Part shown: one piece after another, positions 1 to 64,000 of the stretch
How positions within the stretch are numbered: the stretch's first letter is position 1
How the letters are laid out: each line of letters opens with the position of its first letter
From: Henriciella sp.
Lineage (GTDB): Bacteria > Pseudomonadota > Alphaproteobacteria > Caulobacterales > Hyphomonadaceae
Direction of reading: 5' to 3'
Length of the DNA stretch: 64,000 nt
Assembly: GCA_030066975.1 (NCBI GenBank)
Contig: JASJAO010000004.1
Location: 372,001-436,000, forward strand
Notes under the pieces: model-generated
The model's database searches: none
Seen by the model: only the letters and a program-made list of their open reading frames with translations
Told to the model about the DNA's origin: nothing
Translations under genes and position numbers: made by a program

Positions 1-363
1 CGAAATCATCGCTGCGACTTTCGGCACGTCCCGGTCTTTCAGCGAGCGCCAGCCCGCCCCCATACAAAACCGATCAGCCCCGCCTGCTTTGGCGCGTTTC
101 GCCGCAGCAACCACCTCATCCAGCGGCATCAGCTTCTCCGCCGTCACACCGGTATCGAAATGCGCCGACTGGCTGCAATAGCCACAATCCTCCGCGCACC
201 CGCCGGTTTTGATCGACAGCAACTGGCTTTTCTGCAGCGCCCCATCGGGCCAATTGACTTGTTTCACTGCAAGCGCCTGCCCGACCAGCGTATCCAGTGG
301 CGCGGTATACAGCGCCCGGATATCATCGCGGGTCCAATCATGACGGGGCAAATCAAAAGCCAT
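1..363 (-). CDS. bioB: Biotin synthase BioB, N-terminal part (cut by window edge)
   Basis: Radical-SAM enzyme that inserts sulfur into dethiobiotin, the last step of biotin synthesis. Only the first 121 codons are present; the gene runs off the left edge. The start MAFDLPRHDWT is preceded by a good AGGAG ribosome site. The stretch KTGGCAEDCGYCSQS holds the CX3CX2C motif that binds the radical-SAM 4Fe-4S cluster, and GGADRFCMGAGWR matches the following conserved BioB block. The gene is divergent from the DUF4345 gene across about 130 bp. Biotin genes beyond the edge cannot be seen. Confidence 0.95.
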   Translation of the reverse strand, partial: MAFDLPRHDWTRDDIRALYTAPLDTLVGQALAVKQVNWPDGALQKSQLLSIKTGGCAEDCGYCSQSAHFDTGVTAEKLMPLDEVVAAAKRAKAGGADRFCMGAGWRSLKDRDVPKVAAMIS

Positions 364-494
364 AGTCTACTCCTGTGATATTCACTTTTGCGCCCTTGTC
401 GTGCGAGCCGCGACCGGACGCAAGTGACAAATCATCTCCGCCTTTCATCCTTTTGATCCTCGCCTGCAGCGACCAGCGATCTAAGTGACCGGTC

Positions 495-872
495 ATGATA
501 AGTCGTATCTTTTTGGCCCTGGTCGGGCTCCTCTTTCTCGCCTTCGGACTGTGGTCGATCACTGACCCTCTGGGCATGACATCGCAGCTCGGCGTCGATG
601 TCAGCGGCATCTCCGGAACCTTCGAAATGCGCGGCATTTACGGCGGCGTCAGTCTTGGCGCCGCGCTGCTCTGCCTGTTCGGCGCGCTGCGCCCGGCGAT
701 GACGGATGCCGCCCTATGGTTTGTGACCGCCTATATGGGCGGCTATGTGATCGGCCGGGGGGCCTCCTTGATCAGCGGCGACACGGCCATGTCTTCCAGC
801 TGGGTGTTTGCAGCCTATGAGGGCCTGATGCTGATCCTCGCCGCCGCCCTCCTCTATCGCCGCGCCAAATAA
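495..872 (+). CDS. DUF4345 family membrane protein
   Basis: A 125-residue protein with four hydrophobic segments (about residues 3-23, 45-66, 72-92 and 101-120) that fits the DUF4345 family of small inner-membrane proteins in size and pattern, including the central MRGIYGGVSLG stretch. No biochemical role is known to me for the family. It ends directly at a hairpin terminator shared with the convergent TonB receptor gene. It is probably a single-gene unit divergent from bioB. Confidence 0.75.
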   Translation: MISRIFLALVGLLFLAFGLWSITDPLGMTSQLGVDVSGISGTFEMRGIYGGVSLGAALLCLFGALRPAMTDAALWFVTAYMGGYVIGRGASLISGDTAMSSSWVFAAYEGLMLILAAALLYRRAK

Positions 873-902
873 AAAGCCCCTCCGCGAGAGAGGGGCTTTC
901 TG
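871..902. terminator. Bidirectional intrinsic terminator
   Basis: The arms AAAGCCCCTC and GAGGGGCTTT flank a short loop. On the minus strand the stem is followed by TTTTTATTT, so it best serves the TonB receptor ending at 927, and it can also stop the DUF4345 transcript. Confidence 0.85.
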
Positions 903-926
903 AAGTCTTTACTTTAATGCTTTGGC

Positions 927-3335
927 CTAGAAAGTCTTTTTCAGGCTGATCCCGTAGGTTGCGGGCGCATTGGTATAAGCATTGACCGTGCCGGGCTGAA
1001 TCACACCCGGGAAGGCGCTGAGATAATACTCATCGTCAAAGATGTTCCGGCCCCAGACACGGGCCTCAAGGCCGTTCTGGAATGTGACACCGATCGCACC
1101 GTTCACGGTGTTCACTTCGCGCATCACGTCGGCAAGCGGATCACCTTCTGCTGCATCCACAACCTGCACTTCACTCTCATAGAGATAGTCGGCGCGGATA
1201 AAGCCAGTCATCCCGTTGTCAAAGTCCTTGGTATAGGTCGCAGACGTTGAAATGCTGGTCTCGTGAATACCAGAGGGCTGCTCGCCTGAGAGATCCCCGA
1301 CTGAAGAGTTCTCGAAAGAATCGTAAACCGGATCCATGAACGTACCCGCAAAGGTCAGGGTCAAAGGCTCGATTGGTGTCCAGGTTGCGTCCAGTTCGAT
1401 ACCTTGAGTGGACTGCTCTTCCGCGTTGCCAAGCACAAAGCCGGTTCCGGTGAAGATGTTGCTCTGGAAGTTTTCAATCGTCTGATCGAAGATCGCAACA
1501 TTAACCGCAAAGGTCGGGAATGATGCCTTAATCCCGAGTTCATAAACCATTGACTCTTCGGGGTCCGCAAAGCGGGTTCCGTAAGTCTGGTTCGGCTGAT
1601 CCAGACCCGCCGCCTCGATTGCGGCCTGATCCTCTGGGAACGGACGTGAATCCCGTGACAAGTTCCAGGACGTCGCCTTAAAACCGGTCGCCGCTGACGC
1701 GTAGACATTGATATTGTCGGTGGCGTCAAACGCCGCCCGCGCTGTCCAGGTCAACTCTTCGTCGTCGCTCTCGCCATCCTCGACAGAGTTCGGATAGTCA
1801 ACAAATTGCGGCACGAACTGCAGCGGTTGCAGAGCTTCCAGACCCGTACCGGTAAAATCAATCGCCGAGAACGGATAGTTGATCACGGTCGTATAAGAGG
1901 TCTCTTTCTCATCCTGGGTGAAGTTTAGCCCACCGGTCAGGGTCAAACGATCCGTGACATAGAAATCGAGCTGACCGAACAGTGAAATGGCATCATTGTC
2001 CTGGGTCCCGACTTCATCCGTGAAGGTGCTGGCACTGTAGAATGTGCCATCCGGGATGCCGAGCGCAGCTTCAACACCTGAAAGCGTTCCGAACGTACCG
2101 GTCAGACCGTCAATATAGTTGCGCGTGTCACCTGCACTGCGAATGCCGCCATTCTGCGTGATCGACTCGTTAAAGATGAATGCACCAACCAACCAGTCAA
2201 ACCGTGACTCCGGATTGCTGGACGCCAAGCGGAGTTCCTGCGTGAAGGTCTCGATCTGCGTGTCATTGAACGCATAAAGAATATCGAGGCTGGTATAGTC
2301 TGCATCACTGTCGTCAAACCGGTCATTCTCTCGATAAGCCGTGATGCTGGTCAGGGTGAAATTGTCAAAGTCGACGTCAGCATGGAACGAGATGCCCATG
2401 TCTTCAACTTCGTTGACAGGGTTACCGTTGACCAGGGAGGTATAGGAGAACGGATCCGTCGGATCGTTCAGCTGACCGCCAAGCGCCTGGATCAGCGGCG
2501 CTGTCGCCCCATTTGTGGTGTTGGTCACCGCACAGCAAATCTCGTCAATGGTCGAGTAATCCGCAATCAGGCGGAACTTGGAATTCTCGGTGGGTGTAAA
2601 CAGCAACTGACCGCGCAGGTTTGTACGATCGCGATCATTCAGATCATCGCCTTCAGTCACCTTCTCAACATAACCATCGCGCTGGTTGGTGCCAGCTGAC
2701 AGGCTGAACGCCAGATTGTCGGTCAGCGGGCCGGTCACATCCCCTTTGAGATAGTACCCATTATAATTGCTGATGCCGCCTTCAACAGAGCCGCCAAACT
2801 CAAACTGTGGCTCCTGGGTGACAACGCTGATCACACCGGCAGACGCGTTCTTACCAAACAGGGTCGACTGTGGTCCGCGCAGAACCTCGACGCGTTGGAC
2901 GTTCGGAAGGTCGGCAATTTGCGCCGCTGAGCGCGACCGGTATACACCATCAATGAACACACCGACTGAAGGTTCGATACCGGCATTGTTGGCGCCGTTC
3001 CCGAAACCGCGAATAACGAAGTTGGTCTGAGCGGAGCTTTGCAGCGTGGTCACGCGCAGTGACGGCACGACCGACTGAAGGTCGCTAATATCCTGAATTT
3101 GCGCCTGCTCAATCACTGAATCATCAACGACTGAAACCGCAACCGGCACATCCTGCAGCGTTTGCTCCCGCTTGGTGGCGGTAATGGTCACCGTGTTCAG
3201 GGTTTTGACCTCTTCGCCTTCCGTTTCAACTTGCGCATGAGCAATGCTGAGTGAACCGGCACACAAGGCACCGACACTGGCACCAAGGGTCAAAAGAGTT
3301 TTCGCGCCCAGCGGGCGTCCTGTTGTTCGCTTCAT
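927..3335 (-). CDS. TonB-dependent receptor 1
   Basis: An 802-residue outer-membrane gated channel for active uptake of an unknown ligand. The chosen start MKRTTGRPLGAK has an AGAGGAA ribosome site and opens a signal peptide ending at AHA-Q; the open frame extends 47 codons upstream without a good site. A TonB-box-like stretch (TVTITATKREQTLQDVPV) leads into the plug domain, which carries the conserved VEVLRGPQSTLFGKNA block. The rest is a long beta-barrel ending in aromatic Phe. It resembles the large Caulobacter/sphingomonad receptor family rather than classical siderophore receptors, so the substrate cannot be assigned. An imperfect operator-like repeat lies upstream at 3451-3468. Confidence 0.9.
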   Translation of the reverse strand: MKRTTGRPLGAKTLLTLGASVGALCAGSLSIAHAQVETEGEEVKTLNTVTITATKREQTLQDVPVAVSVVDDSVIEQAQIQDISDLQSVVPSLRVTTLQSSAQTNFVIRGFGNGANNAGIEPSVGVFIDGVYRSRSAAQIADLPNVQRVEVLRGPQSTLFGKNASAGVISVVTQEPQFEFGGSVEGGISNYNGYYLKGDVTGPLTDNLAFSLSAGTNQRDGYVEKVTEGDDLNDRDRTNLRGQLLFTPTENSKFRLIADYSTIDEICCAVTNTTNGATAPLIQALGGQLNDPTDPFSYTSLVNGNPVNEVEDMGISFHADVDFDNFTLTSITAYRENDRFDDSDADYTSLDILYAFNDTQIETFTQELRLASSNPESRFDWLVGAFIFNESITQNGGIRSAGDTRNYIDGLTGTFGTLSGVEAALGIPDGTFYSASTFTDEVGTQDNDAISLFGQLDFYVTDRLTLTGGLNFTQDEKETSYTTVINYPFSAIDFTGTGLEALQPLQFVPQFVDYPNSVEDGESDDEELTWTARAAFDATDNINVYASAATGFKATSWNLSRDSRPFPEDQAAIEAAGLDQPNQTYGTRFADPEESMVYELGIKASFPTFAVNVAIFDQTIENFQSNIFTGTGFVLGNAEEQSTQGIELDATWTPIEPLTLTFAGTFMDPVYDSFENSSVGDLSGEQPSGIHETSISTSATYTKDFDNGMTGFIRADYLYESEVQVVDAAEGDPLADVMREVNTVNGAIGVTFQNGLEARVWGRNIFDDEYYLSAFPGVIQPGTVNAYTNAPATYGISLKKTF

Positions 3336-3450
3336 TTGGCTTCCTCTAAGGTAAAATTTCTTGTTGTTTCGTTCTTCGCAAACTCTCCTCCGACCTACCT
3401 TGTATGGCCCCGAATGCAAGATCGAAACTGTATCGTTAATGCCAATATTC

Positions 3451-3468
3451 AGGTCGTTTCTGTGACCT
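3451..3468. promoter_or_regulatory. Inverted repeat upstream of TonB receptor 1
   Basis: The arms AGGTC and GACCT are separated by 8 bp and lie about 120 bp upstream of the receptor start. This is a possible operator. The arms are short, so chance occurrence is quite possible. Confidence 0.25.
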
Positions 3469-3531
3469 AAATACAACAGCGCGACCCAATGCAGAATCGC
3501 GCCGCTTTCAGTAGGCTGAATTTACTACGGT

Positions 3532-4506
3532 TTACTGAACGCCCTGTCCGACGCCGCCATCCAATACAATTGGCTGCGGTTTGCTGGCTTTTACGCGTTG
3601 AACCTGCTTCTCGACCGACTTCATCACGGTGCGCGTTTGAGGCTCACAAGTTTTGATTTTGGTGCGCGCGCGAATCAATTTCACGCCGGGGCCGTGGCGA
3701 CGCAGCAAGGACCGTTCATTACAGGACCGCTGCGGGGCCTGCGGCGCGCAGGCAAGGTTGCCGCCCGGTTTGTGCACCAGCGCCTCACCTTTCCGACAGG
3801 CAAATGTCTCACCATGTGCGAAGCTGACTTTGCCGCCCGTCACATCGCCCAGTGTGACCTGCATGCTGGTCCCCGCCATGCAACGAAACAGCTCGCCTTT
3901 ATAATGGTCAGACACCTTGTCCTGCGCATCAACGCGCGAGGCCGGATGCGGCACACCTTTGTCGTCGATACAGACTGCCTGAACCGGCCGCAAAGTCTCT
4001 TTGTAAGAGATCTTTTCGGCGCAATACTCCTCCGTCGCTGGCACCTTCTCGACAACAGTCTCGGTATAATACTCGTCGCCACCCGTAACAGACAGGGCAC
4101 CAATCGAACTCGGCGCGACACCTGGGGCGGCATAATATCCGCCGCCACCCGTCACAATCAGTTCGGTCTGACCACCGCCATAGACATTCGTATTCAGGAA
4201 GGTTTGCGTATGAGACATGTAACTGCCCTGATTGACCGTCACATGCGGTCCGGAGACCGTGACGTTCGGGCCGGCCACGTTCACGCCCGGTACGACAACA
4301 GCATGGCCTTTGCCGGCATTCCCGCAGCATCCTTTGCCGCCATTGCTCGGTGGGGGCGTCATAGGCTGGGCACCGCCGCCGCAGCCAGATGTTGCACAAG
4401 GCGATCCCCCACCTTTGCCACCCCCTGCAGAAGCCACCCCGCCGACGGTCACAAGCGCCAGCGCCCCGATCCCTGTCAGGATTGTGTTTCGAGTTGAAAC
4501 GGTCAT
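3532..4506 (-). CDS. Secreted Cys/Gly-rich protein of unknown function
   Basis: A 324-residue protein I do not recognise. It starts at MTVSTRNTIL with a GGGAGA ribosome site and has a signal peptide ending near residue 27 (VASA). A Gly/Cys-rich segment follows (residues 28-66, with Cys at 37, 42, 60 and 61). A short valine-rich repeat with two 7-residue units (GPNVTVS, GPHVTVN) spans about 73-93, then a Tyr/Gly-rich stretch. The C-terminal half (about 155-295) has seven more Cys and many basic residues, including RARTKIKTC. The layout suggests an extracellular or envelope structural protein held by disulfides. It lies upstream of TonB receptor 1 on the same strand with a 196-bp gap. Confidence 0.75.
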   Translation of the reverse strand: MTVSTRNTILTGIGALALVTVGGVASAGGGKGGGSPCATSGCGGGAQPMTPPPSNGGKGCCGNAGKGHAVVVPGVNVAGPNVTVSGPHVTVNQGSYMSHTQTFLNTNVYGGGQTELIVTGGGGYYAAPGVAPSSIGALSVTGGDEYYTETVVEKVPATEEYCAEKISYKETLRPVQAVCIDDKGVPHPASRVDAQDKVSDHYKGELFRCMAGTSMQVTLGDVTGGKVSFAHGETFACRKGEALVHKPGGNLACAPQAPQRSCNERSLLRRHGPGVKLIRARTKIKTCEPQTRTVMKSVEKQVQRVKASKPQPIVLDGGVGQGVQ

Positions 4507-4706
4507 GCGACGTCTCCCAGATAATTCGCTTTTCAGGAAGCACGATCCGTGCCGGGTTTCGCCCGGTCGGGGAATGCGGGGTCAAATTGAAGCCATTCTC
4601 GCCCGCGGCGCGAGCCGGAAACTGGCGCAATCATTGCGACTGAGAGCTCAAACACAAAGACAACATGCCATTGTGCCGGAAACGCCCTGACAAAGACGAC
4701 ATTATA

Positions 4707-5255
4707 ATGATCTCAAATACTAAACACCCGAATACAAAGACAATTCTATCGGCTTGGCAGCGGATCACGTCCGCCACCAACACAGACGGACAAGGCCCGC
4801 GCACCAGCGATCATCCGGACCTGATCGACCGTCTGTTCGTGATCGAATCCAGCCAGGATGGCGCCTGGCTGTTTCGCAATGCGGGGGATCGGATCGCATC
4901 CTTGCTTGGGCGCGAACTGGCCGAACAGAACTTCCTGGATTTTTGGAAAGGGCATGACCGGGAGATGCTGGAAGGGTTCCTGTTCTCTGTGCAGGAAACC
5001 CGGCTCCCCGGCATTCTCGAGGCGCGCGGCGAAACCCTGACCGGACAGAGGGTCGACATTGAAATGACCCTGGCCCCCCTTAATGGCCTGCCCACTTCAG
5101 GATCGCCGCAGCGCCTGCTCGGCCTCTACCAGACATTGTCACCCGATGAGGTCTTACGCGGACGCCCTGTCTGGCGGCACCGTCTGACCGCGATCTATCC
5201 ACCCGACATCCGGCCAGAACCTGCGGCGATCAAGCTGGTCGCCAGCAACGACTAG
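4707..5255 (+). CDS. PAS domain-containing protein (PAS_5 type)
   Basis: A 182-residue single-domain protein resembling the short alphaproteobacterial PAS_5 proteins, some of which act as soluble signalling or cell-cycle accessory proteins. The family-like core runs from about residue 13 (ILSAWQRIT) through LFVIESSQDGAWLFRNAGDRI and NFLDFWKG to LLGLYQTL. No kinase, GGDEF or other output domain follows. The ATG at 4707 was preferred; an in-frame ATG at 4665 would add 14 residues, and neither has a strong ribosome site. It converges on the carbonic-anhydrase-like gene with almost no gap. Confidence 0.65.
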   Translation: MISNTKHPNTKTILSAWQRITSATNTDGQGPRTSDHPDLIDRLFVIESSQDGAWLFRNAGDRIASLLGRELAEQNFLDFWKGHDREMLEGFLFSVQETRLPGILEARGETLTGQRVDIEMTLAPLNGLPTSGSPQRLLGLYQTLSPDEVLRGRPVWRHRLTAIYPPDIRPEPAAIKLVASND

Positions 5256-5258
5256 TCG

Positions 5259-5792
5259 CTAGCCATCAAGACGCTTCAAGCCCGCCTTGAAGCGTTTCCA
5301 ATTGTCGACATAGACCTGCGCTGAGCCCTTGATCAGCATCACCTGTTCCGGCGAGAGCTCGCGCACCACTTTTCCTGGCGCGCCCATCACCAGCGAATTG
5401 TCCGGGATCACCTTGCCTTCCGGGATGAGGCTGTGCGCGCCAATGATGCAATTCTTCCCAATCACGGCGCGGTTCAGCACCGTCGCGCCAATCCCGATCA
5501 GCGACTCGTCGCCGATCGTGCAGCCATGCAGCATCACCATATGCCCGACGGTTACGTCTTTGCCGATTGACAAGGGCGCGCCGAGATCGGTGTGCAACAC
5601 GCTGCCATCCTGAATGTTCGAATTCTCACCAATCGTGATCGGATCATTATCCCCGCGCAGGACGGCGCCGAACCAGACACTCGCATTCTCTTCAAGAATC
5701 ACATTGCCCAGGACGGTCGCACTGTCTGCGATCCAATAATTGCCCGAGTGCGGTAAATTTGGGCGCACCCCGTCCAATTCGAACACAGCCAT
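5259..5792 (-). CDS. Gamma-carbonic-anhydrase-like protein (left-handed beta-helix)
   Basis: A 177-residue hexapeptide-repeat protein of the YrdA/PaaY/CaiE type. The repeat turns run from about residue 20 ([11 protein letters not shown]) to 135 ([15 protein letters not shown]), followed by an alpha-helical tail. His67, His84 and His89 match the three zinc ligands of short gamma-class homologues. The start has a GGGAGA ribosome site. Many members of this family show weak or no carbonic anhydrase activity, so the reaction is inferred from the ligands only. It is cytosolic, with no signal peptide. Confidence 0.85.
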
Positions 5793-5896
5793 GTCATTCT
5801 CCCATCATTCGTTTTTGTTACAGGGCCAATCGTTTTACACACGGTTAACCCTGCTAGGGTCTAATTCAATAAGAGATTCGAGAGGTCAGTTGCTAA

Positions 5897-6011
5897 TGAT
5901 CGCTAATCGATCACCGCAAGATTCCCCGCCAGGCTCCCTGATGAGCCCAGAATCGGACTCCCCTCGAATGTCTTTGTGCCCGCTGCGCCCTCCGGCCCAG
6001 CGGTTTTTTTT
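5897..6011 (+). ncRNA. Structured leader of phoH ending in an intrinsic terminator (candidate attenuator or small RNA)
   Basis: Three hairpins stand in series ahead of phoH. The first has perfect 6-bp arms TGATCG/CGATCA (5897-5913). The second is GGCTC/GAGCC (5932-5947). The third is CCGCTG/CAGCGG (5980-6003), followed at once by eight T residues. The phoH ribosome site AAAGGAG lies just downstream. A terminator between promoter and gene implies regulated read-through or a discrete RNA of about 130 nt. I do not recognise it as a known riboswitch class. Confidence 0.45.
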
Positions 6012-6031
6012 GGCCTGTAAAGGAGACGACC

Positions 6032-6838
6032 ATGGGTAAACGCGCTGCGACGAAACGCCAGAAAGCTCAAGCCGCATTTCAGGAGTCCAAATTCTTCGAC
6101 GAAGGCGCTCAGCGCGAAACCCAGCTCTATGCCATTCCCGGAGGCGGATGGGACCCGGCAGCCGCTGATGGCAAACCGAGGCGCGTCCAGCCTGCCCATG
6201 GCGAGCGCCACCAACGCTACCAGAAAACCATCAAGCCCCGCTCAGAGAATCAGGCCCAACTGATGCAGGCGCTGGATGAGAAATCGCTGATCTTTGCGGT
6301 CGGCCCGGCTGGCACCGGCAAGACCTATCTCGCCATCTGCAAAGCCGTCGAAGCCCTGCAACGCGGCGATGTCGCCCGCATCATCCTGTCTCGCCCCGCT
6401 GTAGAGGCAGGAGAACAGATCGGCTTCCTGCCCGGCGCCATGGAGGACAAGCTCGCCCCTTACCTTCGTCCGCTCTACGATGCCCTGTCAGACCGCCTCA
6501 GCCCGGCCCAGTTGAAACACATGATGGCCGAAGGCCTGATCGAGATCGCCCCGATCGGCTTCATGCGTGGACGCACACTCAACAACGCTTTTGTCGTCAT
6601 CGATGAAGCCCAGAACTGCACCTATACGCAGATCAAAATGCTGCTCACCCGGCTCGGCTGGCACTCCACCATGGTGGTCACCGGCGATCCGGCTCAGAGC
6701 GATATCTTGCCCGAAATGTCCGGCCTCAAAACCGCCGCTGACAAGCTCGAAAACCTCAGCGACGCCGCCGTCATCCGCCTGCAAGGTGAAGACGTCGTCC
6801 GCCACCCCCTCGTCGCCGAAATGCTCGACGTACTCTAA
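6032..6838 (+). CDS. phoH: PhoH family ATPase
   Basis: A 268-residue P-loop ATPase of the PhoH family; members bind RNA or are linked to RNA metabolism and phosphate starvation, but the exact role is uncertain. Walker A is GPAGTGKT (residues 91-98) and Walker B is VVIDEAQN. The conserved SRPAVEAGEQIGFLPG and TGDPAQSD blocks are present. The N-terminal 60 residues are charged and family-variable. The ribosome site AAAGGAG is 6 bp from the ATG. The gene has a structured leader with its own terminator and ends at a hairpin terminator, so it is a single-gene unit. Confidence 0.9.
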   Translation: MGKRAATKRQKAQAAFQESKFFDEGAQRETQLYAIPGGGWDPAAADGKPRRVQPAHGERHQRYQKTIKPRSENQAQLMQALDEKSLIFAVGPAGTGKTYLAICKAVEALQRGDVARIILSRPAVEAGEQIGFLPGAMEDKLAPYLRPLYDALSDRLSPAQLKHMMAEGLIEIAPIGFMRGRTLNNAFVVIDEAQNCTYTQIKMLLTRLGWHSTMVVTGDPAQSDILPEMSGLKTAADKLENLSDAAVIRLQGEDVVRHPLVAEMLDVL

Positions 6839-6861
6839 GCGCCGCACCCGCGCCAAACCAG

Positions 6862-6893
6862 AAGCCCCTCGTCACACGGCGAGGGGCTTTTTG
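6862..6893 (+). terminator. Intrinsic terminator after phoH
   Basis: The arms AAGCCCCTCG and CGAGGGGCTT are followed by a T-run (TTTTTG). Confidence 0.85.
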
Positions 6894-6984
6894 CGTTCTT
6901 TCGTGCGCCGTAACGTGCTATCCCAGCTTTGTGTTCAAGGGTCTGAACGATAGCACCCATTCCATCACTTTTAGGACTTCACAA

Positions 6985-8307
6985 ATGCAAAGACAGCTCC
7001 TCGCAGCGCTCACTATTCTGTGCTTTCCCATACCATCAATCGCTCAAACACAATTCGATGGTGCATGGGATATGATCGTCCGTTTTGAGGAAGGGAGTTC
7101 AGCGGGTGTGATGAGGTTGTCATCGGATGGAAACCAAATCCATGGCACTTCGGAACCACTGGATGAAAACCAGTTTTTTCCATTGACCGTGGCCGGAGCG
7201 CATGACGCCGAGACGGTGTCGATAGACCTCAGCTTCCGAGACGAGTTTGTGGGTGAGCTAAACGGCGCCATTAAGGATAATACGCTTAATGGGCAGGGAA
7301 TGCTTTATGGCGTAGCGGTTTCTTTCTCTGCAGAGCGATCTGATCGAAAACTCCGAGCACCGACCACGCACGAGTACCAACCAACGTCATTTGAACTTCA
7401 ATATGAAAGCCGGCGTGACCCGGTGCTTACCCTGGTGCCCGGCGATCGGGTGAAAACCGAACTTCTGGACAATGAAGGTCAGGACGCGGACATGGATTGG
7501 CGAGCCATGCCCGGAAATCCGCTTACAGGACCGTTCTTTGTCGAAAGCGCGATGCCCGGCGACACGTTGGTTGTACATCTTCGCTCGGTAAAGCTGAACC
7601 GCGACACCGCGAAGATGTACAGCAAGACGCTGAACAAGGCTGCCGTTCAATCGGGCCATGTGCAAACACCAACAGAAGGCTGGGGGCGGACCTGGCGGTT
7701 TGATGAAAATCGCAAGACCGCACAAATCGAGGCGCCAGGCTCGGCGATTTCCGGCCTGTCGCTGGATCTTCAGCCTATGATCGGATCAATTGGTGTTGCG
7801 CCGCCGCTTAACATGTCATTGTACGCAGGCGATCTTTGGATCCATGGCGGGAACATCGATTATCCTCGTCTAGGCGAGGGGACCACGCTGCACATTCCGG
7901 TCTATCGCGCTGGTGCCTATCTTGTCCTCGGCGATGGCCATGCTCTGCAAGGAGATGGCGAAATCAGCGGACAAGGACTGGAAACATCAATGGATGTAGA
8001 GTTCGAAATAGATCTCATCCCAGGTGACCGCTTCCCCCATCTTTGGTCTGAGGATGCAGACTATATTATGGTGCACGGAATCGATAGCACCCTTGATAAA
8101 GCGCTTCAGGCTGCGACGACGGGGATGATCAATTGGCTAAAAACAAATTATGGCTTGGTCGATTCCGAAATCGCTGCCTTACTTAGCCCGACAATTAAGT
8201 ATGATATCGCCGTGATTGTAAATTCTCGTCCGCATGTGGTGGCGCGACTACCGAAAAACATCCTGGAAATGGTAGAGCGACGAGAGGTTTTGGACGATAT
8301 TCCTTAA
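6985..8307 (+). CDS. Secreted acetamidase/formamidase-family protein with an extra N-terminal domain
   Basis: A 440-residue protein whose C-terminal part (about residues 125-420) resembles the FmdA/AmdA family, which hydrolyses short-chain amides to ammonia and acid. Supporting stretches are GNPLTGPFFVESAMPGDTL, MIGSIGVAP and HGGNIDYPRLGEGTTLHIPV. The start MQRQLLAALT has a TAGGA site and a signal peptide ending near SIA-Q, so the product is likely periplasmic. An added beta-rich domain of about 100 residues comes before the amidase part. The base composition looks more A+T-rich than phoH or pepF nearby, which may mean transfer. Substrate unknown. Confidence 0.75.
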   Translation: MQRQLLAALTILCFPIPSIAQTQFDGAWDMIVRFEEGSSAGVMRLSSDGNQIHGTSEPLDENQFFPLTVAGAHDAETVSIDLSFRDEFVGELNGAIKDNTLNGQGMLYGVAVSFSAERSDRKLRAPTTHEYQPTSFELQYESRRDPVLTLVPGDRVKTELLDNEGQDADMDWRAMPGNPLTGPFFVESAMPGDTLVVHLRSVKLNRDTAKMYSKTLNKAAVQSGHVQTPTEGWGRTWRFDENRKTAQIEAPGSAISGLSLDLQPMIGSIGVAPPLNMSLYAGDLWIHGGNIDYPRLGEGTTLHIPVYRAGAYLVLGDGHALQGDGEISGQGLETSMDVEFEIDLIPGDRFPHLWSEDADYIMVHGIDSTLDKALQAATTGMINWLKTNYGLVDSEIAALLSPTIKYDIAVIVNSRPHVVARLPKNILEMVERREVLDDIP

Positions 8308-8523
8308 TCCAGTAAATGCATCGCGCGCTCTACAGCTTAGTCGGGAGTACTCAACTTAACTCCGATCACATAGGCTTTCACCGGCTCTGCGGTCAGGAAG
8401 GGGGTCCTCTTCTCGGTCTTGCGGCCCTGTTCCGGAGTATCTTGCCCAGTTGAACCGCGCAAAACATGCCGGACAGATTTTTTTCTTATCCCACACCCCG
8501 GGAACCGATCCATAATTCGGCCC

Positions 8524-8898
8524 ATGGACATCCGCTTCACTCTTGCCGCTGTACAGCACCTGCCAGTCTATCTCTGGCCGTGGGTGTGGTGGCAGCTGTT
8601 TGCCGTGAAGCGCTGGTGCCGGATGAACAACCGCAAGGTCCTTTGGCAGGCGGATGAGCACGGCAAAGTCTGGGTCACTTACGTCTCCGACGACGAGAAA
8701 GACCTCACCGCCTGGTGCCACCAACAGGCCAAGCTCTATCGCCCACACTGGTATGCCCTGTACAACGAGTCCGGCGAAATGCATCTCAGCGCCATCCACT
8801 ACTGGATGGGCCGGATCATGGAATGCGGCGAGCGGGTCATGCATCGCGCGGGGTCTCAGGCGGCGCGAGCTTTGCCGGCGATCGAGGACTCCAGCTAA
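8524..8898 (+). CDS. Small Trp/His-rich hypothetical protein
   Basis: A 124-residue protein I do not recognise. It begins MDIRFTLAAVQHLP, then has a tryptophan-rich hydrophobic segment (VYLWPWVWWQLFAV, about 15-28), followed by a soluble part with several Trp, Tyr and His. No signal sequence or catalytic motif is visible. No strong ribosome site precedes the ATG. The opposite strand is also open here, but its translation looks non-coding. It lies directly before a palindromic repeat. Confidence 0.45.
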   Translation: MDIRFTLAAVQHLPVYLWPWVWWQLFAVKRWCRMNNRKVLWQADEHGKVWVTYVSDDEKDLTAWCHQQAKLYRPHWYALYNESGEMHLSAIHYWMGRIMECGERVMHRAGSQAARALPAIEDSS

Positions 8899-8900
8899 AA

Positions 8901-9014
8901 CCCCCTCCGCCCTTCGGGCACCTCCCCCATAAATGGGGGAGGATCGCCTGAGGCGCTTCCGGTTCTATCCTCCCCCGTTTACGGGGGAGGTGGGCGCGAA
9001 GCGCTCGGAGGGGG
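8901..9014. repeat. Palindromic dispersed repeat, copy 1
   Basis: A 114-bp element bounded by the inverted ends CCCCCTCCG and CGGAGGGGG. Inside are two self-complementary hairpins of the form CCTCCCCC-loop-GGGGGAGG, plus CCCTTCGGG. Nearly the same element occurs at 60354-60468. It lies between the Trp-rich gene and the convergent oligopeptidase gene. Confidence 0.9.
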
Positions 9015-9126
9015 CGGACCTCCTAACCGCGCAACCTCCAATCCGCCAAAAACACGATGTTTTCACCCAACGCCGCATCCGCGGCCGCACGCGCTGCCCT
9101 CGGACTTGATCCGAGGGTGCTGCCCC

Positions 9127-11103
9127 TTAGCTGTCGCCAGCGCCGCAGGCATCTGGCAGAGGCACAATGGTGCGAGCTGGCGCGGCTTCGCCTGAATCCC
9201 GGCGATCGAGGATCGCTTCGATTTCATCCATGATCCGGTTCATCCGCGCTTCGACCGCGCGGTATGGGGCCGGGCTTGCCATATCGAGGCCAGCTTTCAG
9301 CTTCAGATCATAAGGATGCCCTGATCCACCGGCTTCCAGCATTTCAAGATAGGCCTGTGTCGCGGCTTCATCACCGGCACGGATTTCGTCGGCGAAATAC
9401 ACCGCTGCGGCGAGCGACGTGGAGTATTGATAGACATAGAAGTCAAAGAAGAAATGCGGGATGTAGGCCCACTCATAATTGTAGTTCTCAGGCACCACCG
9501 TGACGCCCTCTTCAACGCCATAATAGCGATCAAAGATGTCGCGATAAATCTCGGTCAGGCGATCACCGGTCAGGCTGCCGCCATTCTCAACTTCCTCATG
9601 GATCGCGGCTTCAAACTCGGCAAACTGGGTTTGACGGAAATAGGTCCCGCGCATCTGTTCCAGCGCATAACCGAGGAAGAATAGACGCTCTTCATCCGTG
9701 GTGGCGGCATCCAGCATCCGCTCCTGGGCCAGCACTTCCTTGGTGATGGCGGCGGTCTCGGCAATGAAGATCGAATAACGCGCCGTTTCAAACGGCTGCT
9801 CATCATTGGCCAGAATGGTGTGCATCGCATGGCCCCATTCATGGATGAAAGTGGACGCGCTGTCATACGTGTCCTGATGGTTCAGCAGCACAAACGGGCC
9901 GACATCATAGACGCTGCCAGACATATAAGCGCCGCTACGCTTGCCCTGGCTTGGATAAGCGTGCTGCCAATCGCCGGACATGGCGAGGCAAATCCGCTCG
10001 ACATAGTCATTGCCAAATTCCAGTGAGGCTGCAGCGGCGATCTGAGCCGAGCGTTCCAGATCAAACACCTGATCGGTTTCTACCAGGTTGGGATAGATGT
10101 CGTGGAAAGCGAAGTGCTCGACGCCGAGGATCCGTGCCCGCAGTTCGAAATAGCGATGCAGGGTCGGCAGGGCCGCATTCACTTCCGCCAGCAGCGTGTC
10201 ATAGACCTCACGCGGAATATTGTCGTCGGCAAGGGCGGCCTCCAGCGCTGAGTCATAATTGCGCTGAGATGCATTGAACACCTGCCGTTGAACCTGACTG
10301 TTCAGTGCCTCGCCGAGCGAGCTCCCGAACTGCTCATAGGTGTCATAGAACGCCTTGAACACTTCAACCCGGTCCTCCCGGTTCGGGGCCGCACGCGCTT
10401 TCACATAGCCTGCGGAATCGAGGCGAACCTCCTCACCTGTGCTGAGCGTGATGGTCGGCCACGGAATGTCTGAATTCTTCAGCTGAGAATAGATCCGCTG
10501 CGCCCCGCCAAGCGCCACACTGGCGGCCGCCATCAGTTCTTCGCCTTCCGGAGACAGCGTATGCGGCGCCATGCGCAGCGTTTCGCGCAATCCGAAGGCG
10601 TGCTTCTCAAGCCGGGGTTCAGCAGCGATCCAGGCTTCGACCTGATCTTCACCCAGGCTTTGAACCATCGGGCTGATCCAGGCGACCGCCTGCCCGTATT
10701 GCGAGAACATTGCCGCAGATTGTCCACGCCGCGCCTGCCTCTCGCCATCGCGCAGGTCGGTGTCGCCGTCAAGATTGGCATAGGTTCCCACCCGCAACGC
10801 TTCGCGGGCCACGGCGGAACTGCTCTCCATCAGATCAGCAAGCGCACTGGCGCTCGGCTCAAATGTGTCTGCACCCGCAGCAATGGGGGCAAGGTCGTCA
10901 ATCACTTTCAGGCGGGCTTCGTCCCAGGCTTCAACGCTCGGATACAGCTTGGTCAGATCCCATTCGACCGGCGCGCGCGGTTCTGCGGCGCCTTCTGAGA
11001 TATCATCGTCCCACATCGGCATCACGCCGGACTGGGCGGTTGCAATGGGAGAAAAAACGGTCAGAGCCGCGACGGCGCAGGATGAAATTGTGGACTTCCA
11101 CAT
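9127..11103 (-). CDS. Secreted M3-family oligoendopeptidase (PepF-like)
   Basis: A 658-residue zinc metallopeptidase of the M3 oligoendopeptidase F family that cuts short peptides. The active-site motif HEWGH lies near residue 421 and the third zinc ligand in the following helix (IAETAAITKE). Unlike most cytosolic PepF enzymes it starts with a signal peptide (MWKSTISSC to IATA-Q), so it should act in the periplasm. The start has an AAGGAG site; an upstream in-frame start would add 12 residues. The N-terminal part has the usual alpha-helical fold of the family. It is divergent from recR. Confidence 0.9.
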   Translation of the reverse strand: MWKSTISSCAVAALTVFSPIATAQSGVMPMWDDDISEGAAEPRAPVEWDLTKLYPSVEAWDEARLKVIDDLAPIAAGADTFEPSASALADLMESSSAVAREALRVGTYANLDGDTDLRDGERQARRGQSAAMFSQYGQAVAWISPMVQSLGEDQVEAWIAAEPRLEKHAFGLRETLRMAPHTLSPEGEELMAAASVALGGAQRIYSQLKNSDIPWPTITLSTGEEVRLDSAGYVKARAAPNREDRVEVFKAFYDTYEQFGSSLGEALNSQVQRQVFNASQRNYDSALEAALADDNIPREVYDTLLAEVNAALPTLHRYFELRARILGVEHFAFHDIYPNLVETDQVFDLERSAQIAAAASLEFGNDYVERICLAMSGDWQHAYPSQGKRSGAYMSGSVYDVGPFVLLNHQDTYDSASTFIHEWGHAMHTILANDEQPFETARYSIFIAETAAITKEVLAQERMLDAATTDEERLFFLGYALEQMRGTYFRQTQFAEFEAAIHEEVENGGSLTGDRLTEIYRDIFDRYYGVEEGVTVVPENYNYEWAYIPHFFFDFYVYQYSTSLAAAVYFADEIRAGDEAATQAYLEMLEAGGSGHPYDLKLKAGLDMASPAPYRAVEARMNRIMDEIEAILDRRDSGEAAPARTIVPLPDACGAGDS

Positions 11104-11258
11104 GGGGAGTAACTCCTTTGTTCGATTAACCCTATTCAAGCACGGGGACGCGTGGTGGCAAACCCAATTTGTTAGTCTGTCACATCTGATTTCGCGGTCA
11201 TCTTTACTGCGGGAAGACCCCTCTTGCCAGTTGCTGCGAGTCCGTCACATTAGCGCTC

Positions 11259-11864
11259 ATGAGCAAGTCGTCCGCCGGTCCGGAAATCCAACGCATGATC
11301 GATCTGATCGCGCGCTTGCCCGGGCTTGGCCCGCGCTCGGCCCGCCGGGCCGCCCTGTTTCTGCTGAAGCGTCAGGAAAGCCTGCTGCGTCCACTGGCTG
11401 AGGCTCTGGCCGATGCGGCAGACAAGATTGAGCAATGCCAGACCTGCGGCAACTATGACACGCTGCAGCCTTGCGCGGTGTGTCAGGCGACCGGGCGCGA
11501 TGATGGCCTGATCTGCGTTGTCGAAGATGTTCCAGATCTCTGGGCGCTGGAACGGGCGGCTGCCTTTCGGGGCCGTTACCATGTGCTCGGCGGTGTCATG
11601 AGCGCGCTGGACGGGGTCGGACCGGAAGACTTGACCATCGGGCTTCTGGTCGACCGGGTCAAAGCGGGCGGCATTCGGGAAGTCATTCTGGCCCTGAACG
11701 CCACCGTGGATGGTCAGACCACAGCCCACTATGTCGCCGAACAGCTTGAGGGCCTCGGCGTCGAAGTCACGCGCCTTGCCCATGGGGTGCCGGTCGGCGG
11801 CGAACTTGATCATCTTGATGACGGGACGCTGACCACCGCACTACGCTCACGGCGCGGCGTTTAA
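11259..11864 (+). CDS. recR: Recombination mediator RecR
   Basis: A 201-residue protein that works with RecO and RecF to load RecA at gaps. It has the N-terminal helix-hairpin-helix ([16 protein letters not shown]), a four-Cys zinc finger (CQTCGN and PCAVC) and the Toprim domain ([16 protein letters not shown] to the [17 protein letters not shown] signature). Length is normal. No dnaX or ybaB gene lies upstream, unlike in many bacteria. The 3' end overlaps the convergent acetyltransferase gene by 4 bp. Confidence 0.95.
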
Positions 11865-12310
11865 GGCCCAACCAGACGGATCTGATTGCGCTTGGTGTCA
11901 CCAGCCGGAGCCGAGACTTTCCAACCCATCGCTTCATAGGCTTTTAGCGCGGCGACATTCGGCCGGTCGACATCCAGCGTCAGCGGTCGCCCGCAAGCCT
12001 CACGCGCAACCTTCAACAGACCGCGCCCGACCCCGGCAAACCGCCAGTCTTTCTCGACAAACAGATGCGGAATATACGCATTCTGCTCTTCCACGGTGAT
12101 GAAGCCGATAATCCCGGCTTGCGGTTCCACAGCGACAAACTGCTCACTCGCAAGGAAGGTCCGTCTCAGGCGAACCAGTTCCTCAGACGCCGGACCGCGC
12201 CAATCGAATTCCTTCAGGCAGTCCAAAAACAGAGCCTGCACCGGAGCAAGGTCCATCTTGCGCATCAGCCGGACTGACCAGCCGCCGCCAGGATGATGGT
12301 AAAGCGTCAT
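11861..12310 (-). CDS. GNAT-family N-acetyltransferase
   Basis: A 149-residue acyl-CoA-dependent acetyltransferase. The family core is visible as [21 protein letters not shown] (beta4 and the acetyl-CoA pyrophosphate loop) and the C-terminal [15 protein letters not shown]. The substrate cannot be told. It overlaps the end of recR by 4 bp in convergent orientation and sits downstream of the outer-membrane protein gene on the same strand, with a gap of about 30 bp. Confidence 0.85.
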
Positions 12311-12340
12311 GCATTAACTTATAGGCCAGAAAAGCGGCAG

Positions 12341-13060
12341 CTAAAAGGCGTGCGTCAATCGGATGCGCAGATTTGTTTCCGGGCTGACGTCCGTGATGCC
12401 AAACAAAGCGCCGGTATAGAGGCTCCAATCTTCTGACAGTTTCCAAACTGCGAAAGGGCCCGCTGTATGTTCCTGTTCGTCCACCGGCAACCAGTCTGAG
12501 GTGGAGCCATATTCGCTGTACAGCTCGACGCCGAGCCGAGGTCCGTTTTCTAAAGATGTGTAAGCGCCAGCACGGGTCTGGATCAACAGACCGTCTTCCG
12601 GGTCATTGCTAATCTGCTGCGTCACACCGACAATGAACCGCAAGGTCCAATTGTCGATATGTTTCCACTGATTGGTCCAATGGACGGTCACATCGCCGGG
12701 GCGATCATCGAACCGGTAGCGGCCTTCGAACCGAAACCCGGACTGAAATTTCTGCGCATCGGGCGTGACCTGCCAGACCAGTTCCCCACGCAGGTAGTCC
12801 GGGTCGAAATCTGAGTCGTCGGTCTCCCGAACCTGAGCCACCACCCGCCAGCGCAGGTCGCCATTGATCGCCTGTTGGTAGTGCAGGCGTTGATTGTATT
12901 CTTCGCTCTCCCCGTCATAGGCGCCGCGATACTCCCAGCCGCGATCATCTTCATTCACGACTGGCCCGAACACACCGGCCGTACTCTGCGCTTTGGCAGA
13001 GAATTGAAGCCACGGCACGACCGCCATACCGCACAGACAGATTTTGGTTCTGAAGCTCAT
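12341..13060 (-). CDS. Outer-membrane beta-barrel-like protein, function unknown
   Basis: A 239-residue secreted protein with a signal peptide (MSFRTKICLCGM to AKA-Q). The mature part is built of alternating amphipathic strands rich in Trp, Tyr, Arg and Asp and ends in Phe (IRLTHAF), typical of a small outer-membrane barrel recognised by the BAM machinery. The ATG at 13060 has an AGGG site; an in-frame start 9 codons upstream is less likely. It is of the same general type as the barrel at 58495-59136. I do not recognise a family. Confidence 0.65.
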   Translation of the reverse strand: MSFRTKICLCGMAVVPWLQFSAKAQSTAGVFGPVVNEDDRGWEYRGAYDGESEEYNQRLHYQQAINGDLRWRVVAQVRETDDSDFDPDYLRGELVWQVTPDAQKFQSGFRFEGRYRFDDRPGDVTVHWTNQWKHIDNWTLRFIVGVTQQISNDPEDGLLIQTRAGAYTSLENGPRLGVELYSEYGSTSDWLPVDEQEHTAGPFAVWKLSEDWSLYTGALFGITDVSPETNLRIRLTHAF

Positions 13061-13089
13061 TTTGCGCCCTGATCTAAATGCAATCAAAA

Positions 13090-13127
13090 AAGAAAAAGGC
13101 CCTGCAGGTCACCACAGGGCCTTTTGC
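13090..13127 (-). terminator. Intrinsic terminator after the delta-carbonic-anhydrase gene
   Basis: The stem CAGGGCC/GGCCCTG, with A/T extensions, is followed on the minus strand by TTTTTCTTTTTT. It stops the transcript of the gene ending at 13143. Confidence 0.9.
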
Positions 13128-13142
13128 GCAATATGTATCGCG

Positions 13143-14030
13143 TTATTCGATTGTCGATAGAAGCTCAGGCGCGGTAACGAGCTGGCGTACGCCATGCGAT
13201 GCCGTCTCGTTGAACACATTTCCGCTTTCTGCCCAGGCATGCAGCGAATTGATGTCCAGTTTGGCGCACATTGGGCGTACGTTCCATGTCACTTGCGCCG
13301 GTGAACAGGTAGACTGGTCATAGCTCGGTCCGGTCGTCGACCCGAGGAAGTTGACCGGCGTGCCCGTATTGGCCGGGATCATTTTCGCCTGGTGCTTGCC
13401 GTCAACCATATTGCCGCCATACGCCATGTCCATGAAGTTCAGTGCTGAGGTGTCGTTCACAACCAGGAAGGTCTGGGCTTCAACCCGCAGCAAGGGATCG
13501 GTGCAGCCCTCAGGGACGCAGGCCCCGAGGCCTTCGCCGGGTGTCGCGGCACAGCTTGTATGCACCCAGTGAACTTCAATCGTGTCGCCCGGCTTCACTT
13601 TGCCATAGGCACCTGGTGCGGGGGCCAGCTCTGCCTCAGTCAGATCTGCCGTCTCGTTACAGGCATAACCGCCATAGTCGCTGCCATCGACAAACACGCT
13701 GAAGCCCGGGCCTTTATGCTCGGCATTTGTATGTGTGTGGATGTTACACAGGTTCATCTCGCTGGCGGCTGGCGCCATCGGGAAAGTGACAGGGTTGAGC
13801 CCGAGCGGGCTGGAAATGTCGCGCGGTGTCTGCGGGCCGGACGCGAGGCAAAGGGCTTCACTGGCTGCCTCTTCAACCATTTCCGCGGCTTCTTCGACAG
13901 TTTCTTCAACGTCAGCAGCTTCGACTACGTCAGATGTTGTGTCTTCGACGGCGGCGTCCGTTGCGACAGGATCGACGGCACACCCTACTAAAAGCAGAGC
14001 CAGTGCAGAGGCTGAGATTGTATACTTCAT
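13143..14030 (-). CDS. Delta-class carbonic anhydrase-like lipoprotein
   Basis: A 295-residue exported lipoprotein. The start MKYTISASAL has a GGGGA site and a lipobox LVGC with Cys17 as the lipidated residue. An acidic, Val/Glu-rich spacer (about 25-60) tethers the domain. The segment CNIHTHTNAEHKG (His98, His100, Glu104, His105) and the later VHWVHTSC (His154) match the zinc-site pattern HxH...EH and HW of delta-class carbonic anhydrases, first known from diatoms. It would hydrate CO2 at the cell surface or in the periplasm. At least eight Cys suggest disulfides. It has its own promoter, a structured leader and its own terminator. Class assignment is from motifs only. Confidence 0.75.
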   Translation of the reverse strand: MKYTISASALALLLVGCAVDPVATDAAVEDTTSDVVEAADVEETVEEAAEMVEEAASEALCLASGPQTPRDISSPLGLNPVTFPMAPAASEMNLCNIHTHTNAEHKGPGFSVFVDGSDYGGYACNETADLTEAELAPAPGAYGKVKPGDTIEVHWVHTSCAATPGEGLGACVPEGCTDPLLRVEAQTFLVVNDTSALNFMDMAYGGNMVDGKHQAKMIPANTGTPVNFLGSTTGPSYDQSTCSPAQVTWNVRPMCAKLDINSLHAWAESGNVFNETASHGVRQLVTAPELLSTIE

Positions 14031-14039
14031 GAGTTTTCC

Positions 14040-14059
14040 CCGGTTAGTGATGCAACCGG
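14040..14059 (-). promoter_or_regulatory. Leader hairpin touching the ribosome site of the delta-carbonic-anhydrase gene
   Basis: Perfect 6-bp arms CCGGTT and AACCGG are separated by 8 nt. On the mRNA the second arm runs into the GGGGA ribosome site (14037-14041), so folding would partly hide it. Confidence 0.4.
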
Positions 14060-14065
14060 AGCTAG

Positions 14066-14088
14066 GGTTGTGTGGCAACACATCAACC
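14066..14088 (-). promoter_or_regulatory. Second leader hairpin with GCAA/TTGC-type loop
   Basis: The arms GGTTG-TGTG and CACA-CAACC pair with one bulged base around a 4-nt loop, giving a 9-bp stem. It lies inside the predicted 5' leader, just upstream of the hairpin that touches the ribosome site. Confidence 0.4.
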
Positions 14089-14141
14089 ACTATCTGTCTA
14101 TCTCGATCATAGAAAAAAACTATGTAAAATCAATCAGTTAT

Positions 14142-14170
14142 ATTATAACGAAACATCTTGAGATATGCAA
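14142..14170 (-). promoter_or_regulatory. Sigma-70-type promoter for the delta-carbonic-anhydrase gene
   Basis: Read on the minus strand, TTGCAT (-35) and TATAAT (-10) are separated by 17 bp. The region is markedly A+T-rich. Transcription would start near 14135, leaving a leader of about 100 nt. Confidence 0.6.
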
Positions 14171-14196
14171 GCCACCTTTGCCGAGCCCGCTTCTCT

Positions 14197-16023
14197 TTAA
14201 GCGTTCGCGGCCTTCGCTGCGCGTTTGCGTTCGTGTGGGTCGAGGTGGACCTTGCGCAAACGAATGCTTTCCGGGGTGACCTCCACCAACTCATCATCGG
14301 CAATGTAGGCGAGTGACTTTTCCAGCGTCATTTTCAGCGGCGGTGTGAGACGTACCGCTTCATCAGAGCCGCTCGCGCGCACGTTGGAGAGCTTCTTGCC
14401 TTTCAGCACATTCACTTCCAGATCATTGTCGCGGGTGTGCTCACCAATGATCATGCCTTGATAAACCTTGTCTCCGGGATGGATCATCATCGGGCCGCGA
14501 TCTTCCAGATTCCACAGCGCGAACGCGACCGCTTCACCTTTATCCATGGCGATCAGTGTGCCGGTCCGGCGGCCCTGGATCTTGCCTTTGTAAGGCGCGT
14601 ATTCAAGGAAGATCCGGTTCATGATCGCGGTGCCGCGTGTATCGGTCATCAACTCGCCCTGATAGCCAATCAGGCCGCGGGTCGGTGCGTTGAAGACCAT
14701 CCGCGTGCGTCCGGCACCGGACTGTTTCATCTCGGTCATTTCTGCTTTGCGCTCAGCCAGTTTCTGGACCACCGCGCCGGAATATTCGTCATCGACGTCG
14801 ATCACGACCTCTTCGATCGGCTCCAGCTTTTCTCCGCCTTCACCTTCTTTCATCAGGACTTGCGGACGCGAGACGCCAAGCTCAAAGCCCTCACGCCGCA
14901 TGGTTTCGATCAGGACGGCCAGTTGAAGCTCTCCGCGGCCCGACACGATGAAGCTCTCAGCCTCGGTTGAGCGTTCCACTTTCAGCGCAACATTGCCCTC
15001 AGCCTCGCGTTGCAACCGATCCCAGATCACGCGAGAGGTGACTTTGTCGCCCTCCGTTCCCGCAAAAGGCGAATCGTTGACGCGAAACGTCATGGACAGT
15101 GTCGGCGGATCGATCGGTTGGGCTTCAATAGACTCAGTCACGCTCGGATCCACAAACGTGTCGGCGACATTGGCTTTGGCGAGCCCGGCAATCGAGACAA
15201 TATCGCCCGCCTCTCCGACCTCGATCGGTTCACGCTGCAGCCCGCGAAACGCGAGCACTTTCGAGACCCGGCCGGTCTCCACCAGTGAGCCATCGCGCGC
15301 GAGCACTTTTACACTCTGGTTCGGTTTCACCGTCCCTGACGCGATGCGCCCGGTCAGGATCCGTCCGAGGAAATTGTCCGAGGAGATCGTGGTGGCCAGC
15401 ATACGGAACGGCCCGTCTTCGACTTTCGGCTCCGGCACGTGCTCGACCACGAGGTCAAATAGCTCCGCCATATCGGTGCGTTCATCTTCGTATTGCGTCG
15501 ACATCCAGCCATTCTTGGCCGAGCCATAAAGGATCGGAAAATCGAGCTGCTCGTCGGTCGCATCGAGATTGGCAAACAGGTCAAAGACCTCGTCAATCAC
15601 CTCATCCGGTCGGCGCTCCGGCTTGTCGATCTTGTTCACCGCCACAATTGGGCGAAGACCGATTTTTAGTGCCTTGGCGACCACGAACTTGGTCTGCGGC
15701 ATCGGGCCTTCTGCGGCGTCCACCAGCACAATCGCGCCGTCGACCATGGACAGGATGCGCTCAACCTCACCGCCAAAGTCGGCGTGGCCCGGCGTATCGA
15801 CAATATTAATCCGCGTGTCGCCCCAGACGACGCTCGTGGTCTTGGCGAGAATGGTGATGCCGCGTTCTTTCTCAAGATCGTTGCTGTCCATCATCCGCTC
15901 AGCGGTGGCTTCATTCTCCCGGAACGTCCCGGATTGTTTGAGCAGGCAGTCAACCAGCGTGGTTTTGCCATGGTCCACGTGGGCGATGATCGCAATATTG
16001 CGCAGGGAGGTGGGCTCGGTCAT
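14197..16023 (-). CDS. typA: GTPase TypA/BipA
   Basis: A 608-residue ribosome-binding translational GTPase involved in 50S assembly and stress adaptation. The G motifs are AHVDHGKTTL, RGITI, DTPGHADFGGEVER and NKID, followed by EF-Tu domain 2-like, EF-G domain III/V-like and the BipA-specific C-terminal part (STRGLIGY-like: APTRGLIGYQGELMTDTRG). The ATG at 16023 matches the usual family start, MTEPTSLRNIAIIAHVD; an upstream in-frame start is possible. It is the last gene of a probable three-gene unit with the membrane protein and sugar dehydrogenase upstream. Confidence 0.95.
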   Translation of the reverse strand: MTEPTSLRNIAIIAHVDHGKTTLVDCLLKQSGTFRENEATAERMMDSNDLEKERGITILAKTTSVVWGDTRINIVDTPGHADFGGEVERILSMVDGAIVLVDAAEGPMPQTKFVVAKALKIGLRPIVAVNKIDKPERRPDEVIDEVFDLFANLDATDEQLDFPILYGSAKNGWMSTQYEDERTDMAELFDLVVEHVPEPKVEDGPFRMLATTISSDNFLGRILTGRIASGTVKPNQSVKVLARDGSLVETGRVSKVLAFRGLQREPIEVGEAGDIVSIAGLAKANVADTFVDPSVTESIEAQPIDPPTLSMTFRVNDSPFAGTEGDKVTSRVIWDRLQREAEGNVALKVERSTEAESFIVSGRGELQLAVLIETMRREGFELGVSRPQVLMKEGEGGEKLEPIEEVVIDVDDEYSGAVVQKLAERKAEMTEMKQSGAGRTRMVFNAPTRGLIGYQGELMTDTRGTAIMNRIFLEYAPYKGKIQGRRTGTLIAMDKGEAVAFALWNLEDRGPMMIHPGDKVYQGMIIGEHTRDNDLEVNVLKGKKLSNVRASGSDEAVRLTPPLKMTLEKSLAYIADDELVEVTPESIRLRKVHLDPHERKRAAKAANA

Positions 16024-16098
16024 GTCAGGTATCCGGGAGAAGGGCGCCAAGGCCGCAATGATCTTTGCGCGCGCCATACACGGGACCGCAGGCTTTGG

Positions 16099-16602
16099 CT
16101 ATGGCCCGGGATCAGAGGCCAGTCGTTTGTTGGCTGCGATCCTATACCGTGCATACAGGCAAATCGCTCCGAGCCAAACAAATACGGCCGAGTTTAAAGC
16201 ACCAGACGTAAAGACACTCAGCAATTGCAAAACGGACAGGGTGCCGTCGCTATACAATCGCAAATGAAATACTGCCGTTTCCGTAAAGGCGAAACAGCCC
16301 GCCACAAGCAGCAATAAGCCGAGCCATCCCAACCATCCAAGATGCTGAAGTCTGAAATATTCCTGGGCCTCGTCTGGAATTGCGTCCAAGTCCCGCGCGG
16401 CGAGGATGGACAGTGTTGGAAAGCCCAAAAATGCAGCCCAACCCAAAACCAGGCTGTGGAGTTTCAAGACGGTCCCAGACCCGTCGAAGAACCAGACTCT
16501 GATTGTGCTCCACAAATCAAATACGAAACTGGTTAAACCCAGGCCCGCAAGTACCACCCAGAAAACGGTCACGCATTTGAGTACGAACTGAGTGGTCGCC
16601 AC
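16099..16602 (-). CDS. Four-helix membrane protein, function unknown
   Basis: A 167-residue inner-membrane protein with four hydrophobic segments (about 7-27, 45-63, 86-106 and 128-148). The start is GTG, with GGGAG 8 bp upstream. I recognise no family or active-site residues. It begins 20 bp after the sugar dehydrogenase gene and ends 75 bp before typA, so co-transcription is likely. Confidence 0.65.
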   Translation of the reverse strand: MATTQFVLKCVTVFWVVLAGLGLTSFVFDLWSTIRVWFFDGSGTVLKLHSLVLGWAAFLGFPTLSILAARDLDAIPDEAQEYFRLQHLGWLGWLGLLLLVAGCFAFTETAVFHLRLYSDGTLSVLQLLSVFTSGALNSAVFVWLGAICLYARYRIAANKRLASDPGP

Positions 16603-16622
16603 ATCAACTCCCGAGCCGAAGA

Positions 16623-17774
16623 CTACTCCGCCAAGGCCACCTTATACACAGCCCCATCAAGATCAGCCGTTGCGACAAAGATCCCATTCGGGGTTGAGAT
16701 CACATCCCGATAGGCGATTTGCAGGTCTTCCAGCAGGTCTTCGGTGCCAACCACGTCGCCGCTCTCATCAAGATCCACACGCACCAGTTTCAGACCCGCC
16801 GGTCCGTTCATCGCGCCGACCAGAAGGTCACCTTGCCAGTCGGCGAATTCGGGCGTCTCGACCAGTGCCATGCCTGACGGGGCAATCGAGGGCACCCATT
16901 TGACCACCGGCTGTTCCATGCCTTCGGCTTCGGTTTCATCAGTAATGATCGTGCCGTCATAATTGATGCCATAGGTGATGGTTGGCCAGCCATAATTCAG
17001 GCCCGGCTCGATCACATTCAGCTCATCACCGCCTTTGGGCCCGTGCTCGTGCGCGATCAACAGGTCGCGGTCGGCATCATAGACAAGCCCCTGCACATTG
17101 CGATGACCGTAGGAATAGATCGCCGGATTGTTCTCAGTCCCCGCAAAGGGATTGTCGGTAGGAATGGAGCCATCCGGCATCACCCGCGCGATCTTGCCAT
17201 GCAGGTTATCCAGCGTCTGGGAGTCTTCCATATAGCGATAACCTTCGCCGAGCGTCACGATCAGGGACCCGTCCGGTAGGAAGGCCATGCGGCTGCCATA
17301 ATGGAACGTGGTTTCACGCGGGGACGCGGCGAAGATCTCGGTGACGTCGCTCAGACCGCTCGCATCTTCGTTCAGCGTAGCGGAGATCACAGCGGTAGTG
17401 TTCGTCTCGCCCATGCCCTTGGAGTAGCTGAGATAGAGCTTGCGATTCGTGTCAAAGTCCGGATCCAGAAGGATGCCCAGCAATCCGCCCTGACCTTCGG
17501 CGAGAATATCATCCGGAAGCCCCGTTAGCGGCGCCTCAACGAGCCCTTCGCTCGAGATCAGACGCAAACGCCCTTCGCGTTCGGTGACCAGAAGGTCTCC
17601 ATTTGGCAGCTCGGCCAGACCCCAGGGAAACTCAAGACCGTCCGCCAGGGGGATCAGTTTCAATCCATCGGAGGAGACAAACGCCCCCTCCGCATCCGGC
17701 GCTGGCGCGGCGGCTTCGCCGCCACAGGCCGACAAAGCGGCGATCGCAATCAGAGATAGACTTGAACGAAACAT
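16623..17774 (-). CDS. PQQ-dependent sugar dehydrogenase (aldose dehydrogenase, YliI/Asd type)
   Basis: A 383-residue lipoprotein (lipobox LSAC, start with a GGGAGA site). It has the six-bladed beta-propeller of soluble PQQ aldose sugar dehydrogenases. Diagnostic stretches are FPWGLAELPNGDLLVTER, GQGGLLGILLDPDF, YGHRNVQGL, EHGPKGGDELN and NYGWPTITYG. It would oxidise sugars in the periplasm with bound PQQ. PQQ synthesis genes are not in the window. It is the first gene of the unit leading to typA and is separated from TonB receptor 2 by a terminator. Confidence 0.85.
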   Translation of the reverse strand: MFRSSLSLIAIAALSACGGEAAAPAPDAEGAFVSSDGLKLIPLADGLEFPWGLAELPNGDLLVTEREGRLRLISSEGLVEAPLTGLPDDILAEGQGGLLGILLDPDFDTNRKLYLSYSKGMGETNTTAVISATLNEDASGLSDVTEIFAASPRETTFHYGSRMAFLPDGSLIVTLGEGYRYMEDSQTLDNLHGKIARVMPDGSIPTDNPFAGTENNPAIYSYGHRNVQGLVYDADRDLLIAHEHGPKGGDELNVIEPGLNYGWPTITYGINYDGTIITDETEAEGMEQPVVKWVPSIAPSGMALVETPEFADWQGDLLVGAMNGPAGLKLVRVDLDESGDVVGTEDLLEDLQIAYRDVISTPNGIFVATADLDGAVYKVALAE

Positions 17775-17832
17775 GGCACGGTCTCCCAAACACAATGACC
17801 CGACACCACTTAAGCTGTTCCGCGCAAAATGA

Positions 17833-17864
17833 AAGAAGGGCAGCCGGATGACTGCCCTTCTGAT
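17833..17864 (-). terminator. Intrinsic terminator after TonB receptor 2
   Basis: The perfect arms GAAGGGCAG and CTGCCCTTC flank an 8-nt loop, followed on the minus strand by TTTCATTTT. It lies between the receptor end and the sugar dehydrogenase start. Confidence 0.85.
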
Positions 17865-17907
17865 TTGTGTTTTGAGGCCGTGCGCCTGAGCGCCCGGTCC
17901 CAATTTC

Positions 17908-20685
17908 CTACCACTGTTTCTTAAGGCGCACGCCAAACTGACGTGGCTCAAGCAGGAACGTGTTTGTGAACAGGCCGGACGAGGCGTCAGTCAGATACTG
18001 GTTGGTGATCTGATCGTCTTCCAGCAGGTTCTTCACATAGAATTCCAGCTCCAGTTGGCTGGTGTCATTGGTGAACTGGATCGCAGCATTGGCGTTCTGG
18101 AAGGCGTCAATGCGATCGGCTTCCAGGTTGAAAATCCGCGAATACACTTCGCCGCGGTGATAGAAGTCACCCCGGATCGACATGTCCCATGCATCGTTCA
18201 AGGCAAAGGCGTATTCAGCACCAATCGAGATTGTCACATTCGGCGCGAGTGGCAGCTCGTTTCCAGACACGTCGACCGGAATACCCTCTTGAGCCCCGAA
18301 AGGGTTCTCAGCCGGATCACTCAGGTCAACCGAGCCATCGCCATTGGCATCAATACCGCAGGATGCGAGTGAGTTGGCTGTCCCAACAATCGCGGCAGCT
18401 GTTGCTGCTGGAATGATACAGTTCTGTGTGGTTCCAAGATCCTTGGCTACGACCCAATTCGGATCACCACCCGTCTGGTCATACGTGTCCAGAAGTGGGT
18501 CCTGATCGGCCAGTTCTGAATCCAGCAGACCCAGCGTTGAATCGATGCGGAAATTGTCGGTGACCTGATAGTAGAACTCCGCTTCGAAACCGAGCACGGT
18601 CGCGTCCACGTTCTGGTTGACCGAGGTCCGGTTCACGATCGACGAAATCTGATAGCCTTCATAGTCGTAATAGAAAGCTGCCAGGTTCATAACACCGGCA
18701 CCGCCGAACAAGGTGCTCTTGGAGCCAACCTCGAAGGCGTTAATGAATTCAGGATCGAATGTATTGCTGACTTCAGACAGACCAGCCGATTGCGGCGGGT
18801 TGATGCCTCCGCCTTTATAGCCGCGAGAGATGTTCGCATACAGAAGGCTGTCATCCGTGAATGCGAAGGCGCCCGCCTGATAGTCAAATCCAAAGCGGCC
18901 AGTCACTTCCTCAAAGTCGGCTTCCTGCGCCGGACCGGCTTGGTAGAAGCCATTCTGCGTGCCGACTGGATCGTTGAAAGCACCGCCCGGGCCAGGTGCT
19001 TCGAGCAACAGACTAGGCGTATCTTCCTGACGCTTCTGGTCATTGGTGTAGCGCAGGCCAAGGGTCCATTGAAGGTTCTCAGTGGCGTCCCAATAGGCTT
19101 CCCCAAACACGCCAAGCGCGTCCAGTTTGTATGGGCTGCGACTCAGGAAGTATGTGCGATCCGATGGTAGTCCGGTTGCAACGCCCAACGCTTCCGCCGT
19201 GTTGAAGAATACGAAATAGTTGGTTTCGCCAATCGTATCGAGTTTCAAGGCACCCAATGTAAAGTTGAAGTCACCATCAAAGTCGGACTGAACGCGCGCT
19301 TCGAGCGATGTCGTCTCATAATCAGAGTTTGAGAGATCCGTCGCCAACAGCGTATCTGCCGGGGTCCGCAACCTACTGTCCACCGGCGTTGGCGAGGCCC
19401 CGAACGCTTCCAGTCCTGGCCAATCTCCGTCACCGTCACCGTCAAGGTCTGGCGTTAGAGCCGTCACTTCAAATGCCGTGGTGCCGATGCCTTTGTTGTA
19501 GTCATCGGTGAACTCGCGGAAATTCTCATTATAGCTGGCGAGGAAGGTAAAGGTCAGGTCATTATCGAACTCGTACTGGAACTCCGCCTGCACTGTCGTC
19601 GATTCGGCCTCGAAGGTCGGGAGGATGTTGGTCTCAAATTCTCTGAGATTGGTTGAGGTTGTCGCCCCAGCATTGCTGTCTGTCCCGAAGGCAGGATAGA
19701 GGCCAAGGCTCGCGGCCAGAACGCCGCCCAGCGTACCTGATGTGTCCACCGTTCCAAAGCCTGGTGAGACCTGTACCGGATTGCCACTTGAGTCGAGGGC
19801 ATAGCCAAGCCCATCGACTTCATAAGGCACACACCCCTGATTGTATGGGAAAGGCCGCGTATCTTTCGTACAGAGCTGTTTGGTGGAACGTGTCCGGGTG
19901 GAGTCTTCCTCATAACGCTCTGCCATGATCCAGAATGAGGCTTTTTCCGTCAGCTCACCCGCAAGTGTCCCGCGAATGGCCCAGAGATCACGCCCGTCGA
20001 CGTCTTCCTTGCTGCCATCGGGCAGAATTGCGTCTGAGTACCCGTCGCGCTTGAGATAGGTTCCCGCGATACGGGCCGCGAAGTTGGTGCCAAGCGGTAC
20101 ATTGATATGGCCGTTGAGTTTCTGATTATTGTACTCGCCATAGCTGCCTTCAAGGCTGGCATTGAACTCTTCCAGATCCGGCTTGCGCGTGATCGCGTTG
20201 ACCACACCGCCGGTCGCGTTGCGACCATACAGTGTCCCTTGCGGACCACGCAGAACCTCGATCCGCTCGACATCGTAAAACTCTGTTTCCAGCAACGTGG
20301 ATCCAGAGGACGAGACGCCGTTCGTGTGGGTTCCCACCGCGGCGTCAGAGGACGCACCGACAGCCGCGTTGATGATACCGCGAATGCTGATGCCGCCAGC
20401 TGAGAAGTTACCCTGGGTTGATCCAAAGTTCGGAATATTGAACTGCAGGTCAGACCCGGTCTCAATGTTCAGACGCTCCAACGCATCGGGATCAAACGCT
20501 GACACCGCGATCGGAACATCCTGAATGCTTTCCTGCTTCTTCTGCGTGGTGACCAGAACCTTGCTCAAGGTTCGACGCTCTGCCTCCGGGTCCTCCTGCG
20601 CAACCGCGGCGGGACCTGCGCTGGACAAGGCAAGTGCAGAGGCACCTGCCAACAAGGCAAAATTCGACTGTCTGGTGACTTTCAT
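17908..20685 (-). CDS. TonB-dependent receptor 2
   Basis: A 925-residue outer-membrane receptor with a strong GGAGG ribosome site and a signal peptide (MKVTRQSNFALL to AVA-Q). The TonB-box/plug start reads VLVTTQKKQESIQDVPIAV. The plug carries VERIEVLRGPQGTLYGRNATGG, and the barrel ends in RLKKQW with a terminal aromatic. It belongs to the large Caulobacter/sphingomonad type with unknown, often carbohydrate or aromatic, ligands. An Asp-rich loop near DPDLDGDGDGDWP-like sequence (about residues 412-425) could bind calcium. It is divergent from queC across 232 bp. Confidence 0.9.
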   Translation of the reverse strand: MKVTRQSNFALLAGASALALSSAGPAAVAQEDPEAERRTLSKVLVTTQKKQESIQDVPIAVSAFDPDALERLNIETGSDLQFNIPNFGSTQGNFSAGGISIRGIINAAVGASSDAAVGTHTNGVSSSGSTLLETEFYDVERIEVLRGPQGTLYGRNATGGVVNAITRKPDLEEFNASLEGSYGEYNNQKLNGHINVPLGTNFAARIAGTYLKRDGYSDAILPDGSKEDVDGRDLWAIRGTLAGELTEKASFWIMAERYEEDSTRTRSTKQLCTKDTRPFPYNQGCVPYEVDGLGYALDSSGNPVQVSPGFGTVDTSGTLGGVLAASLGLYPAFGTDSNAGATTSTNLREFETNILPTFEAESTTVQAEFQYEFDNDLTFTFLASYNENFREFTDDYNKGIGTTAFEVTALTPDLDGDGDGDWPGLEAFGASPTPVDSRLRTPADTLLATDLSNSDYETTSLEARVQSDFDGDFNFTLGALKLDTIGETNYFVFFNTAEALGVATGLPSDRTYFLSRSPYKLDALGVFGEAYWDATENLQWTLGLRYTNDQKRQEDTPSLLLEAPGPGGAFNDPVGTQNGFYQAGPAQEADFEEVTGRFGFDYQAGAFAFTDDSLLYANISRGYKGGGINPPQSAGLSEVSNTFDPEFINAFEVGSKSTLFGGAGVMNLAAFYYDYEGYQISSIVNRTSVNQNVDATVLGFEAEFYYQVTDNFRIDSTLGLLDSELADQDPLLDTYDQTGGDPNWVVAKDLGTTQNCIIPAATAAAIVGTANSLASCGIDANGDGSVDLSDPAENPFGAQEGIPVDVSGNELPLAPNVTISIGAEYAFALNDAWDMSIRGDFYHRGEVYSRIFNLEADRIDAFQNANAAIQFTNDTSQLELEFYVKNLLEDDQITNQYLTDASSGLFTNTFLLEPRQFGVRLKKQW

Positions 20686-20805
20686 ATGCTAACTCCTCCC
20701 ATTGTGCCTGAATGTTTGGCACAAATGACTTTTGCGTTTCCTCACGAGCCCCCCATATTGCTTGGGAGTGCTTCACTTTGCATGACAGGCATGGTTCGGG
20801 GGTTT

Positions 20806-20818
20806 GTCAATGATTGAC
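20806..20818. promoter_or_regulatory. Perfect palindrome between TonB receptor 2 and queC
   Basis: GTCAATGATTGAC has 6-bp arms around one base and lies in the divergent promoter region. It is a possible operator for either side; the regulator is unknown. Confidence 0.3.
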
Positions 20819-20886
20819 GCTGCGGCCATCTAATTGGCTGACAAAACTGTGCGGTTTTTGAGACACTCGAAGTAGGCGAAGAAACG

Positions 20887-20906
20887 GCTCAGTAAGAAGC
20901 CTTACT
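20887..20906 (+). promoter_or_regulatory. Overlapping hairpins in the queC leader
   Basis: AGTAAG (20891-20896) pairs with CTTACT (20901-20906). A competing pair, GGCT/AGCC (20887-20901), uses some of the same bases. Both lie directly before the AAGGGTAGG ribosome site. The layout allows two alternative folds. It does not match the preQ1-I consensus as I know it. Confidence 0.3.
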
Positions 20907-20917
20907 AAGGGTAGGTT

Positions 20918-21625
20918 ATGACACAGAAATCAGCGCTAGTTCTGTTCTCTGGTGGACAGGATTCGACGATATGTCTCGCCTATGCCCTGCGTAAATTCGA
21001 TCGGGTTGAAACGATCGGGTTCTACTATGGGCAACGCCATGATGTCGAAATGCAATGCCGTGAGACTGTGCGCGACGCGATTCGCCGCGAGTTTCCTGAA
21101 TGGGGGAACAAGCTGGCTGAGGATCATGTCTGTGACCTGAGCGTGCTCGGCGACATCAGTGAAACCAGCCTGACCCGCGACCGGCCAATCGAAACCGAAG
21201 TCGGCGGCCTGCCATCTACGTTTGTGCCAGGGCGCAATCTGATGTTCATCACGCTGGCCGCGGCCGTCGCCTGGCGGCGCGGGATCGCCACATTGATCGG
21301 CGGCATGTGCGAGACCGACTATTCCGGCTATCCAGATTGTCGCCGCTCGACCCTTGATGCGCAGGAACTGACCTTGCGCCGGGGTATGGACTTTCCGTTC
21401 GTGATCGACACACCCCTGATGTGGCTCGACAAAGCCGAAACCTGGGACTTCGCCCAGGAGCTTGGCGGGACCAAACTGGTCAATCTGGTCGTCGAAGAGA
21501 CCCATACTTGTTATAAGGGTGACAGAAGTCATCGCCACGAATGGGGCTATGGGTGCGGCACATGTCCGGCATGTGAGTTGCGCGCCAAAGGTTACCAGAC
21601 CTGGCGGCAACAGGTGCCTGCTTGA
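20918..21625 (+). CDS. queC: 7-cyano-7-deazaguanine synthase QueC
   Basis: A 235-residue ATP-dependent enzyme that converts 7-carboxy-7-deazaguanine to preQ0 in queuosine synthesis. The PP-loop [10 protein letters not shown] lies near the N-terminus, and the zinc site is at the C-terminal [14 protein letters not shown] together with the upstream THTCYKGD. Length is normal. It is the first gene of queC-queE-queD; its TGA overlaps the TTG start of queE. Confidence 0.95.
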
Positions 21626-22272
21626 GAACATATAGTGTAAAAGAGACTTATGTGACCCTCCAGGGCGAGGGCGCGCAAACCGGACGTGCTGCGGTGTTTC
21701 TGCGTTTTGCCGGTTGCAATCTATGGTCCGGGCTGGAGCGTGACCGGGCAAGCGCGATCTGCAAGTTCTGCGACACAGACTTTGTCGGTACTGACGGCAA
21801 GAATGGCGGCAAGTTTGAGGGGCCGGAAGCCCTCGCCAAACACGTGCACAAGGTCTGGACGCAGGCAGGCGGTGAAGGCGGCGACCCATATGTTATCTGC
21901 ACCGGCGGTGAACCCTTGCTGCAGCTTGATCCCCCGGCAATTGCCGCTCTGAAACGCTATGGGTTTGAGATCGGTGTGGAGACCAATGGCACGCTCACCG
22001 CGCCGGATGGCATCGACTGGATTTGTGTCAGCCCGAAAGCCAATGCCGCCTTAAAACAGCGCAGCGGACAGGAATTGAAGCTGGTTTTCCCTCAGGACGA
22101 GCCGGAAGCGCAGCCCTCTTGCTTTGAAAGCTTGCAGTTCGAGCACTTTTTCCTGCAGCCTAAAGATGATACCGGGCAGGCCGAAAACATCGCCGCAGCT
22201 GCGGCCTATTGTATGAAGAACCCAAAATGGCGACTGAGCTTACAGACACACAAACTGATCGGTCTTCCCTGA
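21622..22272 (+). CDS. queE: 7-carboxy-7-deazaguanine synthase QueE
   Basis: A 216-residue radical-SAM enzyme that turns 6-carboxytetrahydropterin into 7-carboxy-7-deazaguanine. It begins with TTG in a TTGA overlap with queC. The cluster motif is the expanded CX14CX2C form (Cys32, Cys47, Cys50) known from the Burkholderia multivorans enzyme rather than the ordinary CX3CX2[22 protein letters not shown] and ETNGT are the substrate and SAM-binding blocks. The 3' end overlaps the likely queD start by about 46 bp. Confidence 0.93.
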
Positions 22273-22652
22273 GCGTTGAGGGACAGGTGTTCGAAATCAC
22301 CAAATCGGTGACGTTTGAAGCGGCGCACTTTATGGGGGGGAAGCCGGTTGGGCATCCCTACCGCAATCTGCACGGACACTCGTTTAGGTTGTCCGCCACC
22401 GTCGCTGGAACCGTCAAGCCTCGGGAAGAGTGGGTGCAGGACTTTTCCGATCTGACGGAGATTTTGCAGGCGACTGCTAACAAGCTGGACCATTGTCTCC
22501 TGAACGAAATTGAAGGCCTCGACGTGCCGACGCTCGAGCGAATCTGTCTCTGGGCGGCGAATGATCTCAAGCCGTCTTTGCCTCGGCTGAAATCCGTCAG
22601 CCTTGAACGACCAAGCCTGAATGAAGTGTGCCGACTGGTTGTTGCGGACTAA
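22227..22652 (+). CDS. queD: 6-carboxytetrahydropterin synthase QueD (variant without the usual Cys)
   Basis: A 141-residue member of the 6-pyruvoyltetrahydropterin synthase family; it makes 6-carboxytetrahydropterin from dihydroneopterin triphosphate. Zinc ligands are His34, His49 and His51 (AAH...LHGH). The Asp-His pair is Asp88-His89. The Cys that sits four residues before HGH in E. coli QueD is Tyr45 here (PYRNLHGH). The start is uncertain: ATG 22227 lies inside queE, while a GTG at 22287 after GAGGGACAG would give a shorter protein starting at VFEITKS, which is closer to typical family N-termini. Context in queC-queE-queD supports the role. Confidence 0.85.
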   Translation: MATELTDTQTDRSSLSVEGQVFEITKSVTFEAAHFMGGKPVGHPYRNLHGHSFRLSATVAGTVKPREEWVQDFSDLTEILQATANKLDHCLLNEIEGLDVPTLERICLWAANDLKPSLPRLKSVSLERPSLNEVCRLVVAD

Positions 22653-22740
22653 GCCTGGATCGTTCTGCCAGCCAGCTGCCTCAGCCTTGACCACCTGACC
22701 CCGATATCTGTGTCAAATCCATCACGGCGCAGCTTCTTTT

Positions 22741-22764
22741 GAAAATGATTATGAGAATGAGTTG
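22741..22764 (+). promoter_or_regulatory. Fur-like box upstream of the siderophore receptor
   Basis: GAAAAT-GATTAT-GAGAAT-GAGTTG are four consecutive hexamers close to the Fur repeat (GATAAT type), about 55-80 bp before the receptor start. This fits iron-dependent repression. Confidence 0.6.
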
Positions 22765-22819
22765 CAATTATGGACTCGCTCGCTATACGTGCGGCCGATT
22801 GTAGATGAGAAAGATTATC

Positions 22820-24958
22820 ATGTTCAAACGCAAAGTGTTGTCTGGCGCCTGCCTGCTCGCCATCGCCGCAACGGTCTCGACCCCAGTCGGTTTCGCCGAC
22901 TCCGCTCAGAATGTCGCGACCGACGCTACGGCGGTTCAGGAAACGGTCGTCGTGGTCGGACAGTATCTTTATGCTGATCAGGTCAACGCGCTGAAAACGC
23001 CAACGCCGATCATTGATGTGCCGCAGAGCCTCTCCATCGTGACCGCGGACCAGATCACGCAGCAAGGCTTTACCAGCATCGGTGATATCATCAATTACAC
23101 CCCCGGTGTCAGCATGTCTCAGGGGGAAGGCCACCGCGATGCCGTGGTCTTCCGGGGCGTGCGTTCGACCGCCGACTTCTTCATCGATGGGGTCCGTGAT
23201 GATGTTCAATATTATCGTCCACTGTACAATCTCGAACAGGTCGAGATTCTGCGCGGGCCCAACGCACTTCTGTTTGGCCGCGGCGGCACAGGCGGCATCC
23301 TCAACCGCGTAACCAAGAAGGCTGCGATCGGCGAGCAATTCACCGGGTATCAGGCCGGCATTGATACATTCGGCGCGTACGACCTCCAGGTCGACAGCAA
23401 TTTCGACGTCAATGACCAGACCGCCGTGCGTGTGAATGCCATGTATGAGAGCCTCGATAATCACCGCGACTTCTATGATGGCGAGCGCTTCGGGATCAAT
23501 CCAACCGCCAAGATCGCGTTCAGTCCGACCACCGTGCTGGATCTCTCCTATGAATATGTCGACCACGAGCGTTTTATCGATCGCGGCATTCCAACCGGTG
23601 CAGACGGCGAGCCGGTCGAAGAATTTGAAGATATCGTGTTCGGGGACCCGGAGCGGAATATCAACCGGCTCGAGGCGCACCTTTTGCGCGCCATGCTGCA
23701 ACATCAGTTCTCAGACAATCTGAAAGGCCGTTTCAGCGCTTTCTATGGCGACTATGACAAGTTCTATCAGAACTTTTACGCCTCAAGCTTTGATCCTGCG
23801 ACGAACATTGTCGGCATAGATGGCTATGTCGACACCACTCAGCGCCAGAATTTCAATCTGTCTGCCGACCTGATTGGCGAGTTCGAAACCGGCCGGATCG
23901 GCCATACGATTGTTGCCGGGGTGGAGTACATCGATACAACCAATGACAATGACCGGTTCAACCCGGTCTGGACGGGCTCGAATGATGATGTCGAGTTCTT
24001 CGATGTTACTGAGCCTCTGAACCTCAGCAATGGCGCTGGCATAAATGCCAATGGCGAGGCCACGTCGATGACGTTCTCGGATCTGAACGATGACACCGCG
24101 GCCACGGTTGAAGTCTTCTCCGCCTACGTTCAGGACGAGATCGAGGTCTCTGAGCATCTCGATCTGATTGTCGGGTTGCGTTTTGACAGCTTCGATATCG
24201 AAGTGGACAATCTCGATCCCAGCAATCTGGAAACTCGCAGCCGCCTCGATGAGGAGGTCTCGCCGCGTCTGGGCCTTGTCTACAAACCGCAGGAAAACAT
24301 TTCGCTCTATGCCAGCTATAGTGAAAGTTTCCTGCCGCGCTCCGGAGAGCAGTTTGCCAACATCAATGGCGACGCCGATGCGCTCGAACCCGACGAGTTT
24401 ACCAATCTCGAAGCTGGCCTGAAATGGGATCTGCAGCCTGGGCTCAGCCTGACAGCGGCCGTGTTCGAGATCGAGCAAAGCTCACCGCAGGTGGCCGACG
24501 ATGATCCGGAAACCCTCGATGTCATCGATTCAGAGACCACCGGGTTTGAAATTCAACTGCAGGGACAGGTCACCGACCGCTGGTTCGTGTCGACCGGCTA
24601 CAGCTATCTTGACGGCGAGCAGGTTGATCGCTCCGGTCCGACCGGTTTGCGCCCGCGCGAACTGCCGGAGAACATGTTCTCACTCTGGAACACCTATCAG
24701 GTCACCGATCAGTTCGGCCTTGGCCTCGGCGTGACGTATCAGGATGAGAGCTTCATCAACAATGCGAATACCGCGGTGCTGCCCAGCTATACCCGCGTTG
24801 ACGCCGCCGCCTTCTATGACGTGTCGGACCGGGTCCGGCTCCAGCTCAATGTCGAAAACGTCACCGATGAGCTTTACTTCCCTGACGCGCATAGCACCCA
24901 TCAGGCCACAGTCGGCGCGCCCCTGAATGCCCGTCTCACAGTCAGCGGTCGGTTCTAG
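22820..24958 (+). CDS. TonB-dependent siderophore receptor (catecholate/Fiu-like)
   Basis: A 712-residue outer-membrane receptor for ferric siderophores. The ATG at 22820 was chosen because GAGAAAG lies upstream; an in-frame ATG at 22805 adds 5 residues. The signal peptide ends near GFA-D. The siderophore-receptor plug features are clear: TPIIDVPQSLSIVTADQI, GDIINYTPGVS, FRGVRSTADFFIDGVRDD and VEILRGPNALLFGRGGTGG. The C-terminus is ARLTVSGRF with terminal Phe. The Fur-like box upstream suggests induction under iron limitation. No siderophore synthesis or ABC genes lie nearby. A terminator follows. Confidence 0.93.
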   Translation: MFKRKVLSGACLLAIAATVSTPVGFADSAQNVATDATAVQETVVVVGQYLYADQVNALKTPTPIIDVPQSLSIVTADQITQQGFTSIGDIINYTPGVSMSQGEGHRDAVVFRGVRSTADFFIDGVRDDVQYYRPLYNLEQVEILRGPNALLFGRGGTGGILNRVTKKAAIGEQFTGYQAGIDTFGAYDLQVDSNFDVNDQTAVRVNAMYESLDNHRDFYDGERFGINPTAKIAFSPTTVLDLSYEYVDHERFIDRGIPTGADGEPVEEFEDIVFGDPERNINRLEAHLLRAMLQHQFSDNLKGRFSAFYGDYDKFYQNFYASSFDPATNIVGIDGYVDTTQRQNFNLSADLIGEFETGRIGHTIVAGVEYIDTTNDNDRFNPVWTGSNDDVEFFDVTEPLNLSNGAGINANGEATSMTFSDLNDDTAATVEVFSAYVQDEIEVSEHLDLIVGLRFDSFDIEVDNLDPSNLETRSRLDEEVSPRLGLVYKPQENISLYASYSESFLPRSGEQFANINGDADALEPDEFTNLEAGLKWDLQPGLSLTAAVFEIEQSSPQVADDDPETLDVIDSETTGFEIQLQGQVTDRWFVSTGYSYLDGEQVDRSGPTGLRPRELPENMFSLWNTYQVTDQFGLGLGVTYQDESFINNANTAVLPSYTRVDAAAFYDVSDRVRLQLNVENVTDELYFPDAHSTHQATVGAPLNARLTVSGRF

Positions 24959-24969
24959 AACGAGTCGGA

Positions 24970-25003
24970 AAGGGGGGCTTTGCGGAGTCGCAAGCCCCTC
25001 TTC
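24970..25003 (+). terminator. Intrinsic terminator after the siderophore receptor
   Basis: GGGGCTTTGCG pairs with CGCAAGCCCC (one bulge), followed by TCTTC. The T-run is short. Confidence 0.65.
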
Positions 25004-25066
25004 AATCACCCCGCAAAATGCAATCATTTGATCCAATTGATCAGCTGAAGACTAGAGCCCTGCCAA

Positions 25067-25399
25067 TCAGGGTACTACTTTCAGAGTGGTAATTTCCTCG
25101 AACTCGAGGTGCGGCCCGTTTGCATAGAAACGACCCTTCACATAAACGCGGTCACCATTTTCGATCTCTGGGTAGAGCGACAACGCAACTCCGCCCCTCG
25201 CTCCACTTGGAAACTGGATGTACTGAACCGCAAAGTCAGACGACACGAACGCTATACCGTAGCTCTCGCACCAGCCTTGATTTCGTTTTTCAAGCACGAG
25301 TTCGTTGCAATCGGTTGGAATTGAGCGGGAATGATACAAATCACAGCTCGTTAGCATGAGGAATATTGAAGTAAGTGCACCTGATAGCAAAAGCTTCAA
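25067..25399 (-). CDS. Small lipoprotein, function unknown
   Basis: A 110-residue protein with a TTG start (GGAG site 9 bp upstream) and a signal peptide with lipobox LTSC (Cys19). The mature part contains an OB-like run of strands (ENGDRVYVKGRFYANGPHLEFEE), as in small nucleic-acid-like OB lipoproteins, but I do not recognise a family. Base composition is somewhat A+T-richer than neighbouring genes. It appears monocistronic. Confidence 0.6.
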   Translation of the reverse strand: MKLLLSGALTSIFLMLTSCDLYHSRSIPTDCNELVLEKRNQGWCESYGIAFVSSDFAVQYIQFPSGARGGVALSLYPEIENGDRVYVKGRFYANGPHLEFEEITTLKVVP

Positions 25400-25590
25400 A
25401 GCGGTCTCCTCAATCTGGCGTCACGCCAACTCTTTAAGCGTTCGGATTTGTATCGCAAATTGACGTTGTACAACCAGTCAAAGACGGCTGAATGCTGGCG
25501 GATTTAAGTGAATTTCTGACCGTGTTGCGATCGTTTGTCTACGACCGCGCCCCGGTCCACTCCGACTGCACCTCTCGCGATAGGAAGAAC

Positions 25591-26499
25591 TTACTCCCGC
25601 GCCTTCTTAACCGCCTCCGCAAGGCTTGCCTTGGCGCTGCCGGGTTTGAGGGGTTGGGGCTGGTTGGCGCTTGGGGCCCAGCCTGACAGCCAGATGATCT
25701 CGAATGTCGCACGCACACGCCCATCCGGGTCGCTGAACTGGTCGTGATAGATCTCGCTCATACGCCCCAGCAATCTTCGGCTGAGCGGGCGCCGCGCAAT
25801 CCCGTCTGCCGGTTTCACAAAAGCCGCCTGTTCGCCCATACCGCGCAAATCCTGCAACAGTTTGAGTGGACTGTCATAACGCACGGTGACCCGCTCGATG
25901 TCGGCTACAGGCAGAGCAAACTGGGTGCGCTGCAGCAGCCCCGCAACATCCTGCAGGCCCGGCATCGGCGAGACACGCGGGCTCGCGCCGCCGAACAAAT
26001 CGCTCTCGGCGGCCAGAAAAGATGTGCGCAATTCGGTGAGGGTCGCGCCTCCAAACAGACAGCCCAGGAACAGGCCATCGGGTTTCAGGACCTGCCGGAT
26101 CTGAACCATGGCCCCGGGCAAATCATTCAGCCAGTGCATCGATAACAGACTGGTCACCAGATCAAACATGCCAGGTTGAAAGGGCAGGTTTTCTTCGTCT
26201 CCATTAACGATGGAAATACCCGTGCTTCTTGCGGTGGCCGCCATTTTTTCAGACCGTTCCAGTGCGGCGACAAACCCGATCTGAGGGCTCTCACTCAACG
26301 CCATCGCAGAAGTCCCACAATGACTGCCGAGATCTAGTGCAAGTGGAAAATCGCGCGATACATCTTCCAGTCTATCCAATAATTGAGTCGACTCTCGGCG
26401 AATAAAGAAGTCATATGTAGAAAAAGAACGAGAAGCCCGGTCGCGATTGCGCGCAACACGGGCCCGATCAAACAGAGTGTGAGGAGCTTTCGGCGTCAT
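25591..26499 (-). CDS. SAM-dependent methyltransferase-fold protein (NDUFAF5/BioC-like)
   Basis: A 302-residue class I methyltransferase-fold protein. The SAM loop is ALDLGSHCGTS (near residue 57), with LPFQPGMFDLVTSLLSMHWLNDLPG as the later motif. It resembles the alphaproteobacterial relatives of mitochondrial NDUFAF5, an arginine hydroxylase for complex I, and also BioC-type enzymes; which reaction applies is unknown. It is commonly found beside comF in alphaproteobacteria, as here. Its ATG and the divergent comF ATG share the same CATG, and it lacks an obvious ribosome site. Confidence 0.8.
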   Translation of the reverse strand: MTPKAPHTLFDRARVARNRDRASRSFSTYDFFIRRESTQLLDRLEDVSRDFPLALDLGSHCGTSAMALSESPQIGFVAALERSEKMAATARSTGISIVNGDEENLPFQPGMFDLVTSLLSMHWLNDLPGAMVQIRQVLKPDGLFLGCLFGGATLTELRTSFLAAESDLFGGASPRVSPMPGLQDVAGLLQRTQFALPVADIERVTVRYDSPLKLLQDLRGMGEQAAFVKPADGIARRPLSRRLLGRMSEIYHDQFSDPDGRVRATFEIIWLSGWAPSANQPQPLKPGSAKASLAEAVKKARE

Positions 26500-27268
26500 G
26501 GGTGTGGATATGCACTGGGCGGCGCGATCGGCAAAGGTGGGAATACGGTCGATCGTGGATTTTGTCTGGCCAAGCCGGTCAATTGTCTCTGGTGAGAGGC
26601 ATGGCGGTACCGGAGCCGTACCCGCGCATGAATTTGCCAATCTTCAGTTTCTCATCGGCTCAGGCTGCCGCATGTGTGCCGTGCCGATGGAGGTTGATCT
26701 CGGGGAGGCCAATCTCTGCGGTGCTTGCGCTGCACACCCCAAGGCCTGGGATCAGGGCCGAGCCGCGATCGCCTATGATGATGTCTCGCGCCAGATCATA
26801 CTTGATCTCAAACATGCCGGGCGCCGGGACGGGCTGGCCACGATGACCAATTGGATGGCGATGGCCGGACAAGACATTCTCCAGCAGACTGATTGGCTGG
26901 TGCCTGTTCCGCTTCACTATCAGCGCCTCGCCAAACGCGGGTTCAACCAATCGGTCTGGCTCGCTCAAGGGGTGGCCAGACAGTCCCACAATCTCGTTCT
27001 GGTCGATGCCTTGAAGCGCACGCGCGCCACCCCCAGCCAGGGCGGCCTGACCGCCAAACAGCGGCGCGACAATGTCAAAGGCGCGTTTTCTGTCCGGCCA
27101 AGCCGCGCCGCGCGCCTCAACGGCGCGACAGTCACCTTGGTCGATGATGTCTACACGACCGGATCGACGCTTTCTGCCTGCGCCAAGGCGCTAAAACAGG
27201 CAGGGGCAGCCTCTGTAAACATTCTGGTGCTTGCACGCGTTGTCAGGGAAGCTGACATCACCATATAA
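26498..27268 (+). CDS. comF: ComF family phosphoribosyltransferase-like protein
   Basis: A 256-residue protein of the ComF/GntX family, linked to DNA uptake in competent bacteria, though its molecular role is unclear in most. An N-terminal zinc finger (CRMC...CGAC) precedes the phosphoribosyltransferase fold with PVPLHYQRLAKRGFNQS and the PRPP loop VTLVDDVYTTGSTLSAC. ATG 26498 has GAGGAG upstream and overlaps the divergent methyltransferase start. It leads into grxC with a 27-bp gap. Confidence 0.88.
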   Translation: MGVDMHWAARSAKVGIRSIVDFVWPSRSIVSGERHGGTGAVPAHEFANLQFLIGSGCRMCAVPMEVDLGEANLCGACAAHPKAWDQGRAAIAYDDVSRQIILDLKHAGRRDGLATMTNWMAMAGQDILQQTDWLVPVPLHYQRLAKRGFNQSVWLAQGVARQSHNLVLVDALKRTRATPSQGGLTAKQRRDNVKGAFSVRPSRAARLNGATVTLVDDVYTTGSTLSACAKALKQAGAASVNILVLARVVREADITI

Positions 27269-27295
27269 CAGGCGACCCACAAAGAAGGATCGCCT

Positions 27296-27553
27296 ATGGC
27301 CAAAGTCACGATCTACACGCGCCAATTCTGTCCCTACTGCACCCGCGCGTTGAAGCTGCTGAAATCCAAAAATGTGGACATGACCCATATTGATGCGGGC
27401 ATGGACGCAGCAAAGAAAAAGGAAATGGTGCAGCGATCTGGCGGCGCGCGGACCTTTCCGCAAATCTTTGTTGGTGACACCCATATCGGTGGCTGTGATG
27501 ACATGATGGCGCTCGAACGGGCTGGCAAGCTCGACGCGCTATTGGCAGCTTAG
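27296..27553 (+). CDS. grxC: Glutaredoxin 3
   Basis: An 85-residue dithiol glutaredoxin with the CPYC active site (Cys12, Cys15), the cis-Pro stretch RTFPQIFVGD and the glutathione-binding GGCDD. It reduces disulfides with glutathione in the cytosol. An AAGGA site precedes the ATG. It lies between comF and the DUF1178 gene, a conserved alphaproteobacterial order; the nitrilase-family gene often found between them is absent. Confidence 0.95.
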   Translation: MAKVTIYTRQFCPYCTRALKLLKSKNVDMTHIDAGMDAAKKKEMVQRSGGARTFPQIFVGDTHIGGCDDMMALERAGKLDALLAA

Positions 27554-27563
27554 GGTCCGGAAG

Positions 27564-28001
27564 ATGATCCGCTACACGCTCTCCTGCGCAGATTGCAGTG
27601 CTGAGTTTGAGGCCTGGTTCGCCTCCTCAGACGCGTATGACAAACAGGCCAAGGCGGGTCTTGTGTCCTGCGCGGAGTGCGGCGGTCAGAATGTCGGCAA
27701 GGCGATCATGGCGCCTGCTATCAGCGGCACCAAGAAGCAGGGCGCCCCTGACCCTCAAAAAGTGTTTGGCAAGCTTGCCGCAGCGGCGCGTCAACATGTC
27801 TCTGATAATTATGACTATGTCGGCACCGGGTTCGCGGACGAAGCCAAAGCCATGCACTATGGCGATATCGATCATCGCCCGATCTGGGGCGAAACCACGT
27901 CCGACGAGCGCACCGAACTGAAAGAAGAAGGCGTGCCCGCCGAACCCCTGCCGCCGGCCTTTGTCCCACCCAAACCTATCGACAAATCAGACCTGAACTA
28001 G
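27564..28001 (+). CDS. DUF1178 family protein
   Basis: A 145-residue cytosolic protein. The N-terminus has a rubredoxin-like zinc-ribbon pattern (CADCSAEFEAWF and CAECGG), the family hallmark, followed by Ala/Lys-rich helix and a conserved C-terminal EAKAMHYGDIDHRPIWGE block. Role unknown. It is the last gene of comF-grxC-DUF1178, converging on the DUF4402 gene at 28004 with only 2 bp between. Confidence 0.88.
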   Translation: MIRYTLSCADCSAEFEAWFASSDAYDKQAKAGLVSCAECGGQNVGKAIMAPAISGTKKQGAPDPQKVFGKLAAAARQHVSDNYDYVGTGFADEAKAMHYGDIDHRPIWGETTSDERTELKEEGVPAEPLPPAFVPPKPIDKSDLN

Positions 28002-28003
28002 GG

Positions 28004-28501
28004 TCAGGAATAATCGACCGAAACGACATAGCTGCCAATATAGCTGCCGGTCGCCTGATTGACGCCAACGTCCAGAACGGCGCCCACCATAAACTCATCA
28101 TAGCCATCGACCAGTTGCCGGGTCAGTTGAGGCGTGGTGAGGTCGCGGACCTGCAAAGTCGCGCCTCCGGCATTCGACAGCGTGATACTGGTCGGCAGCG
28201 AAATCGTATAAAGCGCGTCACTGGCCCCGGTGACCGAAAACTTGGCCGGGCGATAGGTGCCCGACACGCAGGTCAGCGCTGTACCGCACACGCGCCCGCC
28301 CACCGCATCCAGGGTCACCGTATCTGCGCTCAGCGTGCTCGGCGCGATCGTGCCAAACACCATTTCTTCCCAGGCCATAATCATGATCGGCTGAACGATG
28401 GTTGCCCCAGCCTCACTGCTCGCCTCCCCGGCCAGGGCAGGACTGCCCGATACCAACAGGGCTGACAGGGAAAGAACGAACGGGCGCAGTGTGAGTCTCA
28501 T
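28004..28501 (-). CDS. DUF4402 subunit C of the chaperone/usher-like locus
   Basis: A 165-residue secreted protein (signal peptide ending near ALA-G). It has the DUF4402 features shared by all three subunits here: an early FGTIAP strand, a disulfide-type pair CGTALTC, and the C-terminal ATGSYIGSYVVSVDYS strand. It follows the usher gene after 82 bp, whereas the other two subunits come first, so it could be a minor, tip or anchoring subunit. Only a weak ribosome site is visible. Confidence 0.85.
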   Translation of the reverse strand: MRLTLRPFVLSLSALLVSGSPALAGEASSEAGATIVQPIMIMAWEEMVFGTIAPSTLSADTVTLDAVGGRVCGTALTCVSGTYRPAKFSVTGASDALYTISLPTSITLSNAGGATLQVRDLTTPQLTRQLVDGYDEFMVGAVLDVGVNQATGSYIGSYVVSVDYS

Positions 28502-28583
28502 AAGGTACCGTAGAAGTCGTGCAGTAAAAGGACCAGCTCAGGGTGGCGCGAAAACCTTAAACAAAATTCAACCTGAAGGCGAA

Positions 28584-31337
28584 TTACTTTGGTAAATTGT
28601 CACTCTTTGAGATCTTCTTGTCGGCCTCCGTCTCCGGCAGCAGGATCAGGCTTACACCATACACCGAAGGCGACTGCGGGCTGATGGCCAAACGTTGAGT
28701 ATTGACCGCCAGACCGGTCGTCTGCAGCGCCTTTTCCGCAACCCCAACCGTCAGGTCACCCATCGGCAAACCATCGGCATAGAAATAGCCATCAAACTCT
28801 GTTCGGGTCGTCGCCACCAAGTGACCACGCGCATCGCGAAACTCAATCTCGACACCCGAGACCGGCGCCTGCACCGCGCCATTCTTCAGTTCCAGAATAC
28901 CTTCAACGTCTCCAGTCGATTGAACCGGGGTCAGAATATCAACGACTTGACCCGCGCGGACACTCACGCTCCGCCCGACGCGAAGCGGTTTCAGGAACGG
29001 ATCGTTCAAACTCGATAGCCGCAGTTCCACATTCACCGGCAAACCGGCTGGCACGCCGTCATAAATGACCTGACCGTTCGCATCGCTTGCTTCCGGGCGC
29101 AGGGAATTGCCGACCGTGAACTGGACCCCCTCAAGCGGGGGCTCGCCCGGGTCGAACACACCGTCGCCATCAAGATCATGAAAGACAGTCTGCCGGATCG
29201 CGCCGGAGCGGCTAAGCCCAGGCTGTGCCATCGCTATCTTCCCACTGACCTGATCGCGAAACAGCGACAGAGAGACACCGATCCCGCAGGCCCAGCTGCC
29301 GTCTTCGGTCAGCGACGCATTCCCGGTCAGAACGAAAGTCCGAAACCGCTGTGACCACGAGGCGCTTGCCACGCTCGTCTCTTCGCGTAGATCATGGCTA
29401 AAACTAAGTTGCGCGGTGGAGCGGTTCTCAAACACCCGTTGTGCGCTGAGCGACAGATGCGTGGCTTCCACGGTTTGACCCAGAACATAGCCGACCGAGG
29501 CGCGCACTCTCGATCCGGCAAAGTCCCGCGTCGCCAACAGTTCGCCCCCGGTTTCCGAAGTCACGCGCTTGGCTTCTGTTTCCCAGCGATGGTGCAGACT
29601 GTTGGTCCAGCGATAGCGCCCAACCGCCCCGGAGGCGCGCAGTCTCGCATCATAGCGGCTGAGATCCCCGGTCAGATCTTCCCATGACGCCTCTGCCTGG
29701 ATGGGCACAACCCGGCCTGCGAGCTGAAACTGCGAAGTCAGGCGCGTGGCAGCGGAGCGCTCAATGTGCGACCCATCAAGCCCGGTCACCTTGTTTTCGA
29801 GATCGCCAAAGTCTGTCACCCGCGCGGTCAAGCCTGACACCCGTCCAAGGCGGCGCTGCGCCGAGACCTGAACCGCAGGCGCCCCGCGCAGCGCGCTGCT
29901 CAGCCGAAGCGCGCCATAGGTGTCAAACACAGTCCCAAACAGGCTCGCCGTCACACCACTTGGCTCATCTGTGTCTTCGCGTTCTGCCAACAGTCCGTCC
30001 AACCGCACAGTGAACCGGTCGCTGAGGCCATGCGACACCGTGGCGAAGCCATTCAAAACAGGCTGGTCTATCAGTGACACCTGATCGGGATCTTCCTCGG
30101 CGGTGCGGTCACCGAACAGGCTTTGATTGGCATTCACAAACCCGATCGAAAAAGCGGTTTCATTTTCGGGCGTCAGGTCCGATCCGACAAAATAGCGCAC
30201 GTCACGGCTTTCGGTTTCACCAAAAGGTCCAAACAGACGCACCTGCAGGCGATTGTAGCCTGGGCGCAAAGCGATCGTGTCAAACACATATTCGCCATTC
30301 GCATTTGGCTCAGTGACAAACGCGATCAGGCGACCTTCATCGTAAAGCTCAGCCTCCCATCCATCGGGCAAGGCGCCGCGAATTTCGGTCGTGTCGAAGA
30401 TATCGGCATTCAGGTTAGCCCGATTTGAATAGACGAGACCCGCGCCCGTTCGCCCGCGCGACAAGAGCGACAAAGCCGGGGTCGAGACATCACCGAGCGC
30501 GAAGCGGCGGGCCTTAAGCGGGCTGATCCGGCCGGGCTCGACATCCTGGCGTTCCAGTGAGAAGCGGACCCCGTCAATCATCCGCTCGCGGCTGCTGACC
30601 GTCCGCAAACGCCCTGTCATTTTCAGCAGGTCCCCGGCAACATCGAGGGATAGCGACGTGTCGCCCTGTCCGCCTGAGGCTTGGTCTGTGGCGAGTGAAA
30701 TATCGGCGACCGGCATGCTGATCCATCGGTAGGGATTCTCAACCAGATCATAATTTGGGCCGAGCGCCTCCGGTTCCCTTTCGAGCGCCTCGCGGGCCGC
30801 TGCGCGTTCCAGGCGCGCTTCGATCGGCAACACTTCACGCGGCGTGATGTCTACGCGCAAATCACGCGAGCGATAGTCGACATCAAACGCGAAAATCTCG
30901 CCCAAGACCGTCAATGTCGCGCACCAGCCCTCCGCGGTCTGATTGAAGCCATCCGCGGAAAGTTCCACGCTGTGTCCGGACACCCGCGCGGACTGCGTCT
31001 TAAAGTCGAGATCGAGTGTGCGATCCGGCGTCACGAACCAGCCCGCCGCCATGTCGCCTGAGACCTCAATTGGAAATTCCAGCGCCTCGACCACCGGCGC
31101 TACCGGCAAACACAACCCGCCGTCGGTTTCAAAGCCGGGCAGGGCGTCGAGCAGTTCAAACCCGTTCAGCCGCAAGCCGACAATAGAGAGATCGTCTCGA
31201 CCTGCCCGGGCATTTGCACTCGAGTCGATTTCTGCTTCGCCATCGCCGAACAATACAGCAAATGGGTCCGTCTCGGCGCGCGCTGAAAAACAGGCACACA
31301 GCGCCAGTGCGGTGACTATGATTGACCGGAAACGCAT
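28584..31337 (-). CDS. Usher-like outer-membrane assembly protein
   Basis: A 917-residue protein with a signal peptide (ending near ARA-E). The N-terminal domain (about 45-175) contains LRLNGFELLDALPGF and a GWFV/LDLDF pattern similar to ushers of alternative, CS1-like fimbriae rather than FimD. A long beta-barrel region (about 200-720) follows, including DTTEIRGALPDGWEAELYDEG-type usher sequence. The C-terminal 190 residues hold an SdrD-B-like, calcium-type segment (DLDGDGVFDPGEPPLEGV) and a carboxypeptidase-regulatory-like Ig domain. It would form the pore that assembles the DUF4402 subunits at the surface. No good ribosome site is visible. Confidence 0.8.
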   Translation of the reverse strand: MRFRSIIVTALALCACFSARAETDPFAVLFGDGEAEIDSSANARAGRDDLSIVGLRLNGFELLDALPGFETDGGLCLPVAPVVEALEFPIEVSGDMAAGWFVTPDRTLDLDFKTQSARVSGHSVELSADGFNQTAEGWCATLTVLGEIFAFDVDYRSRDLRVDITPREVLPIEARLERAAAREALEREPEALGPNYDLVENPYRWISMPVADISLATDQASGGQGDTSLSLDVAGDLLKMTGRLRTVSSRERMIDGVRFSLERQDVEPGRISPLKARRFALGDVSTPALSLLSRGRTGAGLVYSNRANLNADIFDTTEIRGALPDGWEAELYDEGRLIAFVTEPNANGEYVFDTIALRPGYNRLQVRLFGPFGETESRDVRYFVGSDLTPENETAFSIGFVNANQSLFGDRTAEEDPDQVSLIDQPVLNGFATVSHGLSDRFTVRLDGLLAEREDTDEPSGVTASLFGTVFDTYGALRLSSALRGAPAVQVSAQRRLGRVSGLTARVTDFGDLENKVTGLDGSHIERSAATRLTSQFQLAGRVVPIQAEASWEDLTGDLSRYDARLRASGAVGRYRWTNSLHHRWETEAKRVTSETGGELLATRDFAGSRVRASVGYVLGQTVEATHLSLSAQRVFENRSTAQLSFSHDLREETSVASASWSQRFRTFVLTGNASLTEDGSWACGIGVSLSLFRDQVSGKIAMAQPGLSRSGAIRQTVFHDLDGDGVFDPGEPPLEGVQFTVGNSLRPEASDANGQVIYDGVPAGLPVNVELRLSSLNDPFLKPLRVGRSVSVRAGQVVDILTPVQSTGDVEGILELKNGAVQAPVSGVEIEFRDARGHLVATTRTEFDGYFYADGLPMGDLTVGVAEKALQTTGLAVNTQRLAISPQSPSVYGVSLILLPETEADKKISKSDNLPK

Positions 31338-31388
31338 TGTGGTTTTGGAGCGCGTGCCGGTCTTCTACGCGGCGCCCGTGCGCTGTTC

Positions 31389-32216
31389 CTATTGCAGTCT
31401 TGTGGTCAGGGACGCGATCGTGCCAGGCGCAGAAGGATCTGAAGAGACATAGTCAATTCGGATATCCTTGCCGGTCAGGCTCTGACGAATCTCGTCGGGC
31501 AGGGGCAGCATCACATCCCGCTCGGTATTCGGCGTGTAAAGCGCAATGCCGCGTGCGAAATAGACCGGCTCGCGTTTGTCATCGACGAAGATCTTGATGT
31601 CGCCATAGGTGGACCGGTTGCCACTGCGATTAAGACGGGCGACCAGGACCGTCTCGCCTTCATTTGAAGAGGGACGCAGTTCGGTATGCTCGATCTCGAC
31701 CTCGGCCGACAGGTCTCCCATGCGGAAGATCACGGGTATGGTGATCGAGCGGATGGCGATCAATTGGATGGACAGTGTGTCGCTTTCAGTGTCCGACAGG
31801 CTTTCGAGCGTGCGACCGGCGCTGAGCGGCGCAGCCATCAGGCGCAAGTGCGAGCGGTACTCGCCCGGCTCCAGGTCCGGGTTCAGCATCGCTGAGACGC
31901 GAATGGTCTGACGCTCACCGGGTTCAAGCAGGATCCGCCGCGGCGAGAACCGGATAAAGTCCTTGGCAAACAGCTCGTCGGCTTCTGCCGTGGTCACTTC
32001 TTCCATTGATCCGTCCAGCAGCATCCGCCGGTTTTCGATACTGACCCGGAAGGCGGCTTCTTCATCGCCTTTGTTAACGACGACCAGTTCCGTCGATCGC
32101 TCTGACCGATCGAGCTCGACACGCGTTGGCGCGATCAGGACCTCAGCCGTTGCGGCGGGCACAAGCGCCGTTGCGGCAAAAGCAAGCGAGGCAAACAGGG
32201 GGGAGAAGCGGATCAT
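31389..32216 (-). CDS. Periplasmic pilus chaperone (PapD-like)
   Basis: A 275-residue secreted protein. The start MIRFSPLFAS has AAGGA upstream and a signal peptide ending at ATA-E. The N-terminal Ig domain begins VLIAPTRVELDRSERSTELVVVNKGDEEAAFRV, as in PapD-type chaperones, and FIRFSPRRILLEPGERQTIRV is the family's F1-G1 region. The second domain runs from about 150. It would hold DUF4402 subunits by donor-strand complementation and hand them to the usher 51 bp downstream. Confidence 0.85.
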   Translation of the reverse strand: MIRFSPLFASLAFAATALVPAATAEVLIAPTRVELDRSERSTELVVVNKGDEEAAFRVSIENRRMLLDGSMEEVTTAEADELFAKDFIRFSPRRILLEPGERQTIRVSAMLNPDLEPGEYRSHLRLMAAPLSAGRTLESLSDTESDTLSIQLIAIRSITIPVIFRMGDLSAEVEIEHTELRPSSNEGETVLVARLNRSGNRSTYGDIKIFVDDKREPVYFARGIALYTPNTERDVMLPLPDEIRQSLTGKDIRIDYVSSDPSAPGTIASLTTRLQ

Positions 32217-32235
32217 GGTCAGGTCCTTTTGGAGG

Positions 32236-32802
32236 CTATTGATATTCAACGGTGATAGTAAATGTGCCCGTATAGCTTCCACGGGGCTGGTTCGGTTTAA
32301 CCTCCAGGGTCGCACCGACATTGAAGCGGGAGATGCCGGACGAGCGCAGCCGCTGCCAACCGCGCCATTCAGTGTCATTGCCGCTGCCAGCGCCGACAAA
32401 TGTATCGACGGTCATGAAGTTTCCGGACCCGTCCGTGATCTGGATCGAACCCGGGTCTAGAATATTGACATGTTGAAGCGGTGTTCCGGTGACGGTGAAG
32501 CGGGCTCGGGTCCCATTCTCCAGACACACCAGATTAGTCCCGCAAATAGAAGAATTATTGCTGCCGCGGCGCACACTGACGCTGCCAAACTCGGTCATGT
32601 TCGGGGCAATGGTGCCGAAATGAAGGTCCTGTCTCTTGGTCAGGGTCAGGCCGTTGATAATGATGGCGCCGGCATTGCCCTCAAAGTCAGGGTCGGCTGA
32701 ACCACCTGCAATATCGGCATCACCGACATCCGCGCTGGCGCCCGCAACACAGAAACAGATCGCAAACAGACCGGTCGTGAGAGATTTATTGAAGTTTATC
32801 AT
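32236..32802 (-). CDS. DUF4402 subunit B
   Basis: A 188-residue secreted protein (start MINFNKSLTT with GGAGA; signal peptide ending near ASA-D). It has the DUF4402 pattern: HFGTIAPN, the pair CGTNLVC, and the final strand RGSYTGTFTITVEYQ. It is longer than the other two, with an acidic, Gly-rich insert at the mature N-terminus. It lies between subunit A (66 bp) and the chaperone (19 bp). Confidence 0.85.
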   Translation of the reverse strand: MINFNKSLTTGLFAICFCVAGASADVGDADIAGGSADPDFEGNAGAIIINGLTLTKRQDLHFGTIAPNMTEFGSVSVRRGSNNSSICGTNLVCLENGTRARFTVTGTPLQHVNILDPGSIQITDGSGNFMTVDTFVGAGSGNDTEWRGWQRLRSSGISRFNVGATLEVKPNQPRGSYTGTFTITVEYQ

Positions 32803-32868
32803 GTCGGATTCTCCGATCGGGAAGATCGCGGGCCCGGAGAGGGCGGCCGGGCCCGGATCAATGTACAC

Positions 32869-33360
32869 TTACTGATACTCAACCGTGACAGCGAAGGTCC
32901 CGGTATATTCGCCAGTGGCCTGATTGGCCGCGACGTTCAGTTGTCCGCCGACCGTGAATGTGTCGGTGCCCGCGACCAGCGTCCCGGTTGACTTCGATCC
33001 AGTGAAGGCGTCGACAGTCATGGAACCGCCAGCTCCATTGCTGATGGAGACTGAGCTTGGCAGTGTGATCGTGTAAGTCTGGTCGGCTTCACCCGCGACG
33101 CTGAACGCAGCGGCGGTGTGATCAGCTGTCAGACAGGTCAGTTCAGACCCACAGGCTTTCGCACCAGCTGTCGACACAACAACGGTATCGCCATTGGTGA
33201 AGCTCGGCGCGATTGTGCCGAAGTAAAGCGCGGTCGTGTTGGTAACTTGCAGCGGCGATACAATCTCAGCACCAGCTGTAGAGTTTGCATCTGCGGCAAG
33301 CGCTGGCGCAGACATAAGAGCTGCGGCTGAAGCCAGCGCAAGGAGTTTAAGTTTGGTCAT
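32869..33360 (-). CDS. DUF4402 subunit A (probable main subunit)
   Basis: A 163-residue secreted protein with a signal peptide (MTKLKLLALAS to ALA-A). It shows YFGTIAPS, the disulfide pair CGSELTC, a Gly/Ser/Thr-rich body and the C-terminal strand ATGEYTGTFAVTVEYQ. First position in the operon and small-residue-rich composition suggest the major structural subunit, by analogy with other fimbrial operons. ATG 33360 follows GGTGGA; an upstream in-frame start adds 4 residues. Confidence 0.87.
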   Translation of the reverse strand: MTKLKLLALASAAALMSAPALAADANSTAGAEIVSPLQVTNTTALYFGTIAPSFTNGDTVVVSTAGAKACGSELTCLTADHTAAAFSVAGEADQTYTITLPSSVSISNGAGGSMTVDAFTGSKSTGTLVAGTDTFTVGGQLNVAANQATGEYTGTFAVTVEYQ

Positions 33361-33432
33361 TTTTTCCACCATTCTGTTGGTTGGGTTATTGCTGAAAATC
33401 GAGTTGAAAAATTCCTCGATACAACTTTAAGT

Positions 33433-33467
33433 ATAATATTGGTGTTGATCGAAACTGAACTTGTTCA
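33433..33467 (-). promoter_or_regulatory. Candidate promoter/operator of the DUF4402 operon
   Basis: In an A+T-rich stretch about 70-110 bp upstream of subunit A, TATTAT (minus strand, 33433-33438) could be a -10. An inverted repeat TGAAC-TT-GTTCA (33456-33467) lies at the -35 distance. The -35 itself is poor, so activator control is possible. The remainder of 33361-33622 shows nothing else clear. Confidence 0.3.
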
Positions 33468-33622
33468 ATTAAATTTCACGGACCCACTGAAAATGCTGAG
33501 TTTTCTTTATAGAACAGAGCTGTAGGCGCTGGGTCTGACGTCCCGGATTACCGCCCCCTGACCCTTGACAATCTGACGGGGCGAGCGCCTCTGAGGGAAG
33601 CACGTGCGAACTTGGGGAAGCC

Positions 33623-34738
33623 ATGAATTCGAACGTTTCAGCCACTTGGATCATCGCAACCGGTGTGATCATCGCGCTGCTTTATCTTGGGCGCGCCATC
33701 CTGGCGCCTTTCGCGATCGCTGTGTTCCTGTTCCTGATCATGGAAGGGTTCGCGCGCCTGATCAGTGAGAAGGTGGAACCCGTGCCGCTGAACCTCTCAA
33801 GAGTTGTGTCCATCATACTGGTCGTGGCAGGATTTGTCGCCTTTCTGGCCTTAATGGCGGCAGGCATCGCCCAGTTCGGGTCGCAAGCCGGTCTCTACGA
33901 AGCGCGGATCAATCAATTGATCAGCGATGTGTACAGTCTGTTTCGAATGGATTCAGCCCCCACGCTGACAGAGCTGCTGCTGAACGAATCCGGCCAGCGC
34001 CTGTTCGCCGCGATTGCCGCCGCGACCCAGAGCCTGACCGGTGATCTTGTCCTGATCCTGATCTATATCGCCTTCCTGTTTCTGGCCCAGTCGGCCTGGC
34101 CGGAGAAACTGAACCGGATTTTTCCCGATCAGGACGAACGCCAGCGGGTCAAAGATGTGGGCGATCGCGCGCGCTCGGGCATTGAGACCTATTTGTGGAC
34201 CCAGACCGTGATCAGCGCGATGATCACGGTCCTGACCTATATCACCCTGATTGTGCTGGGCGTCGACAACGCGCTGTTTCTGACCGCGCTGATCTTCGTC
34301 TTGAATTTCATCCCCACGATCGGGTCCATCGTTGCGGCCTTGATCCCGCCTCTGTTTGCGCTTGTCCAACCGGAGGTCGCAGACTGGATACCCGGAACCG
34401 CGCCGCACGACAGCTACGTGTTTGCAGGCCTGGTCTTCGTCGGTGTGAGCTTCTGGCAGTTCTCCATCGGCAACTTCATTCAGCCACGGATGATGGGTGA
34501 CACGCTGAACCTGTCAGCCCTGGTTGTGTTGCTCAGTTTGGCGGTCTGGGGTGCGATCTGGGGGATTGCCGGAATGTTTCTTTCCGCTCCCCTGACCGTG
34601 GTCATGATGATCCTGTTTGCTCAGAATCCCTCGACCCATTGGATCGCGATTTTACTATCGGCAAACGGGCGTCCAGTGCCTCCGAAACTCGCTAAAGTAG
34701 CAAATAGTGAGGAGGAAAAAACGGCATCTGCGATGTAA
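33623..34738 (+). CDS. AI-2E family transporter-like membrane protein
   Basis: A 371-residue inner-membrane protein of the AI-2E (PerM/TqsA) family. Hydrophobic segments occur at about 8-45, 60-85, 150-175, 200-260 and 300-340, with the conserved LNFIPTIGSIVAALIPP stretch. Family members export small molecules or act as Na+/H+ antiporters; the substrate here is unknown. GGGGAA precedes the ATG. It is transcribed away from the fimbrial operon and converges on gdhZ. Confidence 0.88.
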   Translation: MNSNVSATWIIATGVIIALLYLGRAILAPFAIAVFLFLIMEGFARLISEKVEPVPLNLSRVVSIILVVAGFVAFLALMAAGIAQFGSQAGLYEARINQLISDVYSLFRMDSAPTLTELLLNESGQRLFAAIAAATQSLTGDLVLILIYIAFLFLAQSAWPEKLNRIFPDQDERQRVKDVGDRARSGIETYLWTQTVISAMITVLTYITLIVLGVDNALFLTALIFVLNFIPTIGSIVAALIPPLFALVQPEVADWIPGTAPHDSYVFAGLVFVGVSFWQFSIGNFIQPRMMGDTLNLSALVVLLSLAVWGAIWGIAGMFLSAPLTVVMMILFAQNPSTHWIAILLSANGRPVPPKLAKVANSEEEKTASAM

Positions 34739-34876
34739 GGAGTTTCTTTCTGTCTGAAATTTATGCTTGTCGGCACCTCAGGATCGCGCCATATAAGCCG
34801 CGAGTGGTGCAAAACTGTCACAACAAATCTGGCCTCCGCGTGCGTCCCCCCACCCAGCCTGCGGATGAGGCCAGTA

Positions 34877-34910
34877 GGGCCCGCTGAACAAGTCCCCGTT
34901 CAGCGGGCCC
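34877..34910. terminator. Strong 13-bp hairpin between AI-2E gene and gdhZ
   Basis: Perfect 13-bp arms GGGCCCGCTGAAC and GTTCAGCGGGCCC flank an 8-nt loop, just after the gdhZ stop. No T-run follows on either strand, so it may act as an mRNA 3' stabiliser or a weak bidirectional stop rather than a classical terminator. Confidence 0.5.
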
Positions 34911-34917
34911 GCTTATT

Positions 34918-37900
34918 TCAGGGATTTTTTCGAGCGAATTCAACGCTGTCAACGAATGACCGAATCGCATCGGCGGCCAGGACCAGTTGCGCAAAAGTCG
35001 ATGGCGGACTGGTAAAGGCTTTGATCTCGCGGGATAAAATCGTGACTTGCCCGTCCTGATTCTGAAGCCACACTTCCGGACTTCCGGTGCTGAGCGCAAG
35101 GGCGGTGGCTTCAACATGTGTCCGATCAAGCGCACGTAGCAGCCGACGCGTCGCCAGCATGTCCCACCGGGCCATGCCGGGCAAAGCAGCCCAGGCGGCT
35201 TGACGCACGGGAGACACCTGAATGGCCTCTCCGACCCGCTGATAGGCGCTGAATACAGACGTGATATCCAGCCTGGTCGATTGTGCCAGTGTAACCAGTC
35301 GCGGCAGCTGGATCATCCAGCTCGATTTGGCGACATCGGTCAGCAGATCATCAGGCACGCCGGGTTTCGCGAGGGACTCAATCAGATTGTGGTAACGCAC
35401 CGCTTCCGTGTCGCTGAGCACATCCGGCAGATCGCGCCGCACCGTCTCAACTTCAGAGCCAAGCTCACCAATGGTTGCGGCGATGCTGTCTTCGGGGGGG
35501 CGTTCCAGCAACGTTCTGGTCAGCGCCATCAGACTGACGCTGAGATCCAACTCGATCGCCATTTGCGCCTGCGCTTCAACCTGATTGTCCAAGGCCTTCA
35601 ACTGCGCGCTCAGGCGCTCACGACCCAGTAATGCCCCTGCAATCTCAAGCGCCGCGACAAGCTCAGGCCCGGTCGCATGTGTTTCTTCCGTCAAATGGAG
35701 CAACATTAGCGGCCCGCGAACGTTGATGAACCGGTTGGCCAGCACGGTCGCAATGATCTCACGCTTCAGCGCGTGGGCGTTCATGGCATCCTGATACGCC
35801 GCCAGGGGGGCGGGGAAATAGGTTTCCAGATCGGCCTGGAAATAAGGATCGTCCGGCAAGTCCGAGGCTACCAAATCTTCAAACAGGACAATCTTTGTCC
35901 ACGCCATCAGAACCGCAATTTCAGGCCGTGTCAGCGGCACACCGTCCAGCTGACGGGTTTGCATCTCCTGTGTGCTGGGCAGGCCTTCAACACTGCGGTC
36001 GAGCACGCCGCGCGCCTCCAGCCAAACCATCAGACGCTCATAGGCATTGTGTTCGCGCTCTGCCAGGCTTGCCGCGCGGCTCAAGGCCCCGGTCTGGTCG
36101 TAATTATGGGTCAGCACTTTCAGCGCGACCTCATCGGTCATTGAGGCGAGCAGCGCATCGCGCTGTTCAGGGTCAAGTGTTCCGCTCTCAATCGCCCCGG
36201 CGCAGAGGATCTTGATATTGACCTCATGGTCCGAGCTGTCGACCCCTGCTGAATTGTCGATGGCGTCCGTGTTCACCCGTCCGCCCTGCTTTGCGAACTC
36301 GATCCGGGCGGCCTGGGTCAGGCCAAGATTAGCGCCCTCACCAACCACACGGGCTCCGACTTCAGTGGCATCCACGCGCACCCCGTCATTGCCCCGATCA
36401 TCGGCTTCGGCGTGGGTCTCGATGGAAGCTTTGACATAGGTGCCGATCCCGCCAAACCAGAGCAGCTCGCTTTTTGTTTTCAGCAGGGCATGGATCAACT
36501 CGTCCGGCGTAACGCTCTCAGCGGTCAGTCCGGTCATCGCCCGGATTTCCGGCGACAGAGGAATGGCTTTGTCGGCCCGGTCAAAAATCCCGCCCCCCGC
36601 AGAGATCAAAGACTGATCATAGTCGCTCCAAGAGGATTGGGGCAGGTCGAACAGACGTTTGCGTTCTTCCCACATCCGCTCCGGGTCACCGGGGGCTGGG
36701 TCGATAAAGATATGCAAGTGATTGAACGCCGCCTGCAGCTTGATCTGTTTCGACAACAGCATGCCATTGCCGAACACGTCGCCGCTCATGTCACCGCATC
36801 CGATCACCGTGAACGGCTCGGATTGAATGTCTTTGCCAAGCTCGCGGAAATGACGTTTGACTGCTTCCCAGGCCCCGCGCGCAGTAATCCCCATCTTCTT
36901 GTGGTCATAGCCAGCTGACCCGCCGGAGGCGAAGGCGTCCCCGAGCCAGAAGCCGCGCTCAAGACTGATTTCGTTTGCGATGTCAGAAAAGGTCGCCGTG
37001 CCCTTGTCGGCCGCCACCACCAGATAGGGATCCTCCCCGTCCCAGACCATCGTGTCAGCAGGGGCAATCGTCTGGCCGTCTTTCAGATTGTCGGTGAGGT
37101 CCAGAAGACCAGAAATGAATTGCTTGTAGGCCACAATCCCGGCCTCTCGGATGGCTTCGCGGGACCCGCTTGTCGGCAGCTGTTTGGGAAAGAAGCCGCC
37201 TTTCGATCCGGCCGGAACAATTACGGCGTTCTTGACCTGCTGGGCTTTGACCAGGCCAAGCACCTCGGTACGGAAATCATCGCGCCGGTCTGACCAACGC
37301 AAGCCCCCGCGAGCCACCGGCCCAAACCGGCAGTGCACGCCTTCGACGGTTGGACCGGATACAAAGATTTCGCGAAACGGTTTCGGCTCAGGCAGATCGG
37401 CAAGCTCCTCGCTTGCGATCTTGAACGCGATATAGGGCGCGGCCTCGTGCTGATAAAAATTCGTCCTCTGGATCGCGAAGATGAGATCTACGAGGCGGCG
37501 AATAACCCGGTCATGATCCAGCGAGCGCACGGCCTTGAGCTGCTCCTCAAGCAGCGCTTTTAGCGTAATCAGGCCAGCCGTACGCCCGGTATTGTTGGCC
37601 CCGAAAGCCGGATCAAACCGGGCATGAAAGGTTTTGATCAGACTACGCGTCATTTCCGGGTTCTGGACCAGCGCTTCCACCTGCACCTTGCGCGTCGGGT
37701 CACGGCCCGACTGGTGGCGATACGCGCACAGGGCCCGGCACAGGGCCGCCTCGCGCCAGGTCAGGTTCGCGGCCAGCACGAGGGCATTGAACCCGTCATT
37801 CTCCGCCTGCCCACTCCAGATCGCTTCAAACGCTTGCTCAAAGTCTTCAGACACCGTCTCCAGGCTGATCGGGGTATCCCCCGTTCGGCGCATGGACAGC

Positions 37901-39654
37901 GAGTGAACCCAGTAGACATCAGGTGCACCCTCGACCGGGTCTTCACTCGGCGAGATCGGAAAGCCATTCTCGAAGGCAACAAACAGACCCATATTCTCAA
38001 ACACAGGTACACATTGCGACAGGGGAATGGAGCCGGTGCGCGAATAGATTTTCGCCCGGATCTTGCTCTCATCGTCTCCGAGATTGCGAAACGCGCGCAG
38101 TTTGACCGGCTCGTCCGCGGTCACTTTTGACAGCATCGTGATATCTGTCAGCGCTTCCTGCGGGGTGAACGCTTCCCGATAGGCGGCATTGAAACCATCG
38201 CTGAACAGGGATGCGGTGACCGGGTCCAGGCTCTCATCTGTATTGCAGGTGATCGCGGTCCGGAAATCCTGGCGCCAGGTGCGAGACAGAACGGCAAGCT
38301 CCGCCTCAAGCGCTGAAACGTCCGGCCAGGGCCCCTGCGTCGGAAGCGACAGCTGAATGATCACGCGCACCATGGTCGACACGTCGAAACTCGGCTCGAA
38401 CTTGATCATCTTGCCGCCAAAGGCGGCCTCCAGCTTGTCGGTGATCTTTTGCCGAAGCTCTGTGTCATAGGCGTCGCGCGGGATGAAGACGATGGCGCTG
38501 ACAAAGCGGTTAAACTCATCCGGGCGCACAAACAGGCGCACCTGCGGTCGCCCAACCAGGCCGAGCGCGCCTTGCATCATCGGCGCCAGCGTTTCCGCAT
38601 CGGTCTGATAGATCTCGTCGCGCGGCCAGCCTTCGATGATATTGGTCAGCGCTTTTTCATTATGGCTGCCTCTGACCGCGCCCAGCTGTTTCAACACTTT
38701 CGCCATCCGCGACTTGATCAGCGGGATACTGGACACCGTGTCGTGATAGGCCTCCGATGTGTAGAGGCCGAGGAACCGGGTTTCGCCGACCACACGGCCC
38801 CGCTCATCATAGTGTTTGACCCCGACATAATCGCACGGCACCCGCCGGTGTACCCGGCTCAGCAGGGTCGATTTGGCGAGGATCAGCGGCTGCGGCTCGG
38901 CCAGAAACTCACCGATCCGGCTGTCCAGGACCAGGGGCTCGGCCCCGCGATTGAGGACATTGCGTCGCTCATCCCGCAACAGACCCAGGTTTGAGCCCTC
39001 GACCATGTCCGGTTCTTCCTGCAGCAGGGTCCCGTCCGTATCGGTCTGGAACGTGTACTGACGCGCGCCAAGGAAGACAAACCGCTCCGTGCCGAGCCAG
39101 GACAGAAACTGGATCGCTTCGGATTTGCTGGATGGATCGATAAACGGACAGTGCCGCAAACGCTCGACTTCATCGGCCATGCGCTGACGCATCGCAAAAT
39201 AGTCAGAGGTGGCGAGACCCACATCCTCCAGGGTCAGTCTCGCTTCGTTCAGAAGGGCTTCGCGCTCATGTTCCGCAATCGGCTCGATAAAGATCTGTAT
39301 CACCGACCGCTGGGTCTGATCACCGAGATCGACAATCGGGTGCAGCAGGGCCTTCACCGCAATGCCGAGGTCCGAACAGGCGCCCAGCAGGGAATCGACC
39401 AGAAATGGTCGATCCGGCCCGACCGTCTCCAGACAATCAAACCCCAGGTCTTCCTCGTGCCGAAGGCGAAGTCCGGTCTCTTCCGGGGCAATCTGTTCAG
39501 ACCAGTCCCACAGCTGCTCTGCGAACTGTTTTAGCGCGTCATCAGAGAGAGATATCGCAGCTTCATGCCGCGAATCGGAAATAATCTGTTCAAGAAAGTC
39601 ACTTTTTGAGTAATTTTCATTCTCTTTGGTGGAGACGCTGGAGAATTCTGCCAC
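34918..39654 (-). CDS. gdhZ: NAD-specific glutamate dehydrogenase, large type (GdhZ)
   Basis: A 1578-residue enzyme of the L-GDH180 class that oxidatively deaminates glutamate to 2-oxoglutarate with NAD. ACT-like regulatory domains fill the N-terminal half. The catalytic core near residues 780-825 carries FGPVARGGLRWSDRRDD and NAVIVPAGSKGGF, and the NAD-binding region near 955 has GCGDMSGDVFGNGML. The start is GTG after CAGGTG. In Caulobacter the homologous GdhZ also links nitrogen metabolism to FtsZ-ring control; here an FzlA-like gene lies just upstream in divergent orientation. Length is normal for the class. Confidence 0.95.
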   Translation of the reverse strand: MAEFSSVSTKENENYSKSDFLEQIISDSRHEAAISLSDDALKQFAEQLWDWSEQIAPEETGLRLRHEEDLGFDCLETVGPDRPFLVDSLLGACSDLGIAVKALLHPIVDLGDQTQRSVIQIFIEPIAEHEREALLNEARLTLEDVGLATSDYFAMRQRMADEVERLRHCPFIDPSSKSEAIQFLSWLGTERFVFLGARQYTFQTDTDGTLLQEEPDMVEGSNLGLLRDERRNVLNRGAEPLVLDSRIGEFLAEPQPLILAKSTLLSRVHRRVPCDYVGVKHYDERGRVVGETRFLGLYTSEAYHDTVSSIPLIKSRMAKVLKQLGAVRGSHNEKALTNIIEGWPRDEIYQTDAETLAPMMQGALGLVGRPQVRLFVRPDEFNRFVSAIVFIPRDAYDTELRQKITDKLEAAFGGKMIKFEPSFDVSTMVRVIIQLSLPTQGPWPDVSALEAELAVLSRTWRQDFRTAITCNTDESLDPVTASLFSDGFNAAYREAFTPQEALTDITMLSKVTADEPVKLRAFRNLGDDESKIRAKIYSRTGSIPLSQCVPVFENMGLFVAFENGFPISPSEDPVEGAPDVYWVHSLSMRRTGDTPISLETVSEDFEQAFEAIWSGQAENDGFNALVLAANLTWREAALCRALCAYRHQSGRDPTRKVQVEALVQNPEMTRSLIKTFHARFDPAFGANNTGRTAGLITLKALLEEQLKAVRSLDHDRVIRRLVDLIFAIQRTNFYQHEAAPYIAFKIASEELADLPEPKPFREIFVSGPTVEGVHCRFGPVARGGLRWSDRRDDFRTEVLGLVKAQQVKNAVIVPAGSKGGFFPKQLPTSGSREAIREAGIVAYKQFISGLLDLTDNLKDGQTIAPADTMVWDGEDPYLVVAADKGTATFSDIANEISLERGFWLGDAFASGGSAGYDHKKMGITARGAWEAVKRHFRELGKDIQSEPFTVIGCGDMSGDVFGNGMLLSKQIKLQAAFNHLHIFIDPAPGDPERMWEERKRLFDLPQSSWSDYDQSLISAGGGIFDRADKAIPLSPEIRAMTGLTAESVTPDELIHALLKTKSELLWFGGIGTYVKASIETHAEADDRGNDGVRVDATEVGARVVGEGANLGLTQAARIEFAKQGGRVNTDAIDNSAGVDSSDHEVNIKILCAGAIESGTLDPEQRDALLASMTDEVALKVLTHNYDQTGALSRAASLAEREHNAYERLMVWLEARGVLDRSVEGLPSTQEMQTRQLDGVPLTRPEIAVLMAWTKIVLFEDLVASDLPDDPYFQADLETYFPAPLAAYQDAMNAHALKREIIATVLANRFINVRGPLMLLHLTEETHATGPELVAALEIAGALLGRERLSAQLKALDNQVEAQAQMAIELDLSVSLMALTRTLLERPPEDSIAATIGELGSEVETVRRDLPDVLSDTEAVRYHNLIESLAKPGVPDDLLTDVAKSSWMIQLPRLVTLAQSTRLDITSVFSAYQRVGEAIQVSPVRQAAWAALPGMARWDMLATRRLLRALDRTHVEATALALSTGSPEVWLQNQDGQVTILSREIKAFTSPPSTFAQLVLAADAIRSFVDSVEFARKNP

Positions 39655-39983
39655 AGTGCACCTGATTTACTGATTGATCATTCTCTCTAGCCCAATCGCA
39701 CGACAGTCTCAATCTCGGTGACGGTTCATCACTCTGCAAGAGTGAACCACTGATGGAGGTGTTGAGTGTTGCTTTCCGGCCAGACAGGCGGCCGGGGCCA
39801 CGATGATCGCATTGACCAACAGTGAATTGTCAGGGTCGCACGCAGGACGCGAAAGGTTTTCGTCAACTTTTTAAGGTCCTATACGATTAAGATGGACCGG
39901 TTCGCAGATCATAGGACAGAGAACAGTGCCCTGTTTCACCGGGCGCGCACGGGGCAGGCTGTTTGGCTGCCGGGAGCGCGCGC
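39655..39983. other. 329-bp divergent intergenic region with two hairpins
   Basis: This is the largest gap in the window. It holds an imperfect hairpin GGTTCA...TGAACC (39723-39748) and a perfect CCGGCC/GGCCGG stem (39776-39795). No convincing ORF, tRNA or terminator T-run is seen. It contains the promoters of gdhZ and the FzlA-like gene. Confidence 0.5.
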
Positions 39984-40658
39984 ATGAAGCGTCTGTGGCA
40001 CTGGCCGATCGATCCGCTGGCCCGCACGGTGAGGCTGTGCATGGGCGAAAAGCAATGGACGTTCGAGCCGATCGTGATCAAGCCCTGGGTATCCGATCTC
40101 GAACTTGCTGCGCTGGCACCGGGGGCTGCGGCTCCCGCCTTGCTCGATACTGATGCCGAAGTGCGTACCTCCTGCGTCGGTACGCTGGCCATCTGCGAAT
40201 ATGTCGAAGAGGCCGCACCGTCGCCGCGCCTGCTACCGTTTACCTCTGGTGAGAAAGCCGAAGCCCGCCGCCTCTGGCAGTGGTCGGAGGAAAGCTTTGC
40301 TGGCATCAACAACACATTGCTAGCAGAGCGGGTGTCGCAATGGGTCCGGCGCGAACAGGCCCCCAACAGCACCGCGCTGCGTCAAGGCGCGCACGCCCTG
40401 AAAAACCGGATGACGTTTCTGGACGCGCTGGCGGGTGAGCGCTCCTATCTCGCGGGACGCAATCTGACCATTGCGGACCTGTCCGTGGCAGCGCACCTGT
40501 CAAGCTATGACTATTTCGGCGATGTACCTTGGGACCTGACTCCTGACCTCAAGGCCTGGTACGCGCGCATCAAGTCGCGGCCCAGCTTCCGATCCTTGCT
40601 CGAAGACAAGGTTGAAGGCGTTCGACCGGTCAAGCACTATACCAATCTCGATTTCTAA
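39984..40658 (+). CDS. fzlA: FzlA-like GST-fold protein (FtsZ-binding division factor)
   Basis: A 224-residue protein with the glutathione S-transferase fold. The N-terminal thioredoxin-like domain starts KRLWHWPIDPLARTVRL, and the C-terminal helical domain has YLAGRNLTIADLSVAAHLS, YFGDVPWD and WYARIKSRPSFRSLL. The conserved tail VKHYTNLDF matches the FzlA-type family, in which the C-terminus is needed to activate septal wall synthesis in Caulobacter. ATG 39984 follows GGGAG. It lies upstream of queG and mtgA, with 16 bp to queG. A general GST role cannot be excluded from sequence alone. Confidence 0.7.
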   Translation: MKRLWHWPIDPLARTVRLCMGEKQWTFEPIVIKPWVSDLELAALAPGAAAPALLDTDAEVRTSCVGTLAICEYVEEAAPSPRLLPFTSGEKAEARRLWQWSEESFAGINNTLLAERVSQWVRREQAPNSTALRQGAHALKNRMTFLDALAGERSYLAGRNLTIADLSVAAHLSSYDYFGDVPWDLTPDLKAWYARIKSRPSFRSLLEDKVEGVRPVKHYTNLDF

Positions 40659-40674
40659 CCGATTGGCGTAAGCG

Positions 40675-41817
40675 ATGACGCCTGACACAGAAACCTGGCT
40701 GAAGGCTACTTGCCAGTCCCTCCGGTTTGACGCCTGCCGGATTACGCGGGCCGATGAACCCTGGCCAGCGAGCGCCCGGCTGCAGATGTTTGTGGAGGCC
40801 GGGCATCACGGCGACATGGCGTGGATGGAAACGACGCTTGAGCGGCGCAAAACGCCGACCGCGATGTGGCCGGAAGCCCAATCCGCAATTGTCGTCGGCC
40901 TGAATTATGGACCAGACCATGATCCCATGGAGATGCTGGGGCGAAAGAGCGAGGGCAATATCTCCGTCTATGCGCGCGGCAAGGACTATCATGACGTCCT
41001 GAAAAAGCGCCTGAAACAGCTTGCCCGCGCCTTTGTCGAAGAGACCGGGGCGGAGGTCAAAGTCTTCGTCGATACCGCGCCCTTGATGGAAAAGCCGCTG
41101 GCAGAAAAGGCCGGGCTCGGCTGGCAGGGCAAACACACGAATCTGGTCTCCCGTGAGCTTGGCTCCTGGTTGTTTCTCGGTGTGATGCTGACCGATGCTG
41201 ACCTCGCGCCCGACGCGCCGGAGATAGACCGTTGTGGCTCCTGCCGCGCCTGTCTCGACATTTGTCCCACCGACGCCTTCCCGGCCCCCTACCAACTCGA
41301 TGCGCGGCGCTGTATTTCCTATCTCACGATTGAGCATAAAGGCCCGATCCCGGTTGAGTTTCGCGCCGCCATGGGGAACCGCATCTATGGCTGCGATGAT
41401 TGTCTGGCGGTCTGTCCCTGGAACAAGTTCGCCGAAACCGCGCGCGAGCAGGCCTTCTGGGCCCGTGCTGAGCTAAAGGCGCCGACATTGGAAGACCTCG
41501 CCGCGCTCGATGACGCCGCCTTTCGAACGGTGTTTGCCGGCTCGCCAATCAAGCGGATCGGCCGCGACCGGTTCCTGCGCAACGTCTTGATTGCAGTGGG
41601 CAATAGCGAAGATCCCAAGCTTGTAGAAACCAGCGTGATCCCGCATCTGGACGATCCAAACCCGATCGTGGCGGGGGCCGCCATCTGGGCCCTGTCTCGC
41701 CTTGATCCTGCCCGGTTTGCGGTTGAAAAGGCCGCCCGGATGACCTCCGATCTGGATGAAGGGGTGCGATTAGAATGGCTCAGCCGTTTGCCAAATCAGA
41801 CCAAAGACGCTCAATAG
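40675..41817 (+). CDS. queG: Epoxyqueuosine reductase QueG
   Basis: A 380-residue cobalamin- and iron-sulfur-dependent enzyme that reduces epoxyqueuosine to queuosine on tRNA. The N-terminal part has [15 protein letters not shown] and [26 protein letters not shown]; two ferredoxin-type clusters are [14 protein letters not shown] and [15 protein letters not shown]-terminal HEAT-like repeat ([15 protein letters not shown]) follows. It completes the pathway begun by queC-queE-queD 18 kb away. It overlaps mtgA by 43 bp. Confidence 0.95.
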
Positions 41818-42494
41818 TCGATTGGGTCTGGATCGGGATTAAGTTTCTCGGCGGCCTGTTCGTCACCGTGCATGTCTATGCGCTGATCCTGTTCTACGCG
41901 CCGGTCCCGGCCACCGCGACCATGGCTGAGCGCGTGATCGAACATGGCCGCGTCTATCGCTCCTGGACGCCGATTGAAGAGGTTTCGCCTCACCTTGTGC
42001 GCGCCGTCATCGCGGCAGAGGACACGCGCTTCTGCCTGCATAATGGCGTCGATGTCGACGCAATCCGGACGGCATTGGATGAACGCGAGCGAACGGGCCG
42101 TTTGCGCGGGGCCTCCACCATCACCCAACAGACCGCAAAGAATGTCTTCCTGTGGAATGGCGGCGGATTTGCCCGCAAAGCCCCTGAGGCCTGGATGGCG
42201 GTGTTCATCGACGGTTTCTGGGGCAAGCGCCGGGTTTTGGAAGTCTATCTCAATGTTGCCGAATGGGGGGACGGTCTGTTCGGCATTGAAGCGGCCGCCT
42301 GGGGACGGTTCGGCAAACCTGCGCGGGATCTCACCGCTGGTGAAGCCGCTTTGCTTGCAGCTGTCTTGCCCAGTCCGAACAAATGGCGAGTCGACCCGCC
42401 AGGCCCTTATGTCGCCAGCCGCGCGCGCGGGCTTCTCGCCCGCATGAATACTGTTGAACGCGACGGTCTGGCGGCGTGTGTGTTCTTGCCCTAG
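41775..42494 (+). CDS. mtgA: Monofunctional peptidoglycan glycosyltransferase MtgA
   Basis: A 239-residue inner-membrane enzyme that polymerises glycan strands from lipid II. It has one N-terminal membrane segment (about 19-40) and the GT51 motifs [14 protein letters not shown] (catalytic Glu) and [12 protein letters not shown], then [25 protein letters not shown]. Length is normal. It overlaps the end of queG by 43 bp and the convergent TPR gene by 4 bp. Grouping with the FzlA-like gene fits a cell-wall/division theme. Confidence 0.95.
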
Positions 42495-43141
42495 TTTCCG
42501 CTCAGGCGCGCGGCTTCACGAATATCCCCGCGCAGAACCAGGAAATCGATATTGGCGCGGTCAAGGTCGATCGCCGCTTCAATATCGGTTCTTGCTGCGG
42601 TGTATTGTTCGAAGCCAAGATGGGCCCGCGCACGCATCGCCAGCGCTTCGGCATCGCCCGGCACCAGCTCCAGCGCAGCATTGAGATCGTCCAGCGCCAG
42701 CAACCACATTTCCAGCGCCAGGTGGGCCGCGCCGCGATCCTTGTACAATTCCGCATCGGTGGTCCGCATTTTCAGCGCTTCGCTGAGCGCGGTCACCGCC
42801 GCTTCCGGATAATCTGCGGTCAGCCAGGCATTGCCGGCCTGCGCCATATAGGAGGTGCGATCTTCAAGTGAGATCGGGTCCGGTGCCGTTGCCAGGGCTT
42901 CAAGGCGGGCGGCCCCTTCCTCATATTCCTCCAGCGCGATCAGCGCGACCGCGTTGCAGTACCGGGCCATGGGACGGTTCCCATTCGACAACCAGGCGAG
43001 GCTGTCTTCGTAGGCGGCAAGCGGCTCGGTATCGACCGCCACCAGACACGTGTCGAGCCGGGCACGCTCTTCTCTTGCAATCTCCGCCAGAGCCGACTGC
43101 GCAAATGGCAACATCATCAAGGACATAGCGGCGAGAGACAT
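42491..43141 (-). CDS. Secreted tetratricopeptide-repeat protein
   Basis: A 216-residue protein with a signal peptide (MSLAAMSLMM to ALA-E). About three TPR units are visible between residues 80 and 195, for example AELYKDRGAAHLALEMWLLALDDLNAALEL followed by a similar helix pair. It probably acts as a periplasmic protein-interaction scaffold. ATG 43141 has GGAAAGG upstream; a TTG two codons earlier is less likely. It is divergent from the SDR gene. Confidence 0.75.
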   Translation of the reverse strand: MSLAAMSLMMLPFAQSALAEIAREERARLDTCLVAVDTEPLAAYEDSLAWLSNGNRPMARYCNAVALIALEEYEEGAARLEALATAPDPISLEDRTSYMAQAGNAWLTADYPEAAVTALSEALKMRTTDAELYKDRGAAHLALEMWLLALDDLNAALELVPGDAEALAMRARAHLGFEQYTAARTDIEAAIDLDRANIDFLVLRGDIREAARLSGN

Positions 43142-43201
43142 AGACAAAACCTTTCCGGACGCGTTACCTCAGCCGGTAATGGGCGAGACCAGCGAGTGCA
43201 A

Positions 43202-44038
43202 ATGACAGATCAGTCAGAACCGCTATTTCTGCTTGGACCGGGCTATTCCGCCATGGCGCTGGCGCGTCTTTGGGCAGGCCCGATCAAGGCCAGTGCACGC
43301 ACCTCCGACAAGCAGAGCGCGCTTCAAGACCAAGGCCTGACGGCGATCCTGATGCGCGAGGTCGACGCCTTACAGGCCGCCTGCACGGGCGCGCATCTCC
43401 TCATCAGCGCCCCGCCCGGCGACACGGGCTGTCCCATTCTTACCGCGCTTGGGCAGGCGGTCACCGAGGCGGCCAGTGTCACCTACCTCTCCACCACCGG
43501 GGTGTATGGCGACCTGAATGGCGGCTGGGCGTTTGAATGGACACCGCCCAATCCGGGCTCTTTGCGCGGACACCGCCGATTAGCCGCCGAGCTCGCCTGG
43601 ACGAACGCCCGCCCAGATGTACGCCTCGTGCGCCTGCCGGGCATTTATGGGCCGGGTCGCTCGCCGCTTGACCGGGTTCAGAAGTCCGGGGCCACCCGCA
43701 TCAGCAAACCGGGACAGGTCTTTTCCCGCATCCATGTCGAGGATCTCGCAGAAGGCGTGAAGGCCCTTATCGTCGGCGAACAAAGCGGCGTGTTTAATCT
43801 CTGCGACGAAGAAGCCGCCCCACCTCAGGATGTGCTGGCCTTTGCCGCAAATCTGCTCGGTATCCCCGCACCGCCGGAGGTCGATTTTGCGACCGCGGAC
43901 CTGTCGGGCATGGCCCGCAGTTTCTACGCCGAGTGCAAGCGGGTCTCGAATGCCCGGCTCAAGGCTGCAACCGGCTGGCGACCGCGCTATCCCACCTATC
44001 GCGAAGGCCTGCGCGCCATCCACAAAGCGACAAACTAG
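43202..44038 (+). CDS. NAD-dependent epimerase/dehydratase family protein (YeeZ-like SDR)
   Basis: A 278-residue short-chain dehydrogenase-like protein. The nucleotide-binding loop is FLLGPGYSAMALA. YLSTTGVYGDLNGGW, LRLPGIYGPGRSPLDRV and ISKPGQVFSRIHVEDLAEGV match atypical/extended SDRs of the YeeZ type. The usual YxxxK pair is not clear (the equivalent region reads RGHRRLAAELAW), so catalytic ability is doubtful. The start may also be GTG 43196. It is followed directly by the SRAP gene (2-bp gap). Confidence 0.8.
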   Translation: MTDQSEPLFLLGPGYSAMALARLWAGPIKASARTSDKQSALQDQGLTAILMREVDALQAACTGAHLLISAPPGDTGCPILTALGQAVTEAASVTYLSTTGVYGDLNGGWAFEWTPPNPGSLRGHRRLAAELAWTNARPDVRLVRLPGIYGPGRSPLDRVQKSGATRISKPGQVFSRIHVEDLAEGVKALIVGEQSGVFNLCDEEAAPPQDVLAFAANLLGIPAPPEVDFATADLSGMARSFYAECKRVSNARLKAATGWRPRYPTYREGLRAIHKATN

Positions 44039-44040
44039 AG

Positions 44041-44715
44041 ATGTGCACCCGCTTTTTCCGCAAAGCGATCGGTTGGCAGGACTATCAGGCCGAGATTGAT
44101 CTTGAGCCGCCGCCAAATGTTGAGCCCCCCGAACCGACCTATAATTCGGCGCCGATGAGTATCCAGCCTGTCCTGCGATGGACACGCGAGCGCACGCACA
44201 TTGAACTTGCCCCCTGCCTGTGGGGGCTTGTTCCGAACTGGTGGACAAAGCCAATTCACGAGCGGAAATTTACCGGGTTCACCGCCGACGCTGCAACAGC
44301 GCATGAGCGGCCGGTCTATCGCGGCGCCTTTCGCTACTGGCGGTGCCTGATCCCCGTGAGCGGCTATTATGTCTGGACAGGTCGTCCCAAAGCAAAGACC
44401 GCATTTGCGGTTGGGCTACGCGAGCGTCACTGGTTCTGCCTGGCCGGTCTATGGGATACGGCACTGATCAATGGGTCGGCGCTTGAGAGTTTTACCGTTC
44501 TGACCACGCGACCGAATGATACCGTAGCAGGTCTCGCGCACACGATGCCTGTGATCGTGCGGCCCGAAGACTACTTGCGCTGGCTCGATCCACGATCAGG
44601 CGACGTCACCGACCTGTTTGAGCCGTTTTCCGCCATAGACACCCATGCCTGGCCCGTCGGTGCTGCGGTCGGCAATGTGCGCAACAACTCCCCGGACCTG
44701 ATCGCTGAAGTCTAA
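44041..44715 (+). CDS. SRAP (YedK/HMCES) family protein with altered active site
   Basis: A 224-residue member of the family that links covalently to abasic sites in single-stranded DNA through Cys2. Cys2 and Arg4 are present (MCTRF), as are LWGLVPNWW, RCLIPVSGYYVW and the C-terminal AVGNVRNNSPDLI. Compared with E. coli YedK, several active-site residues differ. The NARxE block reads TADAA (Thr81, Asp83), the catalytic Glu of GFYEW is Val111, and the usual HDRMP is shortened to AHTMP. It may bind DNA with changed chemistry. It follows the SDR gene with a 2-bp gap. Confidence 0.8.
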   Translation: MCTRFFRKAIGWQDYQAEIDLEPPPNVEPPEPTYNSAPMSIQPVLRWTRERTHIELAPCLWGLVPNWWTKPIHERKFTGFTADAATAHERPVYRGAFRYWRCLIPVSGYYVWTGRPKAKTAFAVGLRERHWFCLAGLWDTALINGSALESFTVLTTRPNDTVAGLAHTMPVIVRPEDYLRWLDPRSGDVTDLFEPFSAIDTHAWPVGAAVGNVRNNSPDLIAEV

Positions 44716-44725
44716 GCGCAGCGCG

Positions 44726-45700
44726 CTATGGCTGAATCACCAGCTTCCCGACGACCTGCCGGTCCTGGATCATTCGGAACCCGTCAAGAACCCGCTCCAG
44801 CGGCAGGGTGTCATGGACATAGGGCCGGGTTTTACCCGCCCGGGCCCAATCCCAGATCGTCTGCACATTCTCTCGCCCACGCTCGGGGAATTGTCGCCCA
44901 TATTCCCCGGCGCGCACGCCGACAACGGAAAAACCCTTAATCAATGGCATATTGGTCGAAATCGTCGCAATCCGCCCGGACGTGAAGCCGATCACCAGCA
45001 GCCGTCCGTCAAAGGCGATGCAGCGCACCGACTCATCAAACACGTCCCCACCGACCGGATCATAGATGACGTCGGCGCCGCGCCCATTGGTCAGGTCCTT
45101 GACCTGCTTGCGAAACCCGCCCGCCGTGTTGAACACATAGTCTGCCCCATAGGCTTTCACCTTGGCAAGTTTCTCATCACTGCCCCCAGTCGCGATAACC
45201 GTTGCCCCGAGCAGTTTGCCAACATCGACGGCGGCCATTCCGACGCCGCCGCTTGCGCCATGCACGAGCAAGGTCTCACCGGCTTTCAAATGGCCGCGGC
45301 GCACCAGCGCGACATAGGCCGTCAGATAAGCGGCCGAGTAGGACGCCGCCGCCTCAAACGTCATCGTGTCCGGCTTGCGCTGCAGCCCGTCTGCCTTGAC
45401 GACCGCATACTCGGCAAACCCGCCAAACCGCGCCCCACCGCAAACCGCCTCGCCGATCTCAAACCCGTCCACGTCTTCACCAAGCGCGGCAATCTCCCCG
45501 GACATGTCCATGCCCGGCGTGAAGGGCGGCTCGAGTTTCAACTGATACTTGCCCTGACACAGCAGCAGGTCCGGAAAATTGATGCTGGTCGCACGCACCT
45601 TGATCAGAACCTCGCCCGGGCCCGGCTCAGGCCTTGCGACCTCGCGCACGTCCACACCGGAAAAGTCATCCGTGATCGCGTGACAGACGAGCGCTCTCAT
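44726..45700 (-). CDS. NADPH:quinone oxidoreductase family protein (zinc-free MDR)
   Basis: A 324-residue medium-chain dehydrogenase/reductase. The GroES-like N-terminal domain has SINFPDLLLCQGKYQ and TPGMDMSGEI; the NADPH-binding part has LLVHGASGGVGMAAVDVGKLLGA. No structural zinc Cys cluster is present, fitting quinone reductases. Its start overlaps the stop of the esterase gene (ATGA), so both are translated from one mRNA. The natural substrate is unknown. Confidence 0.9.
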   Translation of the reverse strand: MRALVCHAITDDFSGVDVREVARPEPGPGEVLIKVRATSINFPDLLLCQGKYQLKLEPPFTPGMDMSGEIAALGEDVDGFEIGEAVCGGARFGGFAEYAVVKADGLQRKPDTMTFEAAASYSAAYLTAYVALVRRGHLKAGETLLVHGASGGVGMAAVDVGKLLGATVIATGGSDEKLAKVKAYGADYVFNTAGGFRKQVKDLTNGRGADVIYDPVGGDVFDESVRCIAFDGRLLVIGFTSGRIATISTNMPLIKGFSVVGVRAGEYGRQFPERGRENVQTIWDWARAGKTRPYVHDTLPLERVLDGFRMIQDRQVVGKLVIQP

Positions 45701-46731
45701 GAGCTGGAATAGGCGTCGCGCACCATGCCCGCGATCTCAAGACAGGCGGCGCGAGCATCTGGCACGATTGAGGTGAACGCGGTGAATCCATGCGCGAGAC
45801 TGTCATAGCATTTATAGGTCACCGGCACGCCGGCTGCTTCCAGTTTTTCGGCATAGGCCGGGCCATCATCGGCCAGTGGGTCAAACCCGGCAGTAACAAT
45901 GATCGCAGGCGCCAGGCCCTCCAGTCGCATGTCCAGAGCCGGGGACAGTAAGACATCCTCTCGGTTGAAACCGTCGGGCAGATAATGATGCATGAACCAG
46001 TTCATCGTGTCGGTGGACAGGGGATAGGTCTCTCCAAATGTGGTCGCGGACGGAAACTCGGTGACCAGGTCCGTTGCCGGATAGATCAGCAATTGCAGGT
46101 CCGGCTCAGGGATACCGCGACGCCGCGTTTCCTGGGCAATAATCGCGCTGAAATTGCCGCCCATACTGTCGCCGCCCACCGCCGCGCGGCCTGCCGGGGC
46201 GCCAAGGCTTTCCGCCGATCGCAAAGCCCATTCATAGGCGCTGATACAGTCTTCCAGACCGGCAGGAAACTTGTGTTGCGGCGCCAGGCGATAATCGACC
46301 GAGACAACCGGACATCTGGCGGTCTTTGCGATCATCGAACAGAAGGCGTGGCACGTATCGAGATTGCCGATCACCCCGCCGCCCATATGCCAATAGGCCA
46401 TGACCGGCGCGTTCGGATCCTGATCCTTGGGGCGATAGACGCGAATAGGGATCTGATGCAGGTTTCCGGCCGGAATCTCTTTGTCTTCCCAGCTCACACC
46501 CGGCTCCGGATTGGCGGCAAACATCGCAAATCCGTCAATCGCGGCCTGCTGGGCCACCTCCGGTTCGAGCGAAGACATCGGTGGCTGGCTTGCGGCGCCA
46601 TGGGCAATGAACTGAAAGTTCGGGTCCAGCGTCCGCCCACCCAGCGTCACCGGCGTGCCGCCTGCCATTTTCACTTTCCAACTGGCGGGCAATTTGAGCA
46701 GAAATTTCAGCAGCATGCTCTGCAGGCTCAT
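45697..46731 (-). CDS. Alpha/beta hydrolase of the HSL (acetyl esterase) family
   Basis: A 344-residue carboxylesterase. The oxyanion motif reads WHMGGGVIGN, a known variant of HGGG, and the nucleophile elbow is GDSMGG. Asp and His of the triad are in GFDPLADDG and SLAHGF. ATG 46731 has GGGAGG 8 bp upstream; a GTG three codons earlier overlaps the ribosome site. It lies between a TetR regulator (52 bp upstream) and the oxidoreductase (4-bp overlap), suggesting a small regulated catabolic or detoxifying unit. Confidence 0.9.
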   Translation of the reverse strand: MSLQSMLLKFLLKLPASWKVKMAGGTPVTLGGRTLDPNFQFIAHGAASQPPMSSLEPEVAQQAAIDGFAMFAANPEPGVSWEDKEIPAGNLHQIPIRVYRPKDQDPNAPVMAYWHMGGGVIGNLDTCHAFCSMIAKTARCPVVSVDYRLAPQHKFPAGLEDCISAYEWALRSAESLGAPAGRAAVGGDSMGGNFSAIIAQETRRRGIPEPDLQLLIYPATDLVTEFPSATTFGETYPLSTDTMNWFMHHYLPDGFNREDVLLSPALDMRLEGLAPAIIVTAGFDPLADDGPAYAEKLEAAGVPVTYKCYDSLAHGFTAFTSIVPDARAACLEIAGMVRDAYSSS

Positions 46732-46783
46732 CGCAAACACCTCCCGGTATCACTTTGTTTTTCAGAAGTGTTGCGGTTCCAGC

Positions 46784-47404
46784 CTATTTGGCAAGGGCCT
46801 TGACGCCAGAAAGCACCAGCTGCGAGGCAAATGACGCCGCGGCATCTGGGTCGATCGGACGGCGCAACAGCATACGATCGCCCATTTCGCGGGCAATCCC
46901 GATCGCGGCAGAGGTCAGGTAATCTGCATCAATGTGGCCGAGCCCGACTTTGTCGAGCACGATTTCGAGGTCGGATCGGATCTCGTTCGAAATCGTCTTC
47001 ATTTCCGGCGTATCAACGCGCACGCCGATCAGCGCCATGTGCGGGGTGCCCTGCGCGATGGCGCCATCATTCTCATTCGCCAGAAAATGAAAATAGGCCG
47101 CATAGGCGGCATACAGATAGGACTCGAAATCTTTGGCCTCTTCCCGCACCTTTTGCAGCATCGGGCGAAAGCGGACGATGCTGTCATTCGCAATCGCTTC
47201 GAAGACTTCTTCTTTCGATTTGAAATAATTGTAGAATGTGCCGGAGGCGAGAGCGGTCTCCCGGATAATGTCGCGGATGCTGGTGGCCTCATAGCCGATG
47301 CGCGCAAACACCAGCTTTGCCGCATCCAGAATAGCCTTGCGATTGGCCGCCTTGGCGGCCGCGCGTTTGCCGGAAGGGGCGCTGATTTCAGCTGTATCTG
47401 ACAT
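46784..47404 (-). CDS. TetR/AcrR family transcriptional regulator
   Basis: A 206-residue repressor-type regulator. The helix-turn-helix lies at about 22-70 (KAILDAAKLVFARIGYEATSI and ASGTFYNYFKSKEEVFEAI). The C-terminal ligand domain is family-variable. It probably controls itself and the esterase-oxidoreductase pair downstream; inverted repeats lie just upstream of its start. Confidence 0.92.
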   Translation of the reverse strand: MSDTAEISAPSGKRAAAKAANRKAILDAAKLVFARIGYEATSIRDIIRETALASGTFYNYFKSKEEVFEAIANDSIVRFRPMLQKVREEAKDFESYLYAAYAAYFHFLANENDGAIAQGTPHMALIGVRVDTPEMKTISNEIRSDLEIVLDKVGLGHIDADYLTSAAIGIAREMGDRMLLRRPIDPDAAASFASQLVLSGVKALAK

Positions 47405-47414
47405 ATTCCGATCC

Positions 47415-47448
47415 GGTCACTCTCTTACACTCTCATGCTCTAGTGACC
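47415..47448. promoter_or_regulatory. Inverted repeat upstream of the TetR gene
   Basis: Perfect 7-bp arms GGTCACT and AGTGACC are separated by 20 bp in the 61-bp gap before the regulator gene. A further TGACG-aag-CGTCA repeat (47456-47468) lies beside it. These are candidate autoregulatory sites. Confidence 0.35.
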
Positions 47449-47465
47449 GCATTCGTGACGAAGCG

Positions 47466-48146
47466 TCAACTTTCTGTCTGCGCGTCATCTATGCGCAGGC
47501 GCCGCCCGACCGTCAGGACCATGCCCCAAACAGCGCGCAGAACAATCAAAAATAGAACCCCCAGCATCGGCTCCCCGAAGGCGATCAAGGCAAATGCGCC
47601 TGCAAACAGGGCAAAATGGAGCACAACGACCCGGCCATAAGGGGCGGCCATTTCCTTGTTCATATCAGTGTCGAGATACTGTCCCCGCATCAGAAAATCA
47701 CGCACGAACAGAAATATCTGCAATATGATGATGATCAGCAGAAAAGTCGGCAGATACGGCCCACTCGACAAGGCGGCCTCAATCAGCCCCAGCGGCGTCG
47801 GAAAATCGGGCATGCCTGAGCCATCTGCGGACATCTCGGCAAACCCGGCGAGCAAGACCCCGTGAACGAAGCAGAACATGCCATAATGCACGACAAAAAA
47901 GGGCCCGATAAACACCATGCCCAGCGCGCCTAAAGGGCCGCCTTTCATCGAAGTTGCGAGCATCCGGGCGAGGGCCATCACGCCGATGACCAGGTTTTCC
48001 AGCCAGTAGAGAAATACCAGCGGCACAGCGCCCCAGCCGAGCCCGATCACGGCAAAGATCGGAAACAGATCCACAACCAGAATCGCCAGCGCAACCGGAT
48101 CGCGATACGTCCGCGCCAGTGTGTTCGGATCGAAATACCGGTTCAC
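47466..48146 (-). CDS. DUF6498-type membrane protein
   Basis: A 226-residue inner-membrane protein with about six hydrophobic segments. The central FLYWLENLVIGVMAL stretch and the PFFVVHYGMFCFVHG segment are typical of the DUF6498 family. Function unknown. Its start overlaps the stop of the upstream gene by 4 bp. It is the last gene of a likely four-gene unit beginning with the FMO gene at 50835. Confidence 0.75.
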   Translation of the reverse strand: MNRYFDPNTLARTYRDPVALAILVVDLFPIFAVIGLGWGAVPLVFLYWLENLVIGVMALARMLATSMKGGPLGALGMVFIGPFFVVHYGMFCFVHGVLLAGFAEMSADGSGMPDFPTPLGLIEAALSSGPYLPTFLLIIIILQIFLFVRDFLMRGQYLDTDMNKEMAAPYGRVVVLHFALFAGAFALIAFGEPMLGVLFLIVLRAVWGMVLTVGRRLRIDDAQTES

Positions 48147-48751
48147 TGCGCCGGGGCAGGTGGTTTTGCAGCAGGCGGCTTCAGTTTCGGCAGCGGTTCA
48201 GTGGTCGGCTGATAGGTGAAGCTGTGACCGGGCGTGACGGTGCCGTCCTTGGTCACATATTCAGAGCTCATCGACGTGGAGCCGTCTTCATTCAGCACGC
48301 TGGTGGAGCGCACCTCCACGATCTCCGGATGCCCGTTCACCGCTTCCACCGCCGTGTAACTCCCATCCTCATTGACCGTCATCACCCCTTCGGTGCGAAA
48401 GCCCGCATTGGTGATGTAGACATAGACGAGATCGCCGGATGTGCTGTCCTTGTAGACATACGTGTCGCCGCCATAGGAGCCATCGGCCAGCGCATGCCGG
48501 ATCAGGATCGCCGTACCGCCCAGCGCCCATTCCCACTTTTGCGTGTCCGGATTGGGCTCGCTCGACCCGTTCATTGGATTGCCGCGAAACGATTGACCGA
48601 CCAGACTGGCAAGCGGTCCGAAGGTCTTGACCTGCGCCTCTGTCGGCGCATTGACGGTGACTGAAACCTCTGTGCTCACCGGATCGGCGGCGACTTGCGC
48701 GGCGCAAGCCGCTGATAAGCTAAAGGCCAGCGTCGTTAGAATGATGCGCAT
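48143..48751 (-). CDS. Secreted lipocalin-like protein, function unknown
   Basis: A 202-residue exported protein; the signal sequence MRIILTTLAFSLSAAC may end in a lipobox-like SAAC. The body looks like a small beta-barrel: FGPLASLVGQSFRG, WEWALGGTAILIRHAL, DGSYGGDTYVY and VYVYITNAGFRTEGV resemble lipocalin/nitrobindin-like folds. The C-terminus is Pro/Lys/Ala-rich. I do not recognise a characterised family. It sits 14 bp after the M23 gene and overlaps the DUF6498 gene by 4 bp. Confidence 0.65.
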   Translation of the reverse strand: MRIILTTLAFSLSAACAAQVAADPVSTEVSVTVNAPTEAQVKTFGPLASLVGQSFRGNPMNGSSEPNPDTQKWEWALGGTAILIRHALADGSYGGDTYVYKDSTSGDLVYVYITNAGFRTEGVMTVNEDGSYTAVEAVNGHPEIVEVRSTSVLNEDGSTSMSSEYVTKDGTVTPGHSFTYQPTTEPLPKLKPPAAKPPAPAQ

Positions 48752-48765
48752 GTGATCCTCCCAGA

Positions 48766-49476
48766 TTAACTGAGATCATCCAATCCTTCCCAGGCCGGAA
48801 AGTCCAGCGGGTTATGGGCCGTCAGACCCCAGGATTTTTGCGGCGTGTTATAGTTTCCGGTCAGGATCTCATAGTGCAGATGGATGCCCGTTGCATTACC
48901 CGAGCGCCCCATCATGCCAAGCGGTTCGCCAAAACCGACCACGTGTCCCGGGACCATCGCGGGCGCAAAACTCGCCAGATGCGCATAGCGTGAATATACC
49001 CCATTGCCGTGCTCAATCAGGACCTGATTGCCAAATCCCGATTGTTTGCTGACCTCCAGGATCCGGCCCGGTGCTGCCGAATAGATCGGGCCCGCGGGTC
49101 GCGCGAACAGGTCAATCCCCTTATGCAGACGTCCGCCCCGATACCCGAACCCGGACGACAGACAGACATCATTCACCGGCGCTGTGGCCATAACCACGCC
49201 GCTCACAACAACGAGTGGGCTATAGTTCAGGATCATCCCGCTTCCATTCGTGCCAGGCCTGTTGGACATTCGCATGTCACAGGCAAACAGGTTCACATTC
49301 GGCTGAAATGGCCCTTGCGGCGGGGCTTCGCGAAACAGATCAGAGGTCTGGATGTCGCCCGCTGCGGGGCGCTCATACACAGACGGCGCTGATCCCGGGC
49401 TAGGATAGGTGACCGGCGCAGGCGAGGCACAGGCCGCCAGCAAAAATGTGGCTAGCCCCCCGTAAACACAGCGCAT
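48766..49476 (-). CDS. M23 family metallopeptidase lipoprotein (LytM-type)
   Basis: A 236-residue lipoprotein (lipobox LAAC, Cys16). The zinc site is complete: His118 and Asp122 (HKGIDLF), His166 (YAHL) and His199/His201 (GIHLHYE). It should cut peptide cross-bridges in peptidoglycan in the periplasm. GFGYRGGRLHKGID is the family signature. It follows the FMO gene by 18 bp. Confidence 0.9.
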   Translation of the reverse strand: MRCVYGGLATFLLAACASPAPVTYPSPGSAPSVYERPAAGDIQTSDLFREAPPQGPFQPNVNLFACDMRMSNRPGTNGSGMILNYSPLVVVSGVVMATAPVNDVCLSSGFGYRGGRLHKGIDLFARPAGPIYSAAPGRILEVSKQSGFGNQVLIEHGNGVYSRYAHLASFAPAMVPGHVVGFGEPLGMMGRSGNATGIHLHYEILTGNYNTPQKSWGLTAHNPLDFPAWEGLDDLS

Positions 49477-49494
49477 TCAGGTCCTCCCAAAGGT

Positions 49495-50835
49495 TCAGGC
49501 GGCCACGCGCGCCCGCTTCTTCCCGCGTTCAATTTCTTTCATCAAGTCTCTTACATAAGTGTTGAAATCGACCTGCATCGTATGCCGCGCGGCCTGATAG
49601 AAATGCCCCATATGGGTTTTTTCATCGGCCACAATCGCCTTCTCCATCTCCGCAACAGATGGCAGAGCATAGGTGCCAGCGATTGCCGCAGCGATCAGTT
49701 TCGATTGCTGCTCAGCGAAGTTGACCAGTGTCGGCAAGGGCTGAGCAAGCGCCAGAAAAAAGAGATTGTCGATCCCCGGTTTCACCATCCGCTTGAACAG
49801 CGGAAACCGGTTGTCGGTCGGCGTCAGCTGCGGATCCTCGAAGAACGGGAAACTGACCTTATAGCCCGTCGCCCAGACAATCGCGTCAATCTTTTCGCGC
49901 GACCCGTCTGCAAACACCACGGCGTTCGGCTCAAACCGTTCCAGAGCGCCCTTGGCGACAATATCGCCGCACCCGACCCGGGTCAGAAACTCGCCCGAGA
50001 CGGAGGGATGCGCATCCAGTGGTTCATGATCCGGTTTGGGCAGGCCAAAGTCTTCCGGATTGCCGAGCTGTTTCTTGATCATATTCCGCGCCAGACGTCG
50101 GCCGAGGCTGGCGGGCATCCAGGCAGGTAAAACGGCTTTGTCCGCAGGCTGGCCATTCATGTATTTTGGCAGCACCCAGACGCCGCGGCGCATGGAGATG
50201 ATCAGCCGCTCGGCGATCGGGCGCTGTGACAGCTCTGACGAAATATCCATCGCCGAGTTGCCCGCGCCGACGACCAGTACGCGCTTGCCTCTGAAATCAT
50301 AGGCTTCGAACGGGTCCTCATAATGGTGCGAGTGGACCTGATACCCGGCAAAATCCGCAAGCCCCGGATACTCATCCGGAATGCGCGGGTCCCAGTGATG
50401 CCCATTGCCGACCAGCAGCCATTGATAGGTCCGCGTCTCGCCCGATGATAGGGTGACATCCCAGTCGCCATCCGACCGGCGCTCTGCATTGGTGACCGCA
50501 GTATTGAATGTGATCGTGTCGCGCAGGTCGAAATGATCCACATAATCATGAAAATACTGCAGCAGCTGGCTGTGATGGGGGAAATCCGGCCAGTCTTCCG
50601 GCACCGGATAATCTTCGAATGCCAGCCGCCATTTCGAGGTATCAATGTGCAGGCTCTGATAACAGGACGACATCCCGTTCGGGTTCTTGTAATACCAATT
50701 GCCGCCAATATTGTCGGACAGTTCGAAACAGTCATACAGCACGCCATGGTCCTTCAGGCGTTTGGCCATGGTGAACCCCGAGCATCCTGCCCCGATGATG
50801 CAGGCCCTGCCATTCGAATGCCCGTCAAAACCCAT
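49495..50835 (-). CDS. Flavin-containing monooxygenase (FMO/BVMO-like)
   Basis: A 446-residue FAD/NADPH enzyme. FAD loop IIGAGCSG (residues 14-20), NADPH loop VVGAGNSAMD (near 190) and the FMO fingerprint FAGYQVHSHHY between them are all present, as is WATGYKVSFPF. It would oxygenate a nucleophilic hetero-atom or a ketone; the substrate is unknown. It is divergent from two PaaI thioesterases across an inverted repeat. Confidence 0.9.
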   Translation of the reverse strand: MGFDGHSNGRACIIGAGCSGFTMAKRLKDHGVLYDCFELSDNIGGNWYYKNPNGMSSCYQSLHIDTSKWRLAFEDYPVPEDWPDFPHHSQLLQYFHDYVDHFDLRDTITFNTAVTNAERRSDGDWDVTLSSGETRTYQWLLVGNGHHWDPRIPDEYPGLADFAGYQVHSHHYEDPFEAYDFRGKRVLVVGAGNSAMDISSELSQRPIAERLIISMRRGVWVLPKYMNGQPADKAVLPAWMPASLGRRLARNMIKKQLGNPEDFGLPKPDHEPLDAHPSVSGEFLTRVGCGDIVAKGALERFEPNAVVFADGSREKIDAIVWATGYKVSFPFFEDPQLTPTDNRFPLFKRMVKPGIDNLFFLALAQPLPTLVNFAEQQSKLIAAAIAGTYALPSVAEMEKAIVADEKTHMGHFYQAARHTMQVDFNTYVRDLMKEIERGKKRARVAA

Positions 50836-50891
50836 CTTGCACCTCCCGCAATGTCACCCGTTTTCGGATCTTCAGAAGGATGGTATCGCCG

Positions 50892-50907
50892 TTTACGTGA
50901 ACGTCAA
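50892..50907. promoter_or_regulatory. 16-bp inverted repeat between FMO and thioesterase genes
   Basis: TTTACGT-GA-ACGTCAA is a near-perfect palindrome with 7-bp arms and one mismatch. The ACGT-nn-ACGT core is the type seen for regulators of fatty-acid or branched-chain catabolism (LiuR or TetR families). It lies in the 86-bp divergent promoter region. Confidence 0.5.
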
Positions 50908-50921
50908 TTTACAGGATCGCC

Positions 50922-51398
50922 ATGACCGATGCGATAAATGATCCACAGAAACGTATCGAGCTGATGCGTGAGAACATAAATATGATGACCGCTGCTGTCC
51001 CCTGGGCGAGAGAAACCGGGTTCCAGGTGACCAAGATCGAACCGGGGCATATCTGGGGTGTCCAGCCTTATAAAGAGCACCTGATTGGGGACCCCGAAGC
51101 CGGCGTCATTCATGGCGGGGTGATTACCACCTTGCTCGACAACCTTTGCGGCATGTCCTGTACCACCGCGATGCAGGAGTTTCGCTTTGTCGCGACGCTT
51201 GATTTACGCATCGACTATATGCGCCCGGCTGAACCGAAACAGGACATCCTCGCTGAAGCAGAATGCTATCACCTGACCCGCTCGGTCGCGTTCTGCCGGG
51301 CCTGGGCCTATCACGAAACCCGCGACAAGGTGATCGCCACCGCTCAGGGCGCCTTTGCCATCAACAAGGCCCGACCCAAAGGGAGCATGCCGTCATGA
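50922..51398 (+). CDS. PaaI family thioesterase 1
   Basis: A 158-residue hotdog-fold acyl-CoA thioesterase. The active-site region is VIHGGVITTLLDNLCGMS, and ATLDLRIDYMRPA is the conserved strand. It probably works as an oligomer in the cytosol. An AGGA site precedes the ATG. It overlaps the second thioesterase gene by 4 bp (ATGA), forming a tandem pair. Confidence 0.9.
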   Translation: MTDAINDPQKRIELMRENINMMTAAVPWARETGFQVTKIEPGHIWGVQPYKEHLIGDPEAGVIHGGVITTLLDNLCGMSCTTAMQEFRFVATLDLRIDYMRPAEPKQDILAEAECYHLTRSVAFCRAWAYHETRDKVIATAQGAFAINKARPKGSMPS

Positions 51399-51814
51399 GC
51401 CGCGCAGACGAATTACAGGGCTTCCTGTCCGGCGTCCCCATCGTCGAAACGCTCGGCATGCGCTGCGAAATCAAGGGCGACGACATGACCGCGGTTCTGC
51501 CCTTTCAGGACAAGCTGATCGGCAATTTTACCATCAAGGCCCTGCATGGCGGCGCGATCGGCACCTTCCTCGAAATGACCGCCATGGCGCAATTGTTTCT
51601 TGAGGCCGACGTCGAACGCCCGCCGCGGACCATCAACATCACGGTTGATTATCTCCGCCAGGGCCGGGCCGAAGACCTCTTTGCACGCGCGACCGTGATC
51701 AAGATGGGGCGGCGTATGGCCAGCGTCCGGGCCGAAGCCTGGCAGGCCGAGCGCAACAAACCGGTGGCCGCCTTGCTGGGTCATTTCCTGTTGAGGCGCG
51801 AAGATCCCGCTTAG
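51395..51814 (+). CDS. PaaI family thioesterase 2
   Basis: A 139-residue hotdog-fold protein related to its upstream neighbour; the motif reads ALHGGAIGTFLEMTAM, and INITVDYLRQG matches the other conserved strand. The tandem pair could form a hetero-oligomer. It starts in an ATGA overlap and ends overlapping the convergent gene by 4 bp. Confidence 0.9.
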   Translation: MSRADELQGFLSGVPIVETLGMRCEIKGDDMTAVLPFQDKLIGNFTIKALHGGAIGTFLEMTAMAQLFLEADVERPPRTINITVDYLRQGRAEDLFARATVIKMGRRMASVRAEAWQAERNKPVAALLGHFLLRREDPA

Positions 51815-52293
51815 CTGGCAGCCCGTTTCTTGAAATCGCGCATCTGTCGGCACACCGTCCGCGAAACCGTATCGCTGCGGATCGCGTCGCCGTTTTGGTT
51901 TTGGAGTTTGAACGTCACCGCGACATCACTTGGATGCAGACCACTGCGACGATAAGCGGGGCACACACGCTCCAGAAGGTCTATCCGGATGTTTGGTGGT
52001 GAGACCAGAACCAGAGTGTTGTCAGCCTCAGCGAGCAGAACGACGCGATGTTCGGTTTGATCGAAAACGGCGCTCGTCAGCTGCAGGTCGCTCGGGCGTA
52101 GCCCTGTTGGTGCCAATCCGGCAACAAAATCCTCACTCAGCAGTTCGGCGCGCTGCTCCAGCCAGTCGATCCGCTTTTCATGCTCGGCTTCATCCTGCTC
52201 GGCGCTGCCACCGCCAAAGACCGCAAAACTGACGGCGACCAACACCACAATCAGAGCTAGAACGCCACCGCCAATAACCGCCCGATTCTTCAT
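51811..52293 (-). CDS. Membrane-anchored protein of unknown function
   Basis: A 160-residue protein with one N-terminal membrane segment (about 8-28), a short coiled-coil-like charged stretch (DEAEHEKRIDWLEQRAELL), and a periplasmic domain with three Cys. ATG 52293 follows GGGAGA. I do not recognise a family. Confidence 0.6.
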   Translation of the reverse strand: MKNRAVIGGGVLALIVVLVAVSFAVFGGGSAEQDEAEHEKRIDWLEQRAELLSEDFVAGLAPTGLRPSDLQLTSAVFDQTEHRVVLLAEADNTLVLVSPPNIRIDLLERVCPAYRRSGLHPSDVAVTFKLQNQNGDAIRSDTVSRTVCRQMRDFKKRAAS

Positions 52294-52364
52294 CACAGGT
52301 CTCCCGACTGAACCGGCAGACTACCAGTGCCTGCTTTGCGACACCTGAACGCGTTCTGTTGAAT

Positions 52365-52811
52365 TTACTGGTTTTGCTTTTGGGCTTTCCGTTTGCGCCA
52401 GGCTTCCCGCTTCTTCGGAGAAAGCGGTTCGCCAGCCCCAAAATCGTCCTGTCTGTCTAGGAAGAAATAGAGCGCCGGACTGAACAAAATCGCATAATAG
52501 AGCGCCAGCGCAAACACTGAGCCGATACCGAAGTCCGGATTGGCTAACTCGTTAAACAAGGGATACAGCACAATCATGTACATCAACCGTCCGACAATCA
52601 AAAGCGTGCCTGCCGCGATGATCAGTGCTGCAAACAATCCGCTCCAGCGCCCGAACTGCCATGCTGACGTCCACGGTGCATTGTTCAAAAGTTTTGATCT
52701 TTGAAATCCAATCCGAGGTTTGGACTCCAACGCATTTCGACGATTTCGTTCGGCCCGTTTTAGGAGGAAGCGGGCACCGGCGCCACACCTGTCATTGTCC
52801 ATAAGATTCAT
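52365..52811 (-). CDS. Two-helix membrane protein, function unknown
   Basis: A 148-residue protein with basic cytosolic ends and about two to three hydrophobic segments (around 57-82 and 97-117). The lysine/arginine-rich tail KKREAWRKRKAQKQ faces the cytosol. No recognised family. It is divergent from recQ. Confidence 0.55.
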   Translation of the reverse strand: MNLMDNDRCGAGARFLLKRAERNRRNALESKPRIGFQRSKLLNNAPWTSAWQFGRWSGLFAALIIAAGTLLIVGRLMYMIVLYPLFNELANPDFGIGSVFALALYYAILFSPALYFFLDRQDDFGAGEPLSPKKREAWRKRKAQKQNQ

Positions 52812-52881
52812 GTGCGATTGATTTCGCTAAATTCAATGGAAATGGTTGCCGATTGTCGCGAGTCTGACGAGGTTTCCTGCC

Positions 52882-54720
52882 ATGATCCGGATGACTGACC
52901 CAACCCTTGATGATGCCGAAGCGCTGTTGAAACGCGTCTACGGCTTTGAGGCGTTTCGCGGGCTGCAATCGAACGTCATTCAGGACGTTCTATCCGGGCG
53001 CGATGGGCTGGCCGTCCTGCCCACTGGCGGCGGCAAATCGCTCTGCTATCAGATCCCGGCTTTGCTGCGCGACGGGGTTGGCCTCGTCGTCTCGCCGCTG
53101 ATTGCGCTGATGGCCGATCAGGTTGATGCCTTAAAGGCGCTTGGCGTTCGCGCGGAACGGCTCGACAGCTCCATGGCGTTCGAAGACCGGGCCGCAGCCG
53201 TCCGCGCAGCAGAGCAGGGCGAGATGGACCTGCTTTACGTCTCCCCCGAAGCCCTGGCCGGAAACCTTGCCCACACCTTGTCGCGTCTGCAAGTCTCCGT
53301 GCTCGCGATTGATGAGGCCCACTGTGTCAGCCAGTGGGGCCATGATTTCAGGCCGGACTATCGCGGTCTCGGTCGTCTGAAAGACCTGTTCCCCGGCGTC
53401 CCGCGCCTTGCCGTCACCGCCACCGCTGACGATCGCACCCGCGCCGATATCCTGAAACAGCTCGACCTTTCTGAACCTGCCGTCCATGTCGCAAGTTTTG
53501 ACCGACCGAACCTGACCCTGGCTGCCGAGCCAAAATCCGGCAACAAGATGGACCGGCTGGTCGCTCTGATCAAAGGCCGCTCCGGCCAGAGCGGGATTGT
53601 CTATGCCGCCACCCGCAAAGGCGCCGAAGCTTGCGCCGAAGCGCTGGAACGCCACGGCATCAAAGCGCTTGCTTATCATGCCGGTCTGGATGCCGAAGAC
53701 CGCGCCGCGCGACAACGCCAGTTCCTGCTTGAGGACGGCCTTGTCATGTGCGCCACCGTCGCCTTCGGTATGGGCGTCGACAAGCCCGATGTCCGCTTCG
53801 TCATCCATGCTGACCCGCCCAAAACGATCGAGGCCTATTGGCAGGAGGTTGGCCGCGCCGGGCGAGACGGTGAACCGGCTGAAGGCGTCGCCCTGTTCGG
53901 CCCGGCAGATCTGCGCCGTTCCCTGATGTGGTCGCTTGAGAGCGATGCGGGCGAAGAGATCAAACGCGTGCAGATCACCAAGACGCGCCAGCTTTTTGCC
54001 TTCCTCAATGGCGAGGCCTGCCGCCGCCAGACGGTCCGCACTTACTTTGGCGAGTTGGACGCTGAGCCCTGCGGGGTCTGCGACAATTGCCTGGCGGAGG
54101 CCCGCGACGCGCACGATGTGTCCCGCTGGGCGCAAATGGCGGTCTCGGCCGTCCTGCGCTGCGGTCAGCGGATCGGCCGCGGCCGCTTGCTCATCCATTT
54201 GATGGGCCAGGCAAAGGACGGCTTCGATCAGGACCTCTCGCAACACTCCACTTATGGCATCGGCACTGACCTGCCCAAAGCCGGCTGGAACGCGGTGTTC
54301 GACCAACTGCTGTTCACAGGCCTTCTCTCAGAGGGCGGCGAGGTCACCCGGCCCTATATTATGGTGCCCGATCATGACGCCGCCAAAGCGCTCTTCCGGG
54401 GCGACTTGAGCGTCTATCTTCGCGTCGATCCGAGCGTGAAACGCACCAGCCGCAAGCGCAGTAATGTTGCGAGCGTCGCCTTTGCCGAGCTATCCGAACG
54501 CGACCGCTCGCTGTTTGAAATCCTGCGCGCCTGGCGGGTGGAGCTTGCCAAATCCAAAGGCGTCCCGCCTTATGTCATCTTCCACGACAAAACCCTTGCC
54601 GAGATCGCCACAGAGCGCCCGTCAGACCTCAGCCAACTGCGCCAGATCACGGGCGTCGGTGAGAAAAAAGTTGAACGCTATGGCGAGGATATCGCGCGTA
54701 TCGTACAACAAGCGGCCTGA
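52882..54720 (+). CDS. recQ: ATP-dependent DNA helicase RecQ
   Basis: A 612-residue 3'-5' helicase for recombination and replication-fork repair. Walker A is [12 protein letters not shown] (from residue 46), the DEAH-type box is [14 protein letters not shown], helicase C contains VGRAGRDG, the RQC zinc site includes CRRQ and CGVCDNC, and a C-terminal HRDC domain spans about 535-612. The ATG at 52882 follows GAGG. The cdd gene follows by 37 bp. Confidence 0.95.
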
Positions 54721-54757
54721 GGGCCCGCCGGGTCTGCTGCTGACGAAAGACTATGCC

Positions 54758-55144
54758 ATGGATTTGCTCAACCTGGCGAAAGCTGCCCGCGCGAATGCGC
54801 ATGCCAAATATTCCGGCTTCAAAGTCGGCGCCGCGCTGCGAACGATGACCGGCAAAACCTATTCTGGCTGCAATGTCGAAAACGCCTCCTATCCCGAAGG
54901 CACCTGCGCTGAGGCCGGGGCCATCTCCGCCATGGTTGCAGATGGTGAGCGCAATATCGCTGAAATCCTGATCTTCGCCGACGCGCCGAAGCCCATTTCG
55001 CCCTGCGGCGGCTGCCGTCAGCGTATCGCTGAGTTTTCCCAGGCCGATACCAAAGTCACCATGGCTACCACCCAAGGCGCAATCGAAACCACCACGATCG
55101 CTGCGCTCCTCCCCAACGCCTTTGACGAAACCTTTTTGGGTTGA
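54758..55144 (+). CDS. cdd: Cytidine deaminase
   Basis: A 128-residue homotetrameric-type zinc enzyme that converts cytidine and deoxycytidine to uridine forms. Zinc ligands are Cys50, Cys83 and Cys86 (TCAEAGA and PCGGCRQ), with Glu52 as the proton shuttle. AKYSGFKVGAAL and GCNVENASYPEG bind the nucleoside. It is probably co-transcribed with recQ. Confidence 0.93.
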   Translation: MDLLNLAKAARANAHAKYSGFKVGAALRTMTGKTYSGCNVENASYPEGTCAEAGAISAMVADGERNIAEILIFADAPKPISPCGGCRQRIAEFSQADTKVTMATTQGAIETTTIAALLPNAFDETFLG

Positions 55145-55180
55145 AGCGCAATGGCTAAAACGGGGCGCGGTCCAACCCGT

Positions 55181-55747
55181 TCAGCGCCCGAGGGCTTTGG
55201 CCAGCGCGGGCCGGGTCGCACTTCGTTTGAACCACGCATCCACATGCTTGTGGTTTGACACATAGGGCATGTATTTGGGCCGCATGAGAACCGACGCCAC
55301 GTTCAAATCAGCCACAGTGAACGCCTCAGATACCAGGTAGGGAGACTGTTCCAGATGCTGGTCCAAAACGCCTAGCGCGCGTTGGCGCAACTCATCGTCA
55401 ACATCCGTTTCGCCGCGGTTTGCAGCATCATGAGGCCCTTCGAGTTCGCCCATCGCCCAGATCGTCCATTGGATAATATGGGATTGATCAACGGACCCCG
55501 CGGCAGAAAGCGCGTCTGGCGCAAGCTGGCTGATATGGAGATTAATCGCCAGCGACTCGACAAGAACCAGGCCATCCTGCTCAAAAACCGGGACATGCCC
55601 GTTCGGATTCAAGGCCAGAAATTCCGGTGTCCGTGTTTCACGGGTTCGCCAATCGACCGGAATGAGTTCGTAGGCCAATCCGCTTTCTTCCAGTGCCCAA
55701 AGACACCGAAAGGCGCGAGAGTCGCGGGTGCCATATATCTTGATCAA
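55181..55747 (-). CDS. Glutathione S-transferase family protein
   Basis: A 188-residue GST-fold protein. The N-terminal thioredoxin-like domain has SRAFRCLWALEESGLAYEL, NPNGHVPVFEQDG and the ES pair of LVLVESLAI. The helical domain has FTVADLNVASVL. It is somewhat shorter than the usual 200-220 residues. The start codon is a TTG-type start on the minus strand judged from the frame; substrate unknown. It converges on cdd. Confidence 0.85.
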   Translation of the reverse strand: MIKIYGTRDSRAFRCLWALEESGLAYELIPVDWRTRETRTPEFLALNPNGHVPVFEQDGLVLVESLAINLHISQLAPDALSAAGSVDQSHIIQWTIWAMGELEGPHDAANRGETDVDDELRQRALGVLDQHLEQSPYLVSEAFTVADLNVASVLMRPKYMPYVSNHKHVDAWFKRSATRPALAKALGR

Positions 55748-55866
55748 GTCTGCCTCGCCCCCGATTTACGCTTTGAGAAAGTGATCTGTTAGCCTCAATC
55801 CACCCTGCGCGGAATGCGCCAAGAAGCAAGGCTAAAACAAAGCCCGAGACCTAGTCGAACGCTGCC

Positions 55867-56427
55867 TTAGTCAGCGCCCCCCGCCGCCCACCAGACCTCG
55901 TCGCTGAACTGCGGCTCATACACAAACCGCAAAGTGTCTGTCAGCGTCGCCAGATCCGGCGCGATACATTCGCTGCCCCAGCCGCCTTGGATCGTCCCGC
56001 CTGCCGCCACAAACTCTGACCTCTGCGCCTCAGACAGGTCACCACAGCTCACCAGCGCAAGATCAAGATCAGCGTCTCCGGGCGCGTCAGTCCCACGGCG
56101 CCGCGCGACCAGATACGTATAGGCGTCATCGTTGAGATCATGGGCTTCCAGGACAAAGATCTGACGCCCCTCGACCTGCATTAGCGGAACAAACCGGGCC
56201 GTACCTGGGTCGCCCTCATCATAGTCAGGCGAGGTCGCATAGCCATCGCCTTCCACCCGCATGGCAAAACATGAGTCCGGTCCGTCCGGACACAGCGTCA
56301 GGGCGTAATCCAACGGCAAGACCGCCTCACCCGCCGGGATCAAAGGCGCTTCGGAGACAAAACACGCGCCAAGCAGGCTCATCGCCGCACAGAGAACCGG
56401 AAGCCTCACCTGTTTGAACTGTACCAT
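55867..56427 (-). CDS. Lipoprotein of unknown function
   Basis: A 186-residue protein with a signal peptide and lipobox LGAC. Five further Cys in the mature part suggest disulfides. Acidic, with strands such as VEGRQIFVLEAHDL; no recognised family. GGTGAGAGA precedes the ATG. It is divergent from the GFA gene. Confidence 0.65.
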   Translation of the reverse strand: MVQFKQVRLPVLCAAMSLLGACFVSEAPLIPAGEAVLPLDYALTLCPDGPDSCFAMRVEGDGYATSPDYDEGDPGTARFVPLMQVEGRQIFVLEAHDLNDDAYTYLVARRRGTDAPGDADLDLALVSCGDLSEAQRSEFVAAGGTIQGGWGSECIAPDLATLTDTLRFVYEPQFSDEVWWAAGGAD

Positions 56428-56546
56428 GTCTCTCACCGTCAACGCCGCCCAGATCAAACATTAACAAGAAAATCGCGCCGACATTGAGGCAGCCCGCTCC
56501 GGCCTGTAGTCTTCATCCCTATGATAATCACAAGGGGGTCGAGACC

Positions 56547-56957
56547 ATGAACGTCGATGGAGCCTGTCATTGCGGGAAAATTGCCTATGAGGCGGAGATT
56601 GACCCCGCCACTGTGCAGATCTGCCACTGCCGCGACTGTCAGACCCTCACCGGATCGGCCTTCCGTGTCGCCGTGCCAGCTTTGCCCGAGCATTTCCGCC
56701 TGATCCGTGGGACGCCAAAAATCTATCTCAAGACCGCCGACAGCGGGTCGCAGCGCCGACACGCCTTCTGCGGCGATTGCGGCGCGCCGGTCTACCGTAT
56801 GCCCACCGACAATACCCCCACCTATGCCCTGCGCGTTGGCGGACTTCGCCAGGCCGCCGCTCTCCCCCCGCCGCGCCGGCAGATCTGGACCAAACGCCGC
56901 CTGGCCTGGGTGACCAAGATCAGCGATATCCCGGACCTCGACGCCCAATCCCGGTGA
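56547..56957 (+). CDS. GFA family zinc protein
   Basis: A 136-residue protein of the glutathione-dependent formaldehyde-activating (Gfa/CENP-V) family. Zinc-binding Cys are CHC (7, 9), CHCRDC (26, 28, 31) and CGDCG. The family fold is Mss4-like. Gfa itself condenses formaldehyde with glutathione, but most paralogues are uncharacterised, so the reaction is open. GGGGG precedes the ATG. Confidence 0.88.
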   Translation: MNVDGACHCGKIAYEAEIDPATVQICHCRDCQTLTGSAFRVAVPALPEHFRLIRGTPKIYLKTADSGSQRRHAFCGDCGAPVYRMPTDNTPTYALRVGGLRQAAALPPPRRQIWTKRRLAWVTKISDIPDLDAQSR

Positions 56958-57083
56958 GACCGAGTATAGTCAGGCGCGACGCCCGAAACAGGGACCGATC
57001 GCGCCCAATCCAACACAAGCTGATTTGCCGTTGGGTCCCCATCAGACATTGTGAGGCCCGGTGAAACGCCGTAACTTCTCCTT

Positions 57084-57692
57084 ATGCCCATGGTTGATTT
57101 CTACTATGACCTCAGAAGTCCCTACGCCTATTTTGCCTGGATGAGGCGGTCTGTGCTTGAGGACGCGGGCGCGACCCTGGTTCCGCGTCCGGTATCCGTT
57201 GACGTGCTCTTAAATCTTCAAGCGGAGCGAGCGCCATGGGCGGATTATGTCGACCCGCTCGCTCCGGCGAAACGGGCCCATCTGATGTCGGACATTCCGC
57301 GAATGGCGCGCTATTGGGATATCCCGCTCGGGGGGCCGTTCACCTTCAAACCCGCGTCGAAGCGCGCCATGTGCGCTCTCACAGACCTGGCATCATCCGG
57401 TGAGACTCCCGACGCGCTAATCGATCGCTTCTTTGTGACGCTGTGGCAGGAGGCAAAAAACATCGAGGACGCAGACGTGTTTGAAGCGGTGATGGCCGAC
57501 ACCGGACACGCGCCGATGAACGCTGAGGCCGAACAATCGGCGCTCGAAGCCCTCACCAGCAACACCATCGCGGCCTATCAGTCCGGCATCTTCGGTGTTC
57601 CAAGCTTTCAGCACAAGGATCACATCTATTTCGGCGCCGACAGAATGGACGTCCTGTCCGCAGATCTGGCGAGAGCCCAAACTCGACCCTGA
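57084..57692 (+). CDS. 2-hydroxychromene-2-carboxylate isomerase family protein (DsbA-like)
   Basis: A 202-residue thioredoxin-fold protein of the kappa-GST/HCCA isomerase family. It has YDLRSPYAYFAW with the active-site Ser12, and GVPSFQHKDHIYFGADRMD with the cis-Pro. The CxxC of DsbA is absent, as expected. HCCA isomerases act in naphthalene degradation with glutathione, but no other aromatic genes are nearby, so the natural substrate is unknown. Confidence 0.88.
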   Translation: MPMVDFYYDLRSPYAYFAWMRRSVLEDAGATLVPRPVSVDVLLNLQAERAPWADYVDPLAPAKRAHLMSDIPRMARYWDIPLGGPFTFKPASKRAMCALTDLASSGETPDALIDRFFVTLWQEAKNIEDADVFEAVMADTGHAPMNAEAEQSALEALTSNTIAAYQSGIFGVPSFQHKDHIYFGADRMDVLSADLARAQTRP

Positions 57693-57759
57693 CCCGAATA
57701 GGCGCCCCCGGTTGGGGCCAGGCACAGAGCGGGCATAGACGGTGACCCCTAAGCCCGAT

Positions 57760-58155
57760 TTACAGCAACAAGTCCGCGGCAAAGAACGCAAAGAACCCGC
57801 CCACCGCGAATGCCGCGACGCTGATCCACCAGAGCACCCAACCTATCCGTCTCAGTCGTGTGCACGCTCTGGCTTTGGCCGGGTCCGCCGGGCAGGGCAG
57901 ATTTCGAGCATGCCATTGCCAGGCTCCGGATACGGTTAAAACCAATCCGGCAACCGTAAACACGATGGCTTTGTTGGTGCCCATCCACGTGATGCCGGGG
58001 ACAGTTTCGATCAATCCGGCCATAACCGCGCCCATGCCCATACTGACAAGCAGCGCGGGCAGTGCACAGCAAATCAAGGTGGATACCGACGTAAAGAGCG
58101 CGAGCGTGGCCGGCAGAACGCTTGGCGGTTTGATCTCCGTTTCAATGCTATTCAT
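57760..58155 (-). CDS. MerT-like metal transport membrane protein
   Basis: A 131-residue inner-membrane protein with three hydrophobic segments (about 14-48, 62-82 and 104-128). A vicinal Cys pair (Cys29-Cys30) lies in the first segment, and Cys88 and Cys98 lie in the loop before the last segment. That layout is the one known for MerT, which takes Hg(II) from MerP into the cytosol. merA and merR are not nearby, so the metal could be another thiophilic ion such as copper. It overlaps the MerP-like gene by 4 bp and ends the operon. Confidence 0.75.
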   Translation of the reverse strand: MNSIETEIKPPSVLPATLALFTSVSTLICCALPALLVSMGMGAVMAGLIETVPGITWMGTNKAIVFTVAGLVLTVSGAWQWHARNLPCPADPAKARACTRLRRIGWVLWWISVAAFAVGGFFAFFAADLLL

Positions 58156-58481
58156 GAAACGTCACGTTCAACAGAGACCATCGCATAGCCGGATTTCTTC
58201 ACAAGTGTTTCGACCTCGTCATCAGTCAAACTGGCACCCGGTTTCAGGCCAACATGAATTTCGCCATTGTCGAGATCGACGTGCACATTCTCGACCGCTT
58301 CATTCTTGCCAAACACTTTGGTGACGGCGCGCGCACAAAAGTCGCAGACCATGCCTTTCACATTCACCGTGAGCGTCGTCGCAGTCTTCTGCGCTGTTTC
58401 AATGGGTTGTGATTGACCCAGCGCGATAGGTGAAGACAGGGCCAAAGCAGCTGCTGCCAGTATCAAAGACGTTTTCGTCAT
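58152..58481 (-). CDS. Periplasmic heavy-metal-associated (MerP-like) protein
   Basis: A 109-residue protein with a signal peptide (MTKTSLILAA to ALG-Q) and one HMA domain (about 36-105). The metal site is GMVCDFC (Cys46, Cys49). It would carry a soft metal ion in the periplasm and pass it to the MerT-like protein encoded next, with which it overlaps by ATGA. It starts 13 bp after the barrel gene. Confidence 0.88.
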   Translation of the reverse strand: MTKTSLILAAAALALSSPIALGQSQPIETAQKTATTLTVNVKGMVCDFCARAVTKVFGKNEAVENVHVDLDNGEIHVGLKPGASLTDDEVETLVKKSGYAMVSVERDVS

Positions 58482-58494
58482 AATTCTATCCTTG

Positions 58495-59136
58495 TTAAAA
58501 TCTCACGATCCAATTTGCCATGAATCGTTCTGTTTCCGGGGTGTATCCAATCTCTATGAGCTGGACGTCGTAAAAGAAGCGCACCAATGGGGTGAGCGTT
58601 GTTGGGGTTTCACTTTCGGGTTGGTTCTCGACTTGCAGCATCAGCCAGGTATGCAAATCGCCATAGTCGCCAATGTAAGGGGCGACCCCGATACGCGCAG
58701 ACTGACGGGCCGTTTGGTCGAAACCTAAATCAAACGCGCGGGCCTCGTAAGAGGTGAACCATCGCCTGGTTTCCCAGTCTGCGCCGATCCCGACAAAACC
58801 AGCAAGGTCTGGGCCCGCTTCACCAAATGGATCAGCTTGTCCGATACCGCCTTTCAGATAGACATTGGCTTGAGAGTTTTTCTCGTTCCAGCGCTTTAAA
58901 AGGCGATTGTATTGAACCCCCGTGAAATGCCAGTCGTCGCTCCAATTCCGCTCTGAGTAGAGACCGATCGAGTCCTGGAAAGTTGGCGAGTAATGGATAT
59001 GAACTGAGGAGAAGTCCCCGTTGTTCATTTGCATCCATGTCCAACCACCAGGATACGACACAGGTCTCGCGTCGGCACGGCCGGAGGCCATCGCCAAAGC
59101 GGATACCACGCCGAGCGCGGCATATCCCATTTTCAT
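58495..59136 (-). CDS. Outer-membrane barrel-like protein in the metal operon
   Basis: A 213-residue secreted protein with a signal peptide (ending near ADA-R). The mature part alternates aromatic and polar residues, with many Trp and Tyr, and ends LMANWIVRF-like with terminal Phe, as in small outer-membrane beta-barrels. No family is recognised. It lies between the Cys/His-rich gene (38 bp) and the MerP-like gene (13 bp), so it probably takes part in metal handling at the outer membrane. Confidence 0.65.
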   Translation of the reverse strand: MKMGYAALGVVSALAMASGRADARPVSYPGGWTWMQMNNGDFSSVHIHYSPTFQDSIGLYSERNWSDDWHFTGVQYNRLLKRWNEKNSQANVYLKGGIGQADPFGEAGPDLAGFVGIGADWETRRWFTSYEARAFDLGFDQTARQSARIGVAPYIGDYGDLHTWLMLQVENQPESETPTTLTPLVRFFYDVQLIEIGYTPETERFMANWIVRF

Positions 59137-59174
59137 TTTGATTATCCAGTTTGAGTTGACCCTTCAGGCGAGGA

Positions 59175-59525
59175 TCAGGCTCGCGGTGGAGGGGGATCAT
59201 ACTCAAATGGGATACTGTCCGCACTGTCATTTATGGGCGAAGCCCAGATGACAATACCGGGATGAGGCTGCTTGAGGTCAGCGCCCTCGAAATTGATCAC
59301 ATTCTTCAACAGTGCAGCACAACAGCACGCATCTTTGTGGTGCTCCGGAGCCTCATTGTTCTTTGGTGTCTCGCCGTTCATCATGCCATCATGACACGGC
59401 ATCCCGCTCACGGGTGTTTGCTCTGATTTGACTTGCATCCGCAGATCGCAAGGCTGTGCTACCGCATCCAGACTGAATACGAGGGTTACAAAGACCCAAA
59501 GGAAAGGTGTCAGAAACCGCAGCAT
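59175..59525 (-). CDS. Small Cys/His-rich secreted protein, first gene of the metal operon
   Basis: A 116-residue protein with a signal peptide (MLRFLTPFLW to AVA-Q). Candidate metal ligands are Cys26, MPCHDGMM (Cys44, His45, Met), and the cluster HHKDACCC (His62, His63, Cys67-69). The rest has no recognised fold. It resembles in style the small secreted proteins found in copper-resistance loci. An in-frame start 21 codons upstream exists, but it lacks a signal-like sequence. Confidence 0.6.
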   Translation of the reverse strand: MLRFLTPFLWVFVTLVFSLDAVAQPCDLRMQVKSEQTPVSGMPCHDGMMNGETPKNNEAPEHHKDACCCAALLKNVINFEGADLKQPHPGIVIWASPINDSADSIPFEYDPPPPRA

Positions 59526-59573
59526 GCCAAAACGGTAAGAACTTTCATTACAAATGGCAACGCTTGCGACTGA

Positions 59574-59603
59574 TCCGAACTTGACCATATAGGCGTCCGA
59601 ACT
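59574..59603. promoter_or_regulatory. Direct repeat upstream of the metal operon
   Basis: TCCGAACT occurs twice with a 22-bp period (59574-59581 and 59596-59603), about two helical turns, 50-80 bp upstream of the first gene of the operon. This is a possible binding site for a response regulator. Confidence 0.35.
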
Positions 59604-59694
59604 GGGCAGTTTCGGCGGGCGATGACGTTCAATTTTAGACAGATGAAACGTCTCCCAATCCGACCGAATTGCGCCTCATGTCATCCTTCTGCGC

Positions 59695-60336
59695 ATGACC
59701 TCGGCCACCGATCCTCTCGCGCATTTGCAAGCTCAAGGCGCGCTTCTGATTGCCCGGATTGTCTCGCGGGATCAGTTGCAGCTCGCACCCGTGCAGATCA
59801 GCAAGGCCGCTGCCGCGCGGCTCCGCCAGGGTCTTCGCGCGCTGGAGGCTTATGTCCGGCGGGTCCTGTTCTGCCTGGCCCTCGCCCTTGAGCCCGGCCT
59901 CAAGCCTGACAATTGCCCCCGAAATCCCCGCGAACGGGCGCCAGATCCCGATCGCAAACCCGGGTTCAAACTCTTCACAGGTGAGCGCGACTGCCCCGAT
60001 TTTACAGATTTTCACGACCCTTGGGCCGACCCGAAACCAAGACCGCCGCACGGTCAGCCGGTGCTCACTGCGCCGCTGCTTGCCCGGCTCAACGCGTTGA
60101 AAACGCTGCTCAAAAACCCCGCCGCCCGCGCCAAACGCCTCGCTTTTCACCTCGCCCGATACCGCCCCGGCTGGCTCTTCGCGCCAGGTCGAACCGGCGA
60201 CGTACCCCATCGTTGGGGCACCGAACTGTCCGCCACCTTCACCGCCATGGGGCATCAGATCGTCGCTGCAAGTAAAGCAAGGCCGCCGCCGATTGGTCCG
60301 CGACCGGTCAAGCCGCCGCGGATACGCTGGCTCTAA
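59695..60336 (+). CDS. Hypothetical Pro/Arg-rich protein
   Basis: A 213-residue basic, proline-rich protein. An N-terminal helical part (to about 70) is followed by RPPHGQP and a conserved-looking helix pair (LLARLNALKTLLKNPAARAKRLAFHLAR). No signal peptide, membrane segment or family motif is recognised. It ends just before repeat copy 2. Confidence 0.55.
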   Translation: MTSATDPLAHLQAQGALLIARIVSRDQLQLAPVQISKAAAARLRQGLRALEAYVRRVLFCLALALEPGLKPDNCPRNPRERAPDPDRKPGFKLFTGERDCPDFTDFHDPWADPKPRPPHGQPVLTAPLLARLNALKTLLKNPAARAKRLAFHLARYRPGWLFAPGRTGDVPHRWGTELSATFTAMGHQIVAASKARPPPIGPRPVKPPRIRWL

Positions 60337-60353
60337 CTCTCAAACTCCGTTTG

Positions 60354-60468
60354 CCCCCTCCGCCCTTCGGGCACCTCCCCATATACGGGGGAGGATACTG
60401 GCGCAGCTTCCGGTCTCTTTCCTCCCCCGCAAGAGTGGGGGAGGTGGGCGCGCAGCGCTCGGAGGGGG
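60354..60468. repeat. Palindromic dispersed repeat, copy 2
   Basis: A 115-bp element closely matching 8901-9014: the ends CCCCCTCCG and CGGAGGGGG, CCCTTCGGG, two CCTCCCC/GGGGAGG-type hairpins, and GCGC...GCGC near the right end. Differences are concentrated in the loops, as expected for a structured element. Confidence 0.9.
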
Positions 60469-60523
60469 TAAGATATATCCCACCCGACTGGAGAATTCCT
60501 GAAAACCTATTAGACGCGCCGGG

Positions 60524-61849
60524 ATGAGTGTTGATGTTTTGACCCGTGCGCAAGTTCTGCGCCTCTCTGTACCAGTGATGCTGGCGCAGGCCGCGATTGC
60601 GGCGACCGGCGTGGTCGATACCGCCGTGATGGGGCTTTATGGCGACAAGACCGATCTCGCCGCAGTGGCAATTGCCAGCGTCGCATTCAGCTTCATCTAT
60701 TGGGGTTTTGGCTTTTTGCGTATGTCGACCACGGGGCTGGTCGCCCAATCGGTCGGCGCGGGTGATGATCTCGCCGCGCGCGCTGTACTGCAGAGGGCGG
60801 TTCTGCTCGGCGCGGTGTTTGGCAGCCTGCTGCTGCTTATCCTGCCCTGGTTCAAACAGGTGCTGTTCTCTCCATTTGGTGCCGAACCGGGCGTGGTCGA
60901 ACTCGCCGAAGCCTATTTTTCGGCGCGGATCTGGGGCGCCCCGGCCCTGCTCATGACCTTCGGGATTACCGGCTGGATGATTGGCACAGGCCGGACCGGC
61001 GCGCTGCTGGCGCTGCAAGTCGTGATGAATGCGATTAATATGGCGCTCGATATCTGGTTTGTGGCGAGCCTTGATATGGGCCCGGCCGGGATTGGCGCAG
61101 GCACCGCGATTGCCGAATGGGTCGCGGCTCTGTTTGGGCTTGCACTTGTTTTTCGTGCGCTGAAGCCCGTGCCGAACCTGTTCAGTCCGGCCGCGCTTTG
61201 GGCGCTTTTTTCGGCCAATCGAGACATCCTGATCCGAACTTTAGCGCTGCTCTTCTCGTTTGCCTGGTTCGTCCGCTCCGGCGCGCAGATGGGGACAGCG
61301 CAGCTCGCTGGAAATGAAGTTCTGCTTCAGTTCATTACGGTGTCGGCCTTTGTTCTCGATGGGTTTGCCTTTGTGGCTGAAAAGGAAATCGGCGAGGCTT
61401 ATGGCGCGCGCAGTCAGGCCCGATTACGCCGGGCGATGCGGATCACAACGGAACTGGCGCTCGCCTTTGGCGCTGTGATTTCTTTAACCTACTATCTCGG
61501 CGGTGGCTGGGTGATTGAGGCTTTTGTCAAAGATCCCGAAGCCCGCGCGGCGGCGCTCACCTATCTGCCCTATTGCGCGATTGTTCCACTGCTCGGGGTT
61601 CCGGCCTGGCAGCTGGATGGGTTCTTCCTCGGCGCCACGCAAGGCCAGGCGATGCGCAATGCTGGGGTGATCTCGACTGTGGGTTACGTCCTACTCGACA
61701 GTTGGCTGCGGCCGCACTTCGGCAATGCCGGGGTCTGGAGTGCGTTCCTGCTGATGTATGTTTTGCGGGCTGGCGCGCTTGGCGTCTATTTGCCCTCGCT
61801 CATGCGGGCAAGTTCAAGCCCGTCCCGACAGCCTCAGACACTGAACTGA
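60524..61849 (+). CDS. MATE family efflux transporter (DinF-like)
   Basis: A 441-residue inner-membrane protein with about 12 hydrophobic segments in the two-fold MATE pattern. VPVMLAQAAIAATGVVDTAVMG and the later QFITVSAFVLDGFAFVAEKE are characteristic of the DinF subfamily, which exports cationic compounds against Na+ or H+. The 3' end overlaps convergent pyrD by 50 bp. The substrate is unknown. Confidence 0.9.
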   Translation: MSVDVLTRAQVLRLSVPVMLAQAAIAATGVVDTAVMGLYGDKTDLAAVAIASVAFSFIYWGFGFLRMSTTGLVAQSVGAGDDLAARAVLQRAVLLGAVFGSLLLLILPWFKQVLFSPFGAEPGVVELAEAYFSARIWGAPALLMTFGITGWMIGTGRTGALLALQVVMNAINMALDIWFVASLDMGPAGIGAGTAIAEWVAALFGLALVFRALKPVPNLFSPAALWALFSANRDILIRTLALLFSFAWFVRSGAQMGTAQLAGNEVLLQFITVSAFVLDGFAFVAEKEIGEAYGARSQARLRRAMRITTELALAFGAVISLTYYLGGGWVIEAFVKDPEARAAALTYLPYCAIVPLLGVPAWQLDGFFLGATQGQAMRNAGVISTVGYVLLDSWLRPHFGNAGVWSAFLLMYVLRAGALGVYLPSLMRASSSPSRQPQTLN

Positions 61850-62876
61850 ACCCGTCTGCTTTCAAACAAGCCGCCAGATCACGATTGATCTTGGCGATCA
61901 GACCTGGTCCATGAAAGGTCAGCGCCGAATAGAGCTGTACCGCATGGGCCCCGTTTCGGATTTTGGTATAGGCGTCCTGACCCGAAAACACACCGCCGCA
62001 GCCGATCAGATCAAACGCGCCGCGGAGTTCGCTGGCGAAGATCCCTAAAAGCCGGGTGGATTTTGCCATCAGAGGGGCGCCGGACAATCCGCCAGCTTCC
62101 TGCGCGTTCGTGCTGGTCAAAGAGGCGGGACGGTCAGTGGTCGTATTGGAAATGATCAGACCAGCCAACCAATGCCCCTCGGTTCTGACAGTCTCCAGAA
62201 TGTCGGCAATCTGGGCGTCATCGAGATCCGGTGCGATCTTCAGGAATACTGGCTTTGCTTCGGCGCGTTGCAGAACCTGGCCGCATCGCGTCAGAAGCTC
62301 CTGCAAAGCGCTCTTGGCTTGCAAATCGCGTAATCCCGGCGTGTTCGGGCTGGAGACATTGATCGTCAGATAGTCGCAAAACGGCAGAACCGTCGAGATA
62401 CCCACCTCATAGTCCGCGATAAAGTCTGTGCTGGTCTTGTTGGCGCCAACATTTGCCCCGATCCGTCCAGGCAGATTGGCCTTGAAGGCGATCTTCAGGC
62501 GTCGGGTGAAGCGATCAAGCCCTTGATTGTTGAAGCCCATGCGGTTGATCACGGCTCGATCTTGGTTCAGTCGAAACAGGCGCGGCTTCGGATTTCCAGG
62601 TTGCGGGTTCGGGGTCACAGTCCCGCATTCAACAAAGCCGAACCCGAACCGCATCAGCGGCTTGATAACCTCTGCATTCTTGTCAAATCCAGCGGCGAGC
62701 CCAATCGGATTGGGCAGGGTCAGACCGCTTTTGGGCAGGGTGACCTCGGTTTCCCATTGGGCAGGATCAATCTGCGGCAGCCCAAAGCCAGTCTTGAGGC
62801 CTTTTACTGTTGCGGTATGCGCTGCTTCCGGCGGAAGTCTGCGGACGAGCGGAACAGCAAGATCAGCGAGACTCAT
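61800..62876 (-). CDS. pyrD: Dihydroorotate dehydrogenase (quinone), class 2
   Basis: A 358-residue membrane-associated FMN enzyme that oxidises dihydroorotate to orotate in pyrimidine synthesis. The N-terminal amphipathic segment and NPIGLAAGFDKNAEVI, NRMGFNNQGLDRF, NVSSPNTPGLRDLQ, IGCGGVFSGQDAYTKI are all class 2 signatures. The start overlaps the DUF952 gene's stop by 4 bp. The C-terminus slightly exceeds the usual length and overlaps the MATE gene. Confidence 0.95.
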   Translation of the reverse strand: MSLADLAVPLVRRLPPEAAHTATVKGLKTGFGLPQIDPAQWETEVTLPKSGLTLPNPIGLAAGFDKNAEVIKPLMRFGFGFVECGTVTPNPQPGNPKPRLFRLNQDRAVINRMGFNNQGLDRFTRRLKIAFKANLPGRIGANVGANKTSTDFIADYEVGISTVLPFCDYLTINVSSPNTPGLRDLQAKSALQELLTRCGQVLQRAEAKPVFLKIAPDLDDAQIADILETVRTEGHWLAGLIISNTTTDRPASLTSTNAQEAGGLSGAPLMAKSTRLLGIFASELRGAFDLIGCGGVFSGQDAYTKIRNGAHAVQLYSALTFHGPGLIAKINRDLAACLKADGFSSVSEAVGTGLNLPA

Positions 62877-63232
62877 GGATCAAGGTCAGGCGGCAATTGG
62901 GGAATGCCGCTCTGATCCAGGGCCAGTATCCAGACCCGATGCGCGAGATCCAGCCGCAAAGTATCATAGAGATGCGGAAACAACTGGCCACCCCGACTTT
63001 CCTCCCATTTCAGCGCCGTACCAAATGTGCCACGATCATATTCAAGCAATCGCGTATTCGCCTGGTTCGCATAGTGAAGCCGCAGAGTTTCAGCGACCTG
63101 CTCGCGCGTGGACAAGTGAACATAGCCGTCGCCTTCATCAAGGGCGGTTTTGCTATGCCCCAAAGACTGTGCCAGCGCCCAGTCGGTTGAATTGAGGATC
63201 TTGAATACGCGATTTTTAGCATCGATAGGCAT
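62873..63232 (-). CDS. DUF952 family protein
   Basis: A 119-residue cytosolic protein. The family pattern is visible as VFKILNSTDWALAQSLG, GYVHLSTREQVAETL and FPHLYDTLRLDL. Function unknown; it is commonly found upstream of pyrD in alphaproteobacteria, as here with an overlap of 4 bp. AGAAGAG precedes the ATG. It is divergent from the S24 regulator. Confidence 0.85.
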   Translation of the reverse strand: MPIDAKNRVFKILNSTDWALAQSLGHSKTALDEGDGYVHLSTREQVAETLRLHYANQANTRLLEYDRGTFGTALKWEESRGGQLFPHLYDTLRLDLAHRVWILALDQSGIPQLPPDLDP

Positions 63233-63283
63233 GGTCGCTCTTCTGGAGAGATTTCGACCGTCAATCAAGTGACATTGCGTGTG

Positions 63284-63312
63284 TTGATAGGACCATTTTC
63301 CTATGATACAAG
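63284..63312 (+). promoter_or_regulatory. Promoter with internal operator for the S24 regulator
   Basis: TTGATA and TACAAG are 17 bp apart. The spacer holds the inverted repeat ATAGG-8-CCTAT (63287-63304). Its position inside the promoter fits self-repression by the regulator encoded downstream. Confidence 0.45.
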
Positions 63313-63356
63313 GTTAGCGATCTGTTTACCATGTCGATGGTTGCAAAGGGGAAAAC

Positions 63357-63983
63357 ATGAGACATGTCGATATCTGGTCTGGCCTCGACAAGTTGGCGGC
63401 CCGGCACAATCTGTCCTCCTCGGGCCTGGCAAAACTGGCCGGACTCGACGCCACGGCGTTCAACAAGTCGAAACGCGCGGCGAAAGACGGCCGTCCGCGT
63501 TGGCCCTCGACAGAGAGTATTTCCAGAGCGCTGCAGGCGGTCGGGGCAAGTTTCGATGAGTTCGCTGCTTTGGTCGAAGGCAACACATCCGCACGCATGA
63601 CAGCGCCGCTGATCGGCATGGCGCAGGCTGGCTCGGATGGCTTTTTCGATGATGCGGGTTTTCCTTGCGATACCGGCTGGGAGGAGGTCGAGTTTCCCGG
63701 CGCCAGCCGTGCTGAAGGGGCCTATGCGCTGGAGATTAGCGGCAACAGTATGGAGCCTGCCTATCGCGAGGGGGACCGAATTGTCGTCTCGCCGACCGAA
63801 GAAGTGCGCCGCGGAGATCGTGTTGTGGTCAAGACCCGCAAAGGCGAAGTGATGGCCAAAGTGCTGAACCAGCGCAGTGACACGGCGGTGGAACTGCTCT
63901 CACTTAATCCTGAACATCCGCCCCGGGTGCTCAATCCGGCTGATATTGCCTGGATTGCTCGCATTCTTTGGGTCAGTCAGTAA
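63357..63983 (+). CDS. LexA/CI-like transcriptional regulator with S24 peptidase domain
   Basis: A 208-residue protein with an N-terminal helix-turn-helix (about 8-60) and a C-terminal S24 domain. The Ser-Lys pair is Ser131 (SGNSMEP) and Lys168 (VMAKVL), and Ala91-Gly92 in AQAGSDGFFDD is a candidate self-cleavage site. It resembles the single-copy alphaproteobacterial regulators of this type rather than LexA itself. It could respond to RecA filaments; its targets are unknown. Confidence 0.88.
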   Translation: MRHVDIWSGLDKLAARHNLSSSGLAKLAGLDATAFNKSKRAAKDGRPRWPSTESISRALQAVGASFDEFAALVEGNTSARMTAPLIGMAQAGSDGFFDDAGFPCDTGWEEVEFPGASRAEGAYALEISGNSMEPAYREGDRIVVSPTEEVRRGDRVVVKTRKGEVMAKVLNQRSDTAVELLSLNPEHPPRVLNPADIAWIARILWVSQ

Positions 63984-64000
63984 GTCAACACTCTTTAAAA

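Follow-up and report, generated by a model that had tools for sequence, protein, structure and literature searches.

Background

The closest described systems are chaperone-usher pili of three groups: archaic (sigma), such as Csu of Acinetobacter baumannii; alternative (alpha), such as ECP and CFA/I; and classical, represented by type 1 and P pili with the ushers FimD and PapC. Ushers of this superfamily are built from a large barrel, a plug and N- and C-terminal domains. Caf1, a capsule-forming chaperone-usher subunit, polymerises by strand exchange. In the chaperone EcpB, Pro60 and Arg89 have been named as the superfamily-invariant proline and the domain 1 (D1) arginine of non-classical chaperones, respectively (PMC4654587). 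Here we describe a locus from Henriciella sp., located in a 64,000-nucleotide stretch of DNA (the window), which is very probably an entire chaperone-usher pilus operon from a deep branch that has yet to be assigned, with DUF4402 proteins as its pilins.

Organization of the locus

A sequence-only reading of the window had proposed a full secretion-assembly unit of five genes on one strand. All five open reading frames were present on the minus strand in the order S1, S2, chaperone, usher and S3, and the analysis supports the view that they make up such a unit. The features, from the first gene to the last, are as follows.

32869..33360, minus strand: S1, DUF4402 subunit (Pfam DUF4402 E 1.3e-31; AlphaFold2 pLDDT 96.1)
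32824..32859, minus strand: GC-rich hairpin in the gap from S1 to S2 (RNA folding of 91 nt, z -2.1)
32236..32802, minus strand: S2, DUF4402 subunit whose N-terminal tail is longer (Pfam DUF4402 E 3.7e-29)
31389..32216, minus strand: PapD-like periplasmic chaperone of non-classical type (PapD_N E 0.007; P92, R121 and Y227 conserved)
28584..31337, minus strand: usher of 917 aa with a signal peptide, predicted assembly pore of the outer membrane (AlphaFold2/Foldseek; usher profile matches)
30777..31193, minus strand: usher N-terminal domain, possibly copper-amine-oxidase-N1-like (profile comparison of the domain alone)
29256..30710, minus strand: predicted usher barrel region (strand count in the model)
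30186..30395, minus strand: predicted usher plug domain, inserted past barrel strand six (strands in the model; profile alignment)
28635..29237, minus strand: usher C-terminal Ig-like domains of SdrD_B/CarboxypepD_reg type (Pfam SdrD_B E 4.8e-10)
28004..28501, minus strand: S3, DUF4402 subunit 3′ of the usher (Pfam DUF4402 E 4.7e-26; long branch nearest S1)

S1 begins with ATG at 33360 and has an additional in-frame start at 33372; the S2 reading frame opens with GTG at 32868, and an ATG preceded by GGAG lies at 32802. Hairpins of different sequence occupy the spot equivalent to the S1–S2 hairpin in loci L076 (z -4.0) and L078 (z -2.4), and the element is possibly an attenuator or an mRNA-stabilising structure. 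Rfam gave no match in 27500-34000, PADLOC gave no match for the usher or the chaperone, and the GC content of the operon was not distinct.

The usher has a predicted chaperone-usher fold

The AlphaFold2 model of the usher was compared with the PDB by Foldseek. The 18 best matches were without exception FimD or PapC (E 2.3e-31 to 1.6e-13), with chain 3rfz_B of FimD as the best. The superposition is loose (rmsd 9 to 20 Å, TM-score by query length at most 0.50), which counts against the pilus reading. The predicted model has the large barrel, plug and N- and C-terminal domains of superfamily ushers. The sequence-only reading had named an usher-like protein without a barrel as evidence against fibre assembly; the model instead holds 24 strands of at least 8 residues, not counting the plug; six precede the plug and 18 follow it. 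The plug lines up with the TcfC part of an alternative usher.

The C-terminal part matches Pfam SdrD_B at 40.1 bits (cut-off 29.7), in agreement with the SdrD-B-like end proposed earlier, and at E 0.01, 27 of the 29 aligned ushers matched SdrD_B and 28 matched CarboxypepD_reg. The N-terminal domain had been described as unlike that of FimD, and a profile comparison of the domain alone supports this: it is no closer to the classical domain (0.049) than chance (reversed control 0.059). A paralogue matches Cu_amine_oxidN1 above the cut-off. The paralogue profile consisted of two complete rows and eight truncated at the end of their locus, and five of these ten were kept in the N-terminal-domain comparison. 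These comparisons give a thin hint that the N-terminal domain may be closer to the copper-amine-oxidase-N1 domain than to known usher domains.

Relationship of the usher to known ushers

The usher alignment (n = 29) comprised the window protein and those of 28 of 36 loci, the partial or long sequences of L095, L098, L101, L104, L107, L108, L109 and L111 being excluded. None of the 29 members matched an usher model in Pfam (PF00577, PapC_N and PapC_C, 0/29 at E 0.01; TcfC and CooC_C, 0/29), and the NCBIfam usher models likewise gave no match. As a positive control, L018, an alternative usher of the same genome, matched both TcfC and CooC_C. When single sequences were compared with the profile of this usher family by hhalign, L018 alone matched (1.2e-4), and EcpC (0.01), FimD (0.056), LptD, FhuA and BamA scored at or close to the level of reversed controls; profiles were therefore used for the usher comparison. 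The usher profile matched archaic ushers at E 6.9e-18 (column-reversed control 0.2), alternative ushers at 3.5e-14 over 616 columns (control 0.046) and classical ushers at 2.1e-10 (control 0.0033). Against PDB sequences, the profile found only SdrD- and UafA-type B domains at E < 0.01, and the single sequence found nothing useful.

In an unrooted tree that took in 19 of the 29 aligned ushers, this family formed a fourth group beside the archaic, alternative and classical ushers. One branch (support 99) splits archaic and classical ushers from alternative ushers and this family, which, like the 616-column match and the plug alignment to TcfC, would suit an ordinary member of the alternative clade that has drifted past the Pfam models. 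However, seven alternative ushers including EcpC stand on one side of a further branch without this family (support 99). Membership in the alternative clade is unlikely, because TcfC and CooC_C are missing from all 29 members although the alternative usher of the same genome matches both, because the archaic match is stronger, and because the family has a separate branch in the tree. The nearest group is possibly the alternative ushers, to which this family may be a sister.

The chaperone carries an arginine of the non-classical type

The chaperone match to PapD_N falls below the cut-off (E 0.007; 16.8 versus 23 bits), which counts against the pilus reading, and 14 of 28 members of the chaperone family match PapD_N at E 0.01 or better. 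In the alignment of the window chaperone with 27 of 36 chaperone hits, P92 and Y227 were conserved in 28/28 and R121 in 26/28; position 201, in domain 2, which was compared within the family, is R or K in 26/28. P92 and R121 align with Pro60 and Arg89 of EcpB (hhalign E 0.0069; reversed 0.61), indicating that the invariant proline of the superfamily and the non-classical D1 arginine (the CsuC/EcpB Arg89 equivalent) are both present. Against PDB sequences, the chaperone profile gave FimC and CupB2, both weakly (E 0.009 and 0.025).

DUF4402 subunits as candidate pilins

The 3.57-Mb genome has no DUF4402 match other than S1, S2 and S3. These three have FGTIAP, CGxxLxC and a matching C-terminal strand in common, which bears out the earlier proposal that they are paralogues. 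S1 shares 77% identity with the subunit encoded first in the Henriciella locus L076, and the nearest rows to S2 are those of L076 (67% identical) and L078. S1 is probably the major pilin, given its place as first gene and the hairpin after its stop codon, and S2 is probably a minor subunit.

Of 389 PDB matches to the AlphaFold2 model of S1 (Foldseek), the top 30 were chaperone-usher subunits or adhesins, with Caf1 the best among them; none reached E 0.001 (best 5.3e-3), and the TM-scores by query length of these 30 were 0.22-0.48. Complete Ig subunits, the other finding that the sequence-only reading had held to argue against fibre assembly, were not found, the single-chain model resembling chaperone-usher subunits. 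In that model the N-terminal part was placed confidently from residue 11, which could indicate a self-contained fold and speak against the pilin reading.

The subunit alignment (n = 45) comprised the three window proteins and 42 of 46 DUF4402 hits with E under 1e-3. In the N-terminal extension, positions 7, 9 and 11 were hydrophobic in 38, 39 and 38 of the 45 subunits, as against 4, 11 and 6 for positions 6, 8 and 10. The alternation fails at both ends (position 5 hydrophobic in 15/45, position 12 in 40/45), so the sequences suggest a donor-strand pattern in part. At the C-terminus, Tyr occupies position -2 in 31/45 and Gly position -14 in 36/45. Speaking against the pilin reading, the DUF4402 profile showed no link to that of EcpA (E 0.11). 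The subunit profile had no match among PDB sequences, and S1 as a single sequence gave nothing useful there. No protein of this genome matched SCPU (PF05229), S1-S3 matching DUF4402 only.

The confident placement from residue 11 and the want of a sequence link between DUF4402 and solved pilins would fit subunits that are complete Ig domains, secreted by the barrel via another route. This is very improbable: it leaves the frequent pairing with a PapD-type chaperone unexplained, and the C-terminal strand of the subunits is of the kind contacted by the chaperone in described systems. A chaperone lay within 1.2 kb of the usher in 35/36 loci and a DUF4402-like gene was found in 27/36, the other nine having no recognisable one. 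Counted from the DUF4402 side, with one locus per genome and four genomes with only weaker matches excluded, 12 of the 15 other alphaproteobacterial genomes that match DUF4402 above the cut-off had this usher and chaperone nearby and three had no usher. The loci that lack one partner or the other count against the pilus reading.

Rather doubtful is a third view, in which an usher-type exporter exposes a capsule-like coat, or short oligomers, and makes no long pili. The best fold matches being Caf1, and the lack of a two-domain protein among this genome's three DUF4402 matches, would suit a coat, but the N- and C-terminal features common to all three subunits and a hairpin after the first subunit gene suit a polymer, and Caf1 is itself a strand-exchange polymer. 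We keep to the pilus reading, under which DUF4402 subunits would be pilins lacking one strand and completed by strand exchange.

S3 may be a diverged copy of S1

A special tip or anchor role had been suggested for the subunit encoded 3′ of the usher. No DUF4402 gene follows the usher in L076 or L078, and in L077 the contig stops there; S3 retains the usual N-terminal extension and C-terminal motif. The role is thus not supported, while the other parts of the sequence-only reading stand: the assembly unit, the paralogues, the N-terminal domain unlike FimD and the little-known fibre. No orthologue of S3 appeared in the set of 45 aligned subunits, and its long branch lies closest to S1; we therefore read S3 as a putative diverged extra copy of S1. 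S3 was dropped as a candidate tip adhesin; proteins in which an extra N-terminal region precedes a C-terminal DUF4402 region were found in L029, L031 and L049, and none in this genome.

Proposed assembly and significance

Under the pilus reading, signal peptides would take the subunits into the periplasm, where each incomplete subunit would borrow the G1 strand of the chaperone. The chaperone would hold the subunit C-terminus by its domain 1 arginine and domain 2 tyrosine, as in non-classical chaperones. The complex would dock at the usher, the chaperone strand would be replaced by the N-terminal extension of the next subunit, and the plug would move to let the growing fibre, presumably used in surface attachment, exit via the 24-strand barrel.

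No mention of DUF4402 was found in the literature searched, consistent with the earlier view of a little-characterised fibre type. DUF4402, a Pfam family of unknown function, gains a likely function as a pilin. Current usher models appear to overlook a whole branch of surface fibres, mostly of environmental bacteria and apparently also of phyla beyond Pseudomonadota. Record titles place the family in several phyla. The chances seem evenly balanced that DUF4402 pili form a fourth deep chaperone-usher branch in Alphaproteobacteria, Gammaproteobacteria, Krumholzibacteriota, Gemmatimonadota and Elusimicrobiota, and that in this branch the complex-receiving domain of the usher has been replaced by a copper-amine-oxidase-N1-like domain. 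The difference in this domain, if true, would provide a natural experiment on usher recognition of chaperone-subunit complexes.

Comparison with known systems

The locus resembles classical type 1 and P pili in the predicted usher fold, but differs from them in the weakest of the three profile matches, an N-terminal domain at control level and the non-classical arginine of the chaperone. With the alternative (alpha) systems it shares usher profile kinship and a non-classical chaperone (PMC4654587), whereas its ushers lack TcfC/CooC_C and form their own tree group; the alternative-type usher L018 lies elsewhere in the same genome. Unlike archaic (sigma) systems, it has DUF4402 rather than SCPU subunits and an usher without PF00577, a model matched at 7e-29 and 1e-37 by two archaic-type ushers of the order. 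Archaic ushers are nevertheless the closest of the three usher profiles, and the locus is like archaic systems in its subunit-chaperone-usher gene order and in the arginine, perhaps also the tyrosine, of a non-classical chaperone.

Gene content of the operon and predicted fold of the usher

The sequence-only reading had placed two DUF4402 subunits (S1 and S2), a chaperone, a 917-residue usher and a third DUF4402 subunit (S3) on the minus strand between 28004 and 33360, and all five genes were found at these positions. Pfam assigned DUF4402 to the three subunits far over the cut-off, and these are the only DUF4402 matches in the genome. The chaperone matched PapD_N below threshold; the usher matched no Pfam usher model, a C-terminal SdrD_B being its sole match over the cut-off. 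None of the five proteins was named by NCBIfam over its cut-off.

An AlphaFold2 model of the mature usher, built from a 29-row alignment, had a mean pLDDT of 84.8 and a pTM of 0.68. Foldseek comparison with the PDB placed FimD or PapC at ranks 1 to 18 (E 2.3e-31 to 1.6e-13), followed at rank 19 by SdrD, presumably owing to the C-terminal domains. The superposition on FimD and PapC was loose, because TM-scores by query length were 0.28 to 0.50 and rmsd 9 to 20 Å. Residues 180-675 of the model contain 28 strands of at least 8 residues, four of them inside an insertion at 294-363 and the other 24 arranged as six before it and 18 after it, a layout that we take to be that of PapC.

Relationship of the usher to known clades

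None of the 29 members of the usher family matched PF00577, PapC_N, PapC_C, TcfC or CooC_C at E 0.01. The positive controls did match: an alternative-type usher of the same genome matched TcfC (6e-18) and CooC_C (7e-9); PF00577 was matched by two archaic-type ushers from the same order (7e-29 and 1e-37). The alternative-type control is a separate gene on contig C5 (L018:5577-8084, plus strand); near it lie several small proteins with signal-like starts, which makes a second chaperone-usher system in the strain probable.

The family profile was compared with three small reference profiles, built from archaic (nine sequences), alternative (seven) and classical (six) ushers, giving E-values of 6.9e-18, 3.5e-14 and 2.1e-10, respectively (column-reversed controls 0.2, 0.046 and 0.0033). 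Between the known clades the values were 2.2e-19 for alternative against archaic, 1.6e-13 for alternative against classical and 1.1e-48 for archaic against classical. By profile comparison, the window usher family is thus about as distant from the other clades as the alternative clade is. In a quick, unrooted tree of 41 ushers, each of the four sets was set apart by a branch supported at 99 to 100, and the longest of the four branches led to the window family (0.78 + 0.21 across the drawing root). Archaic and classical ushers were parted from alternative ushers and the window family by a branch supported at 99, and the alternative clade may thus be the sister of the latter. Because the tree rests on a MAFFT alignment of very distant proteins, in which many rows are of odd composition and long branches were flagged, the four groups are credible but the branching order and root are not settled by it.

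The N-terminal domain of the usher was also compared alone. Its match to classical domains (0.049, reversed 0.059) was no better than the chance control, which bears out the earlier remark that this domain does not look like FimD. The values were 0.022 (reversed 0.16) for alternative domains and 0.0017 over 35 residues (reversed 0.38) for archaic domains. A lower value, 2.9e-5 over 101 residues (reversed 0.54; five rows only), was obtained with the N-terminal domains of a second protein family present in these bacteria; the member of that family in this genome is:

Contig C23, L160:2933-5977, minus strand: protein of about 1015 residues with Cu_amine_oxidN1, a usher-like middle and SdrD_B domains

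One member of the second family matched Cu_amine_oxidN1 over the cut-off of 24.2 bits (27.7 bits) and another just under it (22.3 bits); the model was also matched by individual relatives of the window usher, at E 0.001 and 0.0028. That the usher N-terminal domain has truly been replaced is only a possibility: the match of the whole-protein archaic profile starts at column 46, inside this domain, and archaic and classical N-terminal domains themselves reach only 3e-4 in the same test. The middle part of the L160 protein aligns with the usher family starting at column 420 (E 1.6e-18); relatives occur at L161, L037, L038, L041-L045, L047 and L048. The flanks fetched around these genes contained no chaperone or DUF4402 match; such proteins are perhaps usher-derived pores without a pilus.

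Distribution and gene linkage

Usher relatives were found in 7 of 105 genomes of the taxonomic family, 45 of 299 of the order (18 at E < 1e-20, one of them partial; the remaining 27 mostly short and covering the C-terminal half) and 59 of 397 of the phylum (13 at E < 1e-100). Named genome records gave 36 usher loci from 86 candidate stretches, with titles including Henriciella, Hyphomonas, Aquisalinus and many Sphingomonadales, as well as Thalassomonas, Oleiphilus, Pseudoalteromonas, Psychromonas, Colwellia and kin. A few lie in metagenome-assembled genomes that bear the titles Krumholzibacteriota, Gemmatimonadales and Endomicrobium, taxa given by the record title only; in three of these (L090, L092 and L097, from the first two groups) an ORF of 707-717 residues stands just after the usher.

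A chaperone lay within 1.2 kb of the usher in 35 of the 36 loci, the sole exception (L104) being a contig that starts just before the usher. A DUF4402-like gene was present in 27, in two weakly (L099 and L101), and seven of the nine loci without one are titled Alteromonadales or kin. Linkage was likewise seen from the DUF4402 side, in a test that begins from the Pfam model and is independent of the usher alignment: of the 15 other genomes of the class whose DUF4402 match exceeds the cut-off, 12 have usher and chaperone close by, the usher being split into two ORFs in one (L225). The very small genome G586 (0.9 Mb) has ten DUF4402 matches over eight contigs, with no usher at the one locus looked at (L226).

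Within the genus, the operon appears to be an accessory element that was acquired or lost as a whole. Its flanking genes, named by reading their sequences, are presumably ComF-like, glutaredoxin, DUF1178, an AI-2E-type transporter and a large glutamate-dehydrogenase-like gene. Among 28 other genomes, one had no match and the others gave 27 loci, in all of which the transporter and the dehydrogenase-like gene stand together. Neither S1 nor the usher was found in the fetched flank of these loci, about 1.5 kb upstream (1.0 kb in L172; the 30 bases of L194 are uninformative). Two loci (L183 and L185) carry ComF, glutaredoxin, DUF1178, transporter and dehydrogenase in the window order with the operon absent. 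Elsewhere in the genus the usher occurs in one genome only (G026), at a different site, and the transporter locus of that genome (L171) is without it.

No mention of DUF4402 or PF14352 was found in the literature searched, which is thin on subscription-journal papers, so an earlier description is possible. Nor did searches on chaperone-usher systems in Alphaproteobacteria, Hyphomonas and Sphingomonas, or on new usher clades, turn up a description of this usher branch.

Features of the subunits

The model of S1 had a pLDDT of 96.1, and the best 30 of its 389 PDB matches were all chaperone-usher subunits or adhesins (Caf1, the PapG pilin domain, CfaB, Csu, Fim, Pap); the best E-value was 5.3e-3, none of the 389 being under 0.001. 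In the alignment of 45 subunits, the N-terminal extension shows the alternation typical of a donor strand from position 6 to position 11 only, a partial pattern that ends with hydrophobic residues in 15/45 at position 5 and 40/45 at position 12. The last strand also alternates, with tyrosine at -2 (31/45) and glycine at -14 (36/45), which we take to be the classical pilin signature. The two cysteines of the pair are present in 25 and 26 of 45 and F25 in 44.

A hairpin follows S1 in the window (z -2.1); hairpins of different sequence stand at the same place in the Henriciella locus L076 (z -4.0) and in the compared usher locus L078 (z -2.4). This would fit strong production of S1 as the first subunit. 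The S2 orthologue L076:5560-6135 (= L012:3548-4123, a Henriciella metagenome-assembled genome) has unrelated residues in place of the last strand, as from a frame change. We read S3 as a variable extra subunit. Both of its ends show the features usual for these subunits, and its long branch lies closest to S1. In L076 and L078 the usher has no DUF4402 gene after it, and the contig of L077 stops at that point; post-usher subunits occur at other loci (e.g. L093, L106 and L228). Candidate tip adhesins of about 337 residues, with an extra N-terminal part before a C-terminal DUF4402, are encoded at L029:304-1314, L031:4265-5284 and L049:1498-2511, the first two directly 3′ of the usher.

Comparison of the chaperone with known chaperones

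PapD_N was matched at E 0.01 or better by 14 of the 28 chaperone family members. Residue R32, kept in 27/28, aligns with an arginine of FimC (E 0.0012), so the family may mix classical and non-classical features. In domain 2, Y227 is invariant and residue 201 is R or K in 26/28; both are candidates for the remainder of the carboxylate anchor. Against K-12 EcpB the family alignment gave E 0.0069 (reversed 0.61), residues 80 and 109 of the EcpB precursor aligning with P92 (28/28) and R121 (26/28). Provided that the signal peptide is 20 residues, these are Pro60, the superfamily invariant proline, and Arg89, the non-classical chaperone arginine (PMC4654587). EcpE gave 1.7e-5 (reversed 0.33), an arginine likewise falling at R121.
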